Below, piece after piece: positions 1 through 64,000 of a stretch of 64,000 nt of DNA. Origin of the DNA: Desulfosarcina ovata subsp. ovata (GTDB taxonomy: Bacteria; Desulfobacterota; Desulfobacteria; Desulfobacterales; Desulfosarcinaceae). A model generated the notes under the pieces. That model did not search any database. It was not told the origin of the DNA and saw only the letters and a list, made by a program, of their open reading frames with translations. The stretch covers positions 682,001 through 746,000 of the forward strand of contig NZ_AP021879.1 of NCBI RefSeq assembly GCF_009689005.1, written 5' to 3'. Position numbers and translations under genes: made by a program. Every line of letters begins with the position of its first letter. Position 1 is the stretch's first letter.

Positions 1-180
1 CCCTTTTAAGGTATGGCGTTCCCCGCGAACGGCGACGGAAATGGCCGGCGGTTTGGATGAAGCGATACCGCACCAGGCGGCCGTCATGAAGTTTGGACGG
101 CCGTCAACCACAGTGCCGACGAGAACGGACGGGGTAGGAAAAAGCAGGGCTTCGGGCCCCAGACAAGACTTTTTTACCAT
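1..180 (-). CDS. flavin reductase-like (flavoredoxin) protein, 3' end outside window
   Basis: The first 60 residues are visible; the gene runs off the left edge. The start is an ATG at 180 with AGGAGG 7 bases upstream. The N-terminus (LLFPTPSVLVGTVVDGRPN, then FMTAAWCGIASSKPP) matches the start of the FMN-binding flavin reductase-like domain, in which P-V-x-LV-GT and the T-x-AW-x-G segment line the flavin pocket. Such proteins bind FMN and pass electrons or act as flavoredoxins in the cytoplasm. The substrate cannot be told from this fragment. Positions 181-339, between this gene and the next one on the same strand, hold only the ribosome site and no further gene. Confidence 0.75.
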   Translation of the reverse strand, partial: MVKKSCLGPEALLFPTPSVLVGTVVDGRPNFMTAAWCGIASSKPPAISVAVRGERHTLKG

Positions 181-339
181 TCATTACCTCCTAATCATAT
201 GCTCAATAAAAAGACTATACCGCAGGCAGCGGCGGGAGACAAGTGGACCACCTGGGGAATTTCAAGAAAATGCGGATATGTGGCCGGACTCACCCTTTTT
301 GGGGGGCGTCAACACAGATATGATCGATGGCGTTCGGGA

Positions 340-1809
340 TCAATCCTCGATGTCGGTACCCGGAGGTGTTGCCGGTGCGGCCCAGTATGGAAACGCGGCG
401 TTTGGATCGGTATCGTCGTCAAGCGTCATTCCGTTGAGTTCCTTCAGAGCCTCACGGATTTCGCGGGAGCCTTTATCATGGATCTCTTTGACCATTGCGT
501 ATTCGCCCACGACCTGAGTCAGACTATAGTTGCCACCGCTGTTTTTCAGATTGACATAGAGCAGGTCACGGATCGATGCCCAACTGTCCCGGCGGGTCTG
601 GTTCGGCAGGGGGGTCAGCAGGTCGAGTTGCCGCAGCCATCTTTTTAGAAATCGTGCGGAAAGGTATTTCTGAACCACTGCGAGCCAGCCAATTAAAAGC
701 AACGTACTGAGCAGCCCGGCACCGGTGATCTGGAGCACCGGATCGAGTCCGCCAAATGGCGTGAAGCTGATCAGAGCGACCCAGGCCGCCGCACCGCCGA
801 CCAAGGACCCGGCCAGCGCACTGAAAAAGGATTTTGCCCGGAATTGGCGTATTTTTTTACGGAAGCTGATCATGCCTTCAAGAAAATGGCATAATCGTTC
901 GCCATGGGTTTCCACGAATGAGGCCAGGTTGTCCAACCGGTGGCAGGGGGCCTGGAGAACCGCTTTTTTTAACTCTTCGCGCTGGTTTTCCAGGTATTGC
1001 AGGTAACCCGTCTGGGGATCATCGGATCGTCCGCTTTTTTGTGCCGCTGCGGTGGAATAGGTCAGGTGGATCATGGGGATGTCCTTGCGGCCGGTAATCT
1101 GTGAGAGGTTCCAGCACAAGGTTCCGTAGACCCGCAGAAGATCCGTCATCGACGCGCATTCATCGATGCGGTTGAGAACGTACAACACCCGATCTTCAAA
1201 GGTTTTGGCCGGCAAGGTATCACGAAGACTGGTGTGTGCTTCGCGAACCGTTCCGGCCTTGTGGGGATCGAACAGCACCAGAACCAGATCGGCTATTTGA
1301 GCCAGGTCACCGATGACATCCTGGTAATTGTAGCCCCGATCCCGTTCGGTGATGCTGTCGAGCATGCCGGGGGTATCGATGATGGCCAGATTCTTCAGAA
1401 AGGGTGAATTGACTTTTTTCAGTTTGAAATGGGAAGCAAACCGGAGCCCGTGTCTTTTTAGGGTTTCGAACGGATATTCAGGATCGTTGAGCAGAAACTT
1501 GCCATCGCGCTGATCGGTAACCTGAATCGGAGAGTCGGCCGGTTCGTTTTCATCAAAAGTGATAATGGTAAAGGAGTCATCGGTGGGCGCCTGGCCGGTG
1601 CCCTGGATTTCTACCCCCAGAAATTCATTGATCAGTGTGGACTTTCCCGAGGAATAGTTGCCCAGAACCAGAACCTGCGGGCGCCATTTGATATTGGTCT
1701 CGAGGGGAACTTCGCTGTAGCCATAACGCATGGCCACCGGCGTGAGCTGCTCGGAGACGATCTCCAGCAGTTCGGTACGAAGCGCGGTGATATAGTTTTC
1801 GCGATACAT
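340..1809 (-). CDS. dynamin-like GTPase with C-terminal membrane segments
   Basis: 489 residues. Residues 50-57 are a P-loop (GNYSSGKS), a switch-I Thr lies near residue 76, DTPG at 145-148 is the G3 motif and NRID at 213-216 fills the G4 position. After a helical middle come two hydrophobic stretches around residues 330-385, so the protein probably sits on or in the inner membrane. Bacterial dynamin-like proteins remodel or protect membranes using GTP; which membrane event this one serves is unknown. It differs from the second dynamin-like protein at 19990-22236, which is longer and lacks these hydrophobic stretches. A conserved dynamin partner is not adjacent. Positions 1810-1956 upstream hold no gene. 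Confidence 0.8.
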   Translation of the reverse strand: MYRENYITALRTELLEIVSEQLTPVAMRYGYSEVPLETNIKWRPQVLVLGNYSSGKSTLINEFLGVEIQGTGQAPTDDSFTIITFDENEPADSPIQVTDQRDGKFLLNDPEYPFETLKRHGLRFASHFKLKKVNSPFLKNLAIIDTPGMLDSITERDRGYNYQDVIGDLAQIADLVLVLFDPHKAGTVREAHTSLRDTLPAKTFEDRVLYVLNRIDECASMTDLLRVYGTLCWNLSQITGRKDIPMIHLTYSTAAAQKSGRSDDPQTGYLQYLENQREELKKAVLQAPCHRLDNLASFVETHGERLCHFLEGMISFRKKIRQFRAKSFFSALAGSLVGGAAAWVALISFTPFGGLDPVLQITGAGLLSTLLLIGWLAVVQKYLSARFLKRWLRQLDLLTPLPNQTRRDSWASIRDLLYVNLKNSGGNYSLTQVVGEYAMVKEIHDKGSREIREALKELNGMTLDDDTDPNAAFPYWAAPATPPGTDIED

Positions 1810-1956
1810 GAAGGTCTCCGGCCGGCCGGTGCAATGGGTGTCGTGAATTAGCTTTATCAGAAACGCAAGTAGGTATAAGGGTTTCCTGTAAACAAATCAA
1901 GCTTATAACGCTGCACGGACATCACTTCGATCCAGTTCCGCCAGAGCCTGGTATGC

Positions 1957-2340
1957 CTAATGGGCCCCACATCCGCACCCGCAGTCACTGCAACTGCTGC
2001 CGCCGGCCATGGCCTTGACCACTTCCCGATCAGCAGGCCGTGAAATATCGGTAACGGTAATTTCAAGAGTGCGTGGTGCCAGAATGCCGGTCTGCTCACC
2101 GATCGGCAGTTCCAGGTGACCGAGGGTTTCGCAATGCGCCGTAGCGGGGATTTCCATGTGGATCCGGTCGCCAATGGATTTTCCGAAAAGGGCCTTCTCA
2201 AAGGGTGTAATGCCTTCCAAACCCACGCCGTAGATAAACGTGAACGGTGTACCGACAACATCGTGGTGTTCCGCATCGGCGGTTTTTATATTCAGACGGA
2301 CTTTCATCAGGTTCTCAATTCTGACGGGTGTGCTTTGCAT
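1957..2340 (-). CDS. FKBP-type peptidyl-prolyl isomerase, SlyD-like, with Cys-rich tail
   Basis: 127 residues; the ATG at 2340 follows AGGAGG at good spacing. The segment YGVGLEGITPFEKALFGKSI then GD matches the FKBP/SlyD core (Y-G-x-G...P-x-E-x-AL-x-G-x-x-x-GD). Such enzymes catalyse cis-trans isomerisation of X-Pro bonds. The protein is short and has no obvious inserted flap domain of the SlyD type, although part of it may be present at residues 65-90. The last 13 residues contain four Cys and one His (SSCSDCGCGCGAH), comparable to the metal-binding tail of SlyD, so nickel or zinc binding is possible but inferred. Positions 2341-2506 upstream hold no gene. Confidence 0.75.
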   Translation of the reverse strand: MQSTPVRIENLMKVRLNIKTADAEHHDVVGTPFTFIYGVGLEGITPFEKALFGKSIGDRIHMEIPATAHCETLGHLELPIGEQTGILAPRTLEITVTDISRPADREVVKAMAGGSSCSDCGCGCGAH

Positions 2341-2506
2341 ATGCGATCCTCCTTTTCGTTGCTATTTAATGACGTCGTCCTGTCAACCGCTGTGGCGATG
2401 GTCCGAACCGGGGCAGCCAGGGACTCTTGGTATGCGTGTCGATTCAATGGCGGTTGTGGAGGTTAAAATAAGCGATGAATGGAATAGATCAACAACCTTT
2501 GCAAAG

Positions 2507-3247
2507 CTATCTGTATTTTTCACAGATGGTTTCGATTGTGCCTTCTGATCTGAGGTGCTCGAGTGCCTTTTTTAGGCGTTCAACATATTTTTCCGAACTT
2601 CCCTTACCGAAAGCCATATAAGCTTCGTTTTCGAATAAATGAAGCACCTTTTGCGTTTCGGTCATGGAGAACCCCACTTTTTGGGCTTCATAACTGACGA
2701 CCATGGGATTATCCGCTATCAGATCAATCCGTTCCTTAAACAGCAGTTCGACACTTTTCCGATTTGAACCAAATATCCTGAGTTGTTGATTGTCCACGAA
2801 GCCGTGAGATAACAAGTGCTGATGCATTGCCGCGCCCCGGAGAACCCCGATGGTATATTTTCTGGCATCATCCAGTGAGGTGATGGTGATATCTGTTCGT
2901 TTCTTTAGTTTGTACAGGGATATTTCGGCATTGAATACCGGCGCCACCCATATGAAATTATTTTCCCGCTCTTTGATTCTCATAAGGGGGTAGATCAAAA
3001 CGTCCTTCTGATCCGCGGCTGTCACGATTGCCCGTTTCCACGGGTAGAGATAAAATTTCGCTGAAAGTCCGGCCCGGTCCAAAACAGCCGTGACAATTTC
3101 CGTACTCAACCCGGTAAGCTTGCCGTTCTCCTCATATGCATAAGGCGCCCAGATGGTAGTGAGCACGGTAATGTCATGGGCGGCTGCCAAATTTGAAAAT
3201 ATACTGAAAATACTAAAAAAGAGTACGATTCGAACCAATAATTTCAT
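2507..3247 (-). CDS. periplasmic solute-binding protein, family 3
   Basis: 246 residues beginning with a signal peptide (MKLLVRIVLFFSIFSIFSNL then AAAHD). The mature part has the family-3 binding-protein pattern: an N-terminal lobe starting ITVLTTIWAPYAYEENG-KL-TG-STEIV, the hinge and second lobe with IGVLRGAA, and ELLFKERIDLIADNP near residue 180. Family-3 proteins bind amino acids or similar small polar ligands in the periplasm. No permease or ATPase gene is adjacent, so it may be an orphan binding protein or feed a sensor rather than a transporter. It lies just upstream (same strand, next gene at 3318-4406 is its upstream neighbour) of a diguanylate cyclase, which would fit a signalling role, but that is only context. 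Confidence 0.75.
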   Translation of the reverse strand: MKLLVRIVLFFSIFSIFSNLAAAHDITVLTTIWAPYAYEENGKLTGLSTEIVTAVLDRAGLSAKFYLYPWKRAIVTAADQKDVLIYPLMRIKERENNFIWVAPVFNAEISLYKLKKRTDITITSLDDARKYTIGVLRGAAMHQHLLSHGFVDNQQLRIFGSNRKSVELLFKERIDLIADNPMVVSYEAQKVGFSMTETQKVLHLFENEAYMAFGKGSSEKYVERLKKALEHLRSEGTIETICEKYR

Positions 3248-3317
3248 GGCAATGAAATTTATCGGAGGGAAATCCGTATGTCAAATAATAACAGTGCAAT
3301 CAACAAAAAACAATTTT

Positions 3318-4406
3318 TTACTCAGAGACAACCCGGTTCTTGCCATTGGTTTTCGCCTCGTAGAGACATTGGTCGGTGCGGTCGATAAGGCTTGTTACGG
3401 TATCCCCTTTCCGGTAGCAACCGACGCCAATGCTGACGGTAACCGACAGCACATCAGTGGACGGCGTGTCATCGGCGGCGTATCTGCCCGCGGCGATGGT
3501 TTGGCACAGCTGTTTTGCTTTTTTGGTGGCATGGCGCAGGGATGCACCCGGAAGAACCAGGGTGAACTCTTCTCCGCCGTAACGGCCGAGGAAATCGTCT
3601 TTTCGGATAACACTTTTGCATTTCTCGGCAAAGGCAAGCAGCATCCGGTCACCGACGGTATGACCATAGGTATCGTTCAACTGCTTGAAATCGTCCAGAT
3701 CCATCATCAGCAGGGAGAAGGGCGTCCGGCTAACACAATTGCGATCGACCAGTCCCGCCAAATAATGGTCCAATGCCTTGCGGTTGTTGACGCCGGTCAA
3801 AGCGTCGGTATTGGCCGAATGCCGGGCGCGACTGAGTTCTTGTTTCAGGACTTCCACCTGACTGGAAAGCGCCTCCAAGGCTTTTTGATCCTGGTTTTCC
3901 TTTTGTCTGACCATTTCCCGCAGTTTGTCGACTTCGCGGATCATTTCGTTTTTTATGCGTTTGATATCGTCCAGTCGGGTGATTGCGTCGAACCGCTCAC
4001 CCTGGGAACGAATGGAGGTATAAAAATCGCGGTTTCCATCGTCCAGTCCGGTCATGGCCGCCGTCATCAGGTCGATGATCTCTCTAAATTCGGTTTCGCG
4101 CTCTGCCAGATATGTTTTCTGCCGCTGGATATGATCCAGGATTTTGGTTTTATCTCGCTCGAGGTGGGTGGCGATGGTCCGGGTTTTTTCCTCTGACTGA
4201 AAGCGTGCCTGAAGCCGTTGCAAAACGTGTTTGAACGCTTCGGCATCGATTTCGGTGATATCCAGGGTATATTCGCGCAAACAGAAAAAGAGAATCTGGA
4301 TGCTGTCCAAGAAGAGATCCATTCGCTTCCGGGCAGCGTCGATCGTCCTGTTTAGTTCAACTGGATCCGGATCGGTGGCGGATGGTTTGCCAAGGCGTAT
4401 CATCAT
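3318..4406 (-). CDS. diguanylate cyclase (GGDEF domain)
   Basis: 362 residues. The C-terminal half is a GGDEF domain with the active-site loop GGEEF at 277-281, the preceding DALTGVNNR segment and the metal-binding LLMMDLDDFKQLNDTYGH stretch. The RKDD at 268-271 sits exactly five residues before GGEEF and forms the c-di-GMP inhibitory I-site, so the enzyme is predicted active and product-inhibited. The N-terminal half (about 200 residues) is helical and coiled-coil-like, with no sensor domain I recognise and no membrane segment. It makes cyclic di-GMP from two GTP in the cytoplasm. Its start is 9 bases downstream of the qmcA stop on the same strand, suggesting co-transcription. Confidence 0.88.
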   Translation of the reverse strand: MMIRLGKPSATDPDPVELNRTIDAARKRMDLFLDSIQILFFCLREYTLDITEIDAEAFKHVLQRLQARFQSEEKTRTIATHLERDKTKILDHIQRQKTYLAERETEFREIIDLMTAAMTGLDDGNRDFYTSIRSQGERFDAITRLDDIKRIKNEMIREVDKLREMVRQKENQDQKALEALSSQVEVLKQELSRARHSANTDALTGVNNRKALDHYLAGLVDRNCVSRTPFSLLMMDLDDFKQLNDTYGHTVGDRMLLAFAEKCKSVIRKDDFLGRYGGEEFTLVLPGASLRHATKKAKQLCQTIAAGRYAADDTPSTDVLSVTVSIGVGCYRKGDTVTSLIDRTDQCLYEAKTNGKNRVVSE

Positions 4407-4415
4407 TCCAGACCC

Positions 4416-5267
4416 TTATTTGCTTCCGCCCAGAATCCCACGAATGGCCGCGGGAATCTCTGCCGGCATCATGACCACTTTGGCATTTTGGGAGGTGGCC
4501 AGGGCTTTGAGTGACTCCACATATTTTTCACCGATCAAATACATGACCGGGATTTCGTTTTCCCCGATGGCTTCGGTGACTTTCTGAATGGCCCGCTGGC
4601 TCGCTTCGGCCAGAACAACCTTGGCCTGACCGTCCCGTTTGGATGCTTCCAGGCGACCTTCGGCCTCAAGAATGGCGGCGGCCTTTTCCCCATCCGCCCG
4701 GGTGACCGTTGCCCGCCGTTGACGCTCGGCGGCCGCCTGTTCCTCCATGGCCGCCTGCATGGTTGGGGAAGGGTTGATGTCCTGGATTTCAACGGTCTTC
4801 ATGGTAATGCCCCAGTCGGCGATATCATCGGAAATGGCGGTTTTGAGTTTGGCCTTGATCTGATCCCGAGAGGAGAGCGCGTCGTCAAGGTCCATTTCAC
4901 CGACAATGGAGCGCAGTGATGTCTGCACCAGATTCTGGATGGCGATCTGGTAATTTTCCACGCCGTAAACGGCTTTTTCCGGCGAGATGATATTGATGTA
5001 GGCCACGGCGTTGGCAATGATCACCGCATTGTCGCGGGTGATCACCTCCTGGGATGGAATGTCCAGAACAATATCCTTGGTGGTCACCTTATGGGCTACC
5101 GTATCGATATACGGGATGATGATGTTGAGGCCCGGACCAAGGGTTTTGTGAAATTTGCCCAGCCGCTGAACCACATGCTTGCTGCCCTGGGGAACGATGC
5201 GGACCCCCAGTACGAGGGTAACGATGACAAGCACGACAAAGATAAGAGCGATGATCAGGGTTTCCAT
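4416..5267 (-). CDS. qmcA: SPFH/paraslipin membrane protein QmcA
   Basis: 283 residues from the ATG at 5267, chosen because GGAGGAAAT precedes it; an in-frame upstream start at 5336 would add 23 residues without a ribosome site. A single N-terminal membrane helix (METLIIALIFVVLVIVTLVL) is followed by a stomatin/prohibitin SPFH domain (VPQGSKHVVQRLGKFHKTL, later RSIVGEMDLDDALSSRD) and a charged coiled-coil rich in Ala, Glu and Arg. QmcA-type proteins form large rings in the inner membrane and associate with the FtsH protease. The partner gene nfeD lies directly upstream but is split by an insertion sequence, so this gene now depends on a changed promoter context. Confidence 0.88.
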   Translation of the reverse strand: METLIIALIFVVLVIVTLVLGVRIVPQGSKHVVQRLGKFHKTLGPGLNIIIPYIDTVAHKVTTKDIVLDIPSQEVITRDNAVIIANAVAYINIISPEKAVYGVENYQIAIQNLVQTSLRSIVGEMDLDDALSSRDQIKAKLKTAISDDIADWGITMKTVEIQDINPSPTMQAAMEEQAAAERQRRATVTRADGEKAAAILEAEGRLEASKRDGQAKVVLAEASQRAIQKVTEAIGENEIPVMYLIGEKYVESLKALATSQNAKVVMMPAEIPAAIRGILGGSK

Positions 5268-5579
5268 ATTTCCTCCATGATATAAGATATTGGTTGACGG
5301 AGAATCGTTTTTCAATGCCCATCGACGGATGGGCACGGGCTATCGCTTCCGGACCACCAGTGTATTGCCGGAAATATCGACAACACTGACCCGGTCGCCC
5401 ACGCCGACCGTCGTATCGCAAATAAACGGCCACTCTTCGGCGCCGAGCAGCGGCGTGGTAAAACGGACCATGCCCCGGCTTCCCTGTCCCGGCTGGCGAA
5501 TCACCTGGCCGGTTTCACCGATCGCGGCTTCACGGGAAATCCCGGCTTTTGTCCGGTCGGTCATTTTCGGCCGGATGTA

Positions 5580-5586
5580 TTTGAAC
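5580..5586. repeat. target-site duplication TTTGAAC, left copy
   Basis: TTTGAAC immediately outside the left inverted repeat. The identical sequence lies at 7191-7197 outside the right repeat. Deleting one copy and the element restores the nfeD frame. Confidence 0.9.
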
Positions 5587-7190
5587 CTAAAGTTTCCTAA
5601 ATTCAATCAAGCCGCCATGCGCAGCAGTACGTCCACGAGAGAATTAAAGACGGATTTGCGTGGCACCGGGAAGAGCCTACCAAAATCCTTGTCCATCGCG
5701 GCCTTTGTAACGGATCGGCGGACATCCGAAAAGGCAAAATGACGGCGGCCGCCGACGGCATGCCGGCGAGATGGCGTTTTCTCGACCCGGCTGGCGTAAA
5801 TCCAGGCGACGGTGGTCGCCAGCATGCAAAAGTGCAGATGGTTGCTGACGGCCTGCGGATGACGGCTTTGCGTGTCAGCGCTGCCGATGTCGTTTTTCAA
5901 TTCCTTGAATAAGGCTTCGATCTTCCAGCGGGCCCCATAGTATTCGATAATCTGCTCAGCCGAAAGGGACAGGTCGGTGGAATAAAGTGCCACCCACTGT
6001 GTCTTACGATAGACCCAGACCACCTTGACCGCACATCGGATGGTCTTGAGCATCACCACGCGTTCATAGGCTACGATGTTCCGGTTGCGGCCATACAGGT
6101 TGACGATGTATTCTTTTGCCAGCGATTTGAATCGAACGGCCAACGCTGCCGCATTCCCCAGCTTGCGGCCATATTTACGCGGGCGGCCTTGTCGTCCGGT
6201 CGGAGGTGGCGGCAGTTCAAATATTGTGCTGTTGGATCGAAGCCTGGAAATCATATCCACCCATATGCCCAACTGTTTTTTCAATGGCTTCCACAGGCCG
6301 CCATTGCCGAACCATGAGTCGGTGATGATGACAATCCGTTTTCTGGGAAACACCGCGGCAATCTCACCGATCATGTCGACCGCCATGGCAAGCTTGCTCT
6401 TGAATGTCACTTCCGGTCCATTGCTGTCACGGTTCATTCGTTCGATGGTTTTCTTCAGGAGGTAGAAACGATAACTCAGCGGCAGACAGGCCCAACGTCC
6501 CTTGATCATCTTCAACAACCCCACAGCAACGATGTTCTGGGCCCACGGATACCTGGACTGGTTTTGCTTGGCAGCATGATCGAAAACCTTGTCGCAGGCG
6601 AAAATCTTCTTGCCTGTCTTGGCGTTGATACTGTCATCCAGAGCCAGCATTAACCGCCCACCGGTCGTTGGCAGCGGAATCAATTTCCACAGCGTGGGCC
6701 ATAACCGTTGCCATGGAATCCGTGGGGATGCCATGAAGGTATAGAACTTTTTACGACTGATCCCGGAAAAGCCGAACACCGTCTTCAAGCACCGTAGAAT
6801 GTTTGAGGTCCTCGATGAGGCGAAAGGAACAATGATCGCCACGATCGTGTATACGAACCATATTCCCCGTTCCTGACCTTTACTGGACTGAGCAAATTCG
6901 TTTTTGAGTTTTTCAAGGATGTCGTGTAGGATAAGCATGCGAGGCCTCCGGTTGGGTTGTTTGTTTGTGGAAGAAGAAACATACCACAACCGAGCCTCGC
7001 AATCAACATTAACATACTGTATTAACTAAATATTTGATCATATTGCCAAAAATCGGTCCCGATATCTGTAATGATTTCAATAGGTTACAGGCGACCGCCA
7101 TTTTGCTAACCATCTGTTATTACAGGAAATATTAATATTCTTCAGTAGTACTCACCCCGCCGGGCTGCTTTCAAAAAGGGGAAACTTTAG
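5587..7190 (-). mobile_element. IS4-family insertion sequence, complete
   Basis: This 1604-bp element is bounded by inverted repeats: CTAAAGTTTCC at 5587-5597 and its complement at 7180-7190, with weaker similarity for several more bases inward. It holds one transposase gene. It is flanked by perfect 7-bp direct repeats (TTTGAAC at 5580-5586 and 7191-7197). Intact ends, an intact transposase and an undecayed target duplication indicate a recent insertion. The region 6939-7179 between the transposase start and the right end carries no other gene. Confidence 0.92.
5607..6938 (-). CDS. IS4-family DDE transposase
   Basis: 443 residues from the ATG at 6938, which has GGAGG 7 bases upstream; a start at 6989 would add 17 residues without support. 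The DDE catalytic core is visible: LALDDS (first Asp), IVIITDSWFG (second Asp) and the C-terminal Y-x2-R-x3-E-x6-K signature in YGARWKIEALFKELK, which is the YREK motif diagnostic of the IS4 group and supplies the catalytic Glu. The 7-bp target duplication agrees with IS4-type insertion. No frameshift or internal stop is seen, so it should be active. The stop lies 20 bases inside the left end of the element. Confidence 0.9.
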   Translation of the reverse strand: MLILHDILEKLKNEFAQSSKGQERGIWFVYTIVAIIVPFASSRTSNILRCLKTVFGFSGISRKKFYTFMASPRIPWQRLWPTLWKLIPLPTTGGRLMLALDDSINAKTGKKIFACDKVFDHAAKQNQSRYPWAQNIVAVGLLKMIKGRWACLPLSYRFYLLKKTIERMNRDSNGPEVTFKSKLAMAVDMIGEIAAVFPRKRIVIITDSWFGNGGLWKPLKKQLGIWVDMISRLRSNSTIFELPPPPTGRQGRPRKYGRKLGNAAALAVRFKSLAKEYIVNLYGRNRNIVAYERVVMLKTIRCAVKVVWVYRKTQWVALYSTDLSLSAEQIIEYYGARWKIEALFKELKNDIGSADTQSRHPQAVSNHLHFCMLATTVAWIYASRVEKTPSRRHAVGGRRHFAFSDVRRSVTKAAMDKDFGRLFPVPRKSVFNSLVDVLLRMAA

Positions 7191-7197
7191 TTTGAAC
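7191..7197. repeat. target-site duplication TTTGAAC, right copy
   Basis: Right-hand partner of the duplication at 5580-5586. It encodes the Trp-Phe-Lys junction of the nfeD reading frame. Confidence 0.9.
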
Positions 7198-7549
7198 CAT
7201 AGAAAGGTAAAGCCACAGGATGCGATGGCCCAGACAAACAGTTGCGAGGAAAAGCTCAGTCCCTTGGCCATCAGCATCAAACCGGAAACCAGGATGGCAC
7301 CCAGGCCGAACCAGAAAATGGTGAAGCTGGGGATGAAGATCTCCACCATGATCAAAATCATTCCGAACACCAGCCAGTGCCAGTATTCAACGTTTACATG
7401 CATATCATTCTCCTTGGCTTCAACAGCATATCGGTAGTTTTTGGCAGAGAAAAAGCAAAATTTCCAATTTGGTGGGGCAGGTGGGGCAATTTTGAATCAT
7501 TAGCACAAAACCGCAGACGCTGGAAGCAGCCCCATTCGGTTGTTAGCGC

Positions 7550-7706
7550 CAGGGTAACCGCATTTGGACGGTTTTCTGTTTTTCGCGGCCAAGGACCGCT
7601 CCTACACGTTCTTACGATATGGCTGTTTAATGGGTTGCGTTGTAAGAGCTGGCCATGCCTGCGACAACGGTTTTCCATAGAGGTTGCCAAATGCGGTTAC
7701 CCTGGC
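7550..7706. mobile_element. MITE-like repeat, copy A (157 bp)
   Basis: The region 7404-7833 between nfeD and pyrD contains no gene but holds this element. Its ends form long inverted repeats: CAGGGTAACCGCATTTGG at 7550-7567 against CCAAATGCGGTTACCCTG from 7687. It is flanked by 8-bp direct repeats GTTAGCGC (7542-7549 and 7707-7714), which look like a target duplication. The centre carries CTCCTAC and, further on, GTAAGAGCTGGCCATGCCTG then CGA, resembling bacterial REP sequences. No open reading frame of its own makes sense, so it would need a transposase in trans. A second copy lies at 40463-40614 and a lone end at 53346. Confidence 0.75.
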
Positions 7707-7833
7707 GTTAGCGCAACTGCGGGTTGATCAAACATCCGGACTCGTCTATAGTTTTCAAGGCGCGGATCAACACCAATCTGCGCACATTGAAAACCGAACC
7801 CGATACAGCTAACCAGAAAGTCCATTAACGCCC

Positions 7834-8763
7834 ATGAACACACCCGATCTGACTGTCGACATCGGCAACCTCGTGCTCGAAAATCCGGTCATGACCGCTT
7901 CGGGAACCTTTGGCTATGCCCGCGAATTCGAGCCCTACATTGACCTGAACCGCCTTGGCGGAATCATTGTCAAAGGGCTCTCCCTGACGCCCGCCAAGGG
8001 CAATCCGCCGCCGCGGATTGTGGAGACGGAGTGCGGCATGCTCAACGCCATCGGCCTTGAAAATGTGGGAATCGATGCGTTTGTGCGTGACAAGCTGCCC
8101 TTTCTGCAGAGCCTGCGGCCGCCCGTTATCGCCAATATCTATGGCAAGACCATTGATGAATACGCCCGTCTGGCCGAACGCCTCGAGTCGGCAACAGCCG
8201 TGAAAGGGGTGGAAGTCAACATCTCCTGTCCCAACGTGAAGGAGGGTGGGGTGGTTTTCGGTTCGGATCCCAGGATCGCTGCCGAGGTGGTCGCCGCGGT
8301 TCGCCGGAAAACCAGCAAACACCTGATGGTCAAGCTCTCCCCCAATGTCACCGACATCGCCGTGATGGCGCGGGCGGCCGAAGACGCGGGTGCCGATTCC
8401 CTCTCGGTGATCAACACCATCACCGGCATGGCCGTGGATCTTTCCACCCGACGACCGAAACTGGCCAACATTACCGGCGGGCTTTCCGGGCCGGCGATCA
8501 AGCCCATTGCCTTGCGCATGGTCTGGCAGGTGGCCCAGGCAGTAAAGATACCCATCGTCGGCGTGGGCGGTATCATGAACGCCACCGATGCGCTGGAGTT
8601 CCTGATGGTCGGCGCCACGGCGGTTCAGGTGGGTACGGCCAATTTCGTCAATCCCACGAGTACCATGGAAATCATTTACGGCATGGCCGCCTGGCTGAGG
8701 CAGGAAGGCATTGATGACGTCAAAAAGCTGATTGGCAGCCTGGTTACCGGGGTGTTGGGCTAA
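7834..8763 (+). CDS. pyrD: dihydroorotate dehydrogenase, class 1B catalytic subunit
   Basis: 309 residues, a full-length FMN-containing TIM barrel. VMTASGTFGYAREFEPYID and the NISCPNVKEGG segment are typical of class 1 enzymes; the catalytic base in 1B enzymes is a Cys, and the length and sequence style fit 1B. LVGATAVQVGTANFVNP near the C-terminus binds the FMN phosphate. It oxidises dihydroorotate to orotate in pyrimidine synthesis. Class 1B enzymes normally work with the PyrK electron-transfer subunit, but no pyrK is adjacent: the upstream gene is nfeD on the other strand. PyrK must therefore be elsewhere or another acceptor is used. The ribosome site is weak. Confidence 0.9.
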   Translation: MNTPDLTVDIGNLVLENPVMTASGTFGYAREFEPYIDLNRLGGIIVKGLSLTPAKGNPPPRIVETECGMLNAIGLENVGIDAFVRDKLPFLQSLRPPVIANIYGKTIDEYARLAERLESATAVKGVEVNISCPNVKEGGVVFGSDPRIAAEVVAAVRRKTSKHLMVKLSPNVTDIAVMARAAEDAGADSLSVINTITGMAVDLSTRRPKLANITGGLSGPAIKPIALRMVWQVAQAVKIPIVGVGGIMNATDALEFLMVGATAVQVGTANFVNPTSTMEIIYGMAAWLRQEGIDDVKKLIGSLVTGVLG

Positions 8764-9028
8764 AGCAGTATAGATGCAAGCCCATCAGACTCTCCTTTCT
8801 CTCCAAAACTGTTGAAATCTCAAAGCGGTCGTGCAGTGGCAGTATAATTCGGCGATCCTGAATGTGAAAAATCTTACATACTTTCCCAATAAGTATCCTT
8901 TTTATTCCTCATCTTTCTGTCCGTATCGGGTAAGTCCTCTTCGTTAAACTTTCCAAATAAAGTCGCTGTGCTTGCGCAACATTTTGTTTTTTATTGGCAA
9001 AGAGATAAATATGAATTTTTATTATTGT

Positions 9029-9044
9029 TGGTGTGCAATTTGCT
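9029..9044 (+). promoter_or_regulatory. candidate sigma-54 promoter of the PEP-CTERM gene
   Basis: TGGTGTGCAATTTGCT has GG and GC at the exact -24/-12 spacing (10 bases between them) of sigma-54 promoters, consensus TGGCACG-N4-TTGCW. It would start transcription near 9055, 57 bases before the ATG at 9112. PEP-CTERM genes are known in some bacteria to be driven by RpoN with the PrsK/PrsR two-component pair. The rest of the 8764-9111 gap is AT-rich and shows no gene or clear terminator. Confidence 0.5.
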
Positions 9045-9111
9045 GTATCTATCGCTGATATAGAGGAATAGAGCGATTTTAAGATAAAAATTCATAAATT
9101 GGGAGGAACAA

Positions 9112-9750
9112 ATGAGAAAATTAGGCGTAGCTGTACTTATATCTATTTTTTTATTATGCCCTGTTGTTGCGTCCGCTAATTCGATCACTACTGACCAATG
9201 TTTAGGAACGGTGACCTTGGTTCTTTCGGTAAACGCTGCTGAAACTGAAAAGGTTGTTCTCGACGATGATTCTGTTCACAACTACTATACAGATTACGAA
9301 GCGTTTGCTAATGGAAGTGATACCCCCGTGGAAATCTTCTGCGTTGAAGATGAAGCCGCCCATTTGGGTCCGAAGATTGAATACTCTTTATACACACTGG
9401 CCTCTGATGATTATACCAACAAAGTGGTTGCTTGGATCGCGGAAGAGTATTGGGAGAGTGAACAGAAGACGTTAGCCCAATTGGCCATCTGGTGGTATTT
9501 AGAGGTAATCGAAAACGTTGATGATATGCTTTTGGTGGAAGACATATATGATATTTTAGCTGCTGCTGAATATGCTGCCCTTGATCCATCCAATGATTAT
9601 ACAAACAATTGGTTTCTGGCAACATTGGGCGGGGAACAGGACTACCTTATCCGCGCAACGGCCCCCGTTCCCGAACCCGCCACCATGCTGCTCCTGGGCA
9701 CCGGGCTCGTCGGCCTGGCCGGAGCCAGCCGGAAGAAATTCAAGAAATAG
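9112..9750 (+). CDS. PEP-CTERM sorting-domain exported protein
   Basis: 212 residues. It begins with a signal peptide (MRKLGVAVLISIFLLCPVVA then SAN) and ends with a PEP-CTERM sorting signal: VPEPATM, a hydrophobic helix LLLGTGLVGLAG and the basic tail SRKKFKK. Such proteins are exported, cleaved at the PEP motif by an exosortase and placed at the cell surface or in the biofilm matrix. The middle is acidic and rich in Tyr and Trp, with no catalytic motif I recognise. GGGAGG precedes the ATG. The 3' end of the gene is noticeably more GC-rich than the body, consistent with a conserved sorting signal attached to a variable domain. No exosortase gene is in the window. Confidence 0.9.
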   Translation: MRKLGVAVLISIFLLCPVVASANSITTDQCLGTVTLVLSVNAAETEKVVLDDDSVHNYYTDYEAFANGSDTPVEIFCVEDEAAHLGPKIEYSLYTLASDDYTNKVVAWIAEEYWESEQKTLAQLAIWWYLEVIENVDDMLLVEDIYDILAAAEYAALDPSNDYTNNWFLATLGGEQDYLIRATAPVPEPATMLLLGTGLVGLAGASRKKFKK

Positions 9751-9777
9751 ACAAAACCCTCCTGAAACGGTTTGTCT

Positions 9778-9818
9778 AAAAAAAGGCGGACATCGTGCAA
9801 ACGATGCCCGCCTTTTTC
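9778..9818. terminator. bidirectional terminator between the PEP-CTERM gene and leuA
   Basis: AAAAAGGCGG and CCGCCTTTTT flank an inner stem ACATCGT..ACGATG. A run of A precedes the stem and a run of T follows it, so it can end transcription of both convergent units. Confidence 0.85.
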
Positions 9819-9839
9819 ATTCCCGTGATGATCCAGAAA

Positions 9840-11378
9840 CTACAAGGTCTGCGACGCCTTCAACGGATGCGCCTTCAGGTATTCCAGCCGATTCAACCCG
9901 TTGATATAGGCTTTGGCGCTGGCCGTGATGATGTCCGGATCGGAACCGCGGCCCAGGGCTACCAGGCCGTTTTCCCGCAGGCGCACGGTCACCTCGCCCT
10001 GGGCATCGGTACCGCCGGTCAGGGCACTGACCGTGAAGCGCAGCAGTTCGGCGCTGGCACCCGTCAACTGGGCAATCGTGTTGAAAGCCGAATCAATGGG
10101 ACCGTTGCCGTAGTTGGCGCCCTTTACGGAGCGGCCGTTGATGGCCAGTTTGACACTGGCCATGGGCATGACGGTGGTGCCGCAGGTCACATGCAGGTAT
10201 TCCAGGGAGAAGACTTCCGCCGTTCGCAGCACGCCTTCGGTAACCAGGGCTTCCAGGTCCTCGTCCATAACATGTTTTTTCTTGTCGGCCAAATTCTTGA
10301 ACTGCTTGAAGACGATCTTCAGTTCTTCTTCGGACAGATCGTATCCCAGCCCCTTCAGATGGGTGTGCAGGGCATGGCGGCCGGAATGCTTGCCCAGAAC
10401 CAACTGGTTGCGGCTCAGACCGATGGTTTCAGGTTTCATGATTTCGTAGGTCATGGGGTTCTTCAATACCCCGTCCTGATGAATGCCGGCCTCGTGGGCA
10501 AAAGCGTTGGCGCCCACGATGGCCTTATTGGGCTGGACCATGATACCGGTGATCATGCTCACCAGGCGGCTGGTCGGGTATAGGTGCGCCGTTTGAATGC
10601 CGGTTTCGAAGGGCATGAGATTCTGGCGCGTCTGCAGCGCCATGACCACCTCTTCCATGCTGGTGTTGCCGGCCCGCTCGCCGATGCCGTTGATGGTCAC
10701 CTCGGCCTGCCGGGCACCGACCTGGATGGCGGCGATCGTATTGGCCGTGGCCAGTCCCAGGTCGTTGTGGCAGTGAACGCTGAGTGTCGCCTTGTGCATA
10801 TTGGGCGTGTTGGCCATCACGTATTTCACCAGTTCGGCAAACTCGTCGGGAATGGCGTATCCCACCGTGTCGGGCAGGTTGACCGTGGTGGCGCCGGCCT
10901 CGATGGCCGCCCCGAACACCTGGCACAGGTAATCGCGGTCGCTACGCGAACCGTCCTCGGCCGAGAACTCCACGTTGTCGGTGAGGGATTTGGCGTATTT
11001 AACGGCATCAACGGCCGCGTTCAGCACTTCTTCACGGTTCATTTTGAGTTTGTATTTCAAGTGCAGGTCCGAGGTCGCGATGAACGTGTGGATGCGCGGT
11101 TTTGCAGCATGCCGGACGGCGCCCCATGCCAGGTCGATGTCTTGCTTGCTGGTTCGCGCCAGGCCGGCGATTTCACTGTTTTTTACTCGTTTGGCAATTT
11201 CCGAAACCGCTTCAAAGTCGCCTTCGGACGCTGCGGGAAAACCCGCTTCGATAATGTCCACACCCAGTTTTTCCAACTGCACGGCTAGCCGCATCTTCTC
11301 ATTGGTGTTCATGCTGGCGCCGGGGCTCTGCTCACCGTCCCGCAAAGTGGTGTCAAATATTTTTACTCGCTCGGGCAT
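9840..11378 (-). CDS. leuA: 2-isopropylmalate synthase
   Basis: 512 residues, full length. The HMGL-like TIM barrel starts with the [17 protein letters not shown] signature, where Arg and Asp act in catalysis, and contains the metal-binding [13 protein letters not shown] motif and GIGERAGN. The C-terminal about 130 residues form the LeuA regulatory dimerisation domain that binds leucine. It condenses 2-oxoisovalerate with acetyl-CoA, the first committed step of leucine synthesis. It is the last gene of the ilv-cimA-leuA run and is followed by a strong terminator at 9778-9818. leuB, leuC and leuD are not in the window. Confidence 0.95.
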
Positions 11379-11455
11379 TGCTTTTCTCCTTCATGGGGCA
11401 TGTCTGTTTGCGTGGTTGATTACTGACAACCTATTCTGCCGATCATAAAAGTTTG

Positions 11456-11536
11456 TCAGACAATGCCGAGCATGGGCCGCGGGATATGCATGCTGGCGAA
11501 TCCCGCGGCGTTGGTACCTTCCTTGATAAATTGCAT
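11456..11536 (-). CDS. candidate 26-residue small ORF upstream of leuA
   Basis: The 240-base gap between cimA and leuA holds a 26-codon frame starting MQFIKEGTNAAG and ending HIPRPMLGIV, with AAGGA 11 bases upstream of its ATG. A perfect 9-bp inverted repeat (CCGCGGGAT at 11477-11485 and ATCCCGCGG at 11500-11508) lies inside it. It has no leucine run, so it is not a normal leucine leader. A second dyad (GGCGGT..ACCGCC near 11578-11604) precedes it. Whether it is translated is unproven; a structured RNA leader is an alternative. Confidence 0.35.
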   Translation of the reverse strand: MQFIKEGTNAAGFASMHIPRPMLGIV

Positions 11537-11618
11537 TGTATGTTGAGTCCTTGATCGAATCGGGTTGCAGGTGAGTCGGCGGTTGCCGATTTGGCGACCG
11601 CCGCGGATGCGTTTGAAT

Positions 11619-13280
11619 TTATAGATTGCACGATACAGGAGCCGGCGGTTGCTCATTGCCGGCATGCACACCCGGCGATTCCTGATTCTTCCGGGCCGCT
11701 TCCTTGGCCAGTTTGAACTGAAAGCTGTCGGCCAGGGCCTGCCAACTGGCCTCGATGATATCTTCGGAAACGCCGATGGTACTCCAGATCTGATCCTGGT
11801 CGCGGGACTCGATGAAAACCCGCACCTTGGCCTCGGTTCCATCGCGACCGTCGACCACACGGACCTTGAAGTCGACCAGTTTCATGGTGTCCAGATCGGG
11901 ATAGAAGTTGCCCAGGGCTTTTCTCAGGGCATTGTCCAGGGCACTGACCGGACCCAGGCCTTCGGCGGCGGTGATCTCATGACTGTCGCCCACCGAGATT
12001 TTGATGGTGGCGTGGGCCGAACAGGGAAAATCCTTGTCTTTTTCAATGGTTACCCGAAACGACTCCAGGTCGAAGAGGGGTTTGAACTGCTCGGTGAATT
12101 TTTCCAGCATGATCTGAAACGATCCGTCGGCCACGTCGAACTGGTAGCCTTCCTCTTCCATCTGTTTGATGGCGGCAACAATGGCCTTGCTGTCGCAGCC
12201 GTTGGCACACAAGTCGACCCCCATCTCCTTGGCTTTGTACTCCACATTGCTTTTGCCGGCCAGGTCGGACATCAGGACCCGTCGCTGATTACCCACCTGT
12301 TCAGGATCCATGTGCTCGTAAGCGCGGGGCTCCTTGATGATGGCACTGACGTGAATGCCGCCCTTGTGCGCGAAGGCACTGCGGCCCACAAACGGACGAC
12401 TGTTGATGGGAACGATGTTGGCGGTCTCGCTGACATAGCGGGAGATACTTTTCAGGCCGCTGAGTTTTTCGGCAGGAATACAGGGCCGGTTCATTTTGGC
12501 ACACAGGATCGGAATAATTGTCGTCAGATCGGCGTTGCCGCAGCGCTCGCCATAACCATTGATGGTTCCGTGAACCATCACCGCACCGCAATTCACCGCT
12601 GAAATAGAGTTGGCCGCAGCCATGCCGCAGTCATTGTGGGAATGAATGCCCAGCTTCAGCGGACGCGATCCTCCGGTTTGCGGTTTCAACGCCTGTCTGA
12701 CCGATTGCATGATCGATTCCAGTTCATGGGGCAGGGTGCCGCCGTTGGTGTCACACAAAACAATAAAGTCGGCACCGGCGTCAAAGGCGGCCATCAACGT
12801 CTTCAGCGCGTAATCCGGATCGTCCTTGTACCCGTCGAAGAAATGCTCGGCATCGTAGATCACTTCCCGTCCACGCTCTTTCAGAAACGCCACACTGTCG
12901 GCAATCATGGCCAGGTTTTCCGTCAGGGTGTTTTCCATGACGGCCGTGACATGCAGGGGCCAGGTTTTGCCGAAAATGGCTGCGGCCGGTGTTTCGCTGT
13001 CAAGGATGGCATTCAGGTTGGGATCATCGGCTGCGCGGATACCCGGCTTGCGGGTAGAGCCGAAGGCGGTAATCCGGGCATTGGCAAACGTTTCCCGCTT
13101 GGCCAGTTCGAAAAAGCGCATATCCCGGGGATTGGATCCGGGCCAGCCGCCTTCGATGTACTGGATTCCCATTTCATCCAGACGTTTGGCGATTTTCAGC
13201 TTCTCGTCTGCGGTGAAGGTGATGTTCTCGCCCTGGGTGCCGTCTCTCAGTGTGGTGTCGTAGATAAGGATCGGTTGCAT
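11619..13280 (-). CDS. cimA: (R)-citramalate synthase
   Basis: 553 residues from the ATG at 13280, preceded by AGGAGA; an in-frame start at 13385 would overlap the end of ilvC and is rejected. The barrel begins ILIYDTTLRDGTQGENITF and has IEGGWPGSNPRD, HSHNDCGMAAANS (metal site) and NGYGERCGNADL. The DGTQGENI and GGWPGSNP variants separate CimA from LeuA and homocitrate synthase. The C-terminal part is a LeuA-type allosteric dimer domain. It condenses pyruvate with acetyl-CoA to citramalate, giving 2-oxobutyrate for isoleucine without threonine deaminase. Its place between ilvC and leuA supports this role. Confidence 0.93.
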   Translation of the reverse strand: MQPILIYDTTLRDGTQGENITFTADEKLKIAKRLDEMGIQYIEGGWPGSNPRDMRFFELAKRETFANARITAFGSTRKPGIRAADDPNLNAILDSETPAAAIFGKTWPLHVTAVMENTLTENLAMIADSVAFLKERGREVIYDAEHFFDGYKDDPDYALKTLMAAFDAGADFIVLCDTNGGTLPHELESIMQSVRQALKPQTGGSRPLKLGIHSHNDCGMAAANSISAVNCGAVMVHGTINGYGERCGNADLTTIIPILCAKMNRPCIPAEKLSGLKSISRYVSETANIVPINSRPFVGRSAFAHKGGIHVSAIIKEPRAYEHMDPEQVGNQRRVLMSDLAGKSNVEYKAKEMGVDLCANGCDSKAIVAAIKQMEEEGYQFDVADGSFQIMLEKFTEQFKPLFDLESFRVTIEKDKDFPCSAHATIKISVGDSHEITAAEGLGPVSALDNALRKALGNFYPDLDTMKLVDFKVRVVDGRDGTEAKVRVFIESRDQDQIWSTIGVSEDIIEASWQALADSFQFKLAKEAARKNQESPGVHAGNEQPPAPVSCNL

Positions 13281-13353
13281 GCTTAATCTTTCTCCTGACG
13301 CGATTTGTGGCGTCGGGGGCCGTCCCGGCAGGCGGGAATGGCCCCCGAACCCC

Positions 13354-14406
13354 TTATTTGCGCCGGTTTTCCGGTCGAAGGGCACGTACCGCCGCGCCGG
13401 CCTGCCACATCTCTGAATTGTGGATCACCGCCAGCTCTTCATTCAATTTCTCGCGGTAATCAGGGGCGCTGTTGCAATCCAGGGTGCGTCGGGTCTCTTC
13501 GCCGGTGATCACGCTTTTGTACAGCTGTTCAAACACCGGTGCCACGGCGTCGCGGAAGCGCGGCGCCCAGTCCAGGGCCCCCCGCTGGGCCGTGGTACTG
13601 CAGTTGGCGTACATCCAATCCATACCGTTCTGGGCCACGAGTCGGATCAGGCTTTGGGTCAGTTCCTCCACGGTTTCGTTGAAGGCCTCGCTGGGGCTGT
13701 GGCCGTTTTTGCGCAGAACGGTGTATTGGGCTTCCATGACACCGGCCAGGCAGCCCATGAGTACGCCGCGTTCACCGGTCAGATCGCTGTAGACCTCTTT
13801 TTCGAAGGTGGTCGGAAACAGGTAACCGGAACCGATAACGATGCCCAGGGCGATGGTGCGCGTGCGGGCACGGCCGGTAAAATCCTGATGGATGGCGAAA
13901 CTGGAGTTGATGCCGCTGCCGTCCAGAAAGTTGGTGCGCACGGTGGTGCCGGAGCCTTTGGGCGCCACCAGGATCACATCCACATTTTCCGGAGGAACGA
14001 TGCCGGTCTGCTCACGGTAGACGATTCCGAATCCGTGGGAAAAATAAAGCGCATCGCCTTCGTTCAGGCACTCCTTGATCGCCGGCCACATGGCCACCTG
14101 GCCGGCATCGGAAAGCAGATACTGGATCACGGTCGCCTTGCGGGCGGCTTCCTCCACGGGAAAGAGGGTTTTTCCGGGAACGAATCCGTCGGCCACGGCT
14201 TTATCCCAGGAAGCGGTGCCCTGGCGCTGCCCGATGATTACCTCGATGCCGTTGTCACGCATGTTCAGTGCCTGGCCCGGCCCCTGAACGCCGTATCCCA
14301 AAACGGCGACAACCTCTTTTTCCAACGCTTCGCGGGCCTGCTGGAGGGTAAATTCTTCGGATGTGACCACCTCTTCAACGGTTCCGCCAAAATCGATATT
14401 TGCCAT
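13354..14406 (-). CDS. ilvC: ketol-acid reductoisomerase
   Basis: 350 residues. The N-terminal Rossmann domain carries VAVLGYGVQGPGQALNMRD, a variant of the usual GYGSQGHAHA motif with Gln conserved. The cofactor-loop segment IIGQRQGTASWDKA follows, and the C-terminal helical domain contains GVLMGCLAGVMEAQYTVL-type metal-binding residues. The enzyme isomerises and reduces acetolactate or acetohydroxybutyrate. It is slightly longer than the usual 330-residue class I form and its GPGQALN motif differs from the typical GHAHA/LN sequence, resembling forms found in some deltaproteobacteria. It lies downstream of ilvN in the operon, with a 110-base gap. Confidence 0.92.
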   Translation of the reverse strand: MANIDFGGTVEEVVTSEEFTLQQAREALEKEVVAVLGYGVQGPGQALNMRDNGIEVIIGQRQGTASWDKAVADGFVPGKTLFPVEEAARKATVIQYLLSDAGQVAMWPAIKECLNEGDALYFSHGFGIVYREQTGIVPPENVDVILVAPKGSGTTVRTNFLDGSGINSSFAIHQDFTGRARTRTIALGIVIGSGYLFPTTFEKEVYSDLTGERGVLMGCLAGVMEAQYTVLRKNGHSPSEAFNETVEELTQSLIRLVAQNGMDWMYANCSTTAQRGALDWAPRFRDAVAPVFEQLYKSVITGEETRRTLDCNSAPDYREKLNEELAVIHNSEMWQAGAAVRALRPENRRK

Positions 14407-14516
14407 CTATGTCTCCTTGAATGATCATTTTTGTTCCGGCAGGTGGGTTGAGACGCTCTGCCGGAAAGGGGTTACGGTGTCGGATGGCCATGCCCCAGCG
14501 GTATGGCGCCGACGGT

Positions 14517-15005
14517 TCAGTGGGGTTCCCTGAACAGGGCGATGGTACCCGTGCGGGCAATTTTTTTAATGCCCATGGGCTTGAGCAGGTTCACCAGTGC
14601 TTTCATTTTCTCAACCGATCCGGTGGCCTCGATGATGTAATACTCCACCCCGACATCGACGACTTTGCATCTGAAAATATCAACGATCCGCAGGATTTCG
14701 TCGCGGTTTTCCGGTTTGGCCCGCACACAGATCAGTGCCATTTCCCGCTGAACCGATCCGGACCCGGTAAGGTCCCTCAGCTTGATCACATTGATGAGTT
14801 TTCGAAGCTGTTTTTCGATCTGTTCAACCAGCGGTTCATTGGCTTTGGTAACAATCGTTATCCGGGAAACCTTGGGATCGATGGTTTCAGCCACGCAAAG
14901 GCTTTCAATATTGAATCCACGGCCGCTGAACAATCCCACGATGCGCGAAAGCACCCCGGGTTCGTTGTCCACCAGCATGGTTAAAATATGCTTCTCTTCA
15001 GTCAT
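14517..15005 (-). CDS. ilvN: acetolactate synthase small subunit
   Basis: 162 residues from the ATG at 15005, which has AAGGACGG 7 bases upstream; an in-frame start at 15023 adds six residues. The ACT domain is plain: HILTMLVDNEPGVLSRIVGL then FSGRGFNIESL, with the effector-binding Asn and Gly. A C-terminal regulatory domain (residues 80-160) completes the usual IlvH-type length. It binds valine and activates and feedback-controls the catalytic subunit encoded immediately upstream by ilvB (41 bases away). Confidence 0.94.
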   Translation of the reverse strand: MTEEKHILTMLVDNEPGVLSRIVGLFSGRGFNIESLCVAETIDPKVSRITIVTKANEPLVEQIEKQLRKLINVIKLRDLTGSGSVQREMALICVRAKPENRDEILRIVDIFRCKVVDVGVEYYIIEATGSVEKMKALVNLLKPMGIKKIARTGTIALFREPH

Positions 15006-15046
15006 TGTCCGTCCTTTTATCAAAACGTAAAGCGCCGCGAAGGCGG

Positions 15047-16732
15047 TTACACCAGCAGCATTTCAGTAATCGGGGCGCCGGCCGGGACCATGGGATAGAC
15101 GCACTCCTCCCTGGATACCCTGAAATCCATAATCACCGGGCCGGGCGTCTCAAGCCCCTGGCGCAATACAGCTTCAACCTCGTCCGGACGGGTGGCTTTG
15201 AAACCGACGGCGCCGTAGGCCTCGGCCAGCTTGACGAAGTCAGGCGCGTGTTCCAGCCCCGTACAGGCGTATCGCTTGTCGTAGAACAACTCCTGCCACT
15301 GACGGACCATACCCAGGTAGCAGTTGTTGAGGATGACCACCTTGACCGGCAGTTTGTACTGCATGGCCGTGGCCATCTCCTGAATGTTCATCTGGATGCT
15401 GCCGTCGCCGGCCACATCCACCACCAGGGCGTCGGGAAAGGCCACCTGCGCACCGATGGCGGCGGGCAGCCCGAAACCCATGGTGCCCAGTCCGCCGGAG
15501 GTGACAAATTGCCTGGGACGGTCGAAATGGTAGTACTGGGCCGTCCACATCTGGTTCTGGCCCACCTCCGTGGTGATGATCGCCTCACCATGGGTCAGTT
15601 CGTAAAGCTTTTCCACCACAAACTGCGGCTTGATTTCATCTTCCTGGGCGTAGGCCAGTTTGTACTGCTGCTTCCACGTCTCGACTTTCTCCATCCATGG
15701 ACGCCGCCGGGCTTTCATCGCTTCGAGGTCCTCGTCTTCCAGGAGCGTGTTGAGAATTTCGAGGCAGCTCTTGCAATCTCCCACTACCGGCACGCTGACC
15801 GGGACATTCTTGCGAATGGAGGTCGGGTCGATATCGATATGCACGATTTTGGCCTGGGACGCAAAACAGTCGGTCTTGCCGGTGACCCGATCGTCGAAGC
15901 GAACCCCGATGCCGATGAGCAGGTCGCACTCTCCGCTGCTCATGTTCGCCCGGTAGGTGCCGTGCATACCGATCATCCCCAGGGAAAGGGGATCGGTGCC
16001 CGGAAAGGCGCCCAGCCCCATGAGCGACATGGTCACTGGAATTTCGGTACTGCGCGCCAGTCGGGTCAGCTCGTCGGCACCCTTGGACAGCAGTACTCCG
16101 CCGCCGGCGAAAATCAACGGGCGTTTTGAAGATTTGATCAGGTCCACCACCTTTTGCAACTGCTTGGCATTGGGCTTGTAAGTGGGGTTGTATGATTTGA
16201 GGCGCACCTTCTGATTGGGTTTATAGTTGGTAACGCCCTGCTGTACGTTTTTTGGAATATCCACCAGCACCGGTCCAGGCCGCCCCGAACGGGCGATGTG
16301 AAACGCCTCCTTGAGTATCCGCGGCAGATCTTCGACCGAGGGGACCAGGTAGTTGTGTTTGGTGCAGGGGCGGGTGATGCCGACGATATCGACCTCTTGG
16401 AAGGCGTCGTTTCCGATCAGGTGCGTCGGTACCTGGCCGCAGATAATTACCAGCGGAATGGAATCCATGTAGGCGGTGGCAATACCGGTGACGGCATTGG
16501 TGGCCCCCGGTCCGGAGGTGACGATGCAGACGCCGACCTTTCCAGAGACCCGGGCATACCCGTCGGCCGCATGGACCGCAGCCTGCTCGTGGCGCACCAG
16601 GTAGTGGTGCATATCGGTTTTTACGACGTTATCGTGAATATCGATGGTGGCGCCGCCGGGAAACCCGAAAATGGAGTCCACGCCTTCTTCCTTCAGGACC
16701 TCCATCAGTATCTGCGCTCCGGTGAGTTTCAT
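15047..16732 (-). CDS. ilvB: acetolactate synthase large (catalytic) subunit
   Basis: 561 residues, full length. It shows the three-domain ThDP-enzyme layout: an N-terminal domain with [13 protein letters not shown] and the catalytic Glu in [15 protein letters not shown], a central FAD-binding domain ([15 protein letters not shown]), and a C-terminal ThDP domain with [16 protein letters not shown]...ILNN, the GDG-x26-N metal/ThDP motif. It condenses two pyruvate to acetolactate, or pyruvate with 2-oxobutyrate to acetohydroxybutyrate, for Val/Leu and Ile. It lies between ilvD (79 bases upstream) and ilvN. Confidence 0.95.
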
Positions 16733-16811
16733 TGCTTGTGCTCCTTTGCTTGTGGCACATGAATCATGCTGTCTTGCGATTGACGATTTGGGCGGGCTAC
16801 CCGGATGCCCC

Positions 16812-18479
16812 TTATTTCACCACCGCTCCCTGGCTGGCCGAGGAGACCTGCCGGGCATAGCGCGCCATGTAACCGGATTGGATCTTCGGTTCCGGTGCCT
16901 GCCACGCGCCCAGACGACGTTCGATCTCCTCCTCGGCCACCTTCAGGGTGACCGTTTTACCGGGGATATCGATGGCAATCCGGTCACCCTCGTTGACGAT
17001 GGCGATGGGCCCGCCCTGGGCGGCCTCGGGCGAGATGTGGCCGATGGCCGCTCCCCGGGACCCCCCTGAGAAACGCCCGTCGGTAATCAGGGCCACGGAA
17101 TCGTCCAGGCCCATGCCGGCAATGGCCGAGGTGGGGGTGAGCATTTCACGCATGCCCGGCCCGCCCATAGGGCCTTCGTAGCGGACGACGATGACATCCC
17201 CTTTGTTGATGCGTCCTTCCATAATGGCTTCGCTGGCGGCATCCTCGGAATCGAATACCCGCGCCGGGCCCTCGTGGCACAGCATCTCGTCGAGCACCGC
17301 CGACTGCTTGACCACACAACCGTCCGGCGCGAGGTTGCCGTAGAGTACGGCCAGGCCGCCCTTTCGATGGTAAGGGCGGTCAAGGGGCCGGATCACTTCC
17401 GGGTCGAGGGTCGTCGTCCCTTCTGTGTTTTCGGCAACACTCTTGCCGGTCGCGGTCATGCAGCCGGTATGGATCAGTCCGGCGTCCGACAGCTCCTTGA
17501 TCACGGCGGGGATGCCACCGGCCCGGTTGAGGTCCTGGATGTGGTGGGTCCCACCAGGGCTCAAGGAACAGATGTGCGGGGTCTTTTCACTGATCTGATT
17601 GATCATTGCAAGGTCCAGGGAAACACCGGCCTCATTGGCGATGGCCGGCAGATGCAGAACCGTATTGGTCGAGCAGCCCAACGCCATGTCCACGGTCAGG
17701 GCATTTTCAAACGCATCGGGGGTCATGATGGAACGGGCGGTGATCTGCCGCTGCCAAAGATCCATGATCTGCATTCCGGCCTGTTTGGCCAGGCGTACCC
17801 TGGCGGAGTAAACCGCCGGAATGGTGCCGTTGCCCGGTAGCCCCATGCCGATCACCTCGGTCAGGCAGTTCATGGAGTTGGCCGTGAACATGCCTGCACA
17901 GGAACCGCAGGTGGGGCAGGCGGCGTCTTCGAAAGCGGTCAGCTGTTCGGTACTCATTTTTCCGGCTTTTACGGCGCCGACCGCCTCAAAAATAGTAATC
18001 AGATCGATGCGGCGTCCCGGAATCTCCGGGTGTTCACCGGCCAGCATGGGGCCACCGCTGACGAAAATTGCCGGCAGATCCAGGCGGGCGGCCGCCATCA
18101 GCATGCCGGGAACGATTTTATCGCAGTTGGGAATCAAGACCAGGGCATCCAAGGCATGACCCGTGGCCATCACCTCGATGGAGTCGGCGATGAGTTCGCG
18201 GCTGGCCAGGGAATACTTCATGCCCATGTGATTCATGGCAATGCCGTCGCATACGCCGATGGTGCCGAATTCCACCGGTGTGCCACCGGCCATATAGATT
18301 CCGGCCTTGACCGCCTCGGCGATGGTGTTCAGGTGAACATGTCCGGGGATGGCGGTATTCACGGCATTGGCGATACCAATCAGCGGGCGCTTGATTTCTT
18401 CGTCGGTATACCCGATGGCCTTGAAAAGGGCCCGGTGCGGTGCCCGTTCGATTCCCTGTTTGGCTGCGTTGCTTTTCAT
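16812..18479 (-). CDS. ilvD: dihydroxy-acid dehydratase
   Basis: 555 residues, full length. The Fe-S cluster cysteines are visible in [11 protein letters not shown] and in [20 protein letters not shown], and [20 protein letters not shown] is the conserved C-terminal signature. It dehydrates dihydroxyisovalerate and dihydroxymethylvalerate in valine and isoleucine synthesis. It is the first enzyme gene of the ilv run. Its start lies 31 bases after the T-run of a terminator and downstream of a branched-chain-residue-rich leader peptide, so its expression is very likely controlled by attenuation. Confidence 0.95.
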
Positions 18480-18509
18480 CCCCTTTGTTGTCCTTTCTGA
18501 AAAATGTCC

Positions 18510-18550
18510 AAAAAAAAATCCGTTATCGCCTCGGGGGGATAACGGATTTT
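18510..18550 (-). terminator. intrinsic terminator (attenuator) in the ilvD leader
   Basis: On the minus strand AAAATCCGTTATC (18550-18538) pairs perfectly over 13 bp with GATAACGGATTTT (18527-18515), with a 10-base loop. The stem is followed by an unbroken T run to 18510. It lies between the leader peptide and ilvD with no gene end immediately upstream, so it is a conditional terminator, not an end-of-operon one. Confidence 0.85.
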
Positions 18551-18572
18551 ATATTTTCCTGTTTTGGCTGTT

Positions 18573-18704
18573 TCAGGCCATTATCGCCCCGGTCTCCTCG
18601 TCGTGGATAAGTACACCCACTACGAGGATAAGAATGAGACCAATAATGCTAAGAAGAACGAGACGATAATTCATGGATTTCACATACCAGTTAATTTTGG
18701 TCAT
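18573..18704 (-). CDS. branched-chain leader peptide of the ilv operon
   Basis: A 43-codon frame (or 33 codons from the second ATG at 18674) ends 22 bases before the attenuator stem. Residues 15-33 read LVLLSIIGLILILVVGVLI: 16 of 19 are Leu, Ile or Val, the three products of the operon downstream. This is the design of ilv leader peptides in enterobacteria, where ribosome stalling on these codons relieves termination. Neither ATG has a strong ribosome site; AGGG touches the first, and a weak promoter match overlaps it, so the second ATG may be the real start. A small membrane protein is an alternative reading, but the RNA structures around it argue for a leader. Confidence 0.8.
   Translation of the reverse strand: MTKINWYVKSMNYRLVLLSIIGLILILVVGVLIHDEETGAIMA
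18578..18627 (-). promoter_or_regulatory. pause hairpin and antiterminator segment of the ilv attenuator
   Basis: Inside the leader frame CCTCGTAGTGG (18627-18617) pairs with CCACGACGAGG (18606-18596), 10 of 11 pairs, giving the early hairpin. GGTCT and CATTAT further 5' can extend it by pairing with AGACC and ATAATG. The segment GGGGCGATAATGG (18590-18578) can instead pair with CCGTTATCCCCCC (18545-18533) over 13 positions with one mismatch and one G-U; that second segment is the 5' arm and loop of the terminator. The two foldings exclude each other, as needed for attenuation. Confidence 0.7.
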
Positions 18705-18732
18705 CCCTAACAGTCTGTTTCTTTTAAGTCAA
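18704..18732 (-). promoter_or_regulatory. possible promoter of the ilv operon
   Basis: TTGACT (18732-18727) is followed after 17 bases by TAGGGA (18709-18704), a poor -10 match. If used, transcription begins near 18697 and the leader peptide must start at the second ATG (18674). The placement is plausible but the -10 box is weak. Confidence 0.3.
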
Positions 18733-18812
18733 GCTTTTTCTTGCCTTTAACAGGCCATCCCGATAAGCTGGGGGATATCGGTAACCCGCCAGAGCAAAAG
18801 GAGAAATCAAAG

Positions 18813-19379
18813 ATGGATCAAGGAGGGCAATCGCTGAAAGGGCAGTTTCTCATGGCCATGCCAGGTTTGAATGATCCTAATTTCTACCAGTCCGTGACAT
18901 GCCTGTCTGAACACAACGCCAGGGGAGCCATGGGAATTGTTATCAATCGGATCCATCCGGAGATCAATGCGAAAATGATCTTTGACGAACTGCAGATCAG
19001 TTGCGTGGCCGGTTCCGAGAGGATTCCCGTTCACATTGGCGGGCCGGTTCATATGAATGAAATATTTGTTCTCCACGCGGCGCCGTTTGGCTGGGAAGGC
19101 GGTATGATGATAACAGAGGAGGTGGGGCTGAGCAACTCCCGCGATATCCTCGAAGCCATTGCCGCCGGCTATCCGCCGCAAGAATATATCATTGCCCTGG
19201 GGTGCGCCGGATGGGGACCCGGACAGCTGGAAGGGGAGATTCGTAGCAATTCATGGATCACCGGCCCTTATTCAGCAACGATTGCCTTCCAAACGGGCGT
19301 GGAACGACGCTGGGAGGAGGCCATGAAAGGCATTGGCATCGATCCGGCGCTGCTTTCCGACACGGCCGGGCGTGCCTGA
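18813..19379 (+). CDS. YqgE/AlgH family protein (DUF179)
   Basis: 188 residues from the ATG at 18813, with AAGGAG 9 bases upstream; an earlier in-frame ATG at 18741 lacks a ribosome site. The family pattern is clear: LKGQFLMAMPGLNDPNFYQSV then TCLSEHNARGAMGIVINR, GGPVHMNEIFVLH, and IALGCAGWGPGQLEGEI near the C-terminus. These are soluble proteins of about 185 residues. Their function is unsettled; AlgH was linked to alginate control in Pseudomonas. It is divergent from the ilv operon and does not form an obvious operon with the next gene. Confidence 0.88.
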   Translation: MDQGGQSLKGQFLMAMPGLNDPNFYQSVTCLSEHNARGAMGIVINRIHPEINAKMIFDELQISCVAGSERIPVHIGGPVHMNEIFVLHAAPFGWEGGMMITEEVGLSNSRDILEAIAAGYPPQEYIIALGCAGWGPGQLEGEIRSNSWITGPYSATIAFQTGVERRWEEAMKGIGIDPALLSDTAGRA

Positions 19380-19495
19380 CCGGTTTTCCAAAAAAGAATT
19401 GGGCGTGGATGGCGATGGGGAGCAGTCGGATATTTGGTGGCGGGGCGGATGCGAGTGTGAAAAAAATTAACTGGAATAGGTGATTCTTCACCCTT

Positions 19496-19648
19496 TTATT
19501 CCGTGTCGTCTTTTTTCGGTTTCTGTTTGGGTTTTTTCTTTTTCAGGCAAATCTTGTCTTTTCTGACGAATGCACACAGCTTAGGATTGTAGTACTCCTT
19601 ACAGTTCAACGGATTGTACAATGGGCATTCCGGATGTTTTTCTGACAT
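19496..19648 (-). CDS. small Cys-rich, Lys-tailed protein
   Basis: A 50-residue frame starting MSEKHPECPLYNPLNCKEYY with AAGGA 11 bases upstream of the ATG. It has four Cys at residues 8, 16, 24 and 34 in a regular 7-9 residue spacing, then a strongly basic tail (KKKKPKQKPKK). The spacing suggests a small zinc or iron-sulfur binding knuckle and the tail suggests nucleic-acid or membrane-surface contact; both are inference. It stands alone, antisense to its neighbours. The remaining stretch 19649-19989 up to the next gene shows no further coding sequence or clear signal. Confidence 0.55.
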   Translation of the reverse strand: MSEKHPECPLYNPLNCKEYYNPKLCAFVRKDKICLKKKKPKQKPKKDDTE

Positions 19649-19989
19649 ATGTCTGCTATTCCTTATGGGTGATTTAGCGCCTATGCGTCGCCCATCTCCT
19701 TTCCTTCCGCACTGTTCTATATCATTAAAGCATAAGATTTACAAGCCATTGTGTTTGTTCGGCGACATGCTTCGGCATCATGGATGCCTGCCGGGAAGGC
19801 TTTGACAATCTCAGCATTAAACGGTAAGAGCCGGATATGGGCAGACGGGACGCCCATGCATGGACCGATACCGATCCTTGTGGCGCCGGCAACCGACTCC
19901 CGTGCCATTGCAACCCTGATTCCACGTTGCACGCAGGATCGCCAGTCACGGCAAAATAGGCCTGCTGCGCGGGATGAGAATCGATCGAC

Positions 19990-22236
19990 ATGTCTTTATA
20001 CGAAACACTCAAGCACCAGCTTGTCCAACTCAGCGATGATACGGCAACCCTTCTTGACGATGCCGAGAAGATCACCGAAACCGGTGATGAAGGTCTTTCG
20101 CGGTGGAAAATCACCTGCCGGACCATCGCCCGGCAGATGCACGAAGAGACGATGCGGGTGGCTGTTGTCGGGGCCATCAAGTCCGGGAAAAGCACTCTTG
20201 TCAATACCCTTTTCGGCGGCGATTTTCTCAAGCGGGGCGCCGGCGTGGTGACCTCCATTGTGACCCGCGTCAGGTGTAGCGAAAAACTGCGCGCCACATT
20301 GTTCTTGAAAAATTGGGCCGCCGTCAATGAAGACATCGGACAAGCGTCACTGCTGCTTCCTGCGCAACACCGGGCTGATGAGGGATCCGCCGGATTTGAT
20401 CTGCGCCGTGAACCGGATCGCCGAATCCTCGAACGGGCCTTGAGTGAACTGGCCGCCGATCAGCTGATCACCAACGACACGCGCAGCGCCGGAAGTGTGC
20501 TGCTCTCCTCATACCTTACCGGCTTCGATCGGGTGCAACCATATATCGGAGACGATGACTCCAACGCTGTGTTCGAAAATGGTCGTTTCAGTCAGCATCG
20601 GGATTTTGTTGGCGATGATACCATGGCCGTCTACCTGAAGGATGTCCTGCTTGAGATTGACCGCCCCGGGCCCGGTGAGGGGGTGGAAATCGCCGACTGC
20701 CAGGGGAGTGATTCGCCCAACCCACTGCATATGGCCATGATTCAGGATTATCTGAGCATGGCGCACCTCACCGTTTATGCCATCAGCAGTCGTACCGGTG
20801 TCCGGCAGGCGGATATCCGTTTCCTGTCGATGATCCGCAACATGGGGATTATGGACAGCGTGGTGTTCGTGGTCAATTGCGATCTGAGCGAGCATGAATC
20901 CCTGGACAGCCTGCATGAAAGTCTCAAACGCATTCAGGCGGATCTCTCCCTGATCTGCCCCGAGCCGGAGATCTTCTCCTTTTCGTCCCTGTTTCTGCTT
21001 ATGGACCAGATCGAAGATCAGCTGTCCCCAAGGGATCGGGACCGTTTGTCGCATTGGCGCCGCGAAACCGCCATGGTCGATTTCTGCTCAGCCGAGTGGG
21101 CGCGCTTCCAGGCGTTTTTGGATCATAAGATTCGCCGGGAGCGCAGCGCCCTGCTTTTAAAAAACCATCTGGAGCGTCTGGAGATCGTTTCCTCCGGAAT
21201 TAGCAACTGGATCGGTTTCCAGCACGCCCTGCTGACCCGTGACAGTGGGGGCGCCAAGGCTCTGGCCGATCGCCTGCATGACCAGAGAGGCCGGCTCGAT
21301 CGCCTGAAACTGACCGTAAAGAACACCCTGGACGGCGCGGTTCACCAGGTTAAGAACGACATGAAACGGGCGGTCGACCAGTTTTTCGACGCCCACGGGG
21401 ACGGTGCCGTCGCCCGGTTGATCCATTTCGTCCACGGCTATCCGGTAGAGATGCAGCGCTATGCGGACAGCCTGCAAAGCGCCGGCTTCGCCCGGACCCT
21501 GTATCTGGTTTTCCAGGAATTCAAACAGGTGGTCGACCGACACATGGCCGAAAGCGTTAACCCCGAAGTGATCCGCTTCCTTCAATCCCAGGAACGCTAT
21601 CTTGTGGATTATCTGGACGATATCGCCGGACCTTACGGGAGCATGATCGATGATGCCCTGGCCCGGTATGCCGGTGCCCTGGATGATGTCAAAATGACCC
21701 GGCGGGAGGATGCACCGGCGCTTCGCATTGGAAGCGAGATGGAGGCCATCCGTAAAATGGCCGCCCTGTCACGCCCCACCGCCGCGGCGACCATGCATTA
21801 CTCCGCCCAGATCAAGACCGAGGCCGTGATGCGCCTCGGATTCTACAAGTTGGTCAATCTGGTGCGGCAGGCGTTCAAGCGGCCGGCGGAGAAAGCCCGG
21901 CAGGAACCTTTCCTGGCCATGGACGCTGCCGTCAAACGGATGAAGCGCGAGACGGAACGGTCGATTCTGTTTCACCTTAAAGATCACAAGGAGAATATCA
22001 AGTTTCAATATCTTCTGAAACTGGCCGACGCCGCCGCGGCCGCGCTGCAGCGCCAGATGCTGGAACGCTTCCAGCACCATGGTGCCGATTTGTCACAACT
22101 GGTGCAGCGCATTGGCGAGACCCAGCTGGACAAAGAGAAGATCACGGCGTCACTCGAGCAGATGGAAGCCACCGCCGGTTCGGTAAAGACGCGGATCAGT
22201 GATATCAAGGCAAAGTTGCAGCAGTTGAGCGCCTGA
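19990..22236 (+). CDS. large dynamin-like GTPase
   Basis: 748 residues. A helical N-terminus of about 50 residues leads into the GTPase domain: P-loop GAIKSGKS at 61-68, a switch region VVTSIVTRV near 86, DCQG at 236-239 as the G3 motif and NCD at 296-298 in the G4 position, where NKxD or TKxD is normal. A long helical C-terminal half (residues 350-748) with several coiled-coil stretches follows, as in dynamin stalks. No strong membrane helix is seen, so membrane contact would be peripheral. It precedes a ParA-like gene by 125 bases on the same strand, which may mean co-expression. Its role in the cell is unknown. Confidence 0.75.
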   Translation: MSLYETLKHQLVQLSDDTATLLDDAEKITETGDEGLSRWKITCRTIARQMHEETMRVAVVGAIKSGKSTLVNTLFGGDFLKRGAGVVTSIVTRVRCSEKLRATLFLKNWAAVNEDIGQASLLLPAQHRADEGSAGFDLRREPDRRILERALSELAADQLITNDTRSAGSVLLSSYLTGFDRVQPYIGDDDSNAVFENGRFSQHRDFVGDDTMAVYLKDVLLEIDRPGPGEGVEIADCQGSDSPNPLHMAMIQDYLSMAHLTVYAISSRTGVRQADIRFLSMIRNMGIMDSVVFVVNCDLSEHESLDSLHESLKRIQADLSLICPEPEIFSFSSLFLLMDQIEDQLSPRDRDRLSHWRRETAMVDFCSAEWARFQAFLDHKIRRERSALLLKNHLERLEIVSSGISNWIGFQHALLTRDSGGAKALADRLHDQRGRLDRLKLTVKNTLDGAVHQVKNDMKRAVDQFFDAHGDGAVARLIHFVHGYPVEMQRYADSLQSAGFARTLYLVFQEFKQVVDRHMAESVNPEVIRFLQSQERYLVDYLDDIAGPYGSMIDDALARYAGALDDVKMTRREDAPALRIGSEMEAIRKMAALSRPTAAATMHYSAQIKTEAVMRLGFYKLVNLVRQAFKRPAEKARQEPFLAMDAAVKRMKRETERSILFHLKDHKENIKFQYLLKLADAAAAALQRQMLERFQHHGADLSQLVQRIGETQLDKEKITASLEQMEATAGSVKTRISDIKAKLQQLSA

Positions 22237-22361
22237 TGACCGTATGCGGATCAGATGTTGCGCCGGATCACTTATTTTTCAGCGATTCCTGAACCGGACC
22301 GGCAATCCTGGGGGATGCGTTGTCGGCGATTTGGCAAGGATGCAAAGAAAAGGGAGGAACC

Positions 22362-23153
22362 ATGGTCCAACACAAGGCCAGAGCCATTGCCGTGGCAAAT
22401 GAAAAAGGAGGCGTCGGCAAAACCGTAACCGTAATCAATCTGGCAGCCGCCCTGAGCCTGGCCAACCAATCCGTTCTGGTGGTGGATATGGATCCCCAGG
22501 CCAATGCCACAAAGGGACTCGGCATTACACCCGGCGATGATGCCCCTTCGGTATACGACCTGCTGATGAACAACAACGGGCGCTCGGCCGCCGAAACGGT
22601 TGTTCGCACCGCCTGGGACGGGCTCCACCTGATTCCTTCCCATGTGGATCTGTCCGGCGCCGAAGTGGAACTGGTGGATGCCGAAGGCCGCGAAAACCGG
22701 CTGAAGGAGGCCCTGGCCCCGCTTCAAAGCGGGTACGACTTCATTCTTTTGGATACACCGCCCAGCCTCTCCCTGTTGACGGTCAATGTGTTCACCTGCG
22801 CATCGGAAGTGCTGGTTCCCTGTCAAACCCATCCCTACGCCTTTGGCGCCCTTGCCGAATTGTTTGATACCATCGACGCGGTGCGTGAAGAGATCAATCC
22901 GGATCTGACCATTTGTGGCATCGTCCCCACCCTGGTGGACCTGCGCACACGGGTGGCCAAAACGGTCATGGAACAGTTGAGCACAGATGACCGTTACTGC
23001 GACCTTGTGTTCAAGACCGCCATTCGCAGCAATGCCACCATTGCCGAGAGCGCCGATGTGGGCAGACCGGTGGTTTTTTATCGCCGAAGCAGCTATGGTG
23101 CAAAGGACTACACCGCTCTGGCGGAAGAGATTATGTCAATGTCAACGGTTTAA
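22362..23153 (+). CDS. ParA-family ATPase
   Basis: 263 residues from the ATG at 22362, preceded by GGGAGG; an upstream in-frame start at 22320 is not supported. The deviant Walker A motif EKGGVGKTV (with the signature Lys before GGVGKT), the Walker A' segment VLVVDMDPQANATKGLG and FILLDTPPSLSLLT are all present. Such ATPases position DNA or protein cargo on the nucleoid or cell pole. No ParB, parS site or MinE-like partner is next to it, and the upstream gene is a dynamin-like GTPase, so it is more likely a cargo-positioning orphan than the chromosome segregation protein. Confidence 0.85.
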   Translation: MVQHKARAIAVANEKGGVGKTVTVINLAAALSLANQSVLVVDMDPQANATKGLGITPGDDAPSVYDLLMNNNGRSAAETVVRTAWDGLHLIPSHVDLSGAEVELVDAEGRENRLKEALAPLQSGYDFILLDTPPSLSLLTVNVFTCASEVLVPCQTHPYAFGALAELFDTIDAVREEINPDLTICGIVPTLVDLRTRVAKTVMEQLSTDDRYCDLVFKTAIRSNATIAESADVGRPVVFYRRSSYGAKDYTALAEEIMSMSTV

Positions 23154-23156
23154 AAT

Positions 23157-23198
23157 AAAAAAAAGACCCATGCTGGAATTCCGGCATGGGTCTTTTTC
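23157..23198. terminator. bidirectional terminator between parA-like gene and copA
   Basis: AAAAGACCCATGC and GCATGGGTCTTTTT form a 13-bp stem with a short loop. An A run on the left and a T run on the right serve both convergent genes. Confidence 0.88.
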
Positions 23199-23234
23199 AC
23201 CTTGGCATTTGGCTTCGCCAGGTATTTTTCGCGA

Positions 23235-25688
23235 TCAGCGATCAGAGATTTTCGTCCGGTACAATCTCAGGCTGTTGGAGACGACCGAGATGCTGGAAAA
23301 GGCCATGGCCAGGGCGGCCAGAATGGGATGCAACTGGCGCAGCACCATGGGGAGGGTCTCGAACGGATAGAGTGCGCCCGCCGCTACCGGAATCAGAACG
23401 GCATTGTAGAAAAAGGCCCAGAACAGATTTTGCCGAATCGTTGCCATGGTGGCCCGACTGAGGGTGATCGACCGGGGAACGCCGTTGAGAGAGCCGGCCG
23501 CCAGAATCACATCGGCCGTTTCAATGGCCACGTCTGTGCCGCTGCCGATGGCAAAACCCACATCGGCCTGGGCCAGGGCCGGCGCATCGTTGATGCCGTC
23601 GCCCACCATGGCCACCCGTTTACCGGCCGTCTGCAACGCCTTGACACGGGCCGCCTTCTCCTCCGGCCGCACCTCGGCTTCCACCAGATCCACCCCGGCC
23701 TCACGACCGATCGTCTCGGCTGCCTGCCGGTTGTCACCGGTGAGCATGACCGTCTCCAGGCCCATCTTCTTCAGTCGTTCAACGGCCGGGGGAGAGTCGG
23801 GCTTGATTTGATCGGCCACACCGATCAGGCCCAAAAGGGTGTTCGCATCGGCAGCCACCATGACGGTTTTTCCCTGGGCCTGAAGGCCGGATATCCGATC
23901 GATCGTCTGTTCGGAAATCAATCCGACCTGGTCGCCAAACCAGCCCGGTTTACCGACCCGGATATCCCTCCCGTTCACCTCGGCGCTGACCCCGTCTCCC
24001 CCATGGGCCACAAACGCCTCGGCAGAGAAAAGCGTTACCCCCGATAGCTTCGCCTTTTCGATCACCGCCCGGCCCAGGGGATGCTCGGATCCCTGCTCCA
24101 CCGAAGCAGAAAGCCGCAACAGGTCTTCTTCGGTCACCCCTTCGGATCTGTTGGGAATCAGGTCGATAACCATGGGCTTGCCTTGCGTAATGGTGCCGGT
24201 TTTGTCCAGTACCACGGTGGTCAGGTGGGTGGCGCCTTCCAGGGCGCGGCTGTTCTTGAAGAGCATGCCTCCCTCGGCGCCTTTGCCGGTGCCGGCCATG
24301 ATGGCGGTGGGTGTGGCCAAGCCCAGGGCGCAGGGGCAGGCGATGACCAGCACGGCGACCATGCGGATCATGGCAGTGACAAAATCGCCGACGGCCCACC
24401 ACCAGATGGCGAATACCAGAACGGCAATCAAAATGATGGCCGGCACGAACACGGCGGCCACCCGGTCGGCCAGTGCCTGGATCGGGGCCTTGCTGCCCTG
24501 GGCCTCCTGCACCAAGCGGATGATCTGGGCCAATGCGGTTTCACGGCCCACCCGGGTGGCCGTGAAGATCAGCGTTCCCTGACCGTTGATCGTTCCGGCG
24601 GCCACCGTGTCACCCATCTTCTTGTCCACCGGAATGGACTCTCCGGTAAGCATGGATTCATCGACGGCCGATGCGCCCTGGTCGACCAGGCCGTCCACAG
24701 GAATGCGTTCGCCGGGACGAACCCGTACCCGATCCCCCTTGCGCACCTGTTCAATGGGAATTTCCAGTTCTTGATCATCCCGGATCACCGTGGCCGTTTT
24801 CGGGCGCAGTCCCATCAGCTTGCGGATGGCATTCCCCGTCTTGCCCTTGGAACGGGCTTCAAGCAGTTTGCCCATCTTGATCAGGGTGATAATCACCGCC
24901 GAGGTTTCAAAATAGACGTGTCCGCCGACGGACGACAGCAGCAGGACGGCCAGGGAGTAGAAATAGGCCGTGGACGATCCCAGGGCTACCAGCACGTCCA
25001 TGTTGGCGCTTTTGTTGCGCAGGCTTTTCAGCCCGCTGACATAATAATCCCAGCCGGTGTAAAACTGTACCGGTGTGGCCAGCAGCAGGAACAGCCAGTT
25101 GACCCACAACTGGTGACTCCATGTGCCGATGAGGCCGAAATCCCTGGCCATGCTGAGCAGGAACAGAGGCAGAGCAAAGCCTGCACCGACCATGAACTTG
25201 CGGGTCTGATTGGCAATTTCCTCGCGTCGGGCCTCGGCCTCGGCATCGGCGGGATCGCCCTGCTGCTGAATCAGGGCGCCGAATCCGGCTTTTTCCACGG
25301 CCGCTGCCAGATCGTCCGGCGTGACCATGGCGGGCAGGAATTCCACACTGGCGCGCTCCGCAGCAAAATTCACCGCAGCATCGACCACGCCGGGCACTTT
25401 CTTGCCCAGTGCGCGCTCCACATTCATGGCGCAGTTGGCGCAGCTCATCCCGGTAACGGCAAAGTCGATGTGCGCCGTGGCAACCTTGAAGCCGATCTTT
25501 TCCACCTGCCGGATCAGATCGGCCGACGATACGGATTTCGGATCGAAGGTTACCGACGCCTGCTCCGTGGCGAAATTGACGTTGGCCTCATCCACACCGG
25601 AGAGTTTTTTCAGCCCGCGGGTAATGTTCATGGCGCAGTTGGCGCAGGTCATTCCCGTGATGGGCAGGGTCAGGGTGTTTTGGGTCAT
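23235..25688 (-). CDS. copA: copper-translocating P1B-type ATPase
   Basis: 817 residues from the ATG at 25688, which overlaps the copZ stop as ATGA; the longer open frame to 25913 runs through copZ in another frame. Two N-terminal heavy-metal domains carry GMTCANC (Cys 15 and 18) and GMSCANC (Cys 83 and 86). The P-type core shows the transmembrane metal site [11 protein letters not shown], the phosphorylated Asp in DKTGT, the SEHPLG His-Pro motif and [10 protein letters not shown]. It pumps Cu(I) out of the cytoplasm using ATP. Cotranscription with copZ is strongly indicated, and translation is probably coupled. Confidence 0.95.
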
Positions 25689-25891
25689 GATTCCGCCGGA
25701 TAGTTGATTTCGGACAGGATTGCCCGGACGCCTTCGATGGACGCCGGGGCGTCCCACTGGACGGTCACTGTTTTGGTTGCCGCATCGGCCGTCACAGAGG
25801 TCACGCCTTCCGCTTCGGAAAGTTCGGACTCGATGGCCGAGACGCAATGGCCGCAGGATATATTGGGAACATTCAGTGTTGCTTGTGTCAT
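25685..25891 (-). CDS. copZ: copper chaperone, heavy-metal-associated domain
   Basis: 68 residues, one HMA domain. The motif [12 protein letters not shown] provides the two metal-binding Cys (CxxC, here C-G-H-C). The predicted beta-alpha-beta fold and length match CopZ-type Cu(I) chaperones, which hand copper to CopA. AAAGGAGG precedes the ATG. The stop codon overlaps the copA start by four bases. The 145-base intergenic region upstream holds a candidate MerR-type operator but no regulator gene is adjacent. Confidence 0.9.
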
Positions 25892-25916
25892 AGGGGGCCT
25901 CCTTTGGGTTCACGTA

Positions 25917-25939
25917 ACCTTTGAATTTTTCTTTAAGGT
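25917..25939 (-). promoter_or_regulatory. possible copper-regulator operator upstream of copZ
   Basis: On the minus strand ACCTT and AAGGT are separated by 13 bases in a 23-bp dyad, 26 bases before copZ. CueR-type (MerR family) operators have ACCTTCC-N7-GGAAGGT; this one shares the outer arms but is two bases longer and lacks the inner CC/GG. No convincing -35/-10 pair brackets it. Confidence 0.3.
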
Positions 25940-26036
25940 AAGGGGGACATGCCGGCTTTCAAGGGACGGGGACGAAAAATGGCCCGCGGCTGTGGGCAGC
26001 GGGCCTGGCAAGAAAGGGTCTTGTGGCCGGTCTGCG

Positions 26037-27782
26037 CTAATCCGGCCGATGACCGGTCAGCCGTTCCAGGTTGTCCCGGGCAAACTCGATTCCCGGGTCC
26101 AGTTCCAGGGCCATCCGGTAGTAGCGCACGGCCTCGTCTTTACGTCCCATTTCACGGTAGTTGGAGGCGATGTTGGCATAATCGATGGCCGATCCGGGAT
26201 CCAGGCGGAGAACTTTTTCAAAACAGTCGATGGCCGCCTGGTGTTCCTTCTTCATGAAATGGCAAAAGCCCATCAGATTGTAAATGTCGGTCCGCTCCGG
26301 ATCCAGAGCCTCACCCTGGGCCAGCACGGCCAGGGCCTGGTCGTACTGGCCCATTTCCTTGTGGCAGACACCCATGTAGGAATAGATGCTGGGACGATCC
26401 TGATCGGTCGGTGACCGGTCAAGGGCCTGGGAAAAATGTTTCAGGGCCAGCGTCGGGTCGTTACGTTCCAGATGACAGTTGCCCAGGTAGAACTGAATGA
26501 AATATTTGCCCGGAAGGCATTGTTCCATCTCGGTCAGGCGCTTGATGGCGGTGTCCGGCGCAAACCGTTCCATGGTGAGCTTGGCGGCGAACATGGCCAC
26601 GCTCGTACCTGTAGCGCGTTCCCGGAAATGGGCGCCGGGTACGATCGTGTAGAAGGCGGGCACGGCCAATTGCGGGTGGGTCGTGTCTACGACCAATACC
26701 TCAAAATCACGCTGGGCCAGGGCCTGGATACACGATTCGACTTCCCTTCTGATATTATCATGGGAAATATCCGGCAGATCGGAAAGGGGAATCGGACCGG
26801 GGGCGTTGATGACGTAATCGGCATCGGCCAGACGGGTGAACTTGGGTAGGCCCGAGGCCACATAGTTGGATCCGGAATTAAAATCACCGGCCAACTGGGC
26901 CACTTCGGTGAGCGCCCGGCTCAATGCCTTTTCCGGGCTGGGGGTGGTGCCGGCCGTCCAGACGATTTCGCTTTTTTCTGGAAACGTGGCCGGATCGACG
27001 GCCAGCACACCGACCGATGGAATGCCCATCTCAAGGCTGAAGTCGGTGATATGGAGCTGAATACCGGCTTTGGCGTATTTGTCCAGCATCTCCCGGACGC
27101 ACCGGTCCGAAGCCGAATCCGGGTCGATCCGCGGGGTCGCGAGGCGCTGGCGGCTGATCACCGAGGAGACGTGGCGCTCCACGATTTCGCAGATCCCCTG
27201 GCTCAGCGCCTCGGGGATGCAATTGCCGGCCGACGGGCCGTTAAAGGCATTGATCGCATAAAACCAGTCCAATGGGATCAGCACTTCGCGCTCGCGGGTC
27301 AGACTCCAGGCACCGGTCCAGCGCAGGGGCAGGGACTTGAAGATCGTTTGGGCCGCGTCCAGATCCGCCGACTCGTCATGGACCGATTTGGCGATCTGGT
27401 CGAAGCCGATGGCGTCATCGCCAAACTGCTCGACGGTACCCAGGCGGGTATGGGATTCATTTTTATAGAAACTGAAGAAACTGAACCGTTCGGCCAGTTC
27501 CATGACGGCGCTGGCCTCCGCCTGCGACGGGGTGGCGCCTTTGCCCATCTGTTTCCTGGTGCCGATGATCTTCCGGGCATCGTGACCGCAGGTGCTGAAG
27601 AAGACGGGAATGTCAAGCCGGCCGTTGTCGATGCGGGATGTGCTTTCAAGAATATTCAAGTCCAGTTGTTTCATTCTGGCTTTGACCATGGCCACGGTTT
27701 TTTCGGGCAGCCAGATCTTATCCTGATCGTCGGTCGCCTCTTTGATGGCGTCGGTCAGTGTGATGGGGCCTGTACGTTTCAT
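26037..27782 (-). CDS. YcaO-domain protein fused to TPR repeats
   Basis: 581 residues from the ATG at 27782 (GAAGGAA 10 bases upstream); an in-frame start at 27872 is unsupported. Residues about 50-390 form a YcaO domain: STCGHDARKIIGTRKQMGKG, PSQAEASAVMELAERFSFFS and GNCIPEALSQGICEIVERHV carry the acidic ATP/Mg-binding residues of the family. Residues about 410-575 hold four to five tetratricopeptide repeats (such as YIQFYLGNCHLERNDPTLAL-type helices). YcaO enzymes use ATP to activate backbone amides, making azolines or thioamides, usually with a partner protein. No partner, peptide precursor or TfuA gene is adjacent, so the substrate is unknown; the TPR part probably recruits it. Confidence 0.85.
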   Translation of the reverse strand: MKRTGPITLTDAIKEATDDQDKIWLPEKTVAMVKARMKQLDLNILESTSRIDNGRLDIPVFFSTCGHDARKIIGTRKQMGKGATPSQAEASAVMELAERFSFFSFYKNESHTRLGTVEQFGDDAIGFDQIAKSVHDESADLDAAQTIFKSLPLRWTGAWSLTREREVLIPLDWFYAINAFNGPSAGNCIPEALSQGICEIVERHVSSVISRQRLATPRIDPDSASDRCVREMLDKYAKAGIQLHITDFSLEMGIPSVGVLAVDPATFPEKSEIVWTAGTTPSPEKALSRALTEVAQLAGDFNSGSNYVASGLPKFTRLADADYVINAPGPIPLSDLPDISHDNIRREVESCIQALAQRDFEVLVVDTTHPQLAVPAFYTIVPGAHFRERATGTSVAMFAAKLTMERFAPDTAIKRLTEMEQCLPGKYFIQFYLGNCHLERNDPTLALKHFSQALDRSPTDQDRPSIYSYMGVCHKEMGQYDQALAVLAQGEALDPERTDIYNLMGFCHFMKKEHQAAIDCFEKVLRLDPGSAIDYANIASNYREMGRKDEAVRYYRMALELDPGIEFARDNLERLTGHRPD

Positions 27783-28032
27783 CGGGTCCGATTCCTTCGG
27801 TTGGGTTCGTTGTGAATACCGATTGTAAATGGCACAGCGGCGCGAATGCCCGCAGCCTTGCCATCTATCCATTGGGGCACTTCAATTGCAAGCTCTTTTT
27901 ATGATCAGAAATTTTAGAAGCGCTTGCTTTTATTTGAATTTCAGGATAATAAAAGTCATTTGAAATGTCATCCGGATTACCGCAAAATCCCAAATTCACC
28001 TACGCCATCTGGTCCCAGAAGGAGACAGCCCC

Positions 28033-28620
28033 ATGGCCCGGACGTGTCGCATTGAACGGAAAACCGCAGAAACCCGGATTGAAGCCAAACTGAACCTTGA
28101 CGGTCAGGGGGTCGCCTCAATCCAAACCGGGATCGGTTTCTTCGATCACATGCTGACCCTGTTTTGCGTCCACGGCCGCTTTGATCTGGAGATTAAGGCC
28201 AGAGGTGATCTCGATGTTGATTTTCATCACACCGTGGAGGACGTCGGTCTGGTCCTGGGCGATGCCGTATCCAAGGCCTTGGGAGATCGCGCCGGCATTC
28301 GCCGTTACGGGTTTGCCGTGACCCCCATGGACGAGACCCTTGGCGAAGTGGCCATCGATCTTTCCAACCGCCCTTTTCTGGTCTGTCATCTGCCGCCGGC
28401 AATAGAACCACAAGGGGCCTTTGACCGGGGACTGGCCAAAGAATTTTTGCGGGCATTCTCAGTAAGAGGAGGCATGAACCTTCACGTCACCGTCAGGTAT
28501 GGTGAAAATGAGCACCACATTCTCGAATCGGTCTATAAATCCCTAGGCCGGGCCCTCAACCAGGCCGTATTTATCGATACGGGTCAACAGGGGGTGCGTT
28601 CCTCCAAGGGCGTGCTTTGA
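28033..28620 (+). CDS. hisB: imidazoleglycerol-phosphate dehydratase
   Basis: 195 residues, the normal length of the monofunctional enzyme. The metal-binding His motifs are present: GFFDHMLTLFCVHG, FHHTVEDVGLVLG and, in the second half, the repeat ENEHHILESVYKSLGRAL. It dehydrates imidazoleglycerol phosphate in histidine synthesis; two Mn ions sit between the His clusters. AAGGAG lies 10 bases upstream of the ATG. It is not in a his operon here: the upstream gene is divergent and dnaG follows after 330 bases. A weak promoter match (TTGCTT, 17 bases, TAATAA) lies at 27924-27952. Confidence 0.95.
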   Translation: MARTCRIERKTAETRIEAKLNLDGQGVASIQTGIGFFDHMLTLFCVHGRFDLEIKARGDLDVDFHHTVEDVGLVLGDAVSKALGDRAGIRRYGFAVTPMDETLGEVAIDLSNRPFLVCHLPPAIEPQGAFDRGLAKEFLRAFSVRGGMNLHVTVRYGENEHHILESVYKSLGRALNQAVFIDTGQQGVRSSKGVL

Positions 28621-28748
28621 GGCGCAACACGCGTTGGCGGATTGCTTTCGTTGACAGATCGGATGCTCACTTTTTGCCCTGTACCCATTTCGATACGAAA
28701 GCGGATTGCTTATTTCGATCCTTATTTTATAAAACCACCCTCAATAAC

Positions 28749-28777
28749 TTGACAAACTGCCGACCACCGTTTAGATT
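28749..28777 (+). promoter_or_regulatory. strong sigma-70 promoter upstream of dnaG-rpoD
   Basis: TTGACA (28749-28754), a 17-base spacer and TAGATT (28772-28777). Transcription would start near 28784, leaving a leader of about 170 bases before dnaG. That leader contains a 22-codon frame (28803-28871, MVPIDKSAAQ...) with AAAGG upstream of its ATG, possibly a translated leader. Otherwise the gap 28621-28953 holds nothing recognisable. Confidence 0.65.
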
Positions 28778-28953
28778 AGAAAATTTAAAAAAAGGTATCC
28801 TTATGGTTCCGATAGACAAAAGTGCGGCCCAGTTGTTCAGGCAAATTTGTCACCATCGATCCGGCCCATGACCTTCTCTTTTGGATTTGAAACGGTCTGG
28901 GTCCTACCGGAATACGACTGAACCCGAATCCATCACCATGGGGGCGGCTTTTC

Positions 28954-30771
28954 TTGGCGGCATACATTCCCGACGATAAAATTGAAGCGATTAAAAGTAC
29001 CTGTGATATTGTGGAAGTCATATCGGAATCGGTCTCTCTGCGTCGGGCGGGACGCAACTATTTAGGACTATGCCCTTTTCACGCCGAAAAGACCCCCTCT
29101 TTTACCGTCAGTCCGGAAAAACAGATCTTTTACTGTTTTGGCTGTGGTGCCGGCGGCAATGTGTTCAGTTTCCTGATGAAACAGGATGGGCTGACCTTCC
29201 CCGAGGCTGCCCGAACACTGGCCCGGCGTTGTGGGATCGACCTTCCCAGCCGTAAACTTTCTCCATTCGAGAAAAAAAAGTTGACGGAACGGGAAATGAT
29301 ACTAACGCTTAACGGCGAGGCCATGGCGTTTTTCCGCAGTTGCCTTTTTTCGGAAAAAGGCCGGGAAGCCATGGAGTACCTGTTGAAAAGGGGGATGACC
29401 CGCAAAACAATCGAGGACTTTAACCTGGGGTATGCACTCGATGGTTGGGATCACCTGTTGCGCCAATTTCGATCCAGTCGTAAACCGGTTCAGACGGCGC
29501 TTGCTGCCGGCCTGATTATCCCCCGGAAAAAAGGGGATGGCTACTACGACCGTTTTCGCAACCGGATCGTTTTTCCTATTTCCAACGCCCAGGCCCAGAC
29601 CATCGGATTCGGCGGACGGGTAATGGATGATGCTTTGCCCAAATATCTGAACAGCCCGGAAACGCCGGTATACAACAAGAGCCGTTCACTATACGGTCTG
29701 GATCGTGCCCGCACGAAAAGCCGTGAGACGGAGACGATCTACGTGGTCGAGGGCTATTTCGACCGTCTGGCCATGCATCAGTTCGGATTCGAAAATACGG
29801 TGGCCACCCTGGGCACATCGCTGACGGCCGATCATGTTCGGATTCTCAAAGGCTTTGTCGGTGAGGGAGGGCGCGCGATTCTGGTTTACGATTCGGACCA
29901 GGCGGGAATCAAAGCGGCCCAGCGCAGCGTGGCGGTTTTTCAGAAAGGCCTTCTGGAGGCTCGAATCCTGGTGTTGCCCGAGGGATATGACCCGGATTCG
30001 TTTCTCATGGCCCACGGCCCCGATGAATTCCGAAAGGTCGCAGAAAATGCCATGGGAATGATCGCCTTTATGGTCGAATCCGCCGTCGAAAAATATGGGC
30101 TGAGTATTGACGGAAAAGTCCGTATCGTCAACGATCTGCGGGTGGCCATCCGGGCGGTTGCCGATCCGGTGGCCCGATCCCTGCAGGTCAAACATCTGGC
30201 CGAGCGGATTGGCGTGGACGAAACGGTGATTCTGCAGAAGGTCCGCCAGGCTGGCGGTTCACCGGCAAGGAACGATCGCCGGCCAAGCGGACGCCCGGAC
30301 CGTGCTTCCGTTGCGACTCCGGCCCACCCGGCCCGCGGAAACGGATGGAGACTTGAGCGGCAGGTGGTGACCATGATGCTTCAGTTCCCGGAAATGATTG
30401 CCGATATAAGCGAGCGGCGACTGCTGGATCATTTCAGCGACCCCCTTCTGGCGGATATCGGACGCGGTATTATCGAGTATTATAACCAAACGGGCGGCGA
30501 TGTTGCCGGACTGGTCTCCCGTTGGGAGGATGCAGAAAAAAAAGCGTTGATCGCGCGGCTCGCCTTGAGCGACGAGCATTGGGATCGCAGTGGTTGCACG
30601 AATCTGATCAACCAGTTCGAAAGCAGCATTCGGCGCCATGACAAGGAATTGGTAAAACGGATTGAAGCCGCTGAAAAAAGTGGTGATATTAATCTACTGG
30701 CCGAACTGTTGCAGAAAAAGCAGCATCAGGCCCGAAAAACGATGCAAAGGCGAAGCGGCCCATCCCCATAA
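28954..30771 (+). CDS. dnaG: DNA primase
   Basis: 605 residues. The start appears to be TTG at 28954; a nearby ATG at 28938 is out of frame. The N-terminal zinc-binding domain has LCPFHAEKTPSF and FYCFGCGAGGNVFSF (Cys-His-Cys-Cys). The TOPRIM domain shows VEGYFDRLAMHQFG and VYDSDQAGIKAAQRS, carrying the acidic catalytic residues. The C-terminal region is divergent, as usual for the DnaB-binding domain. It makes RNA primers at the replication fork. rpoD follows after 110 bases, so this is the dnaG-rpoD part of the macromolecular synthesis operon; rpsU is not upstream. Confidence 0.95.
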   Translation: MAAYIPDDKIEAIKSTCDIVEVISESVSLRRAGRNYLGLCPFHAEKTPSFTVSPEKQIFYCFGCGAGGNVFSFLMKQDGLTFPEAARTLARRCGIDLPSRKLSPFEKKKLTEREMILTLNGEAMAFFRSCLFSEKGREAMEYLLKRGMTRKTIEDFNLGYALDGWDHLLRQFRSSRKPVQTALAAGLIIPRKKGDGYYDRFRNRIVFPISNAQAQTIGFGGRVMDDALPKYLNSPETPVYNKSRSLYGLDRARTKSRETETIYVVEGYFDRLAMHQFGFENTVATLGTSLTADHVRILKGFVGEGGRAILVYDSDQAGIKAAQRSVAVFQKGLLEARILVLPEGYDPDSFLMAHGPDEFRKVAENAMGMIAFMVESAVEKYGLSIDGKVRIVNDLRVAIRAVADPVARSLQVKHLAERIGVDETVILQKVRQAGGSPARNDRRPSGRPDRASVATPAHPARGNGWRLERQVVTMMLQFPEMIADISERRLLDHFSDPLLADIGRGIIEYYNQTGGDVAGLVSRWEDAEKKALIARLALSDEHWDRSGCTNLINQFESSIRRHDKELVKRIEAAEKSGDINLLAELLQKKQHQARKTMQRRSGPSP

Positions 30772-30880
30772 CGGCTGTCCACCGCCGCTGACGGAAAACC
30801 CAGAGCAATCGACAATCAGGATACCTTGACCCACTTGTGGACGGCAATCGATCCTGTTTTTGTTTCAGGAGGCAAATGGA

Positions 30881-32743
30881 ATGACCAAACAATCCGATGA
30901 TAAGCGCAAAGCAGCATCCAGCCGGGAGGAGAAAAAGACAGCTCAAAAACCAGTCGAAGCTGCCGGTGATGCCGCGGTCCAGGACGTAAAATCGGAAAAA
31001 TCAAAACCCTTGAGCAAAAAGAGCAACCAGAAAGCGCTTAAAGCCCTGATTGAGAAAGGCAAGGAACAGGGCTCATTGACCTATGACGAAATCAACGAGG
31101 CCCTGCCCAATGAAATGATGTCATCGGAGATGATCGATGACACCTTGATGATGTTCGACGACATGGACATCGAAATCATCGAAAATGAAGACGGGATTCC
31201 CGGTAAGGACAGCACGCCTGAAAAAAAAGAGGCCTTGAACAAGGCGGTCTCGGTATCGGATTTTGGATCGGTTACCGATCCGGTAAAAATGTACCTCCGT
31301 GAAATGGGTATGGTGACCCTGCTCAGCCGTGAAGGCGAAGTGGAGATTGCCAAGAAAATCGAAGAGGGTGAGCAGGATGTGCTCAAAGCCCTTCTGGAAA
31401 CCTCATTGGGCGTTAAATACATCCTGGAGTTCGGCGATCTGATCGAAAAGGGGGCGCTTCGCCCCAAACACGTCCTGCGCGATGTGGATGAGGGGGACGC
31501 GTATGTGGACGAAATGGTCCAGATCGACAACTTCCTGAATACCATTACCGAAATCCGCAAAGTCGATGAGGAAAACCAGCAGTATCGGGAACGCATGTTC
31601 ACCGAACAGCTGGATCCCGATGAGGCCCGACGGGTCCGGCGCTGTATCATGCGGCGCAACAACAAGATTTTCGATCTTCTCAAGGGATGGCGGCTGGAAG
31701 GTGGCGTGATCGACCGCATCGAAGTACATATCAGACGGCTGATCGACTGGTTCGATGCCCAGAACCGCCTGGTGGCCACAACGGCCGAGGCCATGGGGAC
31801 CACCATTCGTGAACTGCGCGAAAACATCGAGGAGAAATCGGGGTTTCTGGCCTGGGCACGCGTAAAATCCTCCCTGGACGATACCGCCCTTGGACGCATT
31901 TACGATCATCTCAGATCGGTGAGCGACCTTCTGGTGGAAAAGGAGAACGATTTCAAAGCCAACAACCGCAATTTGAAACGGGTCATGGCCAGTGTCGATG
32001 AAGGCCGCTTGCGGGCCAAGTTCGCCAAAAGCGAGTTAATCCGGGCCAACCTCAGACTGGTGGTCAGCATCGCCAAAAAATACACCAACCGGGGATTGCA
32101 GTTCCTTGATCTGATCCAGGAGGGCAACATCGGTTTGATGAAGGCCGTGGATAAATTCGAATACCGCCGCGGGTATAAATTTTCCACCTATGCCACATGG
32201 TGGATCCGGCAGGCCATTACCCGGGCCATAGCCGACCAGGCCCGAACGATCCGCATTCCGGTACATATGATCGAGACCATCAACAAGCTGATTCGTACCT
32301 CGCGCTATCTGGTACAGGAGTTCGGCCGCGAACCGCGCCCCGAAGAGATTGCCGAGAAGATGGAAATCCCCATCGACAAGGTCCGTAAGGTGCTCAAAAT
32401 CGCCAGAGAACCCATCAGTCTGGAAACTCCCATCGGGGAAGAAGAGGACAGCCATCTGGGTGATTTCATCGAAGACAAAAAATTTATGTTGCCTTCCGAA
32501 GCGGCAGTCAGCATGAACCTGGCCGAACAGACCCGTAAGGTACTGGCGACCCTTACCCCACGCGAGGAGAAAGTGCTGCGCATGCGTTTTGGGATCGGTG
32601 AAAAGGCCGATCATACCCTGGAAGAGGTGGGGCAGGATTTTACCGTCACCCGGGAACGGATCCGTCAGATCGAGGCCAAAGCCCTAAGAAAACTGCGCCA
32701 TCCCACCCGTAGCCGTAAGCTGAAGAGTTTTATCGACAATTAA
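30881..32743 (+). CDS. rpoD: RNA polymerase primary sigma factor
   Basis: 620 residues from the ATG at 30881 with AGGAGG 9 bases upstream; the frame opens seven codons earlier. The N-terminus is Lys-rich and region 1.1-like. Region 1.2 ([21 protein letters not shown]), a sizeable non-conserved insert, region 2 ([20 protein letters not shown], then [20 protein letters not shown]) and region 4 ([20 protein letters not shown]) are all intact. It directs housekeeping transcription, recognising -35 TTGACA and -10 TATAAT boxes like those seen upstream of dnaG and both tRNA genes in this window. Confidence 0.96.
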
Positions 32744-32777
32744 CGGATATCAAGCCCTATGCAAATCCGTCATTTGC

Positions 32778-32806
32778 TTGACAAACGATAGGGACAGGGG
32801 TAGGTA
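32778..32806 (+). promoter_or_regulatory. promoter of the CAU tRNA gene
   Basis: A perfect TTGACA (32778-32783), 17 bases, then TAGGTA (32801-32806). The predicted start near 32813 is 16 bases before the tRNA. No terminator separates it from rpoD, so read-through is also possible. Confidence 0.5.
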
Positions 32807-32828
32807 AACGAGCGTTGCAATTGGATAC

Positions 32829-32901
32829 GGGCCCATAGCTCAGCTGGCAGAGCCACCGGCTCATAACCGGTCGGTCCCTGGTTCGATCCCAGGTGGGCCC
32901 A
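32829..32901 (+). tRNA. tRNA with CAU anticodon (elongator Met or lysidine Ile2)
   Basis: 73 bases with a perfect 7-bp acceptor stem (GGGCCCA/TGGGCCC), D arm GCTC..GAGC, anticodon arm ACCGG-CTCATAA-CCGGT and T arm CCTGG-TTCGATC-CCAGG. The anticodon is CAT. G1 pairs with C72 and the anticodon stem lacks the three G-C pairs of initiators, so it is not tRNA-fMet. CCA is not encoded. Choosing between elongator Met and Ile2 would need identity-element comparison. Confidence 0.95.
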
Positions 32902-33060
32902 CTAAACAACCGTTCCGGCGCCGTTCGTCCCCCCTCCCTGACGTCCGGCGGCCTTGATGGCCGGCATCGGGGCAGAGACGATATGGCGTGGCGAGTTTCG
33001 GCGGCCGCGCCTTTTTTGTGCCTGCGGGTAACCATTTTTTTATCGCCAAAAGGGTTGACC

Positions 33061-34179
33061 ATGACCGCTACCGTCGCCCATATCCTACCGATTCTCGAAC
33101 GTCTGGCACCTTCCCGACTGGCCGAGTCGTGGGACAATGTCGGCCTTCAGATCGGCAGCCTGAACTGGCCGGTAAAACGGATCTGGACGGCCCTGGATCC
33201 ATTGCCGGAAGTGGTCGAAAAGGCCTGCCAAAACGATGTCGATCTTCTGGTGACGCATCACCCCCTCTTCTTCAAGGCGATCAAACGCATCGATGCCGAT
33301 TCCCCTGCCGGACGGGTGGCCCAGATGGCACTGGGCCGGAAACTGGCCATCTACAGTGCCCACACCAATCTGGACAGTGTCGCCGGCGGGGTGAACGATG
33401 TGCTGGCCGAGCGCGTCGGGTTAACGAACCTTTGCGTGCTGTCCGGGGGGCCGTCAGACGGCATTTGCAAGCTGGTGGTCTTCGTACCGGGCACCCACGT
33501 CAAGGAGATACTGGATACGCTTTTCGCGATGGAAGCAGGGCATCTGGGCAACTACACCTGCTGTTCCTTCCGCTGCGACGGGGTCGGTACCTTTCTGCCC
33601 GGCCAGGATACATCTCCTGCGTTTGGCAAAGTGGATGCGTTGAACCAGGTTGAGGAAAGTCGCATTGAGATTCTGCTTGCCCGTGCCGACGAGAAACGGG
33701 TGGTTTCTGCACTGGAAAAAGTTCACCCATACGAAACCATGGCCTACGATCTCTATCCCGTTTCCCGGTACGACACACAAACCGGGTTGGGGCGGGTGGG
33801 GGAGCTTTCCCGGTCCATGTCCCTGGAAGCGTTGACCTCCCGGCTCAAAACGACATTGAATTTGACGACCGCTAAAGTGGTGGGGTCGGCGAGCCCGGCC
33901 ATCCGGCGCGTCGCGGTATGCTCGGGCAGTGGGGGCAGTCTTCTGGCAGCGGCGGTTGCCGCTGGTGCCCAGGCCTACGTCAGCGGAGACTTGGGCTATC
34001 ATACGGCCAGGGATGCCCAGCAAGCCGGCATCGCATTGATCGATGTGGGGCACTTTGCTTCCGAACGGCTGATTGTCGATGTGCTGGCAAAGGCCATTGA
34101 AACGGCGATTGCCGACGCCGGGGTAAGTGCCACTGTTGCTCCGGCCGATCTGGAAACCGATCCATTTGAATACCTGTAA
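33061..34179 (+). CDS. Nif3-like dinuclear metal center protein, long form
   Basis: 372 residues from the ATG at 33061; the open frame extends back through the tRNA gene and that part is rejected. The N-terminal half has SWDNVGLQIGS and LLVTHHPLFF with the metal-binding His pair, the C-terminal half AYVSGDLGYHTARDA and IDVGHFASER with the remaining ligands. A middle domain of about 100 residues (CKLVVFVPGTHVKEILD...KVHPYETMAYDL) is the PII-like insert seen in Bacillus YqfO. These hexameric proteins have no agreed biochemical function, though a GTP cyclohydrolase activity has been proposed. The zinc-ribbon gene follows after 25 bases. Confidence 0.9.
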   Translation: MTATVAHILPILERLAPSRLAESWDNVGLQIGSLNWPVKRIWTALDPLPEVVEKACQNDVDLLVTHHPLFFKAIKRIDADSPAGRVAQMALGRKLAIYSAHTNLDSVAGGVNDVLAERVGLTNLCVLSGGPSDGICKLVVFVPGTHVKEILDTLFAMEAGHLGNYTCCSFRCDGVGTFLPGQDTSPAFGKVDALNQVEESRIEILLARADEKRVVSALEKVHPYETMAYDLYPVSRYDTQTGLGRVGELSRSMSLEALTSRLKTTLNLTTAKVVGSASPAIRRVAVCSGSGGSLLAAAVAAGAQAYVSGDLGYHTARDAQQAGIALIDVGHFASERLIVDVLAKAIETAIADAGVSATVAPADLETDPFEYL

Positions 34180-34204
34180 GCGGCGGAGATAAGGGAAAAC
34201 AGGC

Positions 34205-34928
34205 ATGGCGACCATTCAGGAACAGATTGAAACGCTCGTTGTATTGCAGGCACTGGAACTGGAGGTAAACGCGGCAGACCGTCAGATCCAGTCCCTCAGG
34301 GATGCGGCTGCAGCCCTGGACCGGGCGGCCGTTGAACGGGAGTCTCTGGTTGCGGGTGAAAAGGAGCGTCTCTTGACCCTTCAAAAGAGCTATCGGGAGC
34401 TTGAGGCCGAGTTCAAGGTCAATGCCGGGATGGTGGAGAAAAGCAACGTAAAGCTTGGAGCGGTCAAAACCAACAAGGAATACCAGTCGACCCTCAAAGA
34501 GATCGAAGAAATCGAGAAAAAGAACTCCGCCATTGAAGATCGTATGATTGAGCAACTGGATGCCATCGAATCCCAGGAGATCGCGGTCAAGGAGAGCCAG
34601 GCGCAACTGGACAGTTTTCTTGTCAGCTGCCGGGAAAAAAGAGAGGATGCCGAAACGCGGATTCAACAGATCCGTCAGACGGTTGCCGACCTGAATGAAA
34701 AAATAGTCCAGGTGAAGACGGCCGCTGATCCGAAATGTATCGCCGTTTTGGATGCGGTCAAGAAAAAAGTTCGTGGCATGGCGGTGGTGGCAGCGGAGCG
34801 TGAGATCTGCACGGGGTGTCACATGAACATTCCCGCGCAGTTGTTTAACGAGCTTTTGCGCTTTGACGAACTGCGTTTCTGTCCCCATTGCCACCGAATT
34901 ATTTACTGGAAAGAAAAGGAGATCGAAT

Positions 34929-34930
<2 letters not shown>
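34205..34930 (+). CDS. coiled-coil protein with C-terminal zinc ribbon
   Basis: 241 residues. Residues 1-180 are almost entirely heptad-rich helix, forming a long antiparallel coiled coil. Residues about 197-235 form a C4-type zinc ribbon: CTGCHMN and CPHCHRI provide four Cys. This is the zf-RING_7/DUF164-type family found beside nif3 in many bacteria; related structures are elongated hairpins but the role is unknown. AGGCATGG-context start at 34205, and its stop abuts the RNase P RNA gene, so the two may share a transcript. Confidence 0.85.
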
Positions 34931-35317
<387 letters not shown>

Positions 35318-35371
35318 ATTTCGCATCCATCCATATTCAACCATACTCAGTTGACTCATCCCGATTGACGA

Positions 35372-36688
35372 ATGGAGCCCATCGTGAACGATCCCTATTG
35401 TGACATTTCCTTTTCCGAAAAAGTCCGCATCTTCTCATCGGACTATCTTAAATGCTGCATCTACATTTCAAAATCCAATACGCCGGAACATGTGTTCACC
35501 AAAAAGCTCTATTCCAAGCTGATCAGCACCTCCCAGGTGCTGGAAGATTTTCTCGATTTTCACGGTGCCAAAAACAGCGAGGACTGGTACCTGTACCGGG
35601 AAGTGTGCGCCACGGTCAGGCACCTCAGCCTGGGGGCCTATTGTCAGAAACACATTCTGAATCGAATGGTATTCTACGACATCCCTGACACGGATGCTTT
35701 CCGCGAGCAGGGTGACAAGACCATGATTTTTCTCAACGACGTCCTGCGCAACCTGGCGCCGGTGATCATTGACGAGGCGGCCCGGCTGAACATTGCCATG
35801 CCGGTCGATGGCTTCGGCGCCGAGGATTTTCCGGGCATCACGACTGGAGAAATGCTGAAATACGACATTGACGACGATGCCAAGGAGGTTCAAAAACGCA
35901 ATATCGTCAAGATCGCCAGTGAATTTCTCTCCATCGCCAAAAGCTTCGATCCCATGGGATTTTATGAGCCCTACAATTACGAAGAGATGACCGCCATGGT
36001 GCCGGGAAAAGTGGACGAAGTCGAGATCCGCCGTTTCGAGATGCTGGTGCACAACCTGCAGTCGTCCTTCGACACCTACGTGATCCATGGTGGTTTCCGT
36101 TTTGGCGACCGCAAGCTCAAATCGCTGAGAAGTTATTTTTCGGTGGTATTTCATCTCCTGCAGATGATGGGTCGTCTGCTCCATTTTTACGAGCGTCATC
36201 TGTGTGATGCCGGTTATAAAAACACCTACAAACGGGTCCAGGAGAAACTGGCCTCCCTGGTGGACCCAACAGTCCTTTTGGATCGGACCATCAACTACGG
36301 CCTGTATTACGCCTGCCACTATCTTCACACGGGCAAAAAGCTGGCCAAGGAGATCCTCAACGAAAACATCGAACGATCCACCATCACCGTCGGCATTCCT
36401 GTCAAGCTGGGATTTCACAGCCGGCCCAGCCTGATGGTGGCCAAAATTGTTCAGCATTTTGGGGGGCAGGTGGAACTGGTGGTGGGAGAAGACCGCTTCG
36501 ATGCCAGCAGCGTGCTGGACATCCAATGGGCCGGTGGAAAAATCCAGAAGGAAAACATCAGCGATGTCGTTTTCGATGGCGATACCCGCGCCCTGGACCA
36601 CATCGAAATCCTGGCCGGTGTCAATTACGGTGAAGACACCATGGGAAAAGGTGTGCCCCTTCCGTCGGAGCTGAGCTACCTGCGATGA
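35372..36688 (+). CDS. protein with C-terminal HPr-like domain
   Basis: 438 residues. The last 100 residues resemble HPr of the phosphotransferase system: VGIPVKLGFHSRPSLMVAKI contains the His (residue 349) that PEP-dependent enzyme I would phosphorylate, and DASSVLDIQWAGG has Ser at the regulatory Ser46 position. The first 330 residues are helical and match no family I recognise. HPr fusions of this kind probably act as regulators responding to phosphorylation rather than as sugar carriers. Its stop overlaps the ispD start by four bases (ATGA), so the two are translationally coupled. The convergent neighbour is yvcK, the gene that sits near the HPr paralogue crh in Bacillus. Confidence 0.8.
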   Translation: MEPIVNDPYCDISFSEKVRIFSSDYLKCCIYISKSNTPEHVFTKKLYSKLISTSQVLEDFLDFHGAKNSEDWYLYREVCATVRHLSLGAYCQKHILNRMVFYDIPDTDAFREQGDKTMIFLNDVLRNLAPVIIDEAARLNIAMPVDGFGAEDFPGITTGEMLKYDIDDDAKEVQKRNIVKIASEFLSIAKSFDPMGFYEPYNYEEMTAMVPGKVDEVEIRRFEMLVHNLQSSFDTYVIHGGFRFGDRKLKSLRSYFSVVFHLLQMMGRLLHFYERHLCDAGYKNTYKRVQEKLASLVDPTVLLDRTINYGLYYACHYLHTGKKLAKEILNENIERSTITVGIPVKLGFHSRPSLMVAKIVQHFGGQVELVVGEDRFDASSVLDIQWAGGKIQKENISDVVFDGDTRALDHIEILAGVNYGEDTMGKGVPLPSELSYLR

Positions 36689-37404
36689 TTGCCGCCGTGA
36701 TCGTTGCCGGGGGAAGCGGACGGCGCATGCAGGCGACGGTGAGAAAACAGTACCTTGAGCTGGATGAACAGCCCATTCTGGCCCATACCTTGGCAGCCTT
36801 TGATCGCTGCACCACCCTGGATACCCTGGTGCTGGTGGTGCCGGAAGATGATCTTGGCTGGTGCCGCGGTCACATCCTTGCTCCGCTTGACCTCGCTCAC
36901 GACGTCTGCCTGGTCAAAGGTGGCCTGTCCCGTCAGGAATCGGTCGCCAACGGTCTGGCGGCCCTGGCAGCCGATGAGGGGATCGTCATGATTCATGATG
37001 GCGTGCGGCCGTTTGTGCGCCAGCGCCTCATCCGGGCCGTGATGGCGGGCGTTTCTCCCACCGGGGCCTGCATCCCGGCCATTCCCGCCACGGACACCCT
37101 GAAACAGGTTGGCGGAAACGGAATGATCGTCGGCACCTTGGACCGCCGGACGATCCAGCTCGCCCAGACCCCCCAGATGTTTTCACTGGTGCTGATTCGC
37201 AACGCTCACCGCATCGCCGTCGACAAAGGCTTTGTCGCCACCGATGACGCGTCTGTGGCCGAATTTGCCGGTGAGCGGGTGCGCGTTGTTCCCGGCGATC
37301 GCGACAATATCAAAATCACGACGCCCGACGACCTGATCCTCGCCCGGGCCATTCTGGCCGGTTGGAATGAAAACGGTGGGTCTGCCGAGTCCGTTCAGGG
37401 ATGA
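36685..37404 (+). CDS. ispD: 2-C-methyl-D-erythritol 4-phosphate cytidylyltransferase
   Basis: 239 residues. The CTP-binding signature IVAGGSGRRMQATVRKQYL with its Arg and Lys, the segment HDGVRPFVRQRLI and the C-terminal ITTPDDLILA are characteristic of IspD. It transfers CMP to methylerythritol phosphate in the MEP isoprenoid pathway. ispF, often adjacent or fused, is not downstream: the next gene is convergent, only seven bases away. Start overlap with the HPr-domain gene suggests coupled translation. Confidence 0.94.
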   Translation: MIAAVIVAGGSGRRMQATVRKQYLELDEQPILAHTLAAFDRCTTLDTLVLVVPEDDLGWCRGHILAPLDLAHDVCLVKGGLSRQESVANGLAALAADEGIVMIHDGVRPFVRQRLIRAVMAGVSPTGACIPAIPATDTLKQVGGNGMIVGTLDRRTIQLAQTPQMFSLVLIRNAHRIAVDKGFVATDDASVAEFAGERVRVVPGDRDNIKITTPDDLILARAILAGWNENGGSAESVQG

Positions 37405-37410
37405 CATCAT

Positions 37411-38421
37411 TCAATCCTGATCCACGACTTCCATTCCGGCGATAATCCGTAGAATCACTCCGGCCAGTTTGGTGGAATCGTGGCGGATAATATCACCCGA
37501 GGTCTCCAGAAGATCCTCCAGAATCATCGCGCATCCGGCTTCGGGAAAGCCGATGTCCACAAAATCGGATTTCTGTTTGCGGTAAAGGTCGAGCAGACGG
37601 TCGTCCGGGCGCTTGGCATTGACAATCGCAGCCGTAATTTTACGGCCGGTAAAGCCCTCTATTGTAGCGATGAAGTCACAGGCCTGAAAATGGTTGGTCT
37701 CCCCGTATTTGGTCATGATATTGACCACATGGTACATGGGCGCGGTCACCTGGATCAATTTTTCGCGCATGCCGGGAACGATAAGGTTGGGGACGATGCT
37801 GGTGAACAGGTCCCCCGGCCCGAGAATGATGATGTCCGCATTTTCAATGGCTTTCAGCACCGGCGGATAGACGGTGATGGCATCGCTGTGGTGGGGGACC
37901 AGATAGACATCCCGGATGGTTTCGCGCTGGTGTCCGCGGGGCATGTCAATGGCGCTCTCGCCGAAGATGCGGCTGCCGTCGCTCAGTTCAGCTACCAGGG
38001 TGGCCCGGTCGATGGTCACCGGTAAAATCGTGCCACGCACATCCAGAATTTCGGCCAGGGCCTGAACGCCGGCAGGAAAACTGCCCGTATACCGGGAGAG
38101 CATGGTCAGCAGCATGTTTCCGGCGTTATGGCCTTTCAGACGCCGATCCTTGCTGAAACGTTTTTGAAAGATCGAGCGGGCCGTCTCCTGGTGGGGCGAC
38201 AGGGCCAGGATGCATTTCAGGATGTCCCCCGGGGGCAGCGTGCCCAGTTCGTCGCGCAAGCGGCCCGTGCTGCCGCCGCTGTCCATCATGGATACCACGG
38301 CACTGATGCGGATGTCGTCGATTTTGCGCAGACCGGACAAAAGCGCATACTGACCGCTGCCGCCGCCGATGGTGACCACGTGGAAAGGGGGCTTTCGCCT
38401 GCGGTTATCGTTTTTGGTCAC
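37411..38421 (-). CDS. yvcK: gluconeogenesis factor YvcK/GlmR
   Basis: 336 residues of the CofD/UPF0052 fold. VVTIGGGSGQYALLSGLRK begins the nucleotide-sugar binding Rossmann core, followed by VVSMMDSGGSTGRLRDELG, the family signature, and IILGPGDLFTSIVPNL. In Bacillus GlmR binds UDP-GlcNAc and stimulates GlmS, linking central carbon to cell-wall synthesis. It is the last gene of the rpe - metallopeptidase-like - yvcK run on the minus strand and ends six bases from the end of ispD. Confidence 0.9.
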   Translation of the reverse strand: MTKNDNRRRKPPFHVVTIGGGSGQYALLSGLRKIDDIRISAVVSMMDSGGSTGRLRDELGTLPPGDILKCILALSPHQETARSIFQKRFSKDRRLKGHNAGNMLLTMLSRYTGSFPAGVQALAEILDVRGTILPVTIDRATLVAELSDGSRIFGESAIDMPRGHQRETIRDVYLVPHHSDAITVYPPVLKAIENADIIILGPGDLFTSIVPNLIVPGMREKLIQVTAPMYHVVNIMTKYGETNHFQACDFIATIEGFTGRKITAAIVNAKRPDDRLLDLYRKQKSDFVDIGFPEAGCAMILEDLLETSGDIIRHDSTKLAGVILRIIAGMEVVDQD

Positions 38422-38453
38422 ACCTCATTCCCCCCTGCGCAAAATAACGAGCG

Positions 38454-39638
38454 TCAATTCTCCCCCGCCGTTGGTTTGAATTCCAGCCGCAGGTCGCCGG
38501 CACATCCTTTTTGGGTGATGCCCTTGGCAATGACCAGTTTCTTGCCGGTTTCCGTCCCATCGGCGAATACCCGGGGATCATGGCCGGGCCCCTGGCGGGA
38601 AAATGCGCGCACGCGACGATAGCGCCTGTCCACATATCCCTTCAGGGCCGGGTCGGCCGTGGCGACAGGCAGGTCACTGGGTAAATTCGTGCGAATGCAT
38701 TGGGCGGCCATATGCAGGGTGCTTTTGAACCCCTCGATAATGCCCACGGCAAAGTCGGTTTTGCGATACCGGTTGAGCCCCTTCTGGCGGCGGTAATCCG
38801 TCCAGGCCGAGTCGATATAGCGGCTGACCGCCCCATGCACATATTCGGCAATCTGGACGTTCTTGCGGGTACCGCTGATCTCCAGCACGCGTCCCATTTT
38901 GCCCTTGTCCAGTACCCAGGCCTGAATCCATACGCCCTGGACAAAATAGAAGTCCTGCAGCAGCAGGGCCAGGTGATAGGCCTCACGGAAATGGCGCAGG
39001 CATGGCGTACCGATGAAGATGCTCACATATGTCTGCGCAGCGCCCTTTTGGATCAGTTCCAGATTGTGTCGGGCAATCAGTTCGTACGCCTTGCGCATGG
39101 CGGCCGTGGCCTCGTTGGCGTTGCTGCTCTCGGCCAGGGCCATGAGTTTTCTGACCTTGACGACGATGCGGTCGCGCGTGTCCAGGGGGTCCCCCTGGCG
39201 CAGGCGTTCGCTCAAGGGCCGATAATTAGCCGCCGCCGCCGGGTCGGCCCTGAGCCACCCGCAGGCCCTCTGGAACGCGGCGCCATGGTCGGTCTCGGCG
39301 GTGGCCCGGAGACCTTCGTGGGCCACCTGATGGGCCATTTCGTGCAGCAATACCGCTTTGACATCATCCCAGCGGTGCCGGCTGACCAGTTCCTGGCTCA
39401 GGGCAATCTCTCGTCTGGCCGCATGCCAGCTGCCCAACTTGTTCGGCATTTCCCGAATGCCGAAAAGTGGGCGGCGGACCGACTCCCTGAATTCGGCCGG
39501 CACCAGCCAACGGGCGTTTTCCCATTCCGCGGCAAGACCCCGCAGGACCTGTCGTTCAAAAGCAGTCTGCAGTGCCGGATCTGCCTGTCCGGCGGCGAGG
39601 TAAGCTTTTCCGGGTGATTTTTTTAAGCGGGCGCGCAT
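38454..39638 (-). CDS. SprT-like metallopeptidase domain fused to DUF2786
   Basis: 394 residues. The first 140 contain HEMAHQVAHEG, an HExxH zinc motif with a third His after it, in the setting seen in SprT/DUF45-like proteins. Residues about 155-200 (VKVRKLMALAESSNANEATA then AMRKAYELIARHN) are the DUF2786 signature. The remainder, about 200 residues, is a conserved DUF2786-associated region. The predicted role is a zinc-dependent peptidase or nucleic-acid-linked protein, not tested. It lies 31 bases after rpe and 32 bases before yvcK, in one minus-strand run. Confidence 0.75.
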   Translation of the reverse strand: MRARLKKSPGKAYLAAGQADPALQTAFERQVLRGLAAEWENARWLVPAEFRESVRRPLFGIREMPNKLGSWHAARREIALSQELVSRHRWDDVKAVLLHEMAHQVAHEGLRATAETDHGAAFQRACGWLRADPAAAANYRPLSERLRQGDPLDTRDRIVVKVRKLMALAESSNANEATAAMRKAYELIARHNLELIQKGAAQTYVSIFIGTPCLRHFREAYHLALLLQDFYFVQGVWIQAWVLDKGKMGRVLEISGTRKNVQIAEYVHGAVSRYIDSAWTDYRRQKGLNRYRKTDFAVGIIEGFKSTLHMAAQCIRTNLPSDLPVATADPALKGYVDRRYRRVRAFSRQGPGHDPRVFADGTETGKKLVIAKGITQKGCAGDLRLEFKPTAGEN

Positions 39639-39669
39639 TCAGGTTCCATGGTTTTCAGGAGTCACAGTC

Positions 39670-40320
39670 TCACCAGTTGGCCTTGAGGCGGGTAATGGTC
39701 TGACGGTAGTCGTCGCTGCCAAAGATGGCGCTGCCGGCCACAAAGACATCCACCCCGGCCCGGGCAATGCGAGCGATCGTGTCGACATTGACGCCACCGT
39801 CGATCTGGATCAGGGTTTGGAGTTCCTGCTGCTGGATCATGGCTTTGAGCTGGGCCACCTTTTCCAGGGATGAGGGAATGAAGGTCTGGCCGCCGAAACC
39901 GGGGTTGACGCTCATGATCACGACGAAATCCAAATCGGTCAGAATCCATTTCAGCGATTCCACAGGAGTCGCCGGGTTGAGGGCCACACCGGGCCGGACC
40001 CCTTTTTCCCGGATCAGCTGGATCGTCCGGTGCAGGTGGGTGCAGGCCTCCTGATGAACGGCGATGGTATCGGCTCCGGCCGCGGCAAAATCGGCCACAT
40101 ACCGTTCCGGCGATTCGATCATCAGATGCACATCAACGGTCAGGGCCGTGGTTCGCCTGACGGCTTCGACCACCAGGGGGCCCATGGTAATGTTGGGCAC
40201 ATAGCGCCCGTCCATGACATCCACATGAATCCAGTCCGCACCGGCCGCTTCCACCGCACGAATCTCATCCCCCAGTCTGGAAAAATCCGCCGACAGAATC
40301 GACGGTGCAATTGCTTTCAT
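39670..40320 (-). CDS. rpe: ribulose-phosphate 3-epimerase
   Basis: 216 residues, a full TIM barrel. IAPSILSADFSRLGDEI holds the catalytic Ser-Asp region, HVDVMDGRYVPNITMG the metal-binding His-Asp pair, VMSVNPGFGGQTFIP the second Asp region and IDGGVNVDT the catalytic Asp. It interconverts ribulose 5-phosphate and xylulose 5-phosphate in the pentose phosphate pathway. First gene of its minus-strand run. The 350-base gap upstream (40321-40673) contains a MITE-like repeat. Confidence 0.96.
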   Translation of the reverse strand: MKAIAPSILSADFSRLGDEIRAVEAAGADWIHVDVMDGRYVPNITMGPLVVEAVRRTTALTVDVHLMIESPERYVADFAAAGADTIAVHQEACTHLHRTIQLIREKGVRPGVALNPATPVESLKWILTDLDFVVIMSVNPGFGGQTFIPSSLEKVAQLKAMIQQQELQTLIQIDGGVNVDTIARIARAGVDVFVAGSAIFGSDDYRQTITRLKANW

Positions 40321-40462
40321 GGTACGCTCCTTCTCGCCAGTCGCAGCCCGTTACAGTGCCCATCCACCATTTCCGGATTCCACCAGCCGGACATCGATAT
40401 AAATAAACACCGTGGGGGTATCATTTTTTGGTAGCAAAAGCCAGATCTCTTGATATCCGCCC

Positions 40463-40614
40463 CAGGGCGATCGCATTTGGATTGATTTTTGTTTTTTTGG
40501 GGCCATGGTCCACTCCTACGCGTGCCAATCGTTTGGTTCTACACCGTTTTCTGTAGGAGCTGGCTATGCCTGCGATCAGATTTTTCTAATCCGGGCTCTA
40601 AATGCGATTGCCCT
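40463..40614. mobile_element. MITE-like repeat, copy B (152 bp)
   Basis: Left end CAGGGCGATCGCATTTGG, right end AAATGCGATTGCCCT: inverted repeats with one mismatch over 15 bases. Flanking 11-bp direct repeats GATATCCGCCC at 40452-40462 and 40615-40625 look like a target duplication. The centre has CTCCTAC and TGTAGGAGCTGGCTATGCCT then GCGA, matching copy A at 7550-7706. It lies in the gap between rpe and the TPR gene, the rest of which is empty. Confidence 0.75.
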
Positions 40615-40673
40615 GATATCCGCCCGGCCTTGCGGACGAATGCATGCAGACGAGAGGTGGGTGGAGGCATGGC

Positions 40674-41618
40674 TTAAAAATCAACATGCAGGCAGATCCG
40701 CGCCCCACCGGATGTCGGTGCCACGGAAAGCAACGGCCGCTGTTGCTGGTATATGTGTTGACGAAATTCGATTGCCCGGTCGCGGTTGAACTTGTGCGCA
40801 CCGGAGACGGCACCAAAAATGTTGCCGGCGTAAAAACCGAATTCCACAAAACTGATGACACCGCCCAGAGCCACCTGATCGTTGTCGAACGCTTCCCAGG
40901 CGGCCCAGATCAGACCGGTATTGAGCAAAAAGGCGATGAGGGCGTCCTGGGCTCGGCCGCAGTACAACTGGCCCCCGCCGGGAACGATGGAGAGCATCCC
41001 GGCGGTGGTCGGATCCCGAAAGGCGATACGATCACTCTCTGCCAACGTCGATTCCAGCCCCGGCACCCCGAAACGGTCCTGACTGACCGGCCGGATCCGG
41101 TCGAAGGCCTCCCCGGCAAGCCGCCAGCGGCCCTGGTCCACATGCAGCCAGCCCAGTTCATAGTGCGCCCGATCGACCACATCCGCCGGGGGGCTCAGGG
41201 CAATGAGGTTGTGCAGGTCCAAAATGGCCTGCTCGATCATTCCCTGGCGAGCATGGCAACGGCTGAGCATAAAAAATGCCTCATGCTTCCACGGCGAATC
41301 GGTAACGTCTTGCGTACGGGCCTGGAAAACCGTTGCGGCCGCGGCATACCGGCCGGCGTTGAAGTGAGCCATTCCGATTTGATGCTGGGCCTCGACAACG
41401 CGACGGTCGGAGGGAAAGAAGTGGATGAAGCGGCTAAACTCGGCAATCGCTTCGTCATGGGCCCCGGCATCGAAACGCGACCGGGCATAGCGGTATTGCG
41501 CGTCGGCGTCGATGGTCAAGGGCTCGCTGCCGTGGGCCGGGGCACTCGGCCCGGAAAAGATCATGGCCACAATCGCCGAAAAGTACAGAAAGCGTGTCAG
41601 GTTCATGGATAAGTTCAT
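40674..41618 (-). CDS. exported TPR protein with C-terminal membrane helices
   Basis: 314 residues from the ATG at 41618; a TTG at 41627 overlapping the yidD stop is an alternative start. An N-terminal hydrophobic signal (NLTRFLYFSAIVAMIFSGPS) is followed by three to four tetratricopeptide-like repeats (YRYARSRFDAGAHDEAIAEF, then similar units to about residue 170). The C-terminal third contains PGGGQLYCGRAQDALIAFLL, a P-G-x-GQ-Y-x-G-R motif seen in small membrane domains, and two hydrophobic helices. It probably sits in the inner membrane with repeats outside. Its position right after yidD suggests an envelope-assembly role, which is inference. Confidence 0.65.
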   Translation of the reverse strand: MNLSMNLTRFLYFSAIVAMIFSGPSAPAHGSEPLTIDADAQYRYARSRFDAGAHDEAIAEFSRFIHFFPSDRRVVEAQHQIGMAHFNAGRYAAAATVFQARTQDVTDSPWKHEAFFMLSRCHARQGMIEQAILDLHNLIALSPPADVVDRAHYELGWLHVDQGRWRLAGEAFDRIRPVSQDRFGVPGLESTLAESDRIAFRDPTTAGMLSIVPGGGQLYCGRAQDALIAFLLNTGLIWAAWEAFDNDQVALGGVISFVEFGFYAGNIFGAVSGAHKFNRDRAIEFRQHIYQQQRPLLSVAPTSGGARICLHVDF

Positions 41619-41623
41619 TCCGA

Positions 41624-41986
41624 TCAATGCATCCAGAAATCGTTGTTGGCCACTGGATCGCTACAGCGCCATCCGTTGCGGGTCTTTACCGCCGGGCGGT
41701 GCTTCAGCTCGTCACGGCCACAGCGCATCAACCGGTCACAGGCCATGATCCAGCCCATCACAGCCCCGTGACGACGGATGGATTCCATGGCGTAGCTGGA
41801 GCACGATGGCGTCATGGGGCAGCGATGCCCGTCGGCACGGGAAAGGAAACGCTGAAAAAAAAGAATCGGTGCGGCTGCCGCCGGCAGAGGCGGCGGATTT
41901 TCCGAAAGCACGGGCCGGGCCGGGCCGGCCGAGGCGCAGCCCACCAGCACCATGGCGATAATGATGGCAGAAAACCGTCGTTTCAT
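41624..41986 (-). CDS. yidD: YidD family membrane protein insertion efficiency factor, lipobox-bearing
   Basis: 120 residues. The family core CPMTPSCSSYAMESIRRHGA then VMGWIMACDRLMRC is intact, with its three conserved Cys. YidD helps YidC-dependent insertion of inner-membrane proteins. Unusually the N-terminus (MKRRFSAIIIAMVLVGCASA) is a lipoprotein signal with lipobox LVGC, so this copy is probably an exported lipoprotein instead of the usual peripheral cytoplasmic YidD. It is not in the normal rpmH-rnpA-yidD-yidC cluster, suggesting a second specialised copy. Downstream of gspE by 47 bases on the same strand. Confidence 0.8.
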   Translation of the reverse strand: MKRRFSAIIIAMVLVGCASAGPARPVLSENPPPLPAAAAPILFFQRFLSRADGHRCPMTPSCSSYAMESIRRHGAVMGWIMACDRLMRCGRDELKHRPAVKTRNGWRCSDPVANNDFWMH

Positions 41987-42033
41987 TTTCCGTTTCCGTG
42001 GGCTTCAAGGTGCGGTTTGAGTTTGCGGGGTTA

Positions 42034-43755
42034 CTACTGGGTCACCCGCAACACCTCTTCAATGGTCGTCGCACCGGCCAGCACTTTTTCAATACCGCTT
42101 TGACGCAATGTCTTCATGTGCTGCTGCTGGGCCGCCTGCTTGATCTGGGTGGCATCGTAGGTTTTCAGAATCAGGTTTTTCAGCCCTTCATCCAGATGCA
42201 TGATTTCAAAGATACCGATCCGCCCCCGGTAGCCGGTGTTGAAACACTTCTCACACCCCCTGGCCTGGTAAAGCGTGTTGTTTTTCAACTGCTCCCGGGA
42301 AATACCGATACTGTCCAGGATCACGCCCGGTGTGTACGCCGCCTTGCAGTGGTCGCACAACACGCGAACCAGTCGCTGGGCAACAACGGCGACCACCGAA
42401 GAGGAGATAAGAAAAGGCTCGACGCCGATGTCCACCAGTCGGGTGATGGCGCTGGCCGAGTCGTTGGTGTGCAGGGTGGAGAAGACCAGGTGGCCGGTCA
42501 GGGCCGACTGAACGGCAATGCCGGCGGTTTCCTGGTCACGGATTTCACCGATCAGGATGACATCCGGATCCTGCCGGACAATGGAGCGCAGACCACGGGC
42601 GAAGGTGAGGTCGATTTTCGAATTGACCTGGATCTGGCTGATGCCCTTGAGCTGGTATTCCACCGGATCCTCGATGGTGATGATGTTGATGTCCGGCTTG
42701 TTGATCGAGGAGAGCACCGAATAGAGCGTCGTTGTCTTACCGCTCCCCGTGGGGCCGGTGACCAGGATGATGCCGTTGGGCAGATGGACCAGTTTGTTGA
42801 TCAGGTCGAGATCGTCGGGCGGCAGCCCCACCTCTTGGAGATTGAGCACCTCTTCGGACTTGTTGAGCAGGCGCATGACCACTCGTTCACCAAAGGTGGT
42901 CGGCAGCGTGGAAACCCGCACATCCACACTCTGGGAGCCCAGTTTAACTTCAATGCGTCCGTCCTGGGGCAGTCGCTTTTCGGCGATGTTGAGCTTGGCC
43001 ATGACCTTGATGCGCGAAATCAGGGCTGCCTGAATCCATTTGGGCGGGGTGAGCAGATCGTAAAGGATGCCGTCCACCCGATAGCGCACCTTGAAACTGT
43101 CCTGGTAAGGTTCGATGTGAATATCACTGGCGCGCGCCTTGACCGATTGAGAAATAATATGGTTGACCAGTTTGATGATGGGCGCATCGCTGGTATCTTC
43201 GAGCAGATCCGCGGTATCCTCGATTTCACTGATGATGGTGCTGCCGTCTTCTTCCATGTTCTGGACCAGCTGCTCGGCAGTCCCCTGGCTCATGTCGAAA
43301 AGCAGGTTGATGGCGGCAAAAATGGCGCTCTTGGTGGAGATGACCAGGTTGTAACCCGAAAATCCGATCATGCGCGCCAGATCGTCGAGGGGCTGGAATG
43401 CGGTCGGGTCGTTGACCGCGATGATGTTGACCATCTCTTCCGGCAGGGGACTGTGGGCACCGGAGGGTACATTCTTGAGGACCAACGGCACCATCGCATG
43501 TCGCTTCAGAAAACCGATGGGGGCGCTGCAGGTGCGATCTTCACCGAAACTTTCCAGTGGCAGTTCGGGCCAGAAGGGGATGTCGTACTGTTCGCTCAAG
43601 GCATCCAGCAGCTGGGTCTCGGTAATGATCTTGCGGCGCAGCAGAATGTCGGCCAGAGCTTCGCCCTTTTCGCTGCGAATACGAAGCGCCTCGGCGAAAT
43701 CCTCATCCGAAACACCGTATTTTTGTTTTATGATTTCTTCCAGGGATTTTTTCAT
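42034..43755 (-). CDS. gspE: type II secretion ATPase GspE
   Basis: 573 residues. The N-terminal domain (first 150) is the T2SS E N-domain that contacts GspL. The ATPase core has Walker A GPTGSGKTTTLYSVL, the Asp box ITIEDPVEYQLKGI, Walker B DPDVILIGEIRDQETA and the His box TGHLVFSTLHTNDSASA. The C-terminal zinc domain keeps its Cys: LCDHCKAAY and CEKCFNTGYRGRIG. It powers pseudopilus assembly from the cytoplasmic face of the inner membrane. Its start overlaps the gspD stop by four bases (ATGA). Confidence 0.95.
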   Translation of the reverse strand: MKKSLEEIIKQKYGVSDEDFAEALRIRSEKGEALADILLRRKIITETQLLDALSEQYDIPFWPELPLESFGEDRTCSAPIGFLKRHAMVPLVLKNVPSGAHSPLPEEMVNIIAVNDPTAFQPLDDLARMIGFSGYNLVISTKSAIFAAINLLFDMSQGTAEQLVQNMEEDGSTIISEIEDTADLLEDTSDAPIIKLVNHIISQSVKARASDIHIEPYQDSFKVRYRVDGILYDLLTPPKWIQAALISRIKVMAKLNIAEKRLPQDGRIEVKLGSQSVDVRVSTLPTTFGERVVMRLLNKSEEVLNLQEVGLPPDDLDLINKLVHLPNGIILVTGPTGSGKTTTLYSVLSSINKPDINIITIEDPVEYQLKGISQIQVNSKIDLTFARGLRSIVRQDPDVILIGEIRDQETAGIAVQSALTGHLVFSTLHTNDSASAITRLVDIGVEPFLISSSVVAVVAQRLVRVLCDHCKAAYTPGVILDSIGISREQLKNNTLYQARGCEKCFNTGYRGRIGIFEIMHLDEGLKNLILKTYDATQIKQAAQQQHMKTLRQSGIEKVLAGATTIEEVLRVTQ

Positions 43756-46040
43756 GGGTTGCTTTTTATGATCAACGTGTCGGCAAAGCCTTTGGCAGAC
43801 AAGGCATCCCTCGCCTCTTCGGCACTGATGCGGTCTGCAAATCCACCGATCTGGACCCGATACCAGATCTTGTTGGCCAGCTCGATTTGGGTAACGTGGG
43901 CTGGATATCCCATCCGAATCAGCCTTTCCATGGATTCCAGGGCCGATTGTTCATCGGCCACGGACTGAACCTGAAGCCGGTATTCCTCTTCCTGCAGATG
44001 ACCGGCCGGCGGTTCGGCATCAGGAACAGGACGGACTTCCGGGTCAGACGGAGGCGTTCCCGCCAAAGGTGGCGGCGCATGGTCATCGTCGTCACCCTGA
44101 TAGAGCTTGATTTTCAGTTCGCGCATTTCATCCATGGTCGATTTTTTGGCATCGGAAACGGCGGCGGCCTCCCTCGGGTTTTCAATCACCTTCGGGGTGA
44201 TGAAGATAAACAGGTTGGTCTTCTCGTTCCCCTTGGCGCGCGTTTTGAAAAGCCATCCCAGGCCCGGAACGTCCCCCAGGCAGGGGACTTTGTATTCGGT
44301 CTGGGAAAAGGTGTCGTCGATCAGCCCGCCGATGACCACCGTACTGCCGTCATTGACCATCACGGTGGTTTCCACGGTACGCTTGAGGGTGGTCGGGCGA
44401 TAGTCGGTGGTGCCCTCCAGCGACGAGACTTCCAGCGACAGATTCAGCCTCACCATGCGGTCCTTGTTGATCTGCGGCGTGATCTTGAGGGTTTTGCCCA
44501 CGTCGCGGTATTCGTAGGAGTTGTAGGTGTCGTTGTCGGTGGTCGATGTCGTGGTCTGATAGGGCACATTCTTGCCCACCGTAATGCTGGCTTCTTCATT
44601 GTCGGTGGTGAGCAGTTGCGGGGTGGAAAGAATGTTGACGTCGTCGTCTTTTTTATAGGCGTTGACCACGGCGCTGATGCCGGGAAACGTCACATCACCG
44701 ATGGAGATGCCATCACTCAACATCCCAAGTGAAAATCCCGACGGAAGTACGCCACTGCTTATTGTGTTCAGGTTACTGTCGTCGGTGCTGAATCCACCCC
44801 CATAACCGCCCTCGTACTTGTCACCGTCAATTGAAAAGTCATCGCCCACGGCCCACTCCGTACCCAGCTCAAAGCCCTTCTCAGCGTTGACCTCCATGAT
44901 CAGCGCCTCGATGTAAACCATGCGCCGGGGAATATCGATCTGGCGGATGATCTCCAGCAGGGTGTCGTAGTCATCCCGGCTGGCAGTGATGATCAGGCTG
45001 TTGGTGGCTTTGTCGGCAGTGATCTTTACATTTTCGGAGACCACCGGGGCTTTTCTCGCGCCTCCCTCGGATTTCTTCTGCTCTTCGGTGGGCAGGTCTT
45101 TAAGCACGGCAACGATCTCTTCGGCCACGGCATACTCCAGGTAGTAGACGTGGATTTTCTCTTTTCCCTTGGGCGTTGCCTGGTCCAGGGTGTCGACCAG
45201 GCTGCGGATCCGGTTGGTGTCATCCTCGCTGGCCACGGTGATGATGCTGTTGGTGCGTTCGTCGGCCACGAAGGCGGCATTGCGGTCCGATGACGCAGCG
45301 GTTCTTTTTTTGCTCTGACCCTGGGCACTGGTCTTGAACACCGTCTCCAGCAGGCTGACCAGTTTGGCGGCATCGGCGTTGTGGATGGGAAAGATGGTGA
45401 TTTCACGGCCCACGCCGGGGATGTCGATGGTTTTCAATATTTTCATCAAGCGGGCAATATTGGAATAGTTGTCGGTGACGATCAGGGTGTTGGTCGGTGC
45501 GTAGGAAAGGATCACGCTGCTCTTGGAGACCATCGGCGTGAAGAGGCGTTTGACCTCGTCCGGATCGGCGAAACGCAGTGGGATCAGCTGAGTGACAACT
45601 TGGTCATTGTCCTGGTCACCCCGGGTGTGGATACGGGTTTCGATGTTTTTGGTGCGTGCATCCGGTGAGGGGATGATCTTGATCAGCTGACCGGTTTCGA
45701 CAGTGGCAAACCCATGCACTTCGAGGACCGATTCAAAGACCTTGAAGGCTTCGTCAACGGAAATTTTGGAAGGGGAGATGATCGTGACCTTACCCTTGAC
45801 GCGCTGATCGATAATAAAATTCTTGCCGGTCAATTCGCTGATGAACTTGATGAAGACACTGATGTCCACATTGTTGAAGTCGATGGATACGAAGCGACGG
45901 GCGCCATTCGGCGAAGCGGCATCGGAAGATGGCGCTTCCTGGGCAGACAGGCCGGTGGCAAAGAGAAAAAATATCATCCCGGCAACCAACGCAGCCAACG
46001 TTCGTTTGGGTTTTGGGATCATTTGGGTTTGAATGGTCAT
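43752..46040 (-). CDS. gspD: type II secretion outer-membrane secretin with C-terminal SPOR-like domain
   Basis: 762 residues from the ATG at 46040; a TTG start at 46067 is possible. A signal peptide precedes the N0-N3 domains (IDFNNVDISVFIKFISELTG marks N0), then the secretin pore with GFELGTEWAVGDDF, NVPYQTTTST and VVIGGLIDDTFSQTEYKVPCLGDVP. The unusual part is the last 75 residues (YRLQVQSVADEQSALESMER then LIRMGYPAHVTQI), which has the SPOR pattern of two alpha-beta repeats and would bind denuded peptidoglycan. The secretin ring forms the exit channel for folded proteins. No GspS pilotin gene is seen, so the SPOR part may help anchor it. Confidence 0.92.
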   Translation of the reverse strand: MTIQTQMIPKPKRTLAALVAGMIFFLFATGLSAQEAPSSDAASPNGARRFVSIDFNNVDISVFIKFISELTGKNFIIDQRVKGKVTIISPSKISVDEAFKVFESVLEVHGFATVETGQLIKIIPSPDARTKNIETRIHTRGDQDNDQVVTQLIPLRFADPDEVKRLFTPMVSKSSVILSYAPTNTLIVTDNYSNIARLMKILKTIDIPGVGREITIFPIHNADAAKLVSLLETVFKTSAQGQSKKRTAASSDRNAAFVADERTNSIITVASEDDTNRIRSLVDTLDQATPKGKEKIHVYYLEYAVAEEIVAVLKDLPTEEQKKSEGGARKAPVVSENVKITADKATNSLIITASRDDYDTLLEIIRQIDIPRRMVYIEALIMEVNAEKGFELGTEWAVGDDFSIDGDKYEGGYGGGFSTDDSNLNTISSGVLPSGFSLGMLSDGISIGDVTFPGISAVVNAYKKDDDVNILSTPQLLTTDNEEASITVGKNVPYQTTTSTTDNDTYNSYEYRDVGKTLKITPQINKDRMVRLNLSLEVSSLEGTTDYRPTTLKRTVETTVMVNDGSTVVIGGLIDDTFSQTEYKVPCLGDVPGLGWLFKTRAKGNEKTNLFIFITPKVIENPREAAAVSDAKKSTMDEMRELKIKLYQGDDDDHAPPPLAGTPPSDPEVRPVPDAEPPAGHLQEEEYRLQVQSVADEQSALESMERLIRMGYPAHVTQIELANKIWYRVQIGGFADRISAEEARDALSAKGFADTLIIKSNP

Positions 46041-46095
46041 GTGTCTGTTTCCCGTTTCCACCGGCAAAAGGGCGTCCCATGGAGTCCTTGACCGG

Positions 46096-46971
46096 CTATC
46101 TGATTCTGTACTCGATGTTTTTTTCCCGTCCCCGGCGTTTGAGCTGCAGGGAGACCTGGGATGCGGATTTTAGATTGTCGACCAGCCGCAGCGCATCGTC
46201 CACCGCCGATATTTCCCGGCCGTCCACGCCGGTGATAACATCGCCATTGCGAAGCCCCATGCGGCGAAAGATGGAGTTGGGTTTGATGCTGGAAAGCGCC
46301 AGGCCGGCGGGCATACCATTTTCCATGTGGGGCTGGATCTGAACCTGGGTCATCAGTGAGGCCATGTCCGTCATGGCCTGGTCAATGTAAGCGCGCCTCA
46401 GGGAAATGCGCTGTGTCCGTACCGCGCCGGACGACGGGGACGATAATCCGGTACGACCCGGCAAGCGACCGGGGCTGGCGGCGGCGCGGTCGGTTTCCAG
46501 TTCCTGCATCTGGAGCATCTCATCCTTCCCGTTGACGGACAGGATCACTTTTTCCCGGTGAATCGCTTTGACGGTTGCGGTCTGAATGGCGTCACCGACG
46601 CGGTAGAGATTCTGCTCACGGGCCTTGACATCTTCGATCACCGCGTAGTCACCGTCCACATCGCCCGACACGGTGCCCCACAATTTGAGGTTCAGTTGGG
46701 TCTCTTCCAGGGGCTGGGTGCTCTCGGCGGACGGCTGGGAGACGCTTTGTATGCGGGTCTCAAACAGGTTCCGGTCGAGCACGGCCTGATAAGCCGACAG
46801 GGGAACGGCGGCGGTATCGTTTTTCCCTCCCCGAAAAACCGGCTCGGCTTGCGAAGGCGGTGTGCGGGTCAGGCGTGTGGCGAGATTTCCGTAGACGCCG
46901 TCAACGACAAAATAGGACGACACGGTGATGCAGATCAGATTGATTGCGATAAATATGGCTTTGGGTATCAT
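46096..46971 (-). CDS. gspC: type II secretion inner-membrane protein GspC
   Basis: 291 residues. One N-terminal membrane helix (AIFIAINLICITVSSYFVVD), a homology region around residues 75-140 (LNLKLWGTVSGDVDGDYAVI) that binds the GspD N0 domain, and a C-terminal PDZ domain with SIKPNSIFRRMGLRNGDVIT. It connects the inner-membrane platform to the secretin. It lies directly before gspD in the same direction. Here gspC follows gspN instead of starting the cluster as in enterobacteria. Confidence 0.9.
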   Translation of the reverse strand: MIPKAIFIAINLICITVSSYFVVDGVYGNLATRLTRTPPSQAEPVFRGGKNDTAAVPLSAYQAVLDRNLFETRIQSVSQPSAESTQPLEETQLNLKLWGTVSGDVDGDYAVIEDVKAREQNLYRVGDAIQTATVKAIHREKVILSVNGKDEMLQMQELETDRAAASPGRLPGRTGLSSPSSGAVRTQRISLRRAYIDQAMTDMASLMTQVQIQPHMENGMPAGLALSSIKPNSIFRRMGLRNGDVITGVDGREISAVDDALRLVDNLKSASQVSLQLKRRGREKNIEYRIR

Positions 46972-46975
46972 CCGC

Positions 46976-47845
46976 CTATCTCATGGACAGATCGGGGTTG
47001 TCGATGGTGCCGCGGATCCGAAATGAAATCCCGCGGGTGCCGAGGGTTCGGGTATTGATGAGATCCGGTGCCAGGGATTCCTGAAGCCGGGCCAGCAGTT
47101 CGGGCATAGGTTTGGCCGTACCGGTCAGGTTCAGACGGCTGCTTGAAAGGGGATGGCGAACTTCGATGATTCCGCTGATCCGACCCTCGGCCATGGGGCC
47201 TTCAAAGGTCAGGGCACTGAGTCGCAGGTTGTTCCGGTTCATCGAAAACTCGGCCTCGGTTTTTTCCATCAGCAGATCGGCAATTCCAAAAAAAGGGGTT
47301 TTCAAGTTGATCCGAAGCCTTGCCACGGTCAAACGGCCGTTTGTCATGCCGTCGGGTTCACGAGCCCCGTCATATGTAACGTGGCCTCTCAATTCTCCAA
47401 CCAGTGAAAAGCTTTCGATTTGTTTGACGGCATCAATCTTCTCCAATTGGATCCGATCCAGATCAGCGTCTATCTTCTGGACTCCCGATGATGTACGATC
47501 CGTAATCGTCGTTCGGCCGATGATGCTGCCATCGGCCAGGGATGCCGCAAAACGCAACTGTTTGTCAGGCTGCAGCAGGCTGCGCAGTTCAGGCGTGATG
47601 CGGGCCTTATCGATGTGAACGACCCGGTGGCCTGCCTTATCGATGTCCGCGGCATTCATTTTCAGCCCCGGGGGCAGCGTCGGACGGATGTCCGCCGCTG
47701 TAATTTTCAGAGCCGGATCGACGGACGCCAGGCGACTTTGCAGGTACGCCGTGACCGTCTGATCGGGAAAAAGCAGGTAAACAAAAAGCACCACTGCCCC
47801 GAGGGCATATGCCAGATAGCCGAAAATGGCCTTCATGGAAAGCAT
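46976..47845 (-). CDS. gspN: type II secretion protein GspN
   Basis: 289 residues. An N-terminal membrane helix (YLAYALGAVVLFVYLLFPDQ) precedes a beta-rich periplasmic domain built of AsmA-like repeats, with the GspN features LPPGLKMNAADIDKAG and LNLTGTAKPMPEL. GspN is an accessory component found in part of the T2SS and common in deltaproteobacteria. Its start is uncertain by three codons (ATG at 47845 or 47836), neither with a strong ribosome site. It sits between gspM (8 bases upstream) and gspC (4 bases downstream), so it is cotranscribed. Confidence 0.82.
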   Translation of the reverse strand: MLSMKAIFGYLAYALGAVVLFVYLLFPDQTVTAYLQSRLASVDPALKITAADIRPTLPPGLKMNAADIDKAGHRVVHIDKARITPELRSLLQPDKQLRFAASLADGSIIGRTTITDRTSSGVQKIDADLDRIQLEKIDAVKQIESFSLVGELRGHVTYDGAREPDGMTNGRLTVARLRINLKTPFFGIADLLMEKTEAEFSMNRNNLRLSALTFEGPMAEGRISGIIEVRHPLSSSRLNLTGTAKPMPELLARLQESLAPDLINTRTLGTRGISFRIRGTIDNPDLSMR

Positions 47846-47853
47846 GTCAGCGG

Positions 47854-48381
47854 TTACATCTCCAATGTTTCGACCTGAAATACCGTGTTGATCAGGTCGG
47901 CCTTCTGCTCTCCCTTGGAAACGGAAAGCCGTTTGATGGCGATCATATCCCGGGATGTTTCAATACCGTGCAGGTAGGCCAGAAGTTGGCCCATGGTCAC
48001 GTCCTGCAGTTTCATCTCCACCATGGAGATCCGGTAACCACGATCCTTCAAAAGGGTGCTGGATGGCTTCATATAGGCGATCTGGCTCTTTACGCCGGTC
48101 TGCCTGGCCAGGGATTCCAGAAAAGAGAACAGGGTGAAGCCCCGTTGGCGCGATTTGAGGTGTCGCTGCATCTGTTGTGCCTTATCGGCTGTCTGGCGAT
48201 ATTCGGTCTGGAGAACCTTGATTTCTTCCAATTCATGCTGCCGGGCAAGAAGGGTTCGCCCCATCCGGTCGTTTTTATCGAGCAGGGGAAAAACCAGAAA
48301 CTGCAGCAGCACAAAAACCACGAGGCACCCCGCAGCGGCGGCAACACTGATTTTTTCACGTTTGTTGAGTTTGACGGCCAT
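47854..48381 (-). CDS. gspM: type II secretion protein GspM (PilO-like)
   Basis: 175 residues. A short cytoplasmic Lys-Arg N-terminus, one membrane helix (VAAAAGCLVVFVLLQFLVFP), a coiled coil to residue 80 and a ferredoxin-like periplasmic domain, the standard GspM/PilO layout. It pairs with GspL in the inner-membrane platform. It lies four bases downstream of gspL. Confidence 0.85.
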   Translation of the reverse strand: MAVKLNKREKISVAAAAGCLVVFVLLQFLVFPLLDKNDRMGRTLLARQHELEEIKVLQTEYRQTADKAQQMQRHLKSRQRGFTLFSFLESLARQTGVKSQIAYMKPSSTLLKDRGYRISMVEMKLQDVTMGQLLAYLHGIETSRDMIAIKRLSVSKGEQKADLINTVFQVETLEM

Positions 48382-48385
48382 GGGT

Positions 48386-49840
48386 TTAAAAATCCAGTTT
48401 CAATTTGAAGCGAACCCGCTGCCCCGATTTTTCCAGGTCTGCCGAACTGATCATGACACTTTTGAAAATGTCAGCCTTTTCCAGACGCATCTTGATATCG
48501 TCAACAGTGTTGAACGTGTCGGTATTGCCCGACAGTACCACGTTGTCAGCGCCCATGACCATGCGGTTGACCTTTACATCCACCGTATCAGGAATCTGCT
48601 GGCTCAGACCGTTGAGGATATCGATCACCCGCACCCCGGCCCCGGGCATCTCCGGACCCAGGCCCGCATCACCGGCCTCGCGGATCTTGATCTGCATCTG
48701 CTGCAACGGATTCACCACGCGGGTGATCTCGGGAAACGTTTCTCTGAAAACCGCTTCGATCTGGCTGTCCAGTGCGGCCACCTGTCGCTGCCTGGCCGTT
48801 ACCGAGAGCATTTGCGCGCCGAGTGCCGCGATGATGGTCAGCAGCAGCAGGGTGGCGGTCAGAATGATCTGCCCCCGGTATTCGCTCCAGTAATGCTGTA
48901 CCGACGTGCGCTCAGTGGAAAAATTGATTCCGGCCATCCCCTCGGTCTCAACCAGGGCCAGGGCTAGGGCGCCGTCCAATTGCCCGGTTTGCCAGGCGGG
49001 GTCGTTGAACTCGCCTTTGAGCCTTGAAAAACTGCGTACTTCGGAAAGGCTTCGCACCGGGAGGCCCAGCATTCCCGGGTCGTTTCCCTCAGGGGGCAGC
49101 AAACCGGCATCCGGTCCGCCGAGGACCACCGACGTGGGGTTGAAATCGATATCCAGGCTGTCCCGGGTGGCGGTAAAGGTCCGCTCCAGGGTGGTCTCCA
49201 GATTGCGGAGCAGCTGGGTGGCCTCACGGATCACGGGCAGGGAACGGACCATGCGCACATGACCGCTGCAGACCATATAGGCGGAGTGATGGCCGTCACC
49301 GGTATCGATAAATACGAAGTCACCGGTTGATGATGCGTCCAGGGCCATGGAATGGGCGGCGGCATAGGCGCTGGGCATGATGGCCACCGGCCGCAGGTTG
49401 ACCTTCTGGAGCAGATCCAGGTATCGCTGGATATGGTTTTTCTGGACGCTGAAAGCGAGCAGATCGTGCTGTTGCCCGTCGCGTTTGACCGTTTCAACAT
49501 CGAAGAGCAGTTCGTCCACGGGCAGCGGCAGGCTGGGCTCCAATTCAAACGGCAGGATCTGACGGATCTTTTTCAGGTCGCTGAATGGCAGGCTGAGATT
49601 ACGGAAGGAGACCATCGTGGTGGGAATTCCCAGCACACAGGTGGCTCCGGCGGGGTTGAGCGTGTCCACTACGGAGATCAGCGCATTGAGAAGATTCGCC
49701 TCATCATCCTCGGCCGTGTCCGTTTCGGCGAGGGTAACGAATGCCTGCGCCTGGAGCACGCTGCCCTTGAAACTGCTTTCCAGCAGGACGGCGCCAACGG
49801 ATGACGCCCGAATTTCCAGACCGAGGACCCTGCGGCTCAT
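48386..49840 (-). CDS. gspL: type II secretion protein GspL (PilM-PilN-like fusion)
   Basis: 484 residues. The cytoplasmic part, about 320 residues, has the actin-like fold of PilM: VLGLEIRASSVGAVLLES, GIPTTMVSFRNLSLPF and VFIDTGDGHHSAYM. One membrane helix (IILTATLLLLTIIAALGAQM) leads to a coiled coil and a PilN-like ferredoxin fold (IDILNGLSQQIPDTVDV). GspL recruits GspE to the membrane. The gene order K-L-M-N is conserved here, with a 97-base gap between gspK and gspL that shows nothing else. Confidence 0.88.
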   Translation of the reverse strand: MSRRVLGLEIRASSVGAVLLESSFKGSVLQAQAFVTLAETDTAEDDEANLLNALISVVDTLNPAGATCVLGIPTTMVSFRNLSLPFSDLKKIRQILPFELEPSLPLPVDELLFDVETVKRDGQQHDLLAFSVQKNHIQRYLDLLQKVNLRPVAIMPSAYAAAHSMALDASSTGDFVFIDTGDGHHSAYMVCSGHVRMVRSLPVIREATQLLRNLETTLERTFTATRDSLDIDFNPTSVVLGGPDAGLLPPEGNDPGMLGLPVRSLSEVRSFSRLKGEFNDPAWQTGQLDGALALALVETEGMAGINFSTERTSVQHYWSEYRGQIILTATLLLLTIIAALGAQMLSVTARQRQVAALDSQIEAVFRETFPEITRVVNPLQQMQIKIREAGDAGLGPEMPGAGVRVIDILNGLSQQIPDTVDVKVNRMVMGADNVVLSGNTDTFNTVDDIKMRLEKADIFKSVMISSADLEKSGQRVRFKLKLDF

Positions 49841-49937
49841 GATTGATCATCTGCTCCGACGTTGACTGCCATCATTGGACGCTCCGAAAACGGTATATCC
49901 GTGCTTGCAATCGATTCAGGAATGATTTTGATATACA

Positions 49938-51041
49938 TTATTCTGCCTGCCAATTCAAGGTTTTACACTCCCATTGGCCCGTGCCCTGCGCTTTTTGACG
50001 CTGAACCACCACATTCAGGATGTGGGTTCGCCGGTTGCGCTTGGCCGTTGCGACAATGCGGAACAGGTCCGACGATACGGTGATCAAATCGGCATCGATG
50101 GTGAGACCGCCGGCACCAGGAACCTGTTTGTACCAATTGGCGCTGGTGATGGTGTTGACAAAGGTCTCGTCGGCCATGGCAATCCGGTAGTCGGCCAGCG
50201 CCTGGGCCAGGTCATCATCTTCCGACGGCAGCAGCGCGGCCAAAACGTTCACGTCGGCGGTGGATATGTTGATTTTGCCGTCAAAGGCAAACTGACTCTC
50301 CCCCGAAGCGGTGGCACCGTAAACGGTGAGCATGGCCGAAAGGCCGGCGGCACCGCCGACTCCGTAATAGAGTTCAGGAAGGATCCCCTGCACCAGAGCC
50401 ACTTCGCCCAGATGATCAAAAGGTCCGTTTTTGCAACTGTAGGGCGGTTCCAAACCTTCATAATAGTCGGACTCCGCGCCGGTAAGCCCGGTAATGGCTT
50501 CATTATCGCCATCATCGATCCAATCCTTGAGTGAATTAATGATCATATTGGGCTCACTGTCCGGAGGATCTTCAAATAATGAAAAGAGCCGGTCGAGAAG
50601 CCGCTCCCACAAACTGCGCTGACTGGCGACGAACTGGCGGCCCTCGGGAAACTTGACCAGGGCGTTGACCTGAATTTTACCGCGCTCATCCTCGATGCGC
50701 ACGTCCAGCTCGCCGTCATCAAAAGGCATCAATCCCATCATTTCGGCCACTTTTTCGGGATTGGCCCAATCCTCCTGCAGGGTATCGGTGTTGTTGGTCT
50801 TGCGGTCGTTGATCAGCATGACCATGGCGGCGTGGACCCCGGAGGTGGCCATCTCCGAAAGCACCAGGTCGTCCCGAACCCGGATGGCGTCGCTGACCGA
50901 ACTGCGGATGCGCTGATTGAGCGCCAGGCCGGCGCTGAGCAGCACGGCGACCACCCCGATGGCCACGAGGATGGCCACGCCGCGCTGGTTGTCGATCACA
51001 CCGACCGATGGCGCTTTATTCACTGGCTTTGCGGTAAACAT
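49938..51041 (-). CDS. gspK: type II secretion minor pseudopilin GspK
   Basis: 367 residues. A prepilin-type N-terminus (NQRGVAILVAIGVVAVLLSA) follows a 20-residue leader ending in Gly. The following domain has the large GspK insert, and the cation-binding region is seen as acidic clusters (LKDWIDDGDNE). GspK caps the pseudopilus tip together with GspI and GspJ. Its start lies inside the 3' end of gspJ, a 26-base overlap, so translation is coupled. Confidence 0.9.
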   Translation of the reverse strand: MFTAKPVNKAPSVGVIDNQRGVAILVAIGVVAVLLSAGLALNQRIRSSVSDAIRVRDDLVLSEMATSGVHAAMVMLINDRKTNNTDTLQEDWANPEKVAEMMGLMPFDDGELDVRIEDERGKIQVNALVKFPEGRQFVASQRSLWERLLDRLFSLFEDPPDSEPNMIINSLKDWIDDGDNEAITGLTGAESDYYEGLEPPYSCKNGPFDHLGEVALVQGILPELYYGVGGAAGLSAMLTVYGATASGESQFAFDGKINISTADVNVLAALLPSEDDDLAQALADYRIAMADETFVNTITSANWYKQVPGAGGLTIDADLITVSSDLFRIVATAKRNRRTHILNVVVQRQKAQGTGQWECKTLNWQAE

Positions 51042-51720
51042 GCAATGGGATCCGTGTTGTGAACAAGATGGGCCGCGTTTCTGTGCCGACCTTCAAATGG
51101 ACCTGAATGGCGCGCGGTGTGGCATAGTCATTGTCGGCCGATTCCGAGTCCCAGTTTTCGCTGGTTTCGTCCTCGGCATCCGTGTACTCGAATTTCAGAT
51201 CGAGAAGATTCGCGCACAATATGGGGTCATCCTCGCTCTCCTCGAACTCGGGGAAGGGATAAAGATCGTCGGCACGGCGCAGCACCAGGGAGTCGTCGTC
51301 CAGCTGATCCACATAGTAAACGATCCGGCACACCCCCTGGCGCGGATCGCCATGCAAGGCCAGGTGGGCCAGGGAGGCAAACTGCAGCCGGCCGAAACGG
51401 GTTCCGCGGATATCGGTGGTTTCCCCAAGCAGCTGGTAGGGATCCGGTGGATCGTTGAACTCCGGTTTGGCATAGCGCGGGTAATCGCTGATGGTCAGTG
51501 CCTCCAGGTCGGTGGCCATGCGCGACAGACAGGTCCGGGCCGATGCAAAGACATCCACGTCACCGCCAACGGCATCGGTGCTGGAAAAAACCGCACGGAA
51601 CGAGCCGAAAACCGTGGTGATCACCACGGCGAAAATAAAGATCGCCACCATGATTTCCAGCAGGGTGAAACCGCCGTTGGGCGCTTTTTTGCAAAATCGT
51701 TGCGGACGCGGATTACTCAT
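51016..51720 (-). CDS. gspJ: type II secretion minor pseudopilin GspJ
   Basis: 234 residues from the ATG at 51720; the frame opens 13 codons earlier. The class III prepilin signal NGGFTLLEIMVAIFIFAVVI has the cleavage Gly and Glu at +5. The C-terminal domain is beta-rich. It forms part of the pseudopilus tip complex with GspI and GspK. The start overlaps the gspI stop by eight bases. Confidence 0.88.
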   Translation of the reverse strand: MSNPRPQRFCKKAPNGGFTLLEIMVAIFIFAVVITTVFGSFRAVFSSTDAVGGDVDVFASARTCLSRMATDLEALTISDYPRYAKPEFNDPPDPYQLLGETTDIRGTRFGRLQFASLAHLALHGDPRQGVCRIVYYVDQLDDDSLVLRRADDLYPFPEFEESEDDPILCANLLDLKFEYTDAEDETSENWDSESADNDYATPRAIQVHLKVGTETRPILFTTRIPLHVYRKASE

Positions 51721-52096
51721 ACAGGTGCCTGTAGGTGGTGATCGCAAAGGTCGTTTCACCGTCCCCGTAATCGACGGTCAGGGTAATCCGTTTGAGGGTC
51801 GGACCGCCTTCCAGGATCAGATCGGAGACGACGGTTTCACTTTCCATCTGCCAGCGGTAGCCGGGATAGTCGTCACCGAAGTCGCCTTCGTCGATGGTCA
51901 GGTCGGCAAGGTCCTGAGTGTCGATTTCGGCCAGTTTCTGGCGGGCCAGAAGGGTCGCCACGGTATCGAACCGGCCGCGCTGATCCATGAACAAGGTCTG
52001 GCTGTGCATGCGGTAAACGGCCGTCAGGGCAATGGCCACCACGGCCAGGGCAACCATCACCTCCATGAGGGTGAATCCGTTTTGCGCGCCTTGCAT
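51713..52096 (-). CDS. gspI: type II secretion minor pseudopilin GspI
   Basis: 127 residues from the ATG at 52096, giving the short leader MQGAQNG before FTLMEVMVALAVVAIALTA. Longer in-frame starts exist (ATG at 52156, GTG at 52186 overlapping gspH); the choice rests on the usual 6-10 residue leader. Conserved Gly at -1 and Glu at +5 are present. The small domain after the helix has the compact GspI pattern (LARQKLAEIDTQDLAD). Member of the tip complex. Confidence 0.85.
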   Translation of the reverse strand: MQGAQNGFTLMEVMVALAVVAIALTAVYRMHSQTLFMDQRGRFDTVATLLARQKLAEIDTQDLADLTIDEGDFGDDYPGYRWQMESETVVSDLILEGGPTLKRITLTVDYGDGETTFAITTYRHLYE

Positions 52097-52179
52097 GGGC
52101 GCACGCTTGTCATCCGGCCCGGGTATCGTGAGAGGCAAAATGACGGCGGCCGACATAAAGATACGTCCCCGGTGCACGG

Positions 52180-52704
52180 TTACCACGCCTGACTGCCCCG
52201 GACCAGCTGGATGCGGGAGAGGAACGGTTCGATGGAAAAGGCCAGCCGCTCGCCGTCACCGGCGCGCATGCGGATGATGGCCCGGTCCGAATAGCCCTTG
52301 GGATAAAAGGCGATGGAGATAGTGCCGCTGGACACGCGCTCGTTGCTGGAAAACGCCACATGATCCACGGTCATCCCGCTGGGCAGGCGATATCCGTCCT
52401 CACGGGCGGCAGCTGTTTCGGTTTCGGGCAGATCGGCTGCACTGACCCACAACTGACGGGTATCGGGAGAGACATTGAGCAGATAGGTCTTCTGATCGAT
52501 CACCGCTTTTTCCTTGAGGTGCTGAACATTGGCGATAATCCAGCGTGCGGTTTCGTCGCTGCCGTCGGAGAACAGACCGGTTTCCAGACGCGGTATGGCC
52601 ACCACCAGCATGATACTGATCAGGGCGGTAACCACCACCATTTCGACGAGGGTGAACGCGTGGTCGTTCATGGGGCAGATGGAGGGCCTGAAACGCGTGT
52701 GCAT
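52180..52704 (-). CDS. gspH: type II secretion minor pseudopilin GspH
   Basis: 174 residues from the ATG at 52704; ATG at 52671 is the other choice and would give a leader of only five residues. The prepilin helix is FTLVEMVVVTALISIMLVVA with Glu at +5, but the residue before Phe is Ala (NDHA) rather than Gly, a less common cleavage site. The C-terminal domain fits GspH (GSDETARWIIANVQHLKEKA). It links the tip complex to the GspG shaft. Confidence 0.8.
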   Translation of the reverse strand: MHTRFRPSICPMNDHAFTLVEMVVVTALISIMLVVAIPRLETGLFSDGSDETARWIIANVQHLKEKAVIDQKTYLLNVSPDTRQLWVSAADLPETETAAAREDGYRLPSGMTVDHVAFSSNERVSSGTISIAFYPKGYSDRAIIRMRAGDGERLAFSIEPFLSRIQLVRGSQAW

Positions 52705-52790
52705 GCGGTTGCCTGTTGATACCGGGGGCGGAATCGGCCCCGGCCTGAATCCAATACGCATGGGCGTGCTGAGGCATCGCTTCCGGCGGA

Positions 52791-53246
52791 TTACTCACTC
52801 TCCCAGCTGTTGATGTCCGCATCGTTGTCTTCACCGCCGGCTGCCCCGTCGGCGCCGTATGAGATAATGTCAAAGTCGTCGTGGATGCCCGGGCTCAGGT
52901 AAACAAAATCGTTTCCCCAGGGATCGTTCGGAACCTTGCCCTTTTCAAGGTAGCCCCCCTTGCGCCACTTTTTGGGGACATTGCCGGAAGAGGGTTGCTC
53001 CACAAGGGCCTGCAACCCCTGTTCGGTGGACGGGTACATGCCGTTGTCCAGTTTATAGAGCTTGAGCGCCGTGCCGATGCTTTCGATCTGCATGCGGGCC
53101 TTGAGTCGTTTGGCCTGCTCCGGGCGGCTCATGATGCGTGGAACGATCAGGCCGGCCAGAATGCCGAGAATGACGATGACCACCATCAGTTCGATCAGGG
53201 TGAAACCGCGCTTGTTATCCGTCATGGGCGCCAGGGAACGCTTCAT
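52791..53246 (-). CDS. gspG: type II secretion major pseudopilin GspG
   Basis: 151 residues with GGAGGAGAT just before the ATG. The leader ends at NKRG and the mature helix is [20 protein letters not shown]. The C-terminal calcium-site region is typical: [31 protein letters not shown] and [17 protein letters not shown]. It is the main subunit of the pseudopilus. It follows gspF after a 131-base gap containing a partial repeat. Confidence 0.95.
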
Positions 53247-53345
53247 ATCTCCTCCGTCATCGGGTGCTGTCGTTGGTGTTTCAAATCAACGGGATGGATA
53301 CTATCCCAATGTGTCTCAACAATCAAGGCGACAGTATGGATCCGC

Positions 53346-53372
53346 CAGGGCAATCGCATTTAACTGTTTTTC
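53346..53372. repeat. solitary end of the MITE-like repeat
   Basis: CAGGGCAATCGCATTT followed by AACTGTTTTTCC matches the left end of the repeats at 7550 and 40463 (CAGGGyrAyCGCATTT, then a T-rich stretch). No matching right end or central part follows, so this is a remnant lying between gspG and gspF. Confidence 0.6.
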
Positions 53373-53377
53373 CATCC

Positions 53378-54604
53378 TTATCCCACCAACTGGTTCATCT
53401 CGAAAATCGGCAGGCAGATGGACAGCACGATGAACAGGACCACCACCGCCATGACCAGAATGATGACCGGTTCCAGCATGGCCATCATGCTCATGATCGA
53501 TGCCTGAACTTCGTTTTCATAAACGTCGGCAATCTTGTAGAGCATGGGTTCCAGTTCCCCGCTCTGCTCACCCACCTGGATCATCTGGACGGCCAGATCT
53601 GGGAAAACGGTATCGGTCGCAAGGGATACCCCCAGTCCCTGGCCCCGCTCCACCTCAGCGGACGCATTTTCGATCAGATCGGAGATGATAACATTACCGG
53701 TGATGTTACGCACGATTTCCAATGCCGGCAGCATGGTCACGCCGTTTTCGAGCAGTGAGGCGAGGGTGCGGGCAAAGCGGGCCACGGCGATTCGTCTGAG
53801 CAGGGATCCTGCCACGGGCAGGCGCAGCAGGAACCGGTCGGTCACCACCAGTCCGTGTTCGGTTTTTCGAAACATGCGCATTGCCACCAGTCCGGCGGCC
53901 ATCACGATGAGCAGCAACCACCAGTAGCTTTTGAACAGGTCGCTGGCAGCAAGCAGAAATCGGGTTGGTGCAGGCAGTGCCTGGTTCATGTCTTCGAAAA
54001 TGGTGGTGATGTTGGGCACCACGAAGGTCATCAGGAAAAAGAGCACTATGGTGCCGATGACGGTCATCAGAATCGGGTAGGCCAGAGCGGTTTGAATGCG
54101 GGATTTCAGCTCCTGCTGTTTTTCCATGATGTCGGCCAGGCGCTGTAGAACGATCTCCAGGGTCCCGGACGTCTCACCGGCGCGGACCATGTTGACATAG
54201 ATCTGAGAAAACACCGATGGGAAGTGTGTCAACGCCGAGGCAAAGCTGTTGCCCTCGACGATGGCGTCTTTGATCCGGGCGACGACCTTGGTGAATCCCT
54301 GGGTTTTGGTCTGGGAAACCAGGGTGGTCAGGGCCGAGACCAGTGGGAAACCGGCGCCGGTGAGGGTGGCCAGTTGGCGGGTCCAGAGGCTGACCTGGGC
54401 CGGTTTGACGCGGCTGAACAGCCCATGCAAGGCATCCATGCGGCTCTCTTTGGCGCTGGTGCCTTCGGTCACCTCTTTGACACTGACGGGAAAACCGCCC
54501 ATGCCGCGGATCTTCTGCCGGGCGGCCTGGGCACCATCGGCGTCGATAATGCCGGTAATGGTTTTTCCTTTGGTGTCGAGAGCCTGATACTCGTAAACGG
54601 GCAT
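53378..54604 (-). CDS. gspF: type II secretion inner-membrane platform protein GspF
   Basis: 408 residues. Two copies of the GspF/PilC cytoplasmic domain (first around residues 60-190 with FSRVKPAQVSLWTRQLATLT, second around 265-390 with RFARTLASLLENGVTMLPAL) flank three membrane helices. It forms the inner-membrane centre of the machine over GspE. AGGA lies eight bases before the ATG and the rsmB stop is 12 bases upstream, linking the secretion genes to the ribF-def-fmt-rsmB run. Confidence 0.93.
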   Translation of the reverse strand: MPVYEYQALDTKGKTITGIIDADGAQAARQKIRGMGGFPVSVKEVTEGTSAKESRMDALHGLFSRVKPAQVSLWTRQLATLTGAGFPLVSALTTLVSQTKTQGFTKVVARIKDAIVEGNSFASALTHFPSVFSQIYVNMVRAGETSGTLEIVLQRLADIMEKQQELKSRIQTALAYPILMTVIGTIVLFFLMTFVVPNITTIFEDMNQALPAPTRFLLAASDLFKSYWWLLLIVMAAGLVAMRMFRKTEHGLVVTDRFLLRLPVAGSLLRRIAVARFARTLASLLENGVTMLPALEIVRNITGNVIISDLIENASAEVERGQGLGVSLATDTVFPDLAVQMIQVGEQSGELEPMLYKIADVYENEVQASIMSMMAMLEPVIILVMAVVVLFIVLSICLPIFEMNQLVG

Positions 54605-54616
54605 GGCGATGTCCTG

Positions 54617-56029
54617 TCAGCCGGTGCGTGTCAGCCGGGCTGCGAAAAATCCGTCCATGTGATGAAGATGGGGAAATGTCCTTAGAAAACCGCGTTTGTC
54701 CAGGAACGGACGCAACACGGTTTCCGCTGCCGATTTTCTATGATCTATAGCAAAATTCGGGTGGTTTTTCAAAAAACGATCGACCACCGCTTCATTTTCT
54801 TCAGGTTCCATGCTGCAGACCGAAAACACCATGACGCCACCGACCCTGAGCAGCGGCGCCAGGTGCCCGAGAAACCGATGCTGCCGGTCGGCAAAGCGAC
54901 GGATATCCTGTTTGCGAGCCACCCATTTGGCATCGGGGTTGCGGCGCAATACACCCAGTCCGGAGCAGGGGGCGTCGATGAGAATCCTGTCATATAGGGC
55001 GTGCTCGTCCGTCGGAAGGGCCCGGTTCAGGTCTGCCTGGCGGGTTTCGATGATTGTTGCCCCCAGACGCCGGGCCTCGTCGGCCAGGCGGGCCAGCTTG
55101 GCGGCAACATGCTCCAGGGCCACGATGCGTCCGCGGTTGTCCATCAGCTGTGCCAGGTGACCGGTTTTGCCGCCCAGTCCGGCGCAGGCATCCAGAACGG
55201 TTTCATCCGGTTGGGGGGAGAGAAGCAGGGAGACCAGCTGGGCCGCGGCATCCTGAACGGCAAACCGGCCGTCGATAAAGGCCTTCATCCGAAAAATCGG
55301 TTTCTTGAGCCCGTCCATGTGGACCGCGCCGGGCAGCCTCTCGATGGGAGCCAGCCTTTCGACATCACCGGCAAGGGCGGCGATCAGGTCGGGTAGGTCG
55401 TTTTTCAGGCGGTTGCAGCGTATGGTAATGGGAGGAATTTCGTTGGTCGAATCGGCCAGTTGTCGGGCCGCCTCAAGGCCAAGACGGTCGATCCAGCGCG
55501 CCATCAGCCAGTGCGGGGTGGATGTGGCCACCGCCAGATGGTCCACCGTTGAAACGGCTGCATCGGGCAGTCGGAAGCGGTCGGGCTCGCGCAGCGCAGT
55601 GCGCAGCAGGGCGTTGATAAAGCCGGCGGCCTGGGCCACTTTATGGGCCCGGGCCAGGTTGACCGCCGTATTGACCGCTGCTGATGGCGGTATGCGATCC
55701 ATGAAAAGAATCTGGAAAAGGGCCAGCCGCAGAATATTGAGAACCGTGGGGGCCATTTTCTCTATCGAGCGGTCGGCGTATGCCGCGATCACGCTGTCCA
55801 GCCGCAGTCGCCAGCGCAGCACGCCATATACCAGCTGATTGAACAGGGCGCGGTCGCGGGGGGAAAGCCGCCTGCGACAGGAATCTTCCGCTTCCAGGAT
55901 GGCGTCCAGGGTGGAACGGCCGGATTCCAGGCGATTGAGCACCGTCAGGGCGGCGCTACGGGCGTCAGGCGCCGGCCGGAAGTGGCGTGCCGAGGGCCTG
56001 CCCGAATGCATACGGGGAGGATGGGTCAT
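54617..56029 (-). CDS. rsmB: 16S rRNA (cytosine-967-C5)-methyltransferase
   Basis: 470 residues. The N-terminal NusB-like RNA-binding domain (RSTLDAILEAEDSCRRRLSP then RDRALFNQLVYGVLRWR) precedes a SAM-dependent methyltransferase domain: VLDACAGLGGKTGHLAQLM binds SAM, DAPCSGLGVLRRNPD holds one catalytic Cys and VFSVCSMEPEENEAVV the other. It methylates C967 of 16S rRNA. It starts six bases after the fmt stop, the common fmt-rsmB arrangement. Confidence 0.93.
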   Translation of the reverse strand: MTHPPRMHSGRPSARHFRPAPDARSAALTVLNRLESGRSTLDAILEAEDSCRRRLSPRDRALFNQLVYGVLRWRLRLDSVIAAYADRSIEKMAPTVLNILRLALFQILFMDRIPPSAAVNTAVNLARAHKVAQAAGFINALLRTALREPDRFRLPDAAVSTVDHLAVATSTPHWLMARWIDRLGLEAARQLADSTNEIPPITIRCNRLKNDLPDLIAALAGDVERLAPIERLPGAVHMDGLKKPIFRMKAFIDGRFAVQDAAAQLVSLLLSPQPDETVLDACAGLGGKTGHLAQLMDNRGRIVALEHVAAKLARLADEARRLGATIIETRQADLNRALPTDEHALYDRILIDAPCSGLGVLRRNPDAKWVARKQDIRRFADRQHRFLGHLAPLLRVGGVMVFSVCSMEPEENEAVVDRFLKNHPNFAIDHRKSAAETVLRPFLDKRGFLRTFPHLHHMDGFFAARLTRTG

Positions 56030-56035
56030 TGCGGA

Positions 56036-56977
56036 TCAACCCAGACAGGAACCGTCGGGCAGGCGGCAGCCACACAGAAAATCGTCAATCGGCAGGCGCT
56101 TTCCCGACTCGCCCTGAATCTCCTTGATGGCCAGGGCGTCTTTGCCGGTGGCCACGCGCAATTCTCCGGGGATACACTCCAGAATCGTGCCGGGCGGGAC
56201 GCTGATGTCACGGTGCAGGACACTGGCGCGGAAGATTTTCAGGCGCATGCCGTCACTGAACGTAAAGGCACCGGGCCAGGGCGTCACGCCCCGGATCAGG
56301 CGGTCGATCGTTTCAGCCGGCTGGGACCAGTCCACCTGACCATCTTTTTTTCTGAGCATGGGAGCGTAAGTGGCCCGGGAATGATCCTGGGGCATACGGG
56401 GCAGGGTGCCGGACCGGAGCATCTCAAAAGTTCTCAGGATCGTCTCGGCCCCCATGCGGCTCAAACGGTCATGCAGTTCGGCGGCGGTCTCGGTGGGGCC
56501 GATGGGCGTGCGGTCCATGAGCAGAATATCGCCGGTGTCCATGCCCTTATCCATCATCATAGTGGTGATGCCGGTCTCCGCGTCCCCCTCGATAATGGCC
56601 CGATGAATGGGCGCCGCCCCACGGTGACGCGGCAGCAGTGAGGCGTGGATGTTAATTGCGCCCTGCTTGGGGATGTCCAGAAGCGACTGGGGCAAAATCT
56701 GGCCGAAAGCGGCCACGACGTACAGATCGGGAGCCAGATCGGCCATTTTGCGGTGAAACTCCTCGGTGCGGACCGTTTCGGGTTGCAGCACCGAGCAGCC
56801 AAATTTGAGTGCCGCCTGCTTGACCGGTGGTGGAGTGAGCTTGCGCCCCCGGCCTTTGGGACGATCCGGCTGCGTCACCACGGCCAGTATCCGGTAGCCT
56901 CTTTCGTGAAGGGCGGCCATCGGGGGAACGGCAAAATCAGGAGTCCCCATGTAGACAATGGTCAATGGGCGGCTCAC
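56036..56977 (-). CDS. fmt: methionyl-tRNA formyltransferase
   Basis: 313 residues. IVYMGTPDFAVPPMAALHER begins the formyltransferase fold, INIHASLLPRHRGAAPIHRA then IIEGDAETGITTM contains the catalytic Asn and His and the SLLPRHRG loop, and the C-terminal domain binds tRNA. It formylates the initiator Met-tRNA. Its start overlaps the stop of def by four bases (ATGA), so deformylase and formyltransferase are coupled. Confidence 0.95.
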   Translation of the reverse strand: MSRPLTIVYMGTPDFAVPPMAALHERGYRILAVVTQPDRPKGRGRKLTPPPVKQAALKFGCSVLQPETVRTEEFHRKMADLAPDLYVVAAFGQILPQSLLDIPKQGAINIHASLLPRHRGAAPIHRAIIEGDAETGITTMMMDKGMDTGDILLMDRTPIGPTETAAELHDRLSRMGAETILRTFEMLRSGTLPRMPQDHSRATYAPMLRKKDGQVDWSQPAETIDRLIRGVTPWPGAFTFSDGMRLKIFRASVLHRDISVPPGTILECIPGELRVATGKDALAIKEIQGESGKRLPIDDFLCGCRLPDGSCLG

Positions 56978-57483
56978 CGTTGCTTCATTTCTTTCATGAC
57001 CCGGCGTTTGTACATCTGACGCTTCAAGGCGCTGATGCGGTCAATGAAAAGGGTTCCGGTCAGATGATCCATCTCGTGCTGGATGACGATGGCCAGCATG
57101 CCCGCCGCTTCGAAGCGCAAGGGGTTGCCGTCGCGGTCCACTCCTTCCACCAGAATCTGTTCCGCCCGTTTGACGTTGGCCCGAAAGTCGGGCACGCTCA
57201 GGCAGCCTTCGTTTTCGGAAATGATCTCTCCCGCCTGCTCGATGATGCGCGGATTGATCAGCACTTGCAGGTCATGGCCATCCTCCCGGGTAGCGATGTC
57301 GTAGACCAGAAAACTCTGTCCAATGCCCACCTGCGGCGCGGCCAGTCCGATCCCCGGGGCGGCGTACATGGTTGTTGCCATGTTTTCGATAATGGTCTGC
57401 AGAGCTCCGTCGACATTTTCAACCGGAACGGTCTGCTGTTTGAGGAATTTGTCTGGAAATGTCAGTATGTCTAACACGGTCAC
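56974..57483 (-). CDS. def: peptide deformylase
   Basis: 169 residues from a GTG at 57483 with AAAAGG nine bases upstream; the ATG at 57543 would add 20 residues before the conserved TVLDILTFPD start. The three active-site motifs are present: GIGLAAPQVG, EGCLSVP (metal Cys) and VIQHEMDHLTGTLF (HExxH). It removes the N-terminal formyl group from new proteins. Confidence 0.95.
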   Translation of the reverse strand: MTVLDILTFPDKFLKQQTVPVENVDGALQTIIENMATTMYAAPGIGLAAPQVGIGQSFLVYDIATREDGHDLQVLINPRIIEQAGEIISENEGCLSVPDFRANVKRAEQILVEGVDRDGNPLRFEAAGMLAIVIQHEMDHLTGTLFIDRISALKRQMYKRRVMKEMKQR

Positions 57484-57539
57484 GGTGTTCAACCTTTTGG
57501 ATAGCGTGCGAGTGTTTTTATGAAAAATTCGCTGGGAGC

Positions 57540-58484
57540 TCACTCGAAATGGAGCGCCAGGATTTTCCGGGCATCAACAATATCCTGCTGGATCTGTTCG
57601 ATCAGTTCGTCGATTCCGGAGAATTTTTTCTCATTCCTCAATCGCTGCACGAAATCGACCATGATGCGCTGGTCGTAGATATTCTGATTGAAGTCGAGAA
57701 TATGGACCTCAACTGTGAATATGTGATCGCCGAAGGTGGGACTGAAGCCGATATTGGCCACCCCCTGATAGCGCTTGCCGTCGCATTCGACAATGACAGC
57801 GTAGACACCCAGTTTGGGACACAACTCATCCTGCAGGACAATATTGGCGGTGGGGATACCCAACAGCCTACCCCCCCGGTCACGGCCGTGGGCCACGGTC
57901 CCGCGGATCTGGTAATTGCGCCCCAGCATGCGCGAGGCGGAGATAACGTCGCCCTCCATGACCAGCTGGCGGATACTCGTACTGCTGATCCGGGCATTTT
58001 TTTCGCGGACCGACTGGATCCAGTCGGCAACGACCACGGAAAAGCCCATCTCTTCGCCAAATCGTTTGAGAAGTTCCACATTGCCTTCACGGTTGTTGCC
58101 GAAGGTGTAGTCTTCACCCACCACAATGGCTTTCATACCGATCCGCCGAATCAGTACCTCCTCAACAAAGGTTCGTGCGGACAGGGCGGCGAATCCCATG
58201 GTAAAGGGAATGCAGATCAGGACGTCGATGCCGGCTTTTTCGATCAGTTCGGTTTTCTGTTCGTTCAGTGTGATCAGCGGGGGATGGCCGTTGTTGGTGA
58301 TCACCCGGATCGGGTGGGGGTCAAAGGTAATGGCCACGGCAGTACCGTCCATGGCGTCGGCCCTTTCGATCACCTCATGGAACAGGGCCTGGTGGCCAAT
58401 GTGAACACCGTCGAAATTACCTATTGTAATTACCGCGGATTTAAATGGTTCAGTGATGGAATTGATGTCTTGGATAATTTTCAT
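57540..58484 (-). CDS. ribF: bifunctional riboflavin kinase / FAD synthetase
   Basis: 314 residues. The N-terminal FAD synthetase domain has VITIGNFDGVHIGHQALFHE with its nucleotidyltransferase GxFDGxHxGH motif, and ISSTSIRQLVMEGDV. The C-terminal kinase domain shows GTVAHGRDRGGRLLGIPTAN, the flavokinase signature. It makes FMN and FAD from riboflavin. It is the first gene of the long minus-strand run; its upstream region is shared with the divergent tRNA-Leu promoter. Confidence 0.94.
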   Translation of the reverse strand: MKIIQDINSITEPFKSAVITIGNFDGVHIGHQALFHEVIERADAMDGTAVAITFDPHPIRVITNNGHPPLITLNEQKTELIEKAGIDVLICIPFTMGFAALSARTFVEEVLIRRIGMKAIVVGEDYTFGNNREGNVELLKRFGEEMGFSVVVADWIQSVREKNARISSTSIRQLVMEGDVISASRMLGRNYQIRGTVAHGRDRGGRLLGIPTANIVLQDELCPKLGVYAVIVECDGKRYQGVANIGFSPTFGDHIFTVEVHILDFNQNIYDQRIMVDFVQRLRNEKKFSGIDELIEQIQQDIVDARKILALHFE

Positions 58485-58512
58485 GATCTTTCAGTTTTCT
58501 GTAAAAATGAGC

Positions 58513-58539
58513 TTGACACGAAAAACAAAAGACTATAGT
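58513..58539 (+). promoter_or_regulatory. promoter of tRNA-Leu
   Basis: TTGACA (58513-58518) and TATAGT (58534-58539) are good boxes but are only 15 bases apart, shorter than the usual 17. The tRNA begins 50 bases downstream. Confidence 0.5.
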
Positions 58540-58589
58540 TAGTGCATCTTCAGTTTGAAATCAACCTTTTTGAATTCATTCTGAAACGT

Positions 58590-58676
58590 GCCGAAGTGGC
58601 GGAATTGGTAGACGCGCTAGGTTCAGGGTCTAGTTGGGGTTCCCCAGTGGGAGTTCGAGTCTCCCCTTCGGCACCA
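58590..58676 (+). tRNA. tRNA-Leu (CAG anticodon)
   Basis: 87 bases including encoded CCA. The acceptor stem is GCCGAAG/CTTCGGC, the D arm GGCGGAATTGGTAGACGC fits class II tRNAs, the anticodon arm is CTAGG-TTCAGGG-TCTAG, the variable arm is TTGGGGTTCCCCAGT-like and the T loop is TTCGAGT. The 3' end is a likely integration site for the element downstream. Confidence 0.96.
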
Positions 58677-58690
58677 ACAAAAATCACCAT

Positions 58691-58746
58691 AAGATGCCGT
58701 TTTTATTTGCATAAAGCACAAATAAGGCGGCATCTTTGTTTTTTAT
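58691..58746 (+). terminator. terminator after tRNA-Leu
   Basis: AAGATGCCG (58691-58699) and CGGCATCTT (58728-58736) pair, with a further TTATTTG..CAAATAA inner stem, followed by TGTTTTTTAT. Confidence 0.75.
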
Positions 58747-58843
58747 AGATAAATATAATAAAAACAAAATCTTATCATTTTTTTGTCGAAAATTGGCGCG
58801 TTATTAACGCGTTATTGGGCAATATACATGCCAAAAACGAGGA

Positions 58844-58870
58844 GATCGGTACGTCATTAACGCACCGATC
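58844..58870 (-). terminator. possible terminator of the integrase gene
   Basis: GATCGGT and ACCGATC form a 7-bp dyad 43 bases past the integrase stop on the minus strand, with CGTTTTTGG a few bases further. It overlaps an ATTAACGC unit that recurs at 58803-58810, so it could equally be a recombinase arm site. The rest of 58747-58913 is AT-rich with no gene. Confidence 0.35.
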
Positions 58871-58913
58871 CCCTGTTGACATCTCCAATTTTGTCGGTCT
58901 CAGAGTCGTAGAG

Positions 58914-60068
58914 CTATTTCTTCCCTGACACTCTCTTCACTTGGATTACCTTTCCCAGCCCATCTTCGTACAAACCCCGCAACGTGTCATCGCGGATATC
59001 GTAATACCTCTCAAAGGCTTTGTTGGTTTTATGGCCCGTTCCTTCCATACATTCTGACTTGGACCGCCCGCACTCGTTGCGCCAGTGGACGACAGTGCTG
59101 TGTTTGGTGCCCGGGTAAAGGGAAACGCTGCTGATTCCCAAGACCTTACAGGATCGGCGCCAGACGTTTGCAAGGTAATCCCTTCCGAACGGGCTGCTGG
59201 GCTTTGCTGCGCCGTTACCGGCGGCGTGCCTGAAAAGCGGCATCTCTGGAAAAGATTTAGGAAGCCCCTTCAACAGGTCCACGTGGTACCCGACCAGTGG
59301 CAGGTATTTCGGATGCCCCTCCTTCGGATCCTCGATGTGGAGCCTTGCCATTTCGGCGTCGAAATAGCGTTCCTTGCATCGTATCAACTCCCCTGGGCGC
59401 ACCTTGGGATAAGTGGCCAGAATGGAGACGGCGATATAGATCCGCGGGTTTTTTTCCCACGTGTCCTCGTAGATTTTTTCGAGAACCTCTTGCTGGCGCT
59501 CCTTCCGCAACACCTGGCGTAATCTCGGTTCTGCCTTGATTTCAGGAAATTCCGGCATCTGGTCTTGTGTGATCTCCCGGCGCTTCAGCAACCAGCGCCA
59601 GAATGTGACGTATGTGTCAATGATTCGCTTGACGTAATAAGGGGATTTGCCGGAGTCGAGAAGGTCGTTTTGGAGGTCTTCGATTTCAGCGTAGCCAATC
59701 TGTTTGACATTCCGACACTTCCAGGCATCCACGCCGAAGCGCAAGCGCTGTTCGTATTTCTTGATCGCCTTGAGGTGTTTTTTCGCTTTGAGAAAACGCG
59801 CGACCAAGTTTTCGAAGCCGAGGGGTTCTTCAACCCTATGGTCGCGAATATCGAAGGTACCCCGGTCCTCTTCGTACCGGTATCCGGTCAACCTGCGGTA
59901 GGCTATCCTGTAGTCTGAAAAGTTGCGGGTGAGGTTGCCAAATCGGACCACCATCCGTGTCGCATGGATTTGCGGGTGGTTGGGGCACCAGATACCATTG
60001 GGCTCGAAATGCCGGAGTTGCTCGCCGCAAAGTGCACAATGCTGGTTCGTGTAGATTCCGCCGCGCAT
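58914..60068 (-). CDS. tyrosine recombinase / phage-type integrase
   Basis: 384 residues from the ATG at 60068, chosen for AGGAGG eight bases upstream. The N-terminus has a Cys pair region (CALCGEQL...WCPNHPQ) that looks like a small zinc finger. A SAM-like core-binding domain follows (GKSPYYVKRIIDTYVTFWRW). In the catalytic domain KVRPGELIRCKE holds the first Arg; TKHSTVVHWRNE gives His but lacks the usual Arg three residues later; GHKTNKAFERYYD has the second His and the Tyr nucleophile. The gene points toward tRNA-Leu, as expected for an integrase beside its attachment site. The second Arg may be missing, so activity is uncertain. Confidence 0.8.
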   Translation of the reverse strand: MRGGIYTNQHCALCGEQLRHFEPNGIWCPNHPQIHATRMVVRFGNLTRNFSDYRIAYRRLTGYRYEEDRGTFDIRDHRVEEPLGFENLVARFLKAKKHLKAIKKYEQRLRFGVDAWKCRNVKQIGYAEIEDLQNDLLDSGKSPYYVKRIIDTYVTFWRWLLKRREITQDQMPEFPEIKAEPRLRQVLRKERQQEVLEKIYEDTWEKNPRIYIAVSILATYPKVRPGELIRCKERYFDAEMARLHIEDPKEGHPKYLPLVGYHVDLLKGLPKSFPEMPLFRHAAGNGAAKPSSPFGRDYLANVWRRSCKVLGISSVSLYPGTKHSTVVHWRNECGRSKSECMEGTGHKTNKAFERYYDIRDDTLRGLYEDGLGKVIQVKRVSGKK

Positions 60069-60255
60069 GGACACCCCTCCTGGTGAGGTTGTCATGGCAG
60101 AATACATCATTGATGGGCGGCGGGTCAAGGTTTGCTCGCTTATCGGTCTGTGCCAGAGTGATCCTTTTGTTGCTGTTTTCTCTGGGGCCAACAGATTTCA
60201 TGGCAAGATGGTTTCACTGCAATAGAACGGCTTTCGGTCCTGACTGGCGATGACA

Positions 60256-60762
60256 CTACATCGCAATGCTATTAACGGCCTTCGTGACCTCATTTTTCAA
60301 TTGAGATATGCGTTGCTTGGTAAGCCCCAGGCCCTTTGCCGTGGCGGTGCCGGTCAAGTTTTCATCGAGGGCGCGCTCCAGAAAGCATTCGAATTTCGGG
60401 ATGGATTTTATCAGCAGTTCTACAATCTTTTCCCGGGCCTCATCCTGTTCCGGCGAGCTTTGGGATTGCCCCCAAACCAGATGGACATCCTCTTGGGTTA
60501 TTTCAAAATTGAGTTCCTCGAAGTAAACCTCCCTGCCGTTGGATTTCATGGACAGTTCTTTGAATTTCGAGTCAATGTGTATCCAGGTCCAGGCGATCAG
60601 GCCGGCCTTGTCAGTATCGATCTTCCAGCGGTTCGCCGCTTTTAGCGCCGCCAGGTAGCCTTCCTGCATGAGGTCTTCCCATTCGTAATTTTTGATGTAG
60701 GGCCGGTATTTCCGGATCTTCGATTTGATGATGGGCTCGATCTGTTTCAAAAATTTTTCCAT
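60256..60762 (-). CDS. small sigma-factor-like protein
   Basis: 168 residues. The N-terminal part (KSKIRKYRPYIKNYEWEDLM then QEGYLAALKAANRW) resembles sigma-70 region 2, including the DLMQEGYLAL pattern, and the C-terminus (GTATAKGLGLTKQRISQLKN) reads as a region-4 helix-turn-helix. The middle is a short acidic linker. Such small sigma-like proteins occur on phages and integrated elements, as alternative sigma factors or as packaging or late-gene regulators. It is 187 bases upstream of the integrase on the same strand. Target promoters unknown. Confidence 0.7.
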   Translation of the reverse strand: MEKFLKQIEPIIKSKIRKYRPYIKNYEWEDLMQEGYLAALKAANRWKIDTDKAGLIAWTWIHIDSKFKELSMKSNGREVYFEELNFEITQEDVHLVWGQSQSSPEQDEAREKIVELLIKSIPKFECFLERALDENLTGTATAKGLGLTKQRISQLKNEVTKAVNSIAM

Positions 60763-61249
60763 GATGCCTGACGGTTTCTTGAGTCTACGCTCCAGGAGTA
60801 CCGGTTCCCTCTCTGTATAGTAATAGGCGGCAGGGTAAATTTCCGGATGGCATTGCCGATCCGGCAGAACTTCTCAATCGGTGACGTATCGTAAAAGCAC
60901 ACCGCGCCGGCTCTGGATGGATGGACAGGCAATGGACCTTATCCATTTGCGACTGCTAAAAGCAGGTGGTTCATTTGCTGAGAAGATAGTAGCTGCGAAC
61001 AAGAACGAGCGCGCGGATAACGATGGTATCGCACGATGCGTGCCATGGTGGTAACGCTTTGTAATGGCAGCTAAATGAGAATTTATGGAAGTGAAAGGGG
61101 TTTAATTCCGGGCTTGTATCGGAAGCGTTGCAGGAAAAAAACGATGGCGGGCTGATTTTTTCTGTTGAGCTGCAATGACCTCAAGGGATAGCAGTATTAA
61201 AAATTGTCCTGCCATCCCTGATGGGCGAACCGAAAACACTTTTGCCGAT
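60763..61249. other. gene-free stretch between the sigma-like gene and the sigma-54 activator
   Basis: About 490 bases without a convincing gene on either strand. A hairpin-forming dyad (CCGGAT..ATCCGG at 60843-60864) is the only structure noticed. It should hold the promoter of the sigma-like gene, but no clear boxes are seen. Confidence 0.5.
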
Positions 61250-62425
61250 TCACTTCACGACATAGACACGGCAAATCCGGTCGCCGTCGTTGGCGTTGTA
61301 TCTATATTCTTGCGAGGCATCGAATTGTCTGTATTTTGCCAATGAGCCGGTATCGATTCCCAATATTTTTGCCGTCCGGGACTGATTGTTATGTGTTTCG
61401 GACAGGACATGATTGCAGATTTCGCTCCTGAAACGGTTGACATGCTGCTTTAGCTCGATCTTTTTGTGACCCTCTGCGTTGACGCTGTTGATATCCCAGG
61501 AAAAGAGGACTTTGCTTTTCAGGCTGTCAGGAAAGACGCCTCCGGCTGCATTTGCAGCGCTGTCCGCCGGCTCCAGGGTGTAGTTGGAAAACCGGATCCA
61601 TTCTTTTTTCAGCGTTGTTGCTTCGTGGTCTTTGCGTGATTCGACCATGGCGGTACGGATCACATGTTCAAGTTCACGAACGTTTCCGGGCCAGTTGTAA
61701 TTTTCGAGCAATTCAAGTGCATCCGGTGCGATATCTTTTATTTTCGAAAATCGTCTCGATGTTTTTCCATCCTCTGTCAACATGGCCGGGCAACGGATCC
61801 CCGAATTGTTTTCCCGGATGAAATGGTTAGCCAGCAGTTTGATATCTTCTTTTCTCCGCCGCAAGGGCTTGAGTTCTATGATATATTCCGAGATGCGGAA
61901 AAAAAGCTCGGTTCGAAAGGATTCAAGGTTCAAAAGCTCATGGGGCGATTGGGTGGTAGCCGAGATAATGCGGATATTCACCTCTTTCCTGTCCTGGACA
62001 CCGCCACCCACCGGATTGACAACCGGTATTTCCAGCAGGTTCAACAGCATGATTTGGACTGCCGGGTGGGCTGTCGCGACCTCATCAAGAAATAGGGTGC
62101 CGTTGTCAGACTCCAGAACAATGCCATCGTTATTCTTGGTTGCTCCGGTGAACGCATGCGCCACATGACCGTAAAGCTGACTTTGGGCAAGAGTCGGCAC
62201 AAGGGCGCCGATGTTGGTTCTTCGAAAGTGATGTTTTTTACGCTGAGGGTGAAGGTCGTGGATGATATTGGCGACCATCGTTTTTCCGGTGCCGGTCTCG
62301 CCGGTGATCATGACCCTGGCATCGGTGGGTGCCACTAGCTGGACCATCTCTTTTACGTCCTTGATCACCCGGCTTGCGCCGATCAACTGTTTTAAGGGAT
62401 CTTTTGAAGCTGCGTCGTATTGCAA
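61250..62425 (-). CDS. sigma-54-dependent activator without sensor domain
   Basis: 391 residues. The start is TTG at 62425 with AGGAGG seven bases upstream. There is almost no N-terminal regulatory domain: the AAA+ domain begins near residue 14, with Walker A GETGTGKT at 42-49, Walker B GTLFLDEVA at 109-117 and NWPGNVREL before the DNA-binding end. The sigma-54-contacting loop reads HAFTGA at 90-95, with His replacing the normally invariant first Gly of GAFTGA. The C-terminus has a Fis-like helix-turn-helix (NQSRTAKILGIDTGSLAKYR). It probably activates, or competes at, sigma-54 promoters of the operon that contains it. Its start is 22 bases after the unknown gene. Confidence 0.85.
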   Translation of the reverse strand: MQYDAASKDPLKQLIGASRVIKDVKEMVQLVAPTDARVMITGETGTGKTMVANIIHDLHPQRKKHHFRRTNIGALVPTLAQSQLYGHVAHAFTGATKNNDGIVLESDNGTLFLDEVATAHPAVQIMLLNLLEIPVVNPVGGGVQDRKEVNIRIISATTQSPHELLNLESFRTELFFRISEYIIELKPLRRRKEDIKLLANHFIRENNSGIRCPAMLTEDGKTSRRFSKIKDIAPDALELLENYNWPGNVRELEHVIRTAMVESRKDHEATTLKKEWIRFSNYTLEPADSAANAAGGVFPDSLKSKVLFSWDINSVNAEGHKKIELKQHVNRFRSEICNHVLSETHNNQSRTAKILGIDTGSLAKYRQFDASQEYRYNANDGDRICRVYVVK

Positions 62426-62446
62426 GGTACCGCCTCCTTTCCTTAA

Positions 62447-63301
62447 TCAAGCTACAGTGGCACAGTCTTCGACCAAAATGTCATAAGCACGCATGGCCGT
62501 TTCGAAAGATTGGATGCATTTATTCTTGTATTCATCCATTTCCCACCAACTGCAGTCCAGTTCGCATTGTCTTTCGCGCCACATGTATTTCAGCCACACC
62601 TCCATTCTTTCCACCTGTTGGATCACGTTGGGCTGATTCCTGGCTTCACCGTCATCTTCGATTTTGGGAAGAAGAATGGGTTCGACCTCAAAATCCCCGT
62701 CATTCCAAAGACATTGAAAAATTAGATGGATGGTCTGTTCGGTGGGGAACCAGCGCTTGCGAAGGGAATATTCGAGAAACGGAACCGAAAACCGCAACAA
62801 CTCGGACCGTGGTTTTGAAAAGCCTTTTGATTGAATGATCTCAAACTCTTCCGGAAACCAGATTTCAATGAATGGATGGGTTGCGCACCTGTCGATATCC
62901 TCTTTTTTACCGCCCGCTTCAATGGTTCCAACGACAAGATCTTCTTTACCGGAGTAATCGAGCATTTTTTCCGCAGCCCTTTTGGCCTCATCCGAATAAA
63001 AGAAGTCGGCTGCCCACAAAAACACATGGCTGCGTGGTTGATAAAGCGTGAGCGCCTCAGAAAGACCGGCTTGCCATCTGCTGCAGGTGTCAAAACTTAA
63101 CACCGGCAACAACGCATACAATTCCTTATCATATTCAAGGTGAACCAAATCCTGCCAGCGTTCGGAGGATGGCGTGGCAACCACATGAATCCTTTCCTCA
63201 TTGACGAAAAAATCGAGCCAGCACTCGATATTCTCTATGTGACGGTGTTGATATGCACCCATGGTGGACGGACAATTCAAGACCAGTGCACTATCAATCA
63301 T
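62447..63301 (-). CDS. unknown soluble protein in the island operon
   Basis: 284 residues from the ATG at 63301, preceded by AAAGGAG; a longer frame to 63436 is unsupported because it overlaps the gene upstream. I do not recognise the family. Visible traits: a hydrophobic strand-like start (IDSALVLNCPS), an acidic, Trp- and Glu-rich second half (EVWLKYMWRERQCEL...SWWEMDEYKNKC) and no signal or membrane helix. The stretch SHVFLWAADFFYSDEAKRAA looks like a Rossmann-type or glycosyltransferase-like strand with an Asp, but this is weak. It lies between the 2H phosphoesterase and the sigma-54 activator in one operon, so it probably works with them. Confidence 0.65.
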   Translation of the reverse strand: MIDSALVLNCPSTMGAYQHRHIENIECWLDFFVNEERIHVVATPSSERWQDLVHLEYDKELYALLPVLSFDTCSRWQAGLSEALTLYQPRSHVFLWAADFFYSDEAKRAAEKMLDYSGKEDLVVGTIEAGGKKEDIDRCATHPFIEIWFPEEFEIIQSKGFSKPRSELLRFSVPFLEYSLRKRWFPTEQTIHLIFQCLWNDGDFEVEPILLPKIEDDGEARNQPNVIQQVERMEVWLKYMWRERQCELDCSWWEMDEYKNKCIQSFETAMRAYDILVEDCATVA

Positions 63302-63377
63302 CTTCTTTGTCTCCTTTCCCCGAGCATTGCTGTCGCGCAATGATTGCGCAAGCCGGCCTGACAACGTGCAGGTGCCG

Positions 63378-64000
63378 TCATTTGAAAAAGGTCGCCATGT
63401 CCGTAAACCCGTAAAGTGCAACCGAATGGAAGGCAATGGACTGGCCGGTGGTTTTTTTTGTGAAAATTTCCTCTAGCCCACCAAGATCCTTTCTGCACAC
63501 GTCTGCAAGATCGGGGTCTGCAAAATATCCCAAAGAAACATGGGGATTGAATGCCCTATGCAGATTCATATCCAGTAAAACCCCGACCTTGTCGTTTAAT
63601 TTTTTTCTCTCATCGAGCATCCGATCCAACACGGCCGCCGAGGCGTTGTCGGCGGGCGATAAGCGGGCTACCAGCGCCCTGTTGGACCAGATGGCCAGTT
63701 TTTCAAATCGAAAACCGATATTCCAATCGTTCTTGGCGGCAAGCTTGGATGCATTGACCGTTTCCGTCACCTTGGCAGCCGTTGCAAACGATTCCGGGAA
63801 CCCTTGCAGGTAGGTTTCCAACTCCTTGCGGTGCGAGGCGGTGACGCCGATGATATTGCCATCGTTTATCCCGTCCCAAATGGTGACGTGATAGGATTCA
63901 TAGGGAAGCGTGCAGAACAAGCAGGTGTTCATCAGCACTGCCGGCCTCATCGTTTCCATGGCTTCCGCCAGGGCCCTGTAAAGGGACAGGTCGGGGTCAC
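63378..64000 (-). CDS. 2H phosphoesterase-like (LigT/RNA ligase superfamily) protein, 5' end outside window
   Basis: The reading frame is open through the right edge: codons upstream of the ATG at 63959 read DPDLSLYRALAEA without a stop, so the true start lies beyond the window. Two HxT/S motifs, YESYHVTIWDGIND and FNPHVSLGYFAD, are spaced about 135 residues apart, the mark of the 2H phosphoesterase fold, which acts on 2',3'-cyclic phosphates of RNA or nucleotides. The middle is long for the family. It is the first visible gene of the minus-strand operon that continues with the unknown protein and the sigma-54 activator, which suggests RNA repair or cyclic-nucleotide signalling; that link is inference. 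Confidence 0.75.
   Translation of the reverse strand, partial: DPDLSLYRALAEAMETMRPAVLMNTCLFCTLPYESYHVTIWDGINDGNIIGVTASHRKELETYLQGFPESFATAAKVTETVNASKLAAKNDWNIGFRFEKLAIWSNRALVARLSPADNASAAVLDRMLDERKKLNDKVGVLLDMNLHRAFNPHVSLGYFADPDLADVCRKDLGGLEEIFTKKTTGQSIAFHSVALYGFTDMATFFK

Follow-up and report, generated by a model that had tools for sequence, protein, structure and literature searches.

A probable ribosome-mediated attenuator of the ilvDBNC-cimA-leuA operon in Desulfosarcina ovata and a family of similar leaders in Desulfobacterota

Among the systems closest to the element considered here are the attenuators of the enterobacterial ilvGMEDA, ilvBN and leuABCD operons, which we compare by description (with the Leu leader RF00512 as PMC3766115 names it). 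They share with our locus a leader peptide rich in Leu, Ile and Val, mutually exclusive 1:2, 2:3 and 3:4 pairings, and a terminator placed before biosynthetic genes. In the relevant passages of the 2013 survey (PMC3766115) the four amino-acid attenuator motifs that Rfam had at that date are suggested to be gamma-proteobacterial in origin, with few transfers; coverage of the delta group there consists of Desulfovibrionales only, and earlier T-box reports in Geobacter are noted. The motifs presented in passages of PMC11109978, livJ of Streptomyces and yjbM and nifV of Geobacter, are all different from this element. Among the papers listed by our literature searches, titles and abstract openings name no branched-chain attenuator for deltaproteobacteria or Desulfobacterota, with overlapping predictions perhaps contained in Vitreschak 2004 and Lopatovskaya 2010, where an earlier report would be likeliest, and the passages of PMC545781 (metal-reducing delta-proteobacteria) and PMC2965389 that match our search terms mention no such attenuator.

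We analysed a window of 64,000 nucleotides from Desulfosarcina ovata subsp. ovata, the genome of which is one 7.63-Mb contig. An earlier note made from the letters alone had taken the host for a deltaproteobacterium, which holds in the old sense of the name: the family mate Desulfatitalea alkaliphila (L021, L120) is placed by NCBI in the Desulfosarcinaceae, Desulfobacterales. The gene order ilvD-ilvB-ilvN-ilvC-cimA-leuA that it had read in the window is borne out by NCBIfam equivalog models, all above cut-off. The upstream neighbour on the opposite strand is YqgE/AlgH-like, each of the seven NCBIfam models listed for it falling below its curated cut-off. Leader and operon are laid out as follows, in window positions.

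18705..18732, minus strand: promoter-like element read from the sequence, -35-like TTGACT (18732-18727), 16 nt, TTAGGG (18710-18705)
18573..18674, minus strand: leader ORF MNYRLVLLSIIGLILILVVGVLIHDEETGAIMA followed by its stop, 33 codons; start and frame common to the ten genus leaders compared
18660..18670, minus strand: arm 1 ATTATCGTCTC, anti-antiterminator with arm 2, 11 contiguous pairs
18596..18627, minus strand: internal pause-type hairpin P, inside the leader frame, -20.8 kcal/mol
18578..18590, minus strand: arm 2 GGGGCGATAATGG, the final leader codons; partner is arm 3 (antiterminator) or arm 1
18533..18550, minus strand: arm 3, of which 18545-18533 pairs with arm 2 and 18550-18538 with arm 4
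18510..18527, minus strand: arm 4 (18527-18515) and T run (18518-18510), intrinsic terminator 3:4, 13 uninterrupted pairs
16812..18479, minus strand: ilvD, dihydroxy-acid dehydratase, first gene of the controlled operon (TIGR00110 above cut-off)
15047..16732, minus strand: ilvB, acetolactate synthase large subunit (TIGR00118 above cut-off)
14517..15023, minus strand: ilvN, acetolactate synthase small subunit (TIGR00119 above cut-off)
13354..14406, minus strand: ilvC, ketol-acid reductoisomerase (TIGR00465 above cut-off)
11619..13385, minus strand: cimA, citramalate synthase, N-terminal start uncertain (TIGR00977 above cut-off, match from residue 39)
9840..11378, minus strand: leuA, 2-isopropylmalate synthase (TIGR00973 above cut-off)

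Elsewhere in the window, just past leuA, an ORF on the plus strand (9112-9750) has a signal-like N-terminus and a C-terminal tail VPEPATMLLLGTGLVGLAGASRKKFKK, which we take to be of the PEP-CTERM type. A class A RNase P RNA (34936-35314) and two tRNA genes (32829-32901 and 58590-58673) also lie on the plus strand.

Most of the leader anatomy given in the earlier note stands on recounting. There are 16 Leu, Ile or Val among the 19 residues of LVLLSIIGLILILVVGVLI, the frame ends at TGA 18575-18573, 22 bases before the stem, and the terminator pairs 18550-18538 with 18527-18515 without interruption, with nine T at 18518-18510. The antiterminator described as 13 positions does join 18590-18578 to 18545-18533, with 12 of the 13 paired and a C-C mismatch at 18586/18537. 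Likewise the pause hairpin inside the frame (18627-18596) is real, and it has no overlap with arm 2, so that we reject it as a direct competitor of that arm; the actual competitor of arm 2 (18590-18580) is the early arm 1 (18670-18660), which the note had missed. A longer frame, open from ATG 18704 and in frame with ATG 18674, was also rejected, as its start directly adjoins the promoter-like TTAGGG and the window leader is the only one in alignment A2 with an ATG there. The start at ATG 18674, upstream of which the window has no clear Shine-Dalgarno sequence, and its 33-residue frame are common to ten of the twelve leaders of the genus, the ones compared. In these ten (L005 and L007 being left out of the codon test) the synonymous share among single-base codon differences is 0.40 against 0.24 expected, and selection on the leader coding frame is visible in this comparison.

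From these features we consider it very probable that the leader is a ribosome-mediated transcription attenuator which senses charged Leu-, Ile- and Val-tRNA ahead of ilvDBNC-cimA-leuA. RNA polymerase would begin upstream of the leader and a ribosome would translate the leader frame. Were any one of the tRNAs short of its amino acid, the ribosome would stall in the Leu/Ile/Val run (18662-18606), at or past arm 1 and ahead of arm 2; arm 1 would be covered or held behind the ribosome, 2:3 would pair before arm 4 exists, no terminator would form and the operon would be transcribed. With all three tRNAs plentiful, the ribosome at the stop codon would cover arm 2, 3:4 would pair and transcription would end at the T run. 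In an untranslated leader 1:2 would pair around hairpin P and favour the terminator. That the ribosome stalls, how the RNA folds in time, that transcription terminates in vivo and that P acts as a pause are what we infer from this layout. The classical attenuator proposed in the earlier note gains support from the leader frame in relatives, from compensatory changes and from TTGAC upstream, which we take in turn.

The ilvD protein is present in 28 of the 30 genomes of the family, and frame, arms and terminator all accompany 26 of the 27 ilvD orthologues with readable upstream DNA; the element is absent at L027 (ilvD 64% identical, partial) and L028 (41%, partial) and at the second ilvD paralogues L029 and L030. 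A wider set of 153 loci was made up of 26 from the family ilvD search, 12 from an ilvD search of named genomes that also had a model match, and 118 model matches chosen for spread over families, less three duplicates (L235, L239, L243). In this set, where loci were mostly selected by a model favouring the core and related genomes are not independent, a leader frame rich in Leu, Ile and Val (at least 9 of 14 residues) is found at 149 of 153 loci, or 149 of 156 if L108, L109 and L111, model matches excluded before the count as chance matches with no rich leader, are included. Dinucleotide shuffles of the leaders give such a frame in 8 of 760. Three of the four loci below the threshold have 8 of 14, and the fourth (L252), a chance match, is still counted in the 153; two weak model matches, L278 and L279, have no rich leader either. 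The next gene, named by best match to the window proteins, is ilvD at 97 loci, ilvB at 31, cimA at 18, leuA at 4 and unidentified at 3. Arms 2 and 3 (GATAATGG and CCGTTATC) are near-invariant across the loci, and a stop codon lies at -1, +2 or +10 relative to arm 2 GATAATGG in 144 of the 153.

Both competing helices covary. The figures are read with caution, the alignments being anchored on model matches, the script that placed arm 3 having demanded some complementarity and the sequences being related, but in 150 sequences (alignment A3, 150 of 152, with L017 and L253 dropped from it and L252 from the structure set) 93.0% of cells in antiterminator 2:3 and 96.0% in terminator 3:4 are paired. 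Both-side changes occur in 8 of the 13 antiterminator pairs (63 cells against 10.8 shuffled) and in 9 of the 15 terminator pairs (113 against 33.5), and pairing falls to 21%-59% when either helix is slid by 1-3 columns. Compensatory changes are hence present in both stems: a covarying intrinsic terminator lies between the leader frame and the first gene, and the antiterminator shares an arm with it.

Strong RNA structure and a conserved core sequence would also suit a metabolite riboswitch, a protein-binding element or a T-box in control of the terminator, the frame being incidental. We regard this as extremely improbable, since no Rfam 15 family reaches its gathering score at the leader in the window or in 20 related loci, the frame recurs in nearly all the loci and its codons track the products of the operon. 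In the window and the 20 related loci the Leu leader RF00512, the other amino-acid leaders and the T-box RF00230 lie below the gathering threshold, and matches at relaxed threshold (sroB and others) were rejected as far under gathering scores.

The third pairing, between arms 1 and 2, calls for closer comparison. In the window it comprises 11 contiguous pairs (-12.2 kcal/mol), and a wider scan gives a best duplex of -16.3 (p 0.038 against synonymous recoding). Over 151 leaders the early leader binds its own arm 2 with a mean of -12.9 kcal/mol, against -8.5 for shuffles and -11.0 for the arm 2 of other leaders. When the early codons are recoded synonymously the mean changes from -12.91 to -9.76, the native value being lower in 132 of 148 leaders (mean z -1.38). 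This supports 1:2 pairing as a family trait, more weakly so in the window, where the anti-antiterminator that competes with 2:3 across the family appears weak at equilibrium. Hairpin P has a mean z of -3.12 over 152 leaders, 118 of them below -1.5.

Folding of the RNA points the same way in part. The 223-nt window leader folds 4 sd better than shuffles, and its centroid contains the terminator together with 1:2 around hairpin P, while the minimum-energy fold is without them. We also folded nascent transcripts of 149 leaders, cut after arm 3 and with the ribosome footprint masked, a scheme that ignores kinetics. The predicted probability of 2:3 has a mean of 0.93 with the ribosome on the Leu/Ile/Val run (above 0.7 at the best codon in 138 of 149), 0.00 with the ribosome at the stop and 0.65 in ribosome-free RNA, where it is below 0.3 in only 42 of 149 leaders and reaches 0.99 in that of the window. 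As ribosome-free RNA favours 2:3, an untranslated leader would terminate only if 1:2 assisted kinetically. The folding model is blind to the residue, stalls at other codons in the interval from about -84 to -18 nt relative to arm 2 being equivalent, and so explains where a stall must lie and not which residue causes it.

These results bear on a variant in which attenuation works without arm 1, the ribosome only masking or freeing arm 2, P acting as the pause and 1:2 arising as a by-product of the early codons. That P is the strongest among the hairpins computed and clear of arm 2, that the ribosome-free window fold favours 2:3 and that 1:2 in the window surpasses synonymous recoding by a modest margin only all agree with it; the excess over recoding in most leaders does not, nor does the preference for the own arm 2 over the mean of the others in 76% of 151 leaders. 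We judge this variant possible but rather unlikely.

Of 150 loci, 144 have an exact TTGAC somewhere 100-200 nt 5' of arm 2 GATAATGG, whereas shuffles give 18, so that transcription most likely begins before the leader, contrary to the downstream start that the earlier note had named as an objection. TTGACA with one mismatch gives a weaker contrast (147 of 150 loci against 786 of 1500 shuffles), its matches peaking 140-154 nt upstream of arm 2. In the window leader TTAGGG may serve as the -10 element. A consensus scan of that leader returned no promoter and no terminator, the former because its rule for the second hexamer excludes TTAGGG, the latter because it allowed loops of 3-8 and the loop of the leader terminator is 10.

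The same scan, the sole search made for it, shows no second promoter between the terminator and ilvD, such as would be expected if the frame encoded a functional small membrane protein of one hydrophobic helix, with the hairpin as its terminator and ilvD under a promoter of its own. The Leu/Ile/Val run could indeed be a transmembrane helix, and selection on the coding frame suits such a protein; yet the final codons lie within arm 2, the stop codons of relatives fall in two frames, arm 2 covaries with arm 3 in a way superfluous for a plain terminator, and Leu, Ile and Val vary with the downstream pathway. We therefore hold this explanation to be very unlikely.

The variation in leader codons follows the operon. 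Citramalate synthase feeds isoleucine synthesis, and an isoleucine leader is thus expected before a lone cimA. The Ile share of leader Leu/Ile/Val over the whole peptide is 0.50-0.89 in seven leaders of cimA operons that lack leuA and ilv genes and 0.17-0.50 in nine of operons with leuA (rank test p 0.0006), and in the best 20-residue stretch 0.58-0.92 against 0.13-0.53 (p 0.0005), several of the seven being related and three of them (L280, L281, L283) having only 7, 9 and 6 Leu, Ile or Val of 14. Left out of this comparison were L277 (operon unreadable), L107 (a 2.4-kb gap past cimA) and L250, where cimA stands alone behind an Ile-rich leader. Operon content rests on NCBIfam for L090 (cimA-leuC-leuD-leuB, leuD just under cut-off) and L113 (cimA-leuA-leuC-leuD-leuB), the leuC, leuD and leuB genes of the remaining operons being named by likeness to these two.

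Eight genomes carry two switches, and in five of five that could be contrasted the leader of the cimA operon exceeds its partner in Ile share and falls short of it in Val share; the five are G462 and G504 (of one genus), G293, G047 and G437, the count excluding G074 and G041, which are not informative for the Ile/Val contrast, and G108, with a lone ilvB in place of cimA. In G293 the leader of cimA-leuA-leuCDB has no Val codons and that of ilvBNC has six. The window leader is balanced in its best stretch (5 Ile, 7 Leu, 4 Val) and precedes the complete ilv-cimA-leuA set. On this comparison of sequences leader codons match operon products, Ile-rich before cimA without leuA or ilv genes and mixed with leuA. 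The loci are in effect natural replicates of the textbook idea that the codons of a leader reflect what its pathway makes, also where two operons within a single genome are compared. Separately, the lone ilvB of G108 has a near-pure isoleucine leader (L336; 9 Ile, 1 Leu, 1 Val), unlike the isoleucine-poor leader of the ilvD-ilvBNC-leuA operon of that genome, and this ilvB could encode an additional acetohydroxyacid synthase that serves isoleucine synthesis.

Model R1, a covariance model trained on the core in 25 family sequences with the terminator as sole structure, matches 214 of the 242 order genomes at E <= 0.01, the training family supplying 11 of these. At E <= 0.001 it matches 27 of 297 genomes sampled across the phylum: 10 belong to the window's order or are its genome, a further 14 show a rich leader in front of cimA, leuA or ilvB, and 3 are chance matches. 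Two R1 matches per genome do not amount to two switches: the terminator is palindromic, and matches to it on the opposite strand inflate the count per genome. Model R2, broader and built from 150 sequences of which many come from the searched genomes, matches 36 of the 297 phylum genomes and, in the class, 256 of 291 (partly training genomes), with 188 of 200 among the well-assembled; all class genomes among those listed belong to the window's order. By R2 the element is absent from 12 of the 200 well-assembled class genomes and from most of the genomes sampled elsewhere in the phylum. As 4 of 30 genomes outside the phylum match R2 at E <= 0.001 (best 5.9e-5), matches weaker than about 1e-5 need the leader as added support; among the 256 class matches three (G188, G072, G061) have a best E above 1e-5.

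The window genome itself holds a true second copy (L061, 5551495-5551577 of the genome, minus strand) with its own leader before a LeuA-family gene; its further matches L064 (E 0.24) and L065 (E 0.43) were kept out of the counts. The copy at L061 has diverged and has the leader MDFNFISILIVLLSAEVRLDTSRRRGS. Its arm-2 variant GGGGCTCTTAGTGG also occurs in L127, L128 and L130, 5' of ilvD. The LeuA-family protein downstream of L061 has 491 residues and reaches the cut-off of none of the 20 NCBIfam models listed for it.

We lean slightly towards the view that Desulfobacterota inherited a single ancestral core, which was relocated or copied between cimA, leuA, ilvB and ilvD operons, the core staying near-fixed while the codons were retuned to the product. 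If so, Ile would be expected before a lone cimA, Ile and Leu without Val before cimA-leuA-leuCDB, and Val-rich leaders before ilvBNC, and one genome would have several switches that share the core and differ in specificity. That arms 2 and 3 hardly vary would be explained by their several pairings and the stop codons, or by an unknown second role. One recognisable attenuator family, absent from Rfam, spans most sampled genomes of a large order related to sulfate reducers and occurs in scattered families in the rest of the phylum; a covariance model of practical use can be drawn from it, and it predicts control of cimA-based isoleucine synthesis.

Set beside known systems, the element resembles several by description. 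The Veillonella ilvD motif WRC-18-2, in the passages of PMC8632094 that present it, is likewise an RNA element 5' of ilvD, in some cases with a terminator, but unlike the Desulfobacterota element it is a weak riboswitch candidate of 73 members confined to Veillonella. The leucine-rich attenuator peptide of Staphylococcus aureus (PMC5794164) likewise places branched-chain synthesis under leader-peptide control, in Firmicutes. The attenuator of Corynebacterium ilvBNC, the ilvB-II motif of PMC10272879, has in the parts of that paper concerned a branched-chain-rich upstream frame with terminator and antiterminator before ilvB; its 103 representatives come from Corynebacterium only, whereas the Desulfobacterota family has several targets and extends over a whole order. 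As far as could be seen, neither the family nor its host range nor such regular retuning of codons has yet been described. Unlike the enterobacterial attenuators, the leaders of Desulfobacterota have their stop codon in or next to arm 2 and, between arms 1 and 2, hairpin P as a structure of its own, and the element, which has no Rfam match, precedes ilvD, ilvB, cimA or leuA. As far as our searches reach, it appears to be an undescribed sequence family of ribosome-mediated attenuators, in which a textbook mechanism is met in a new lineage.
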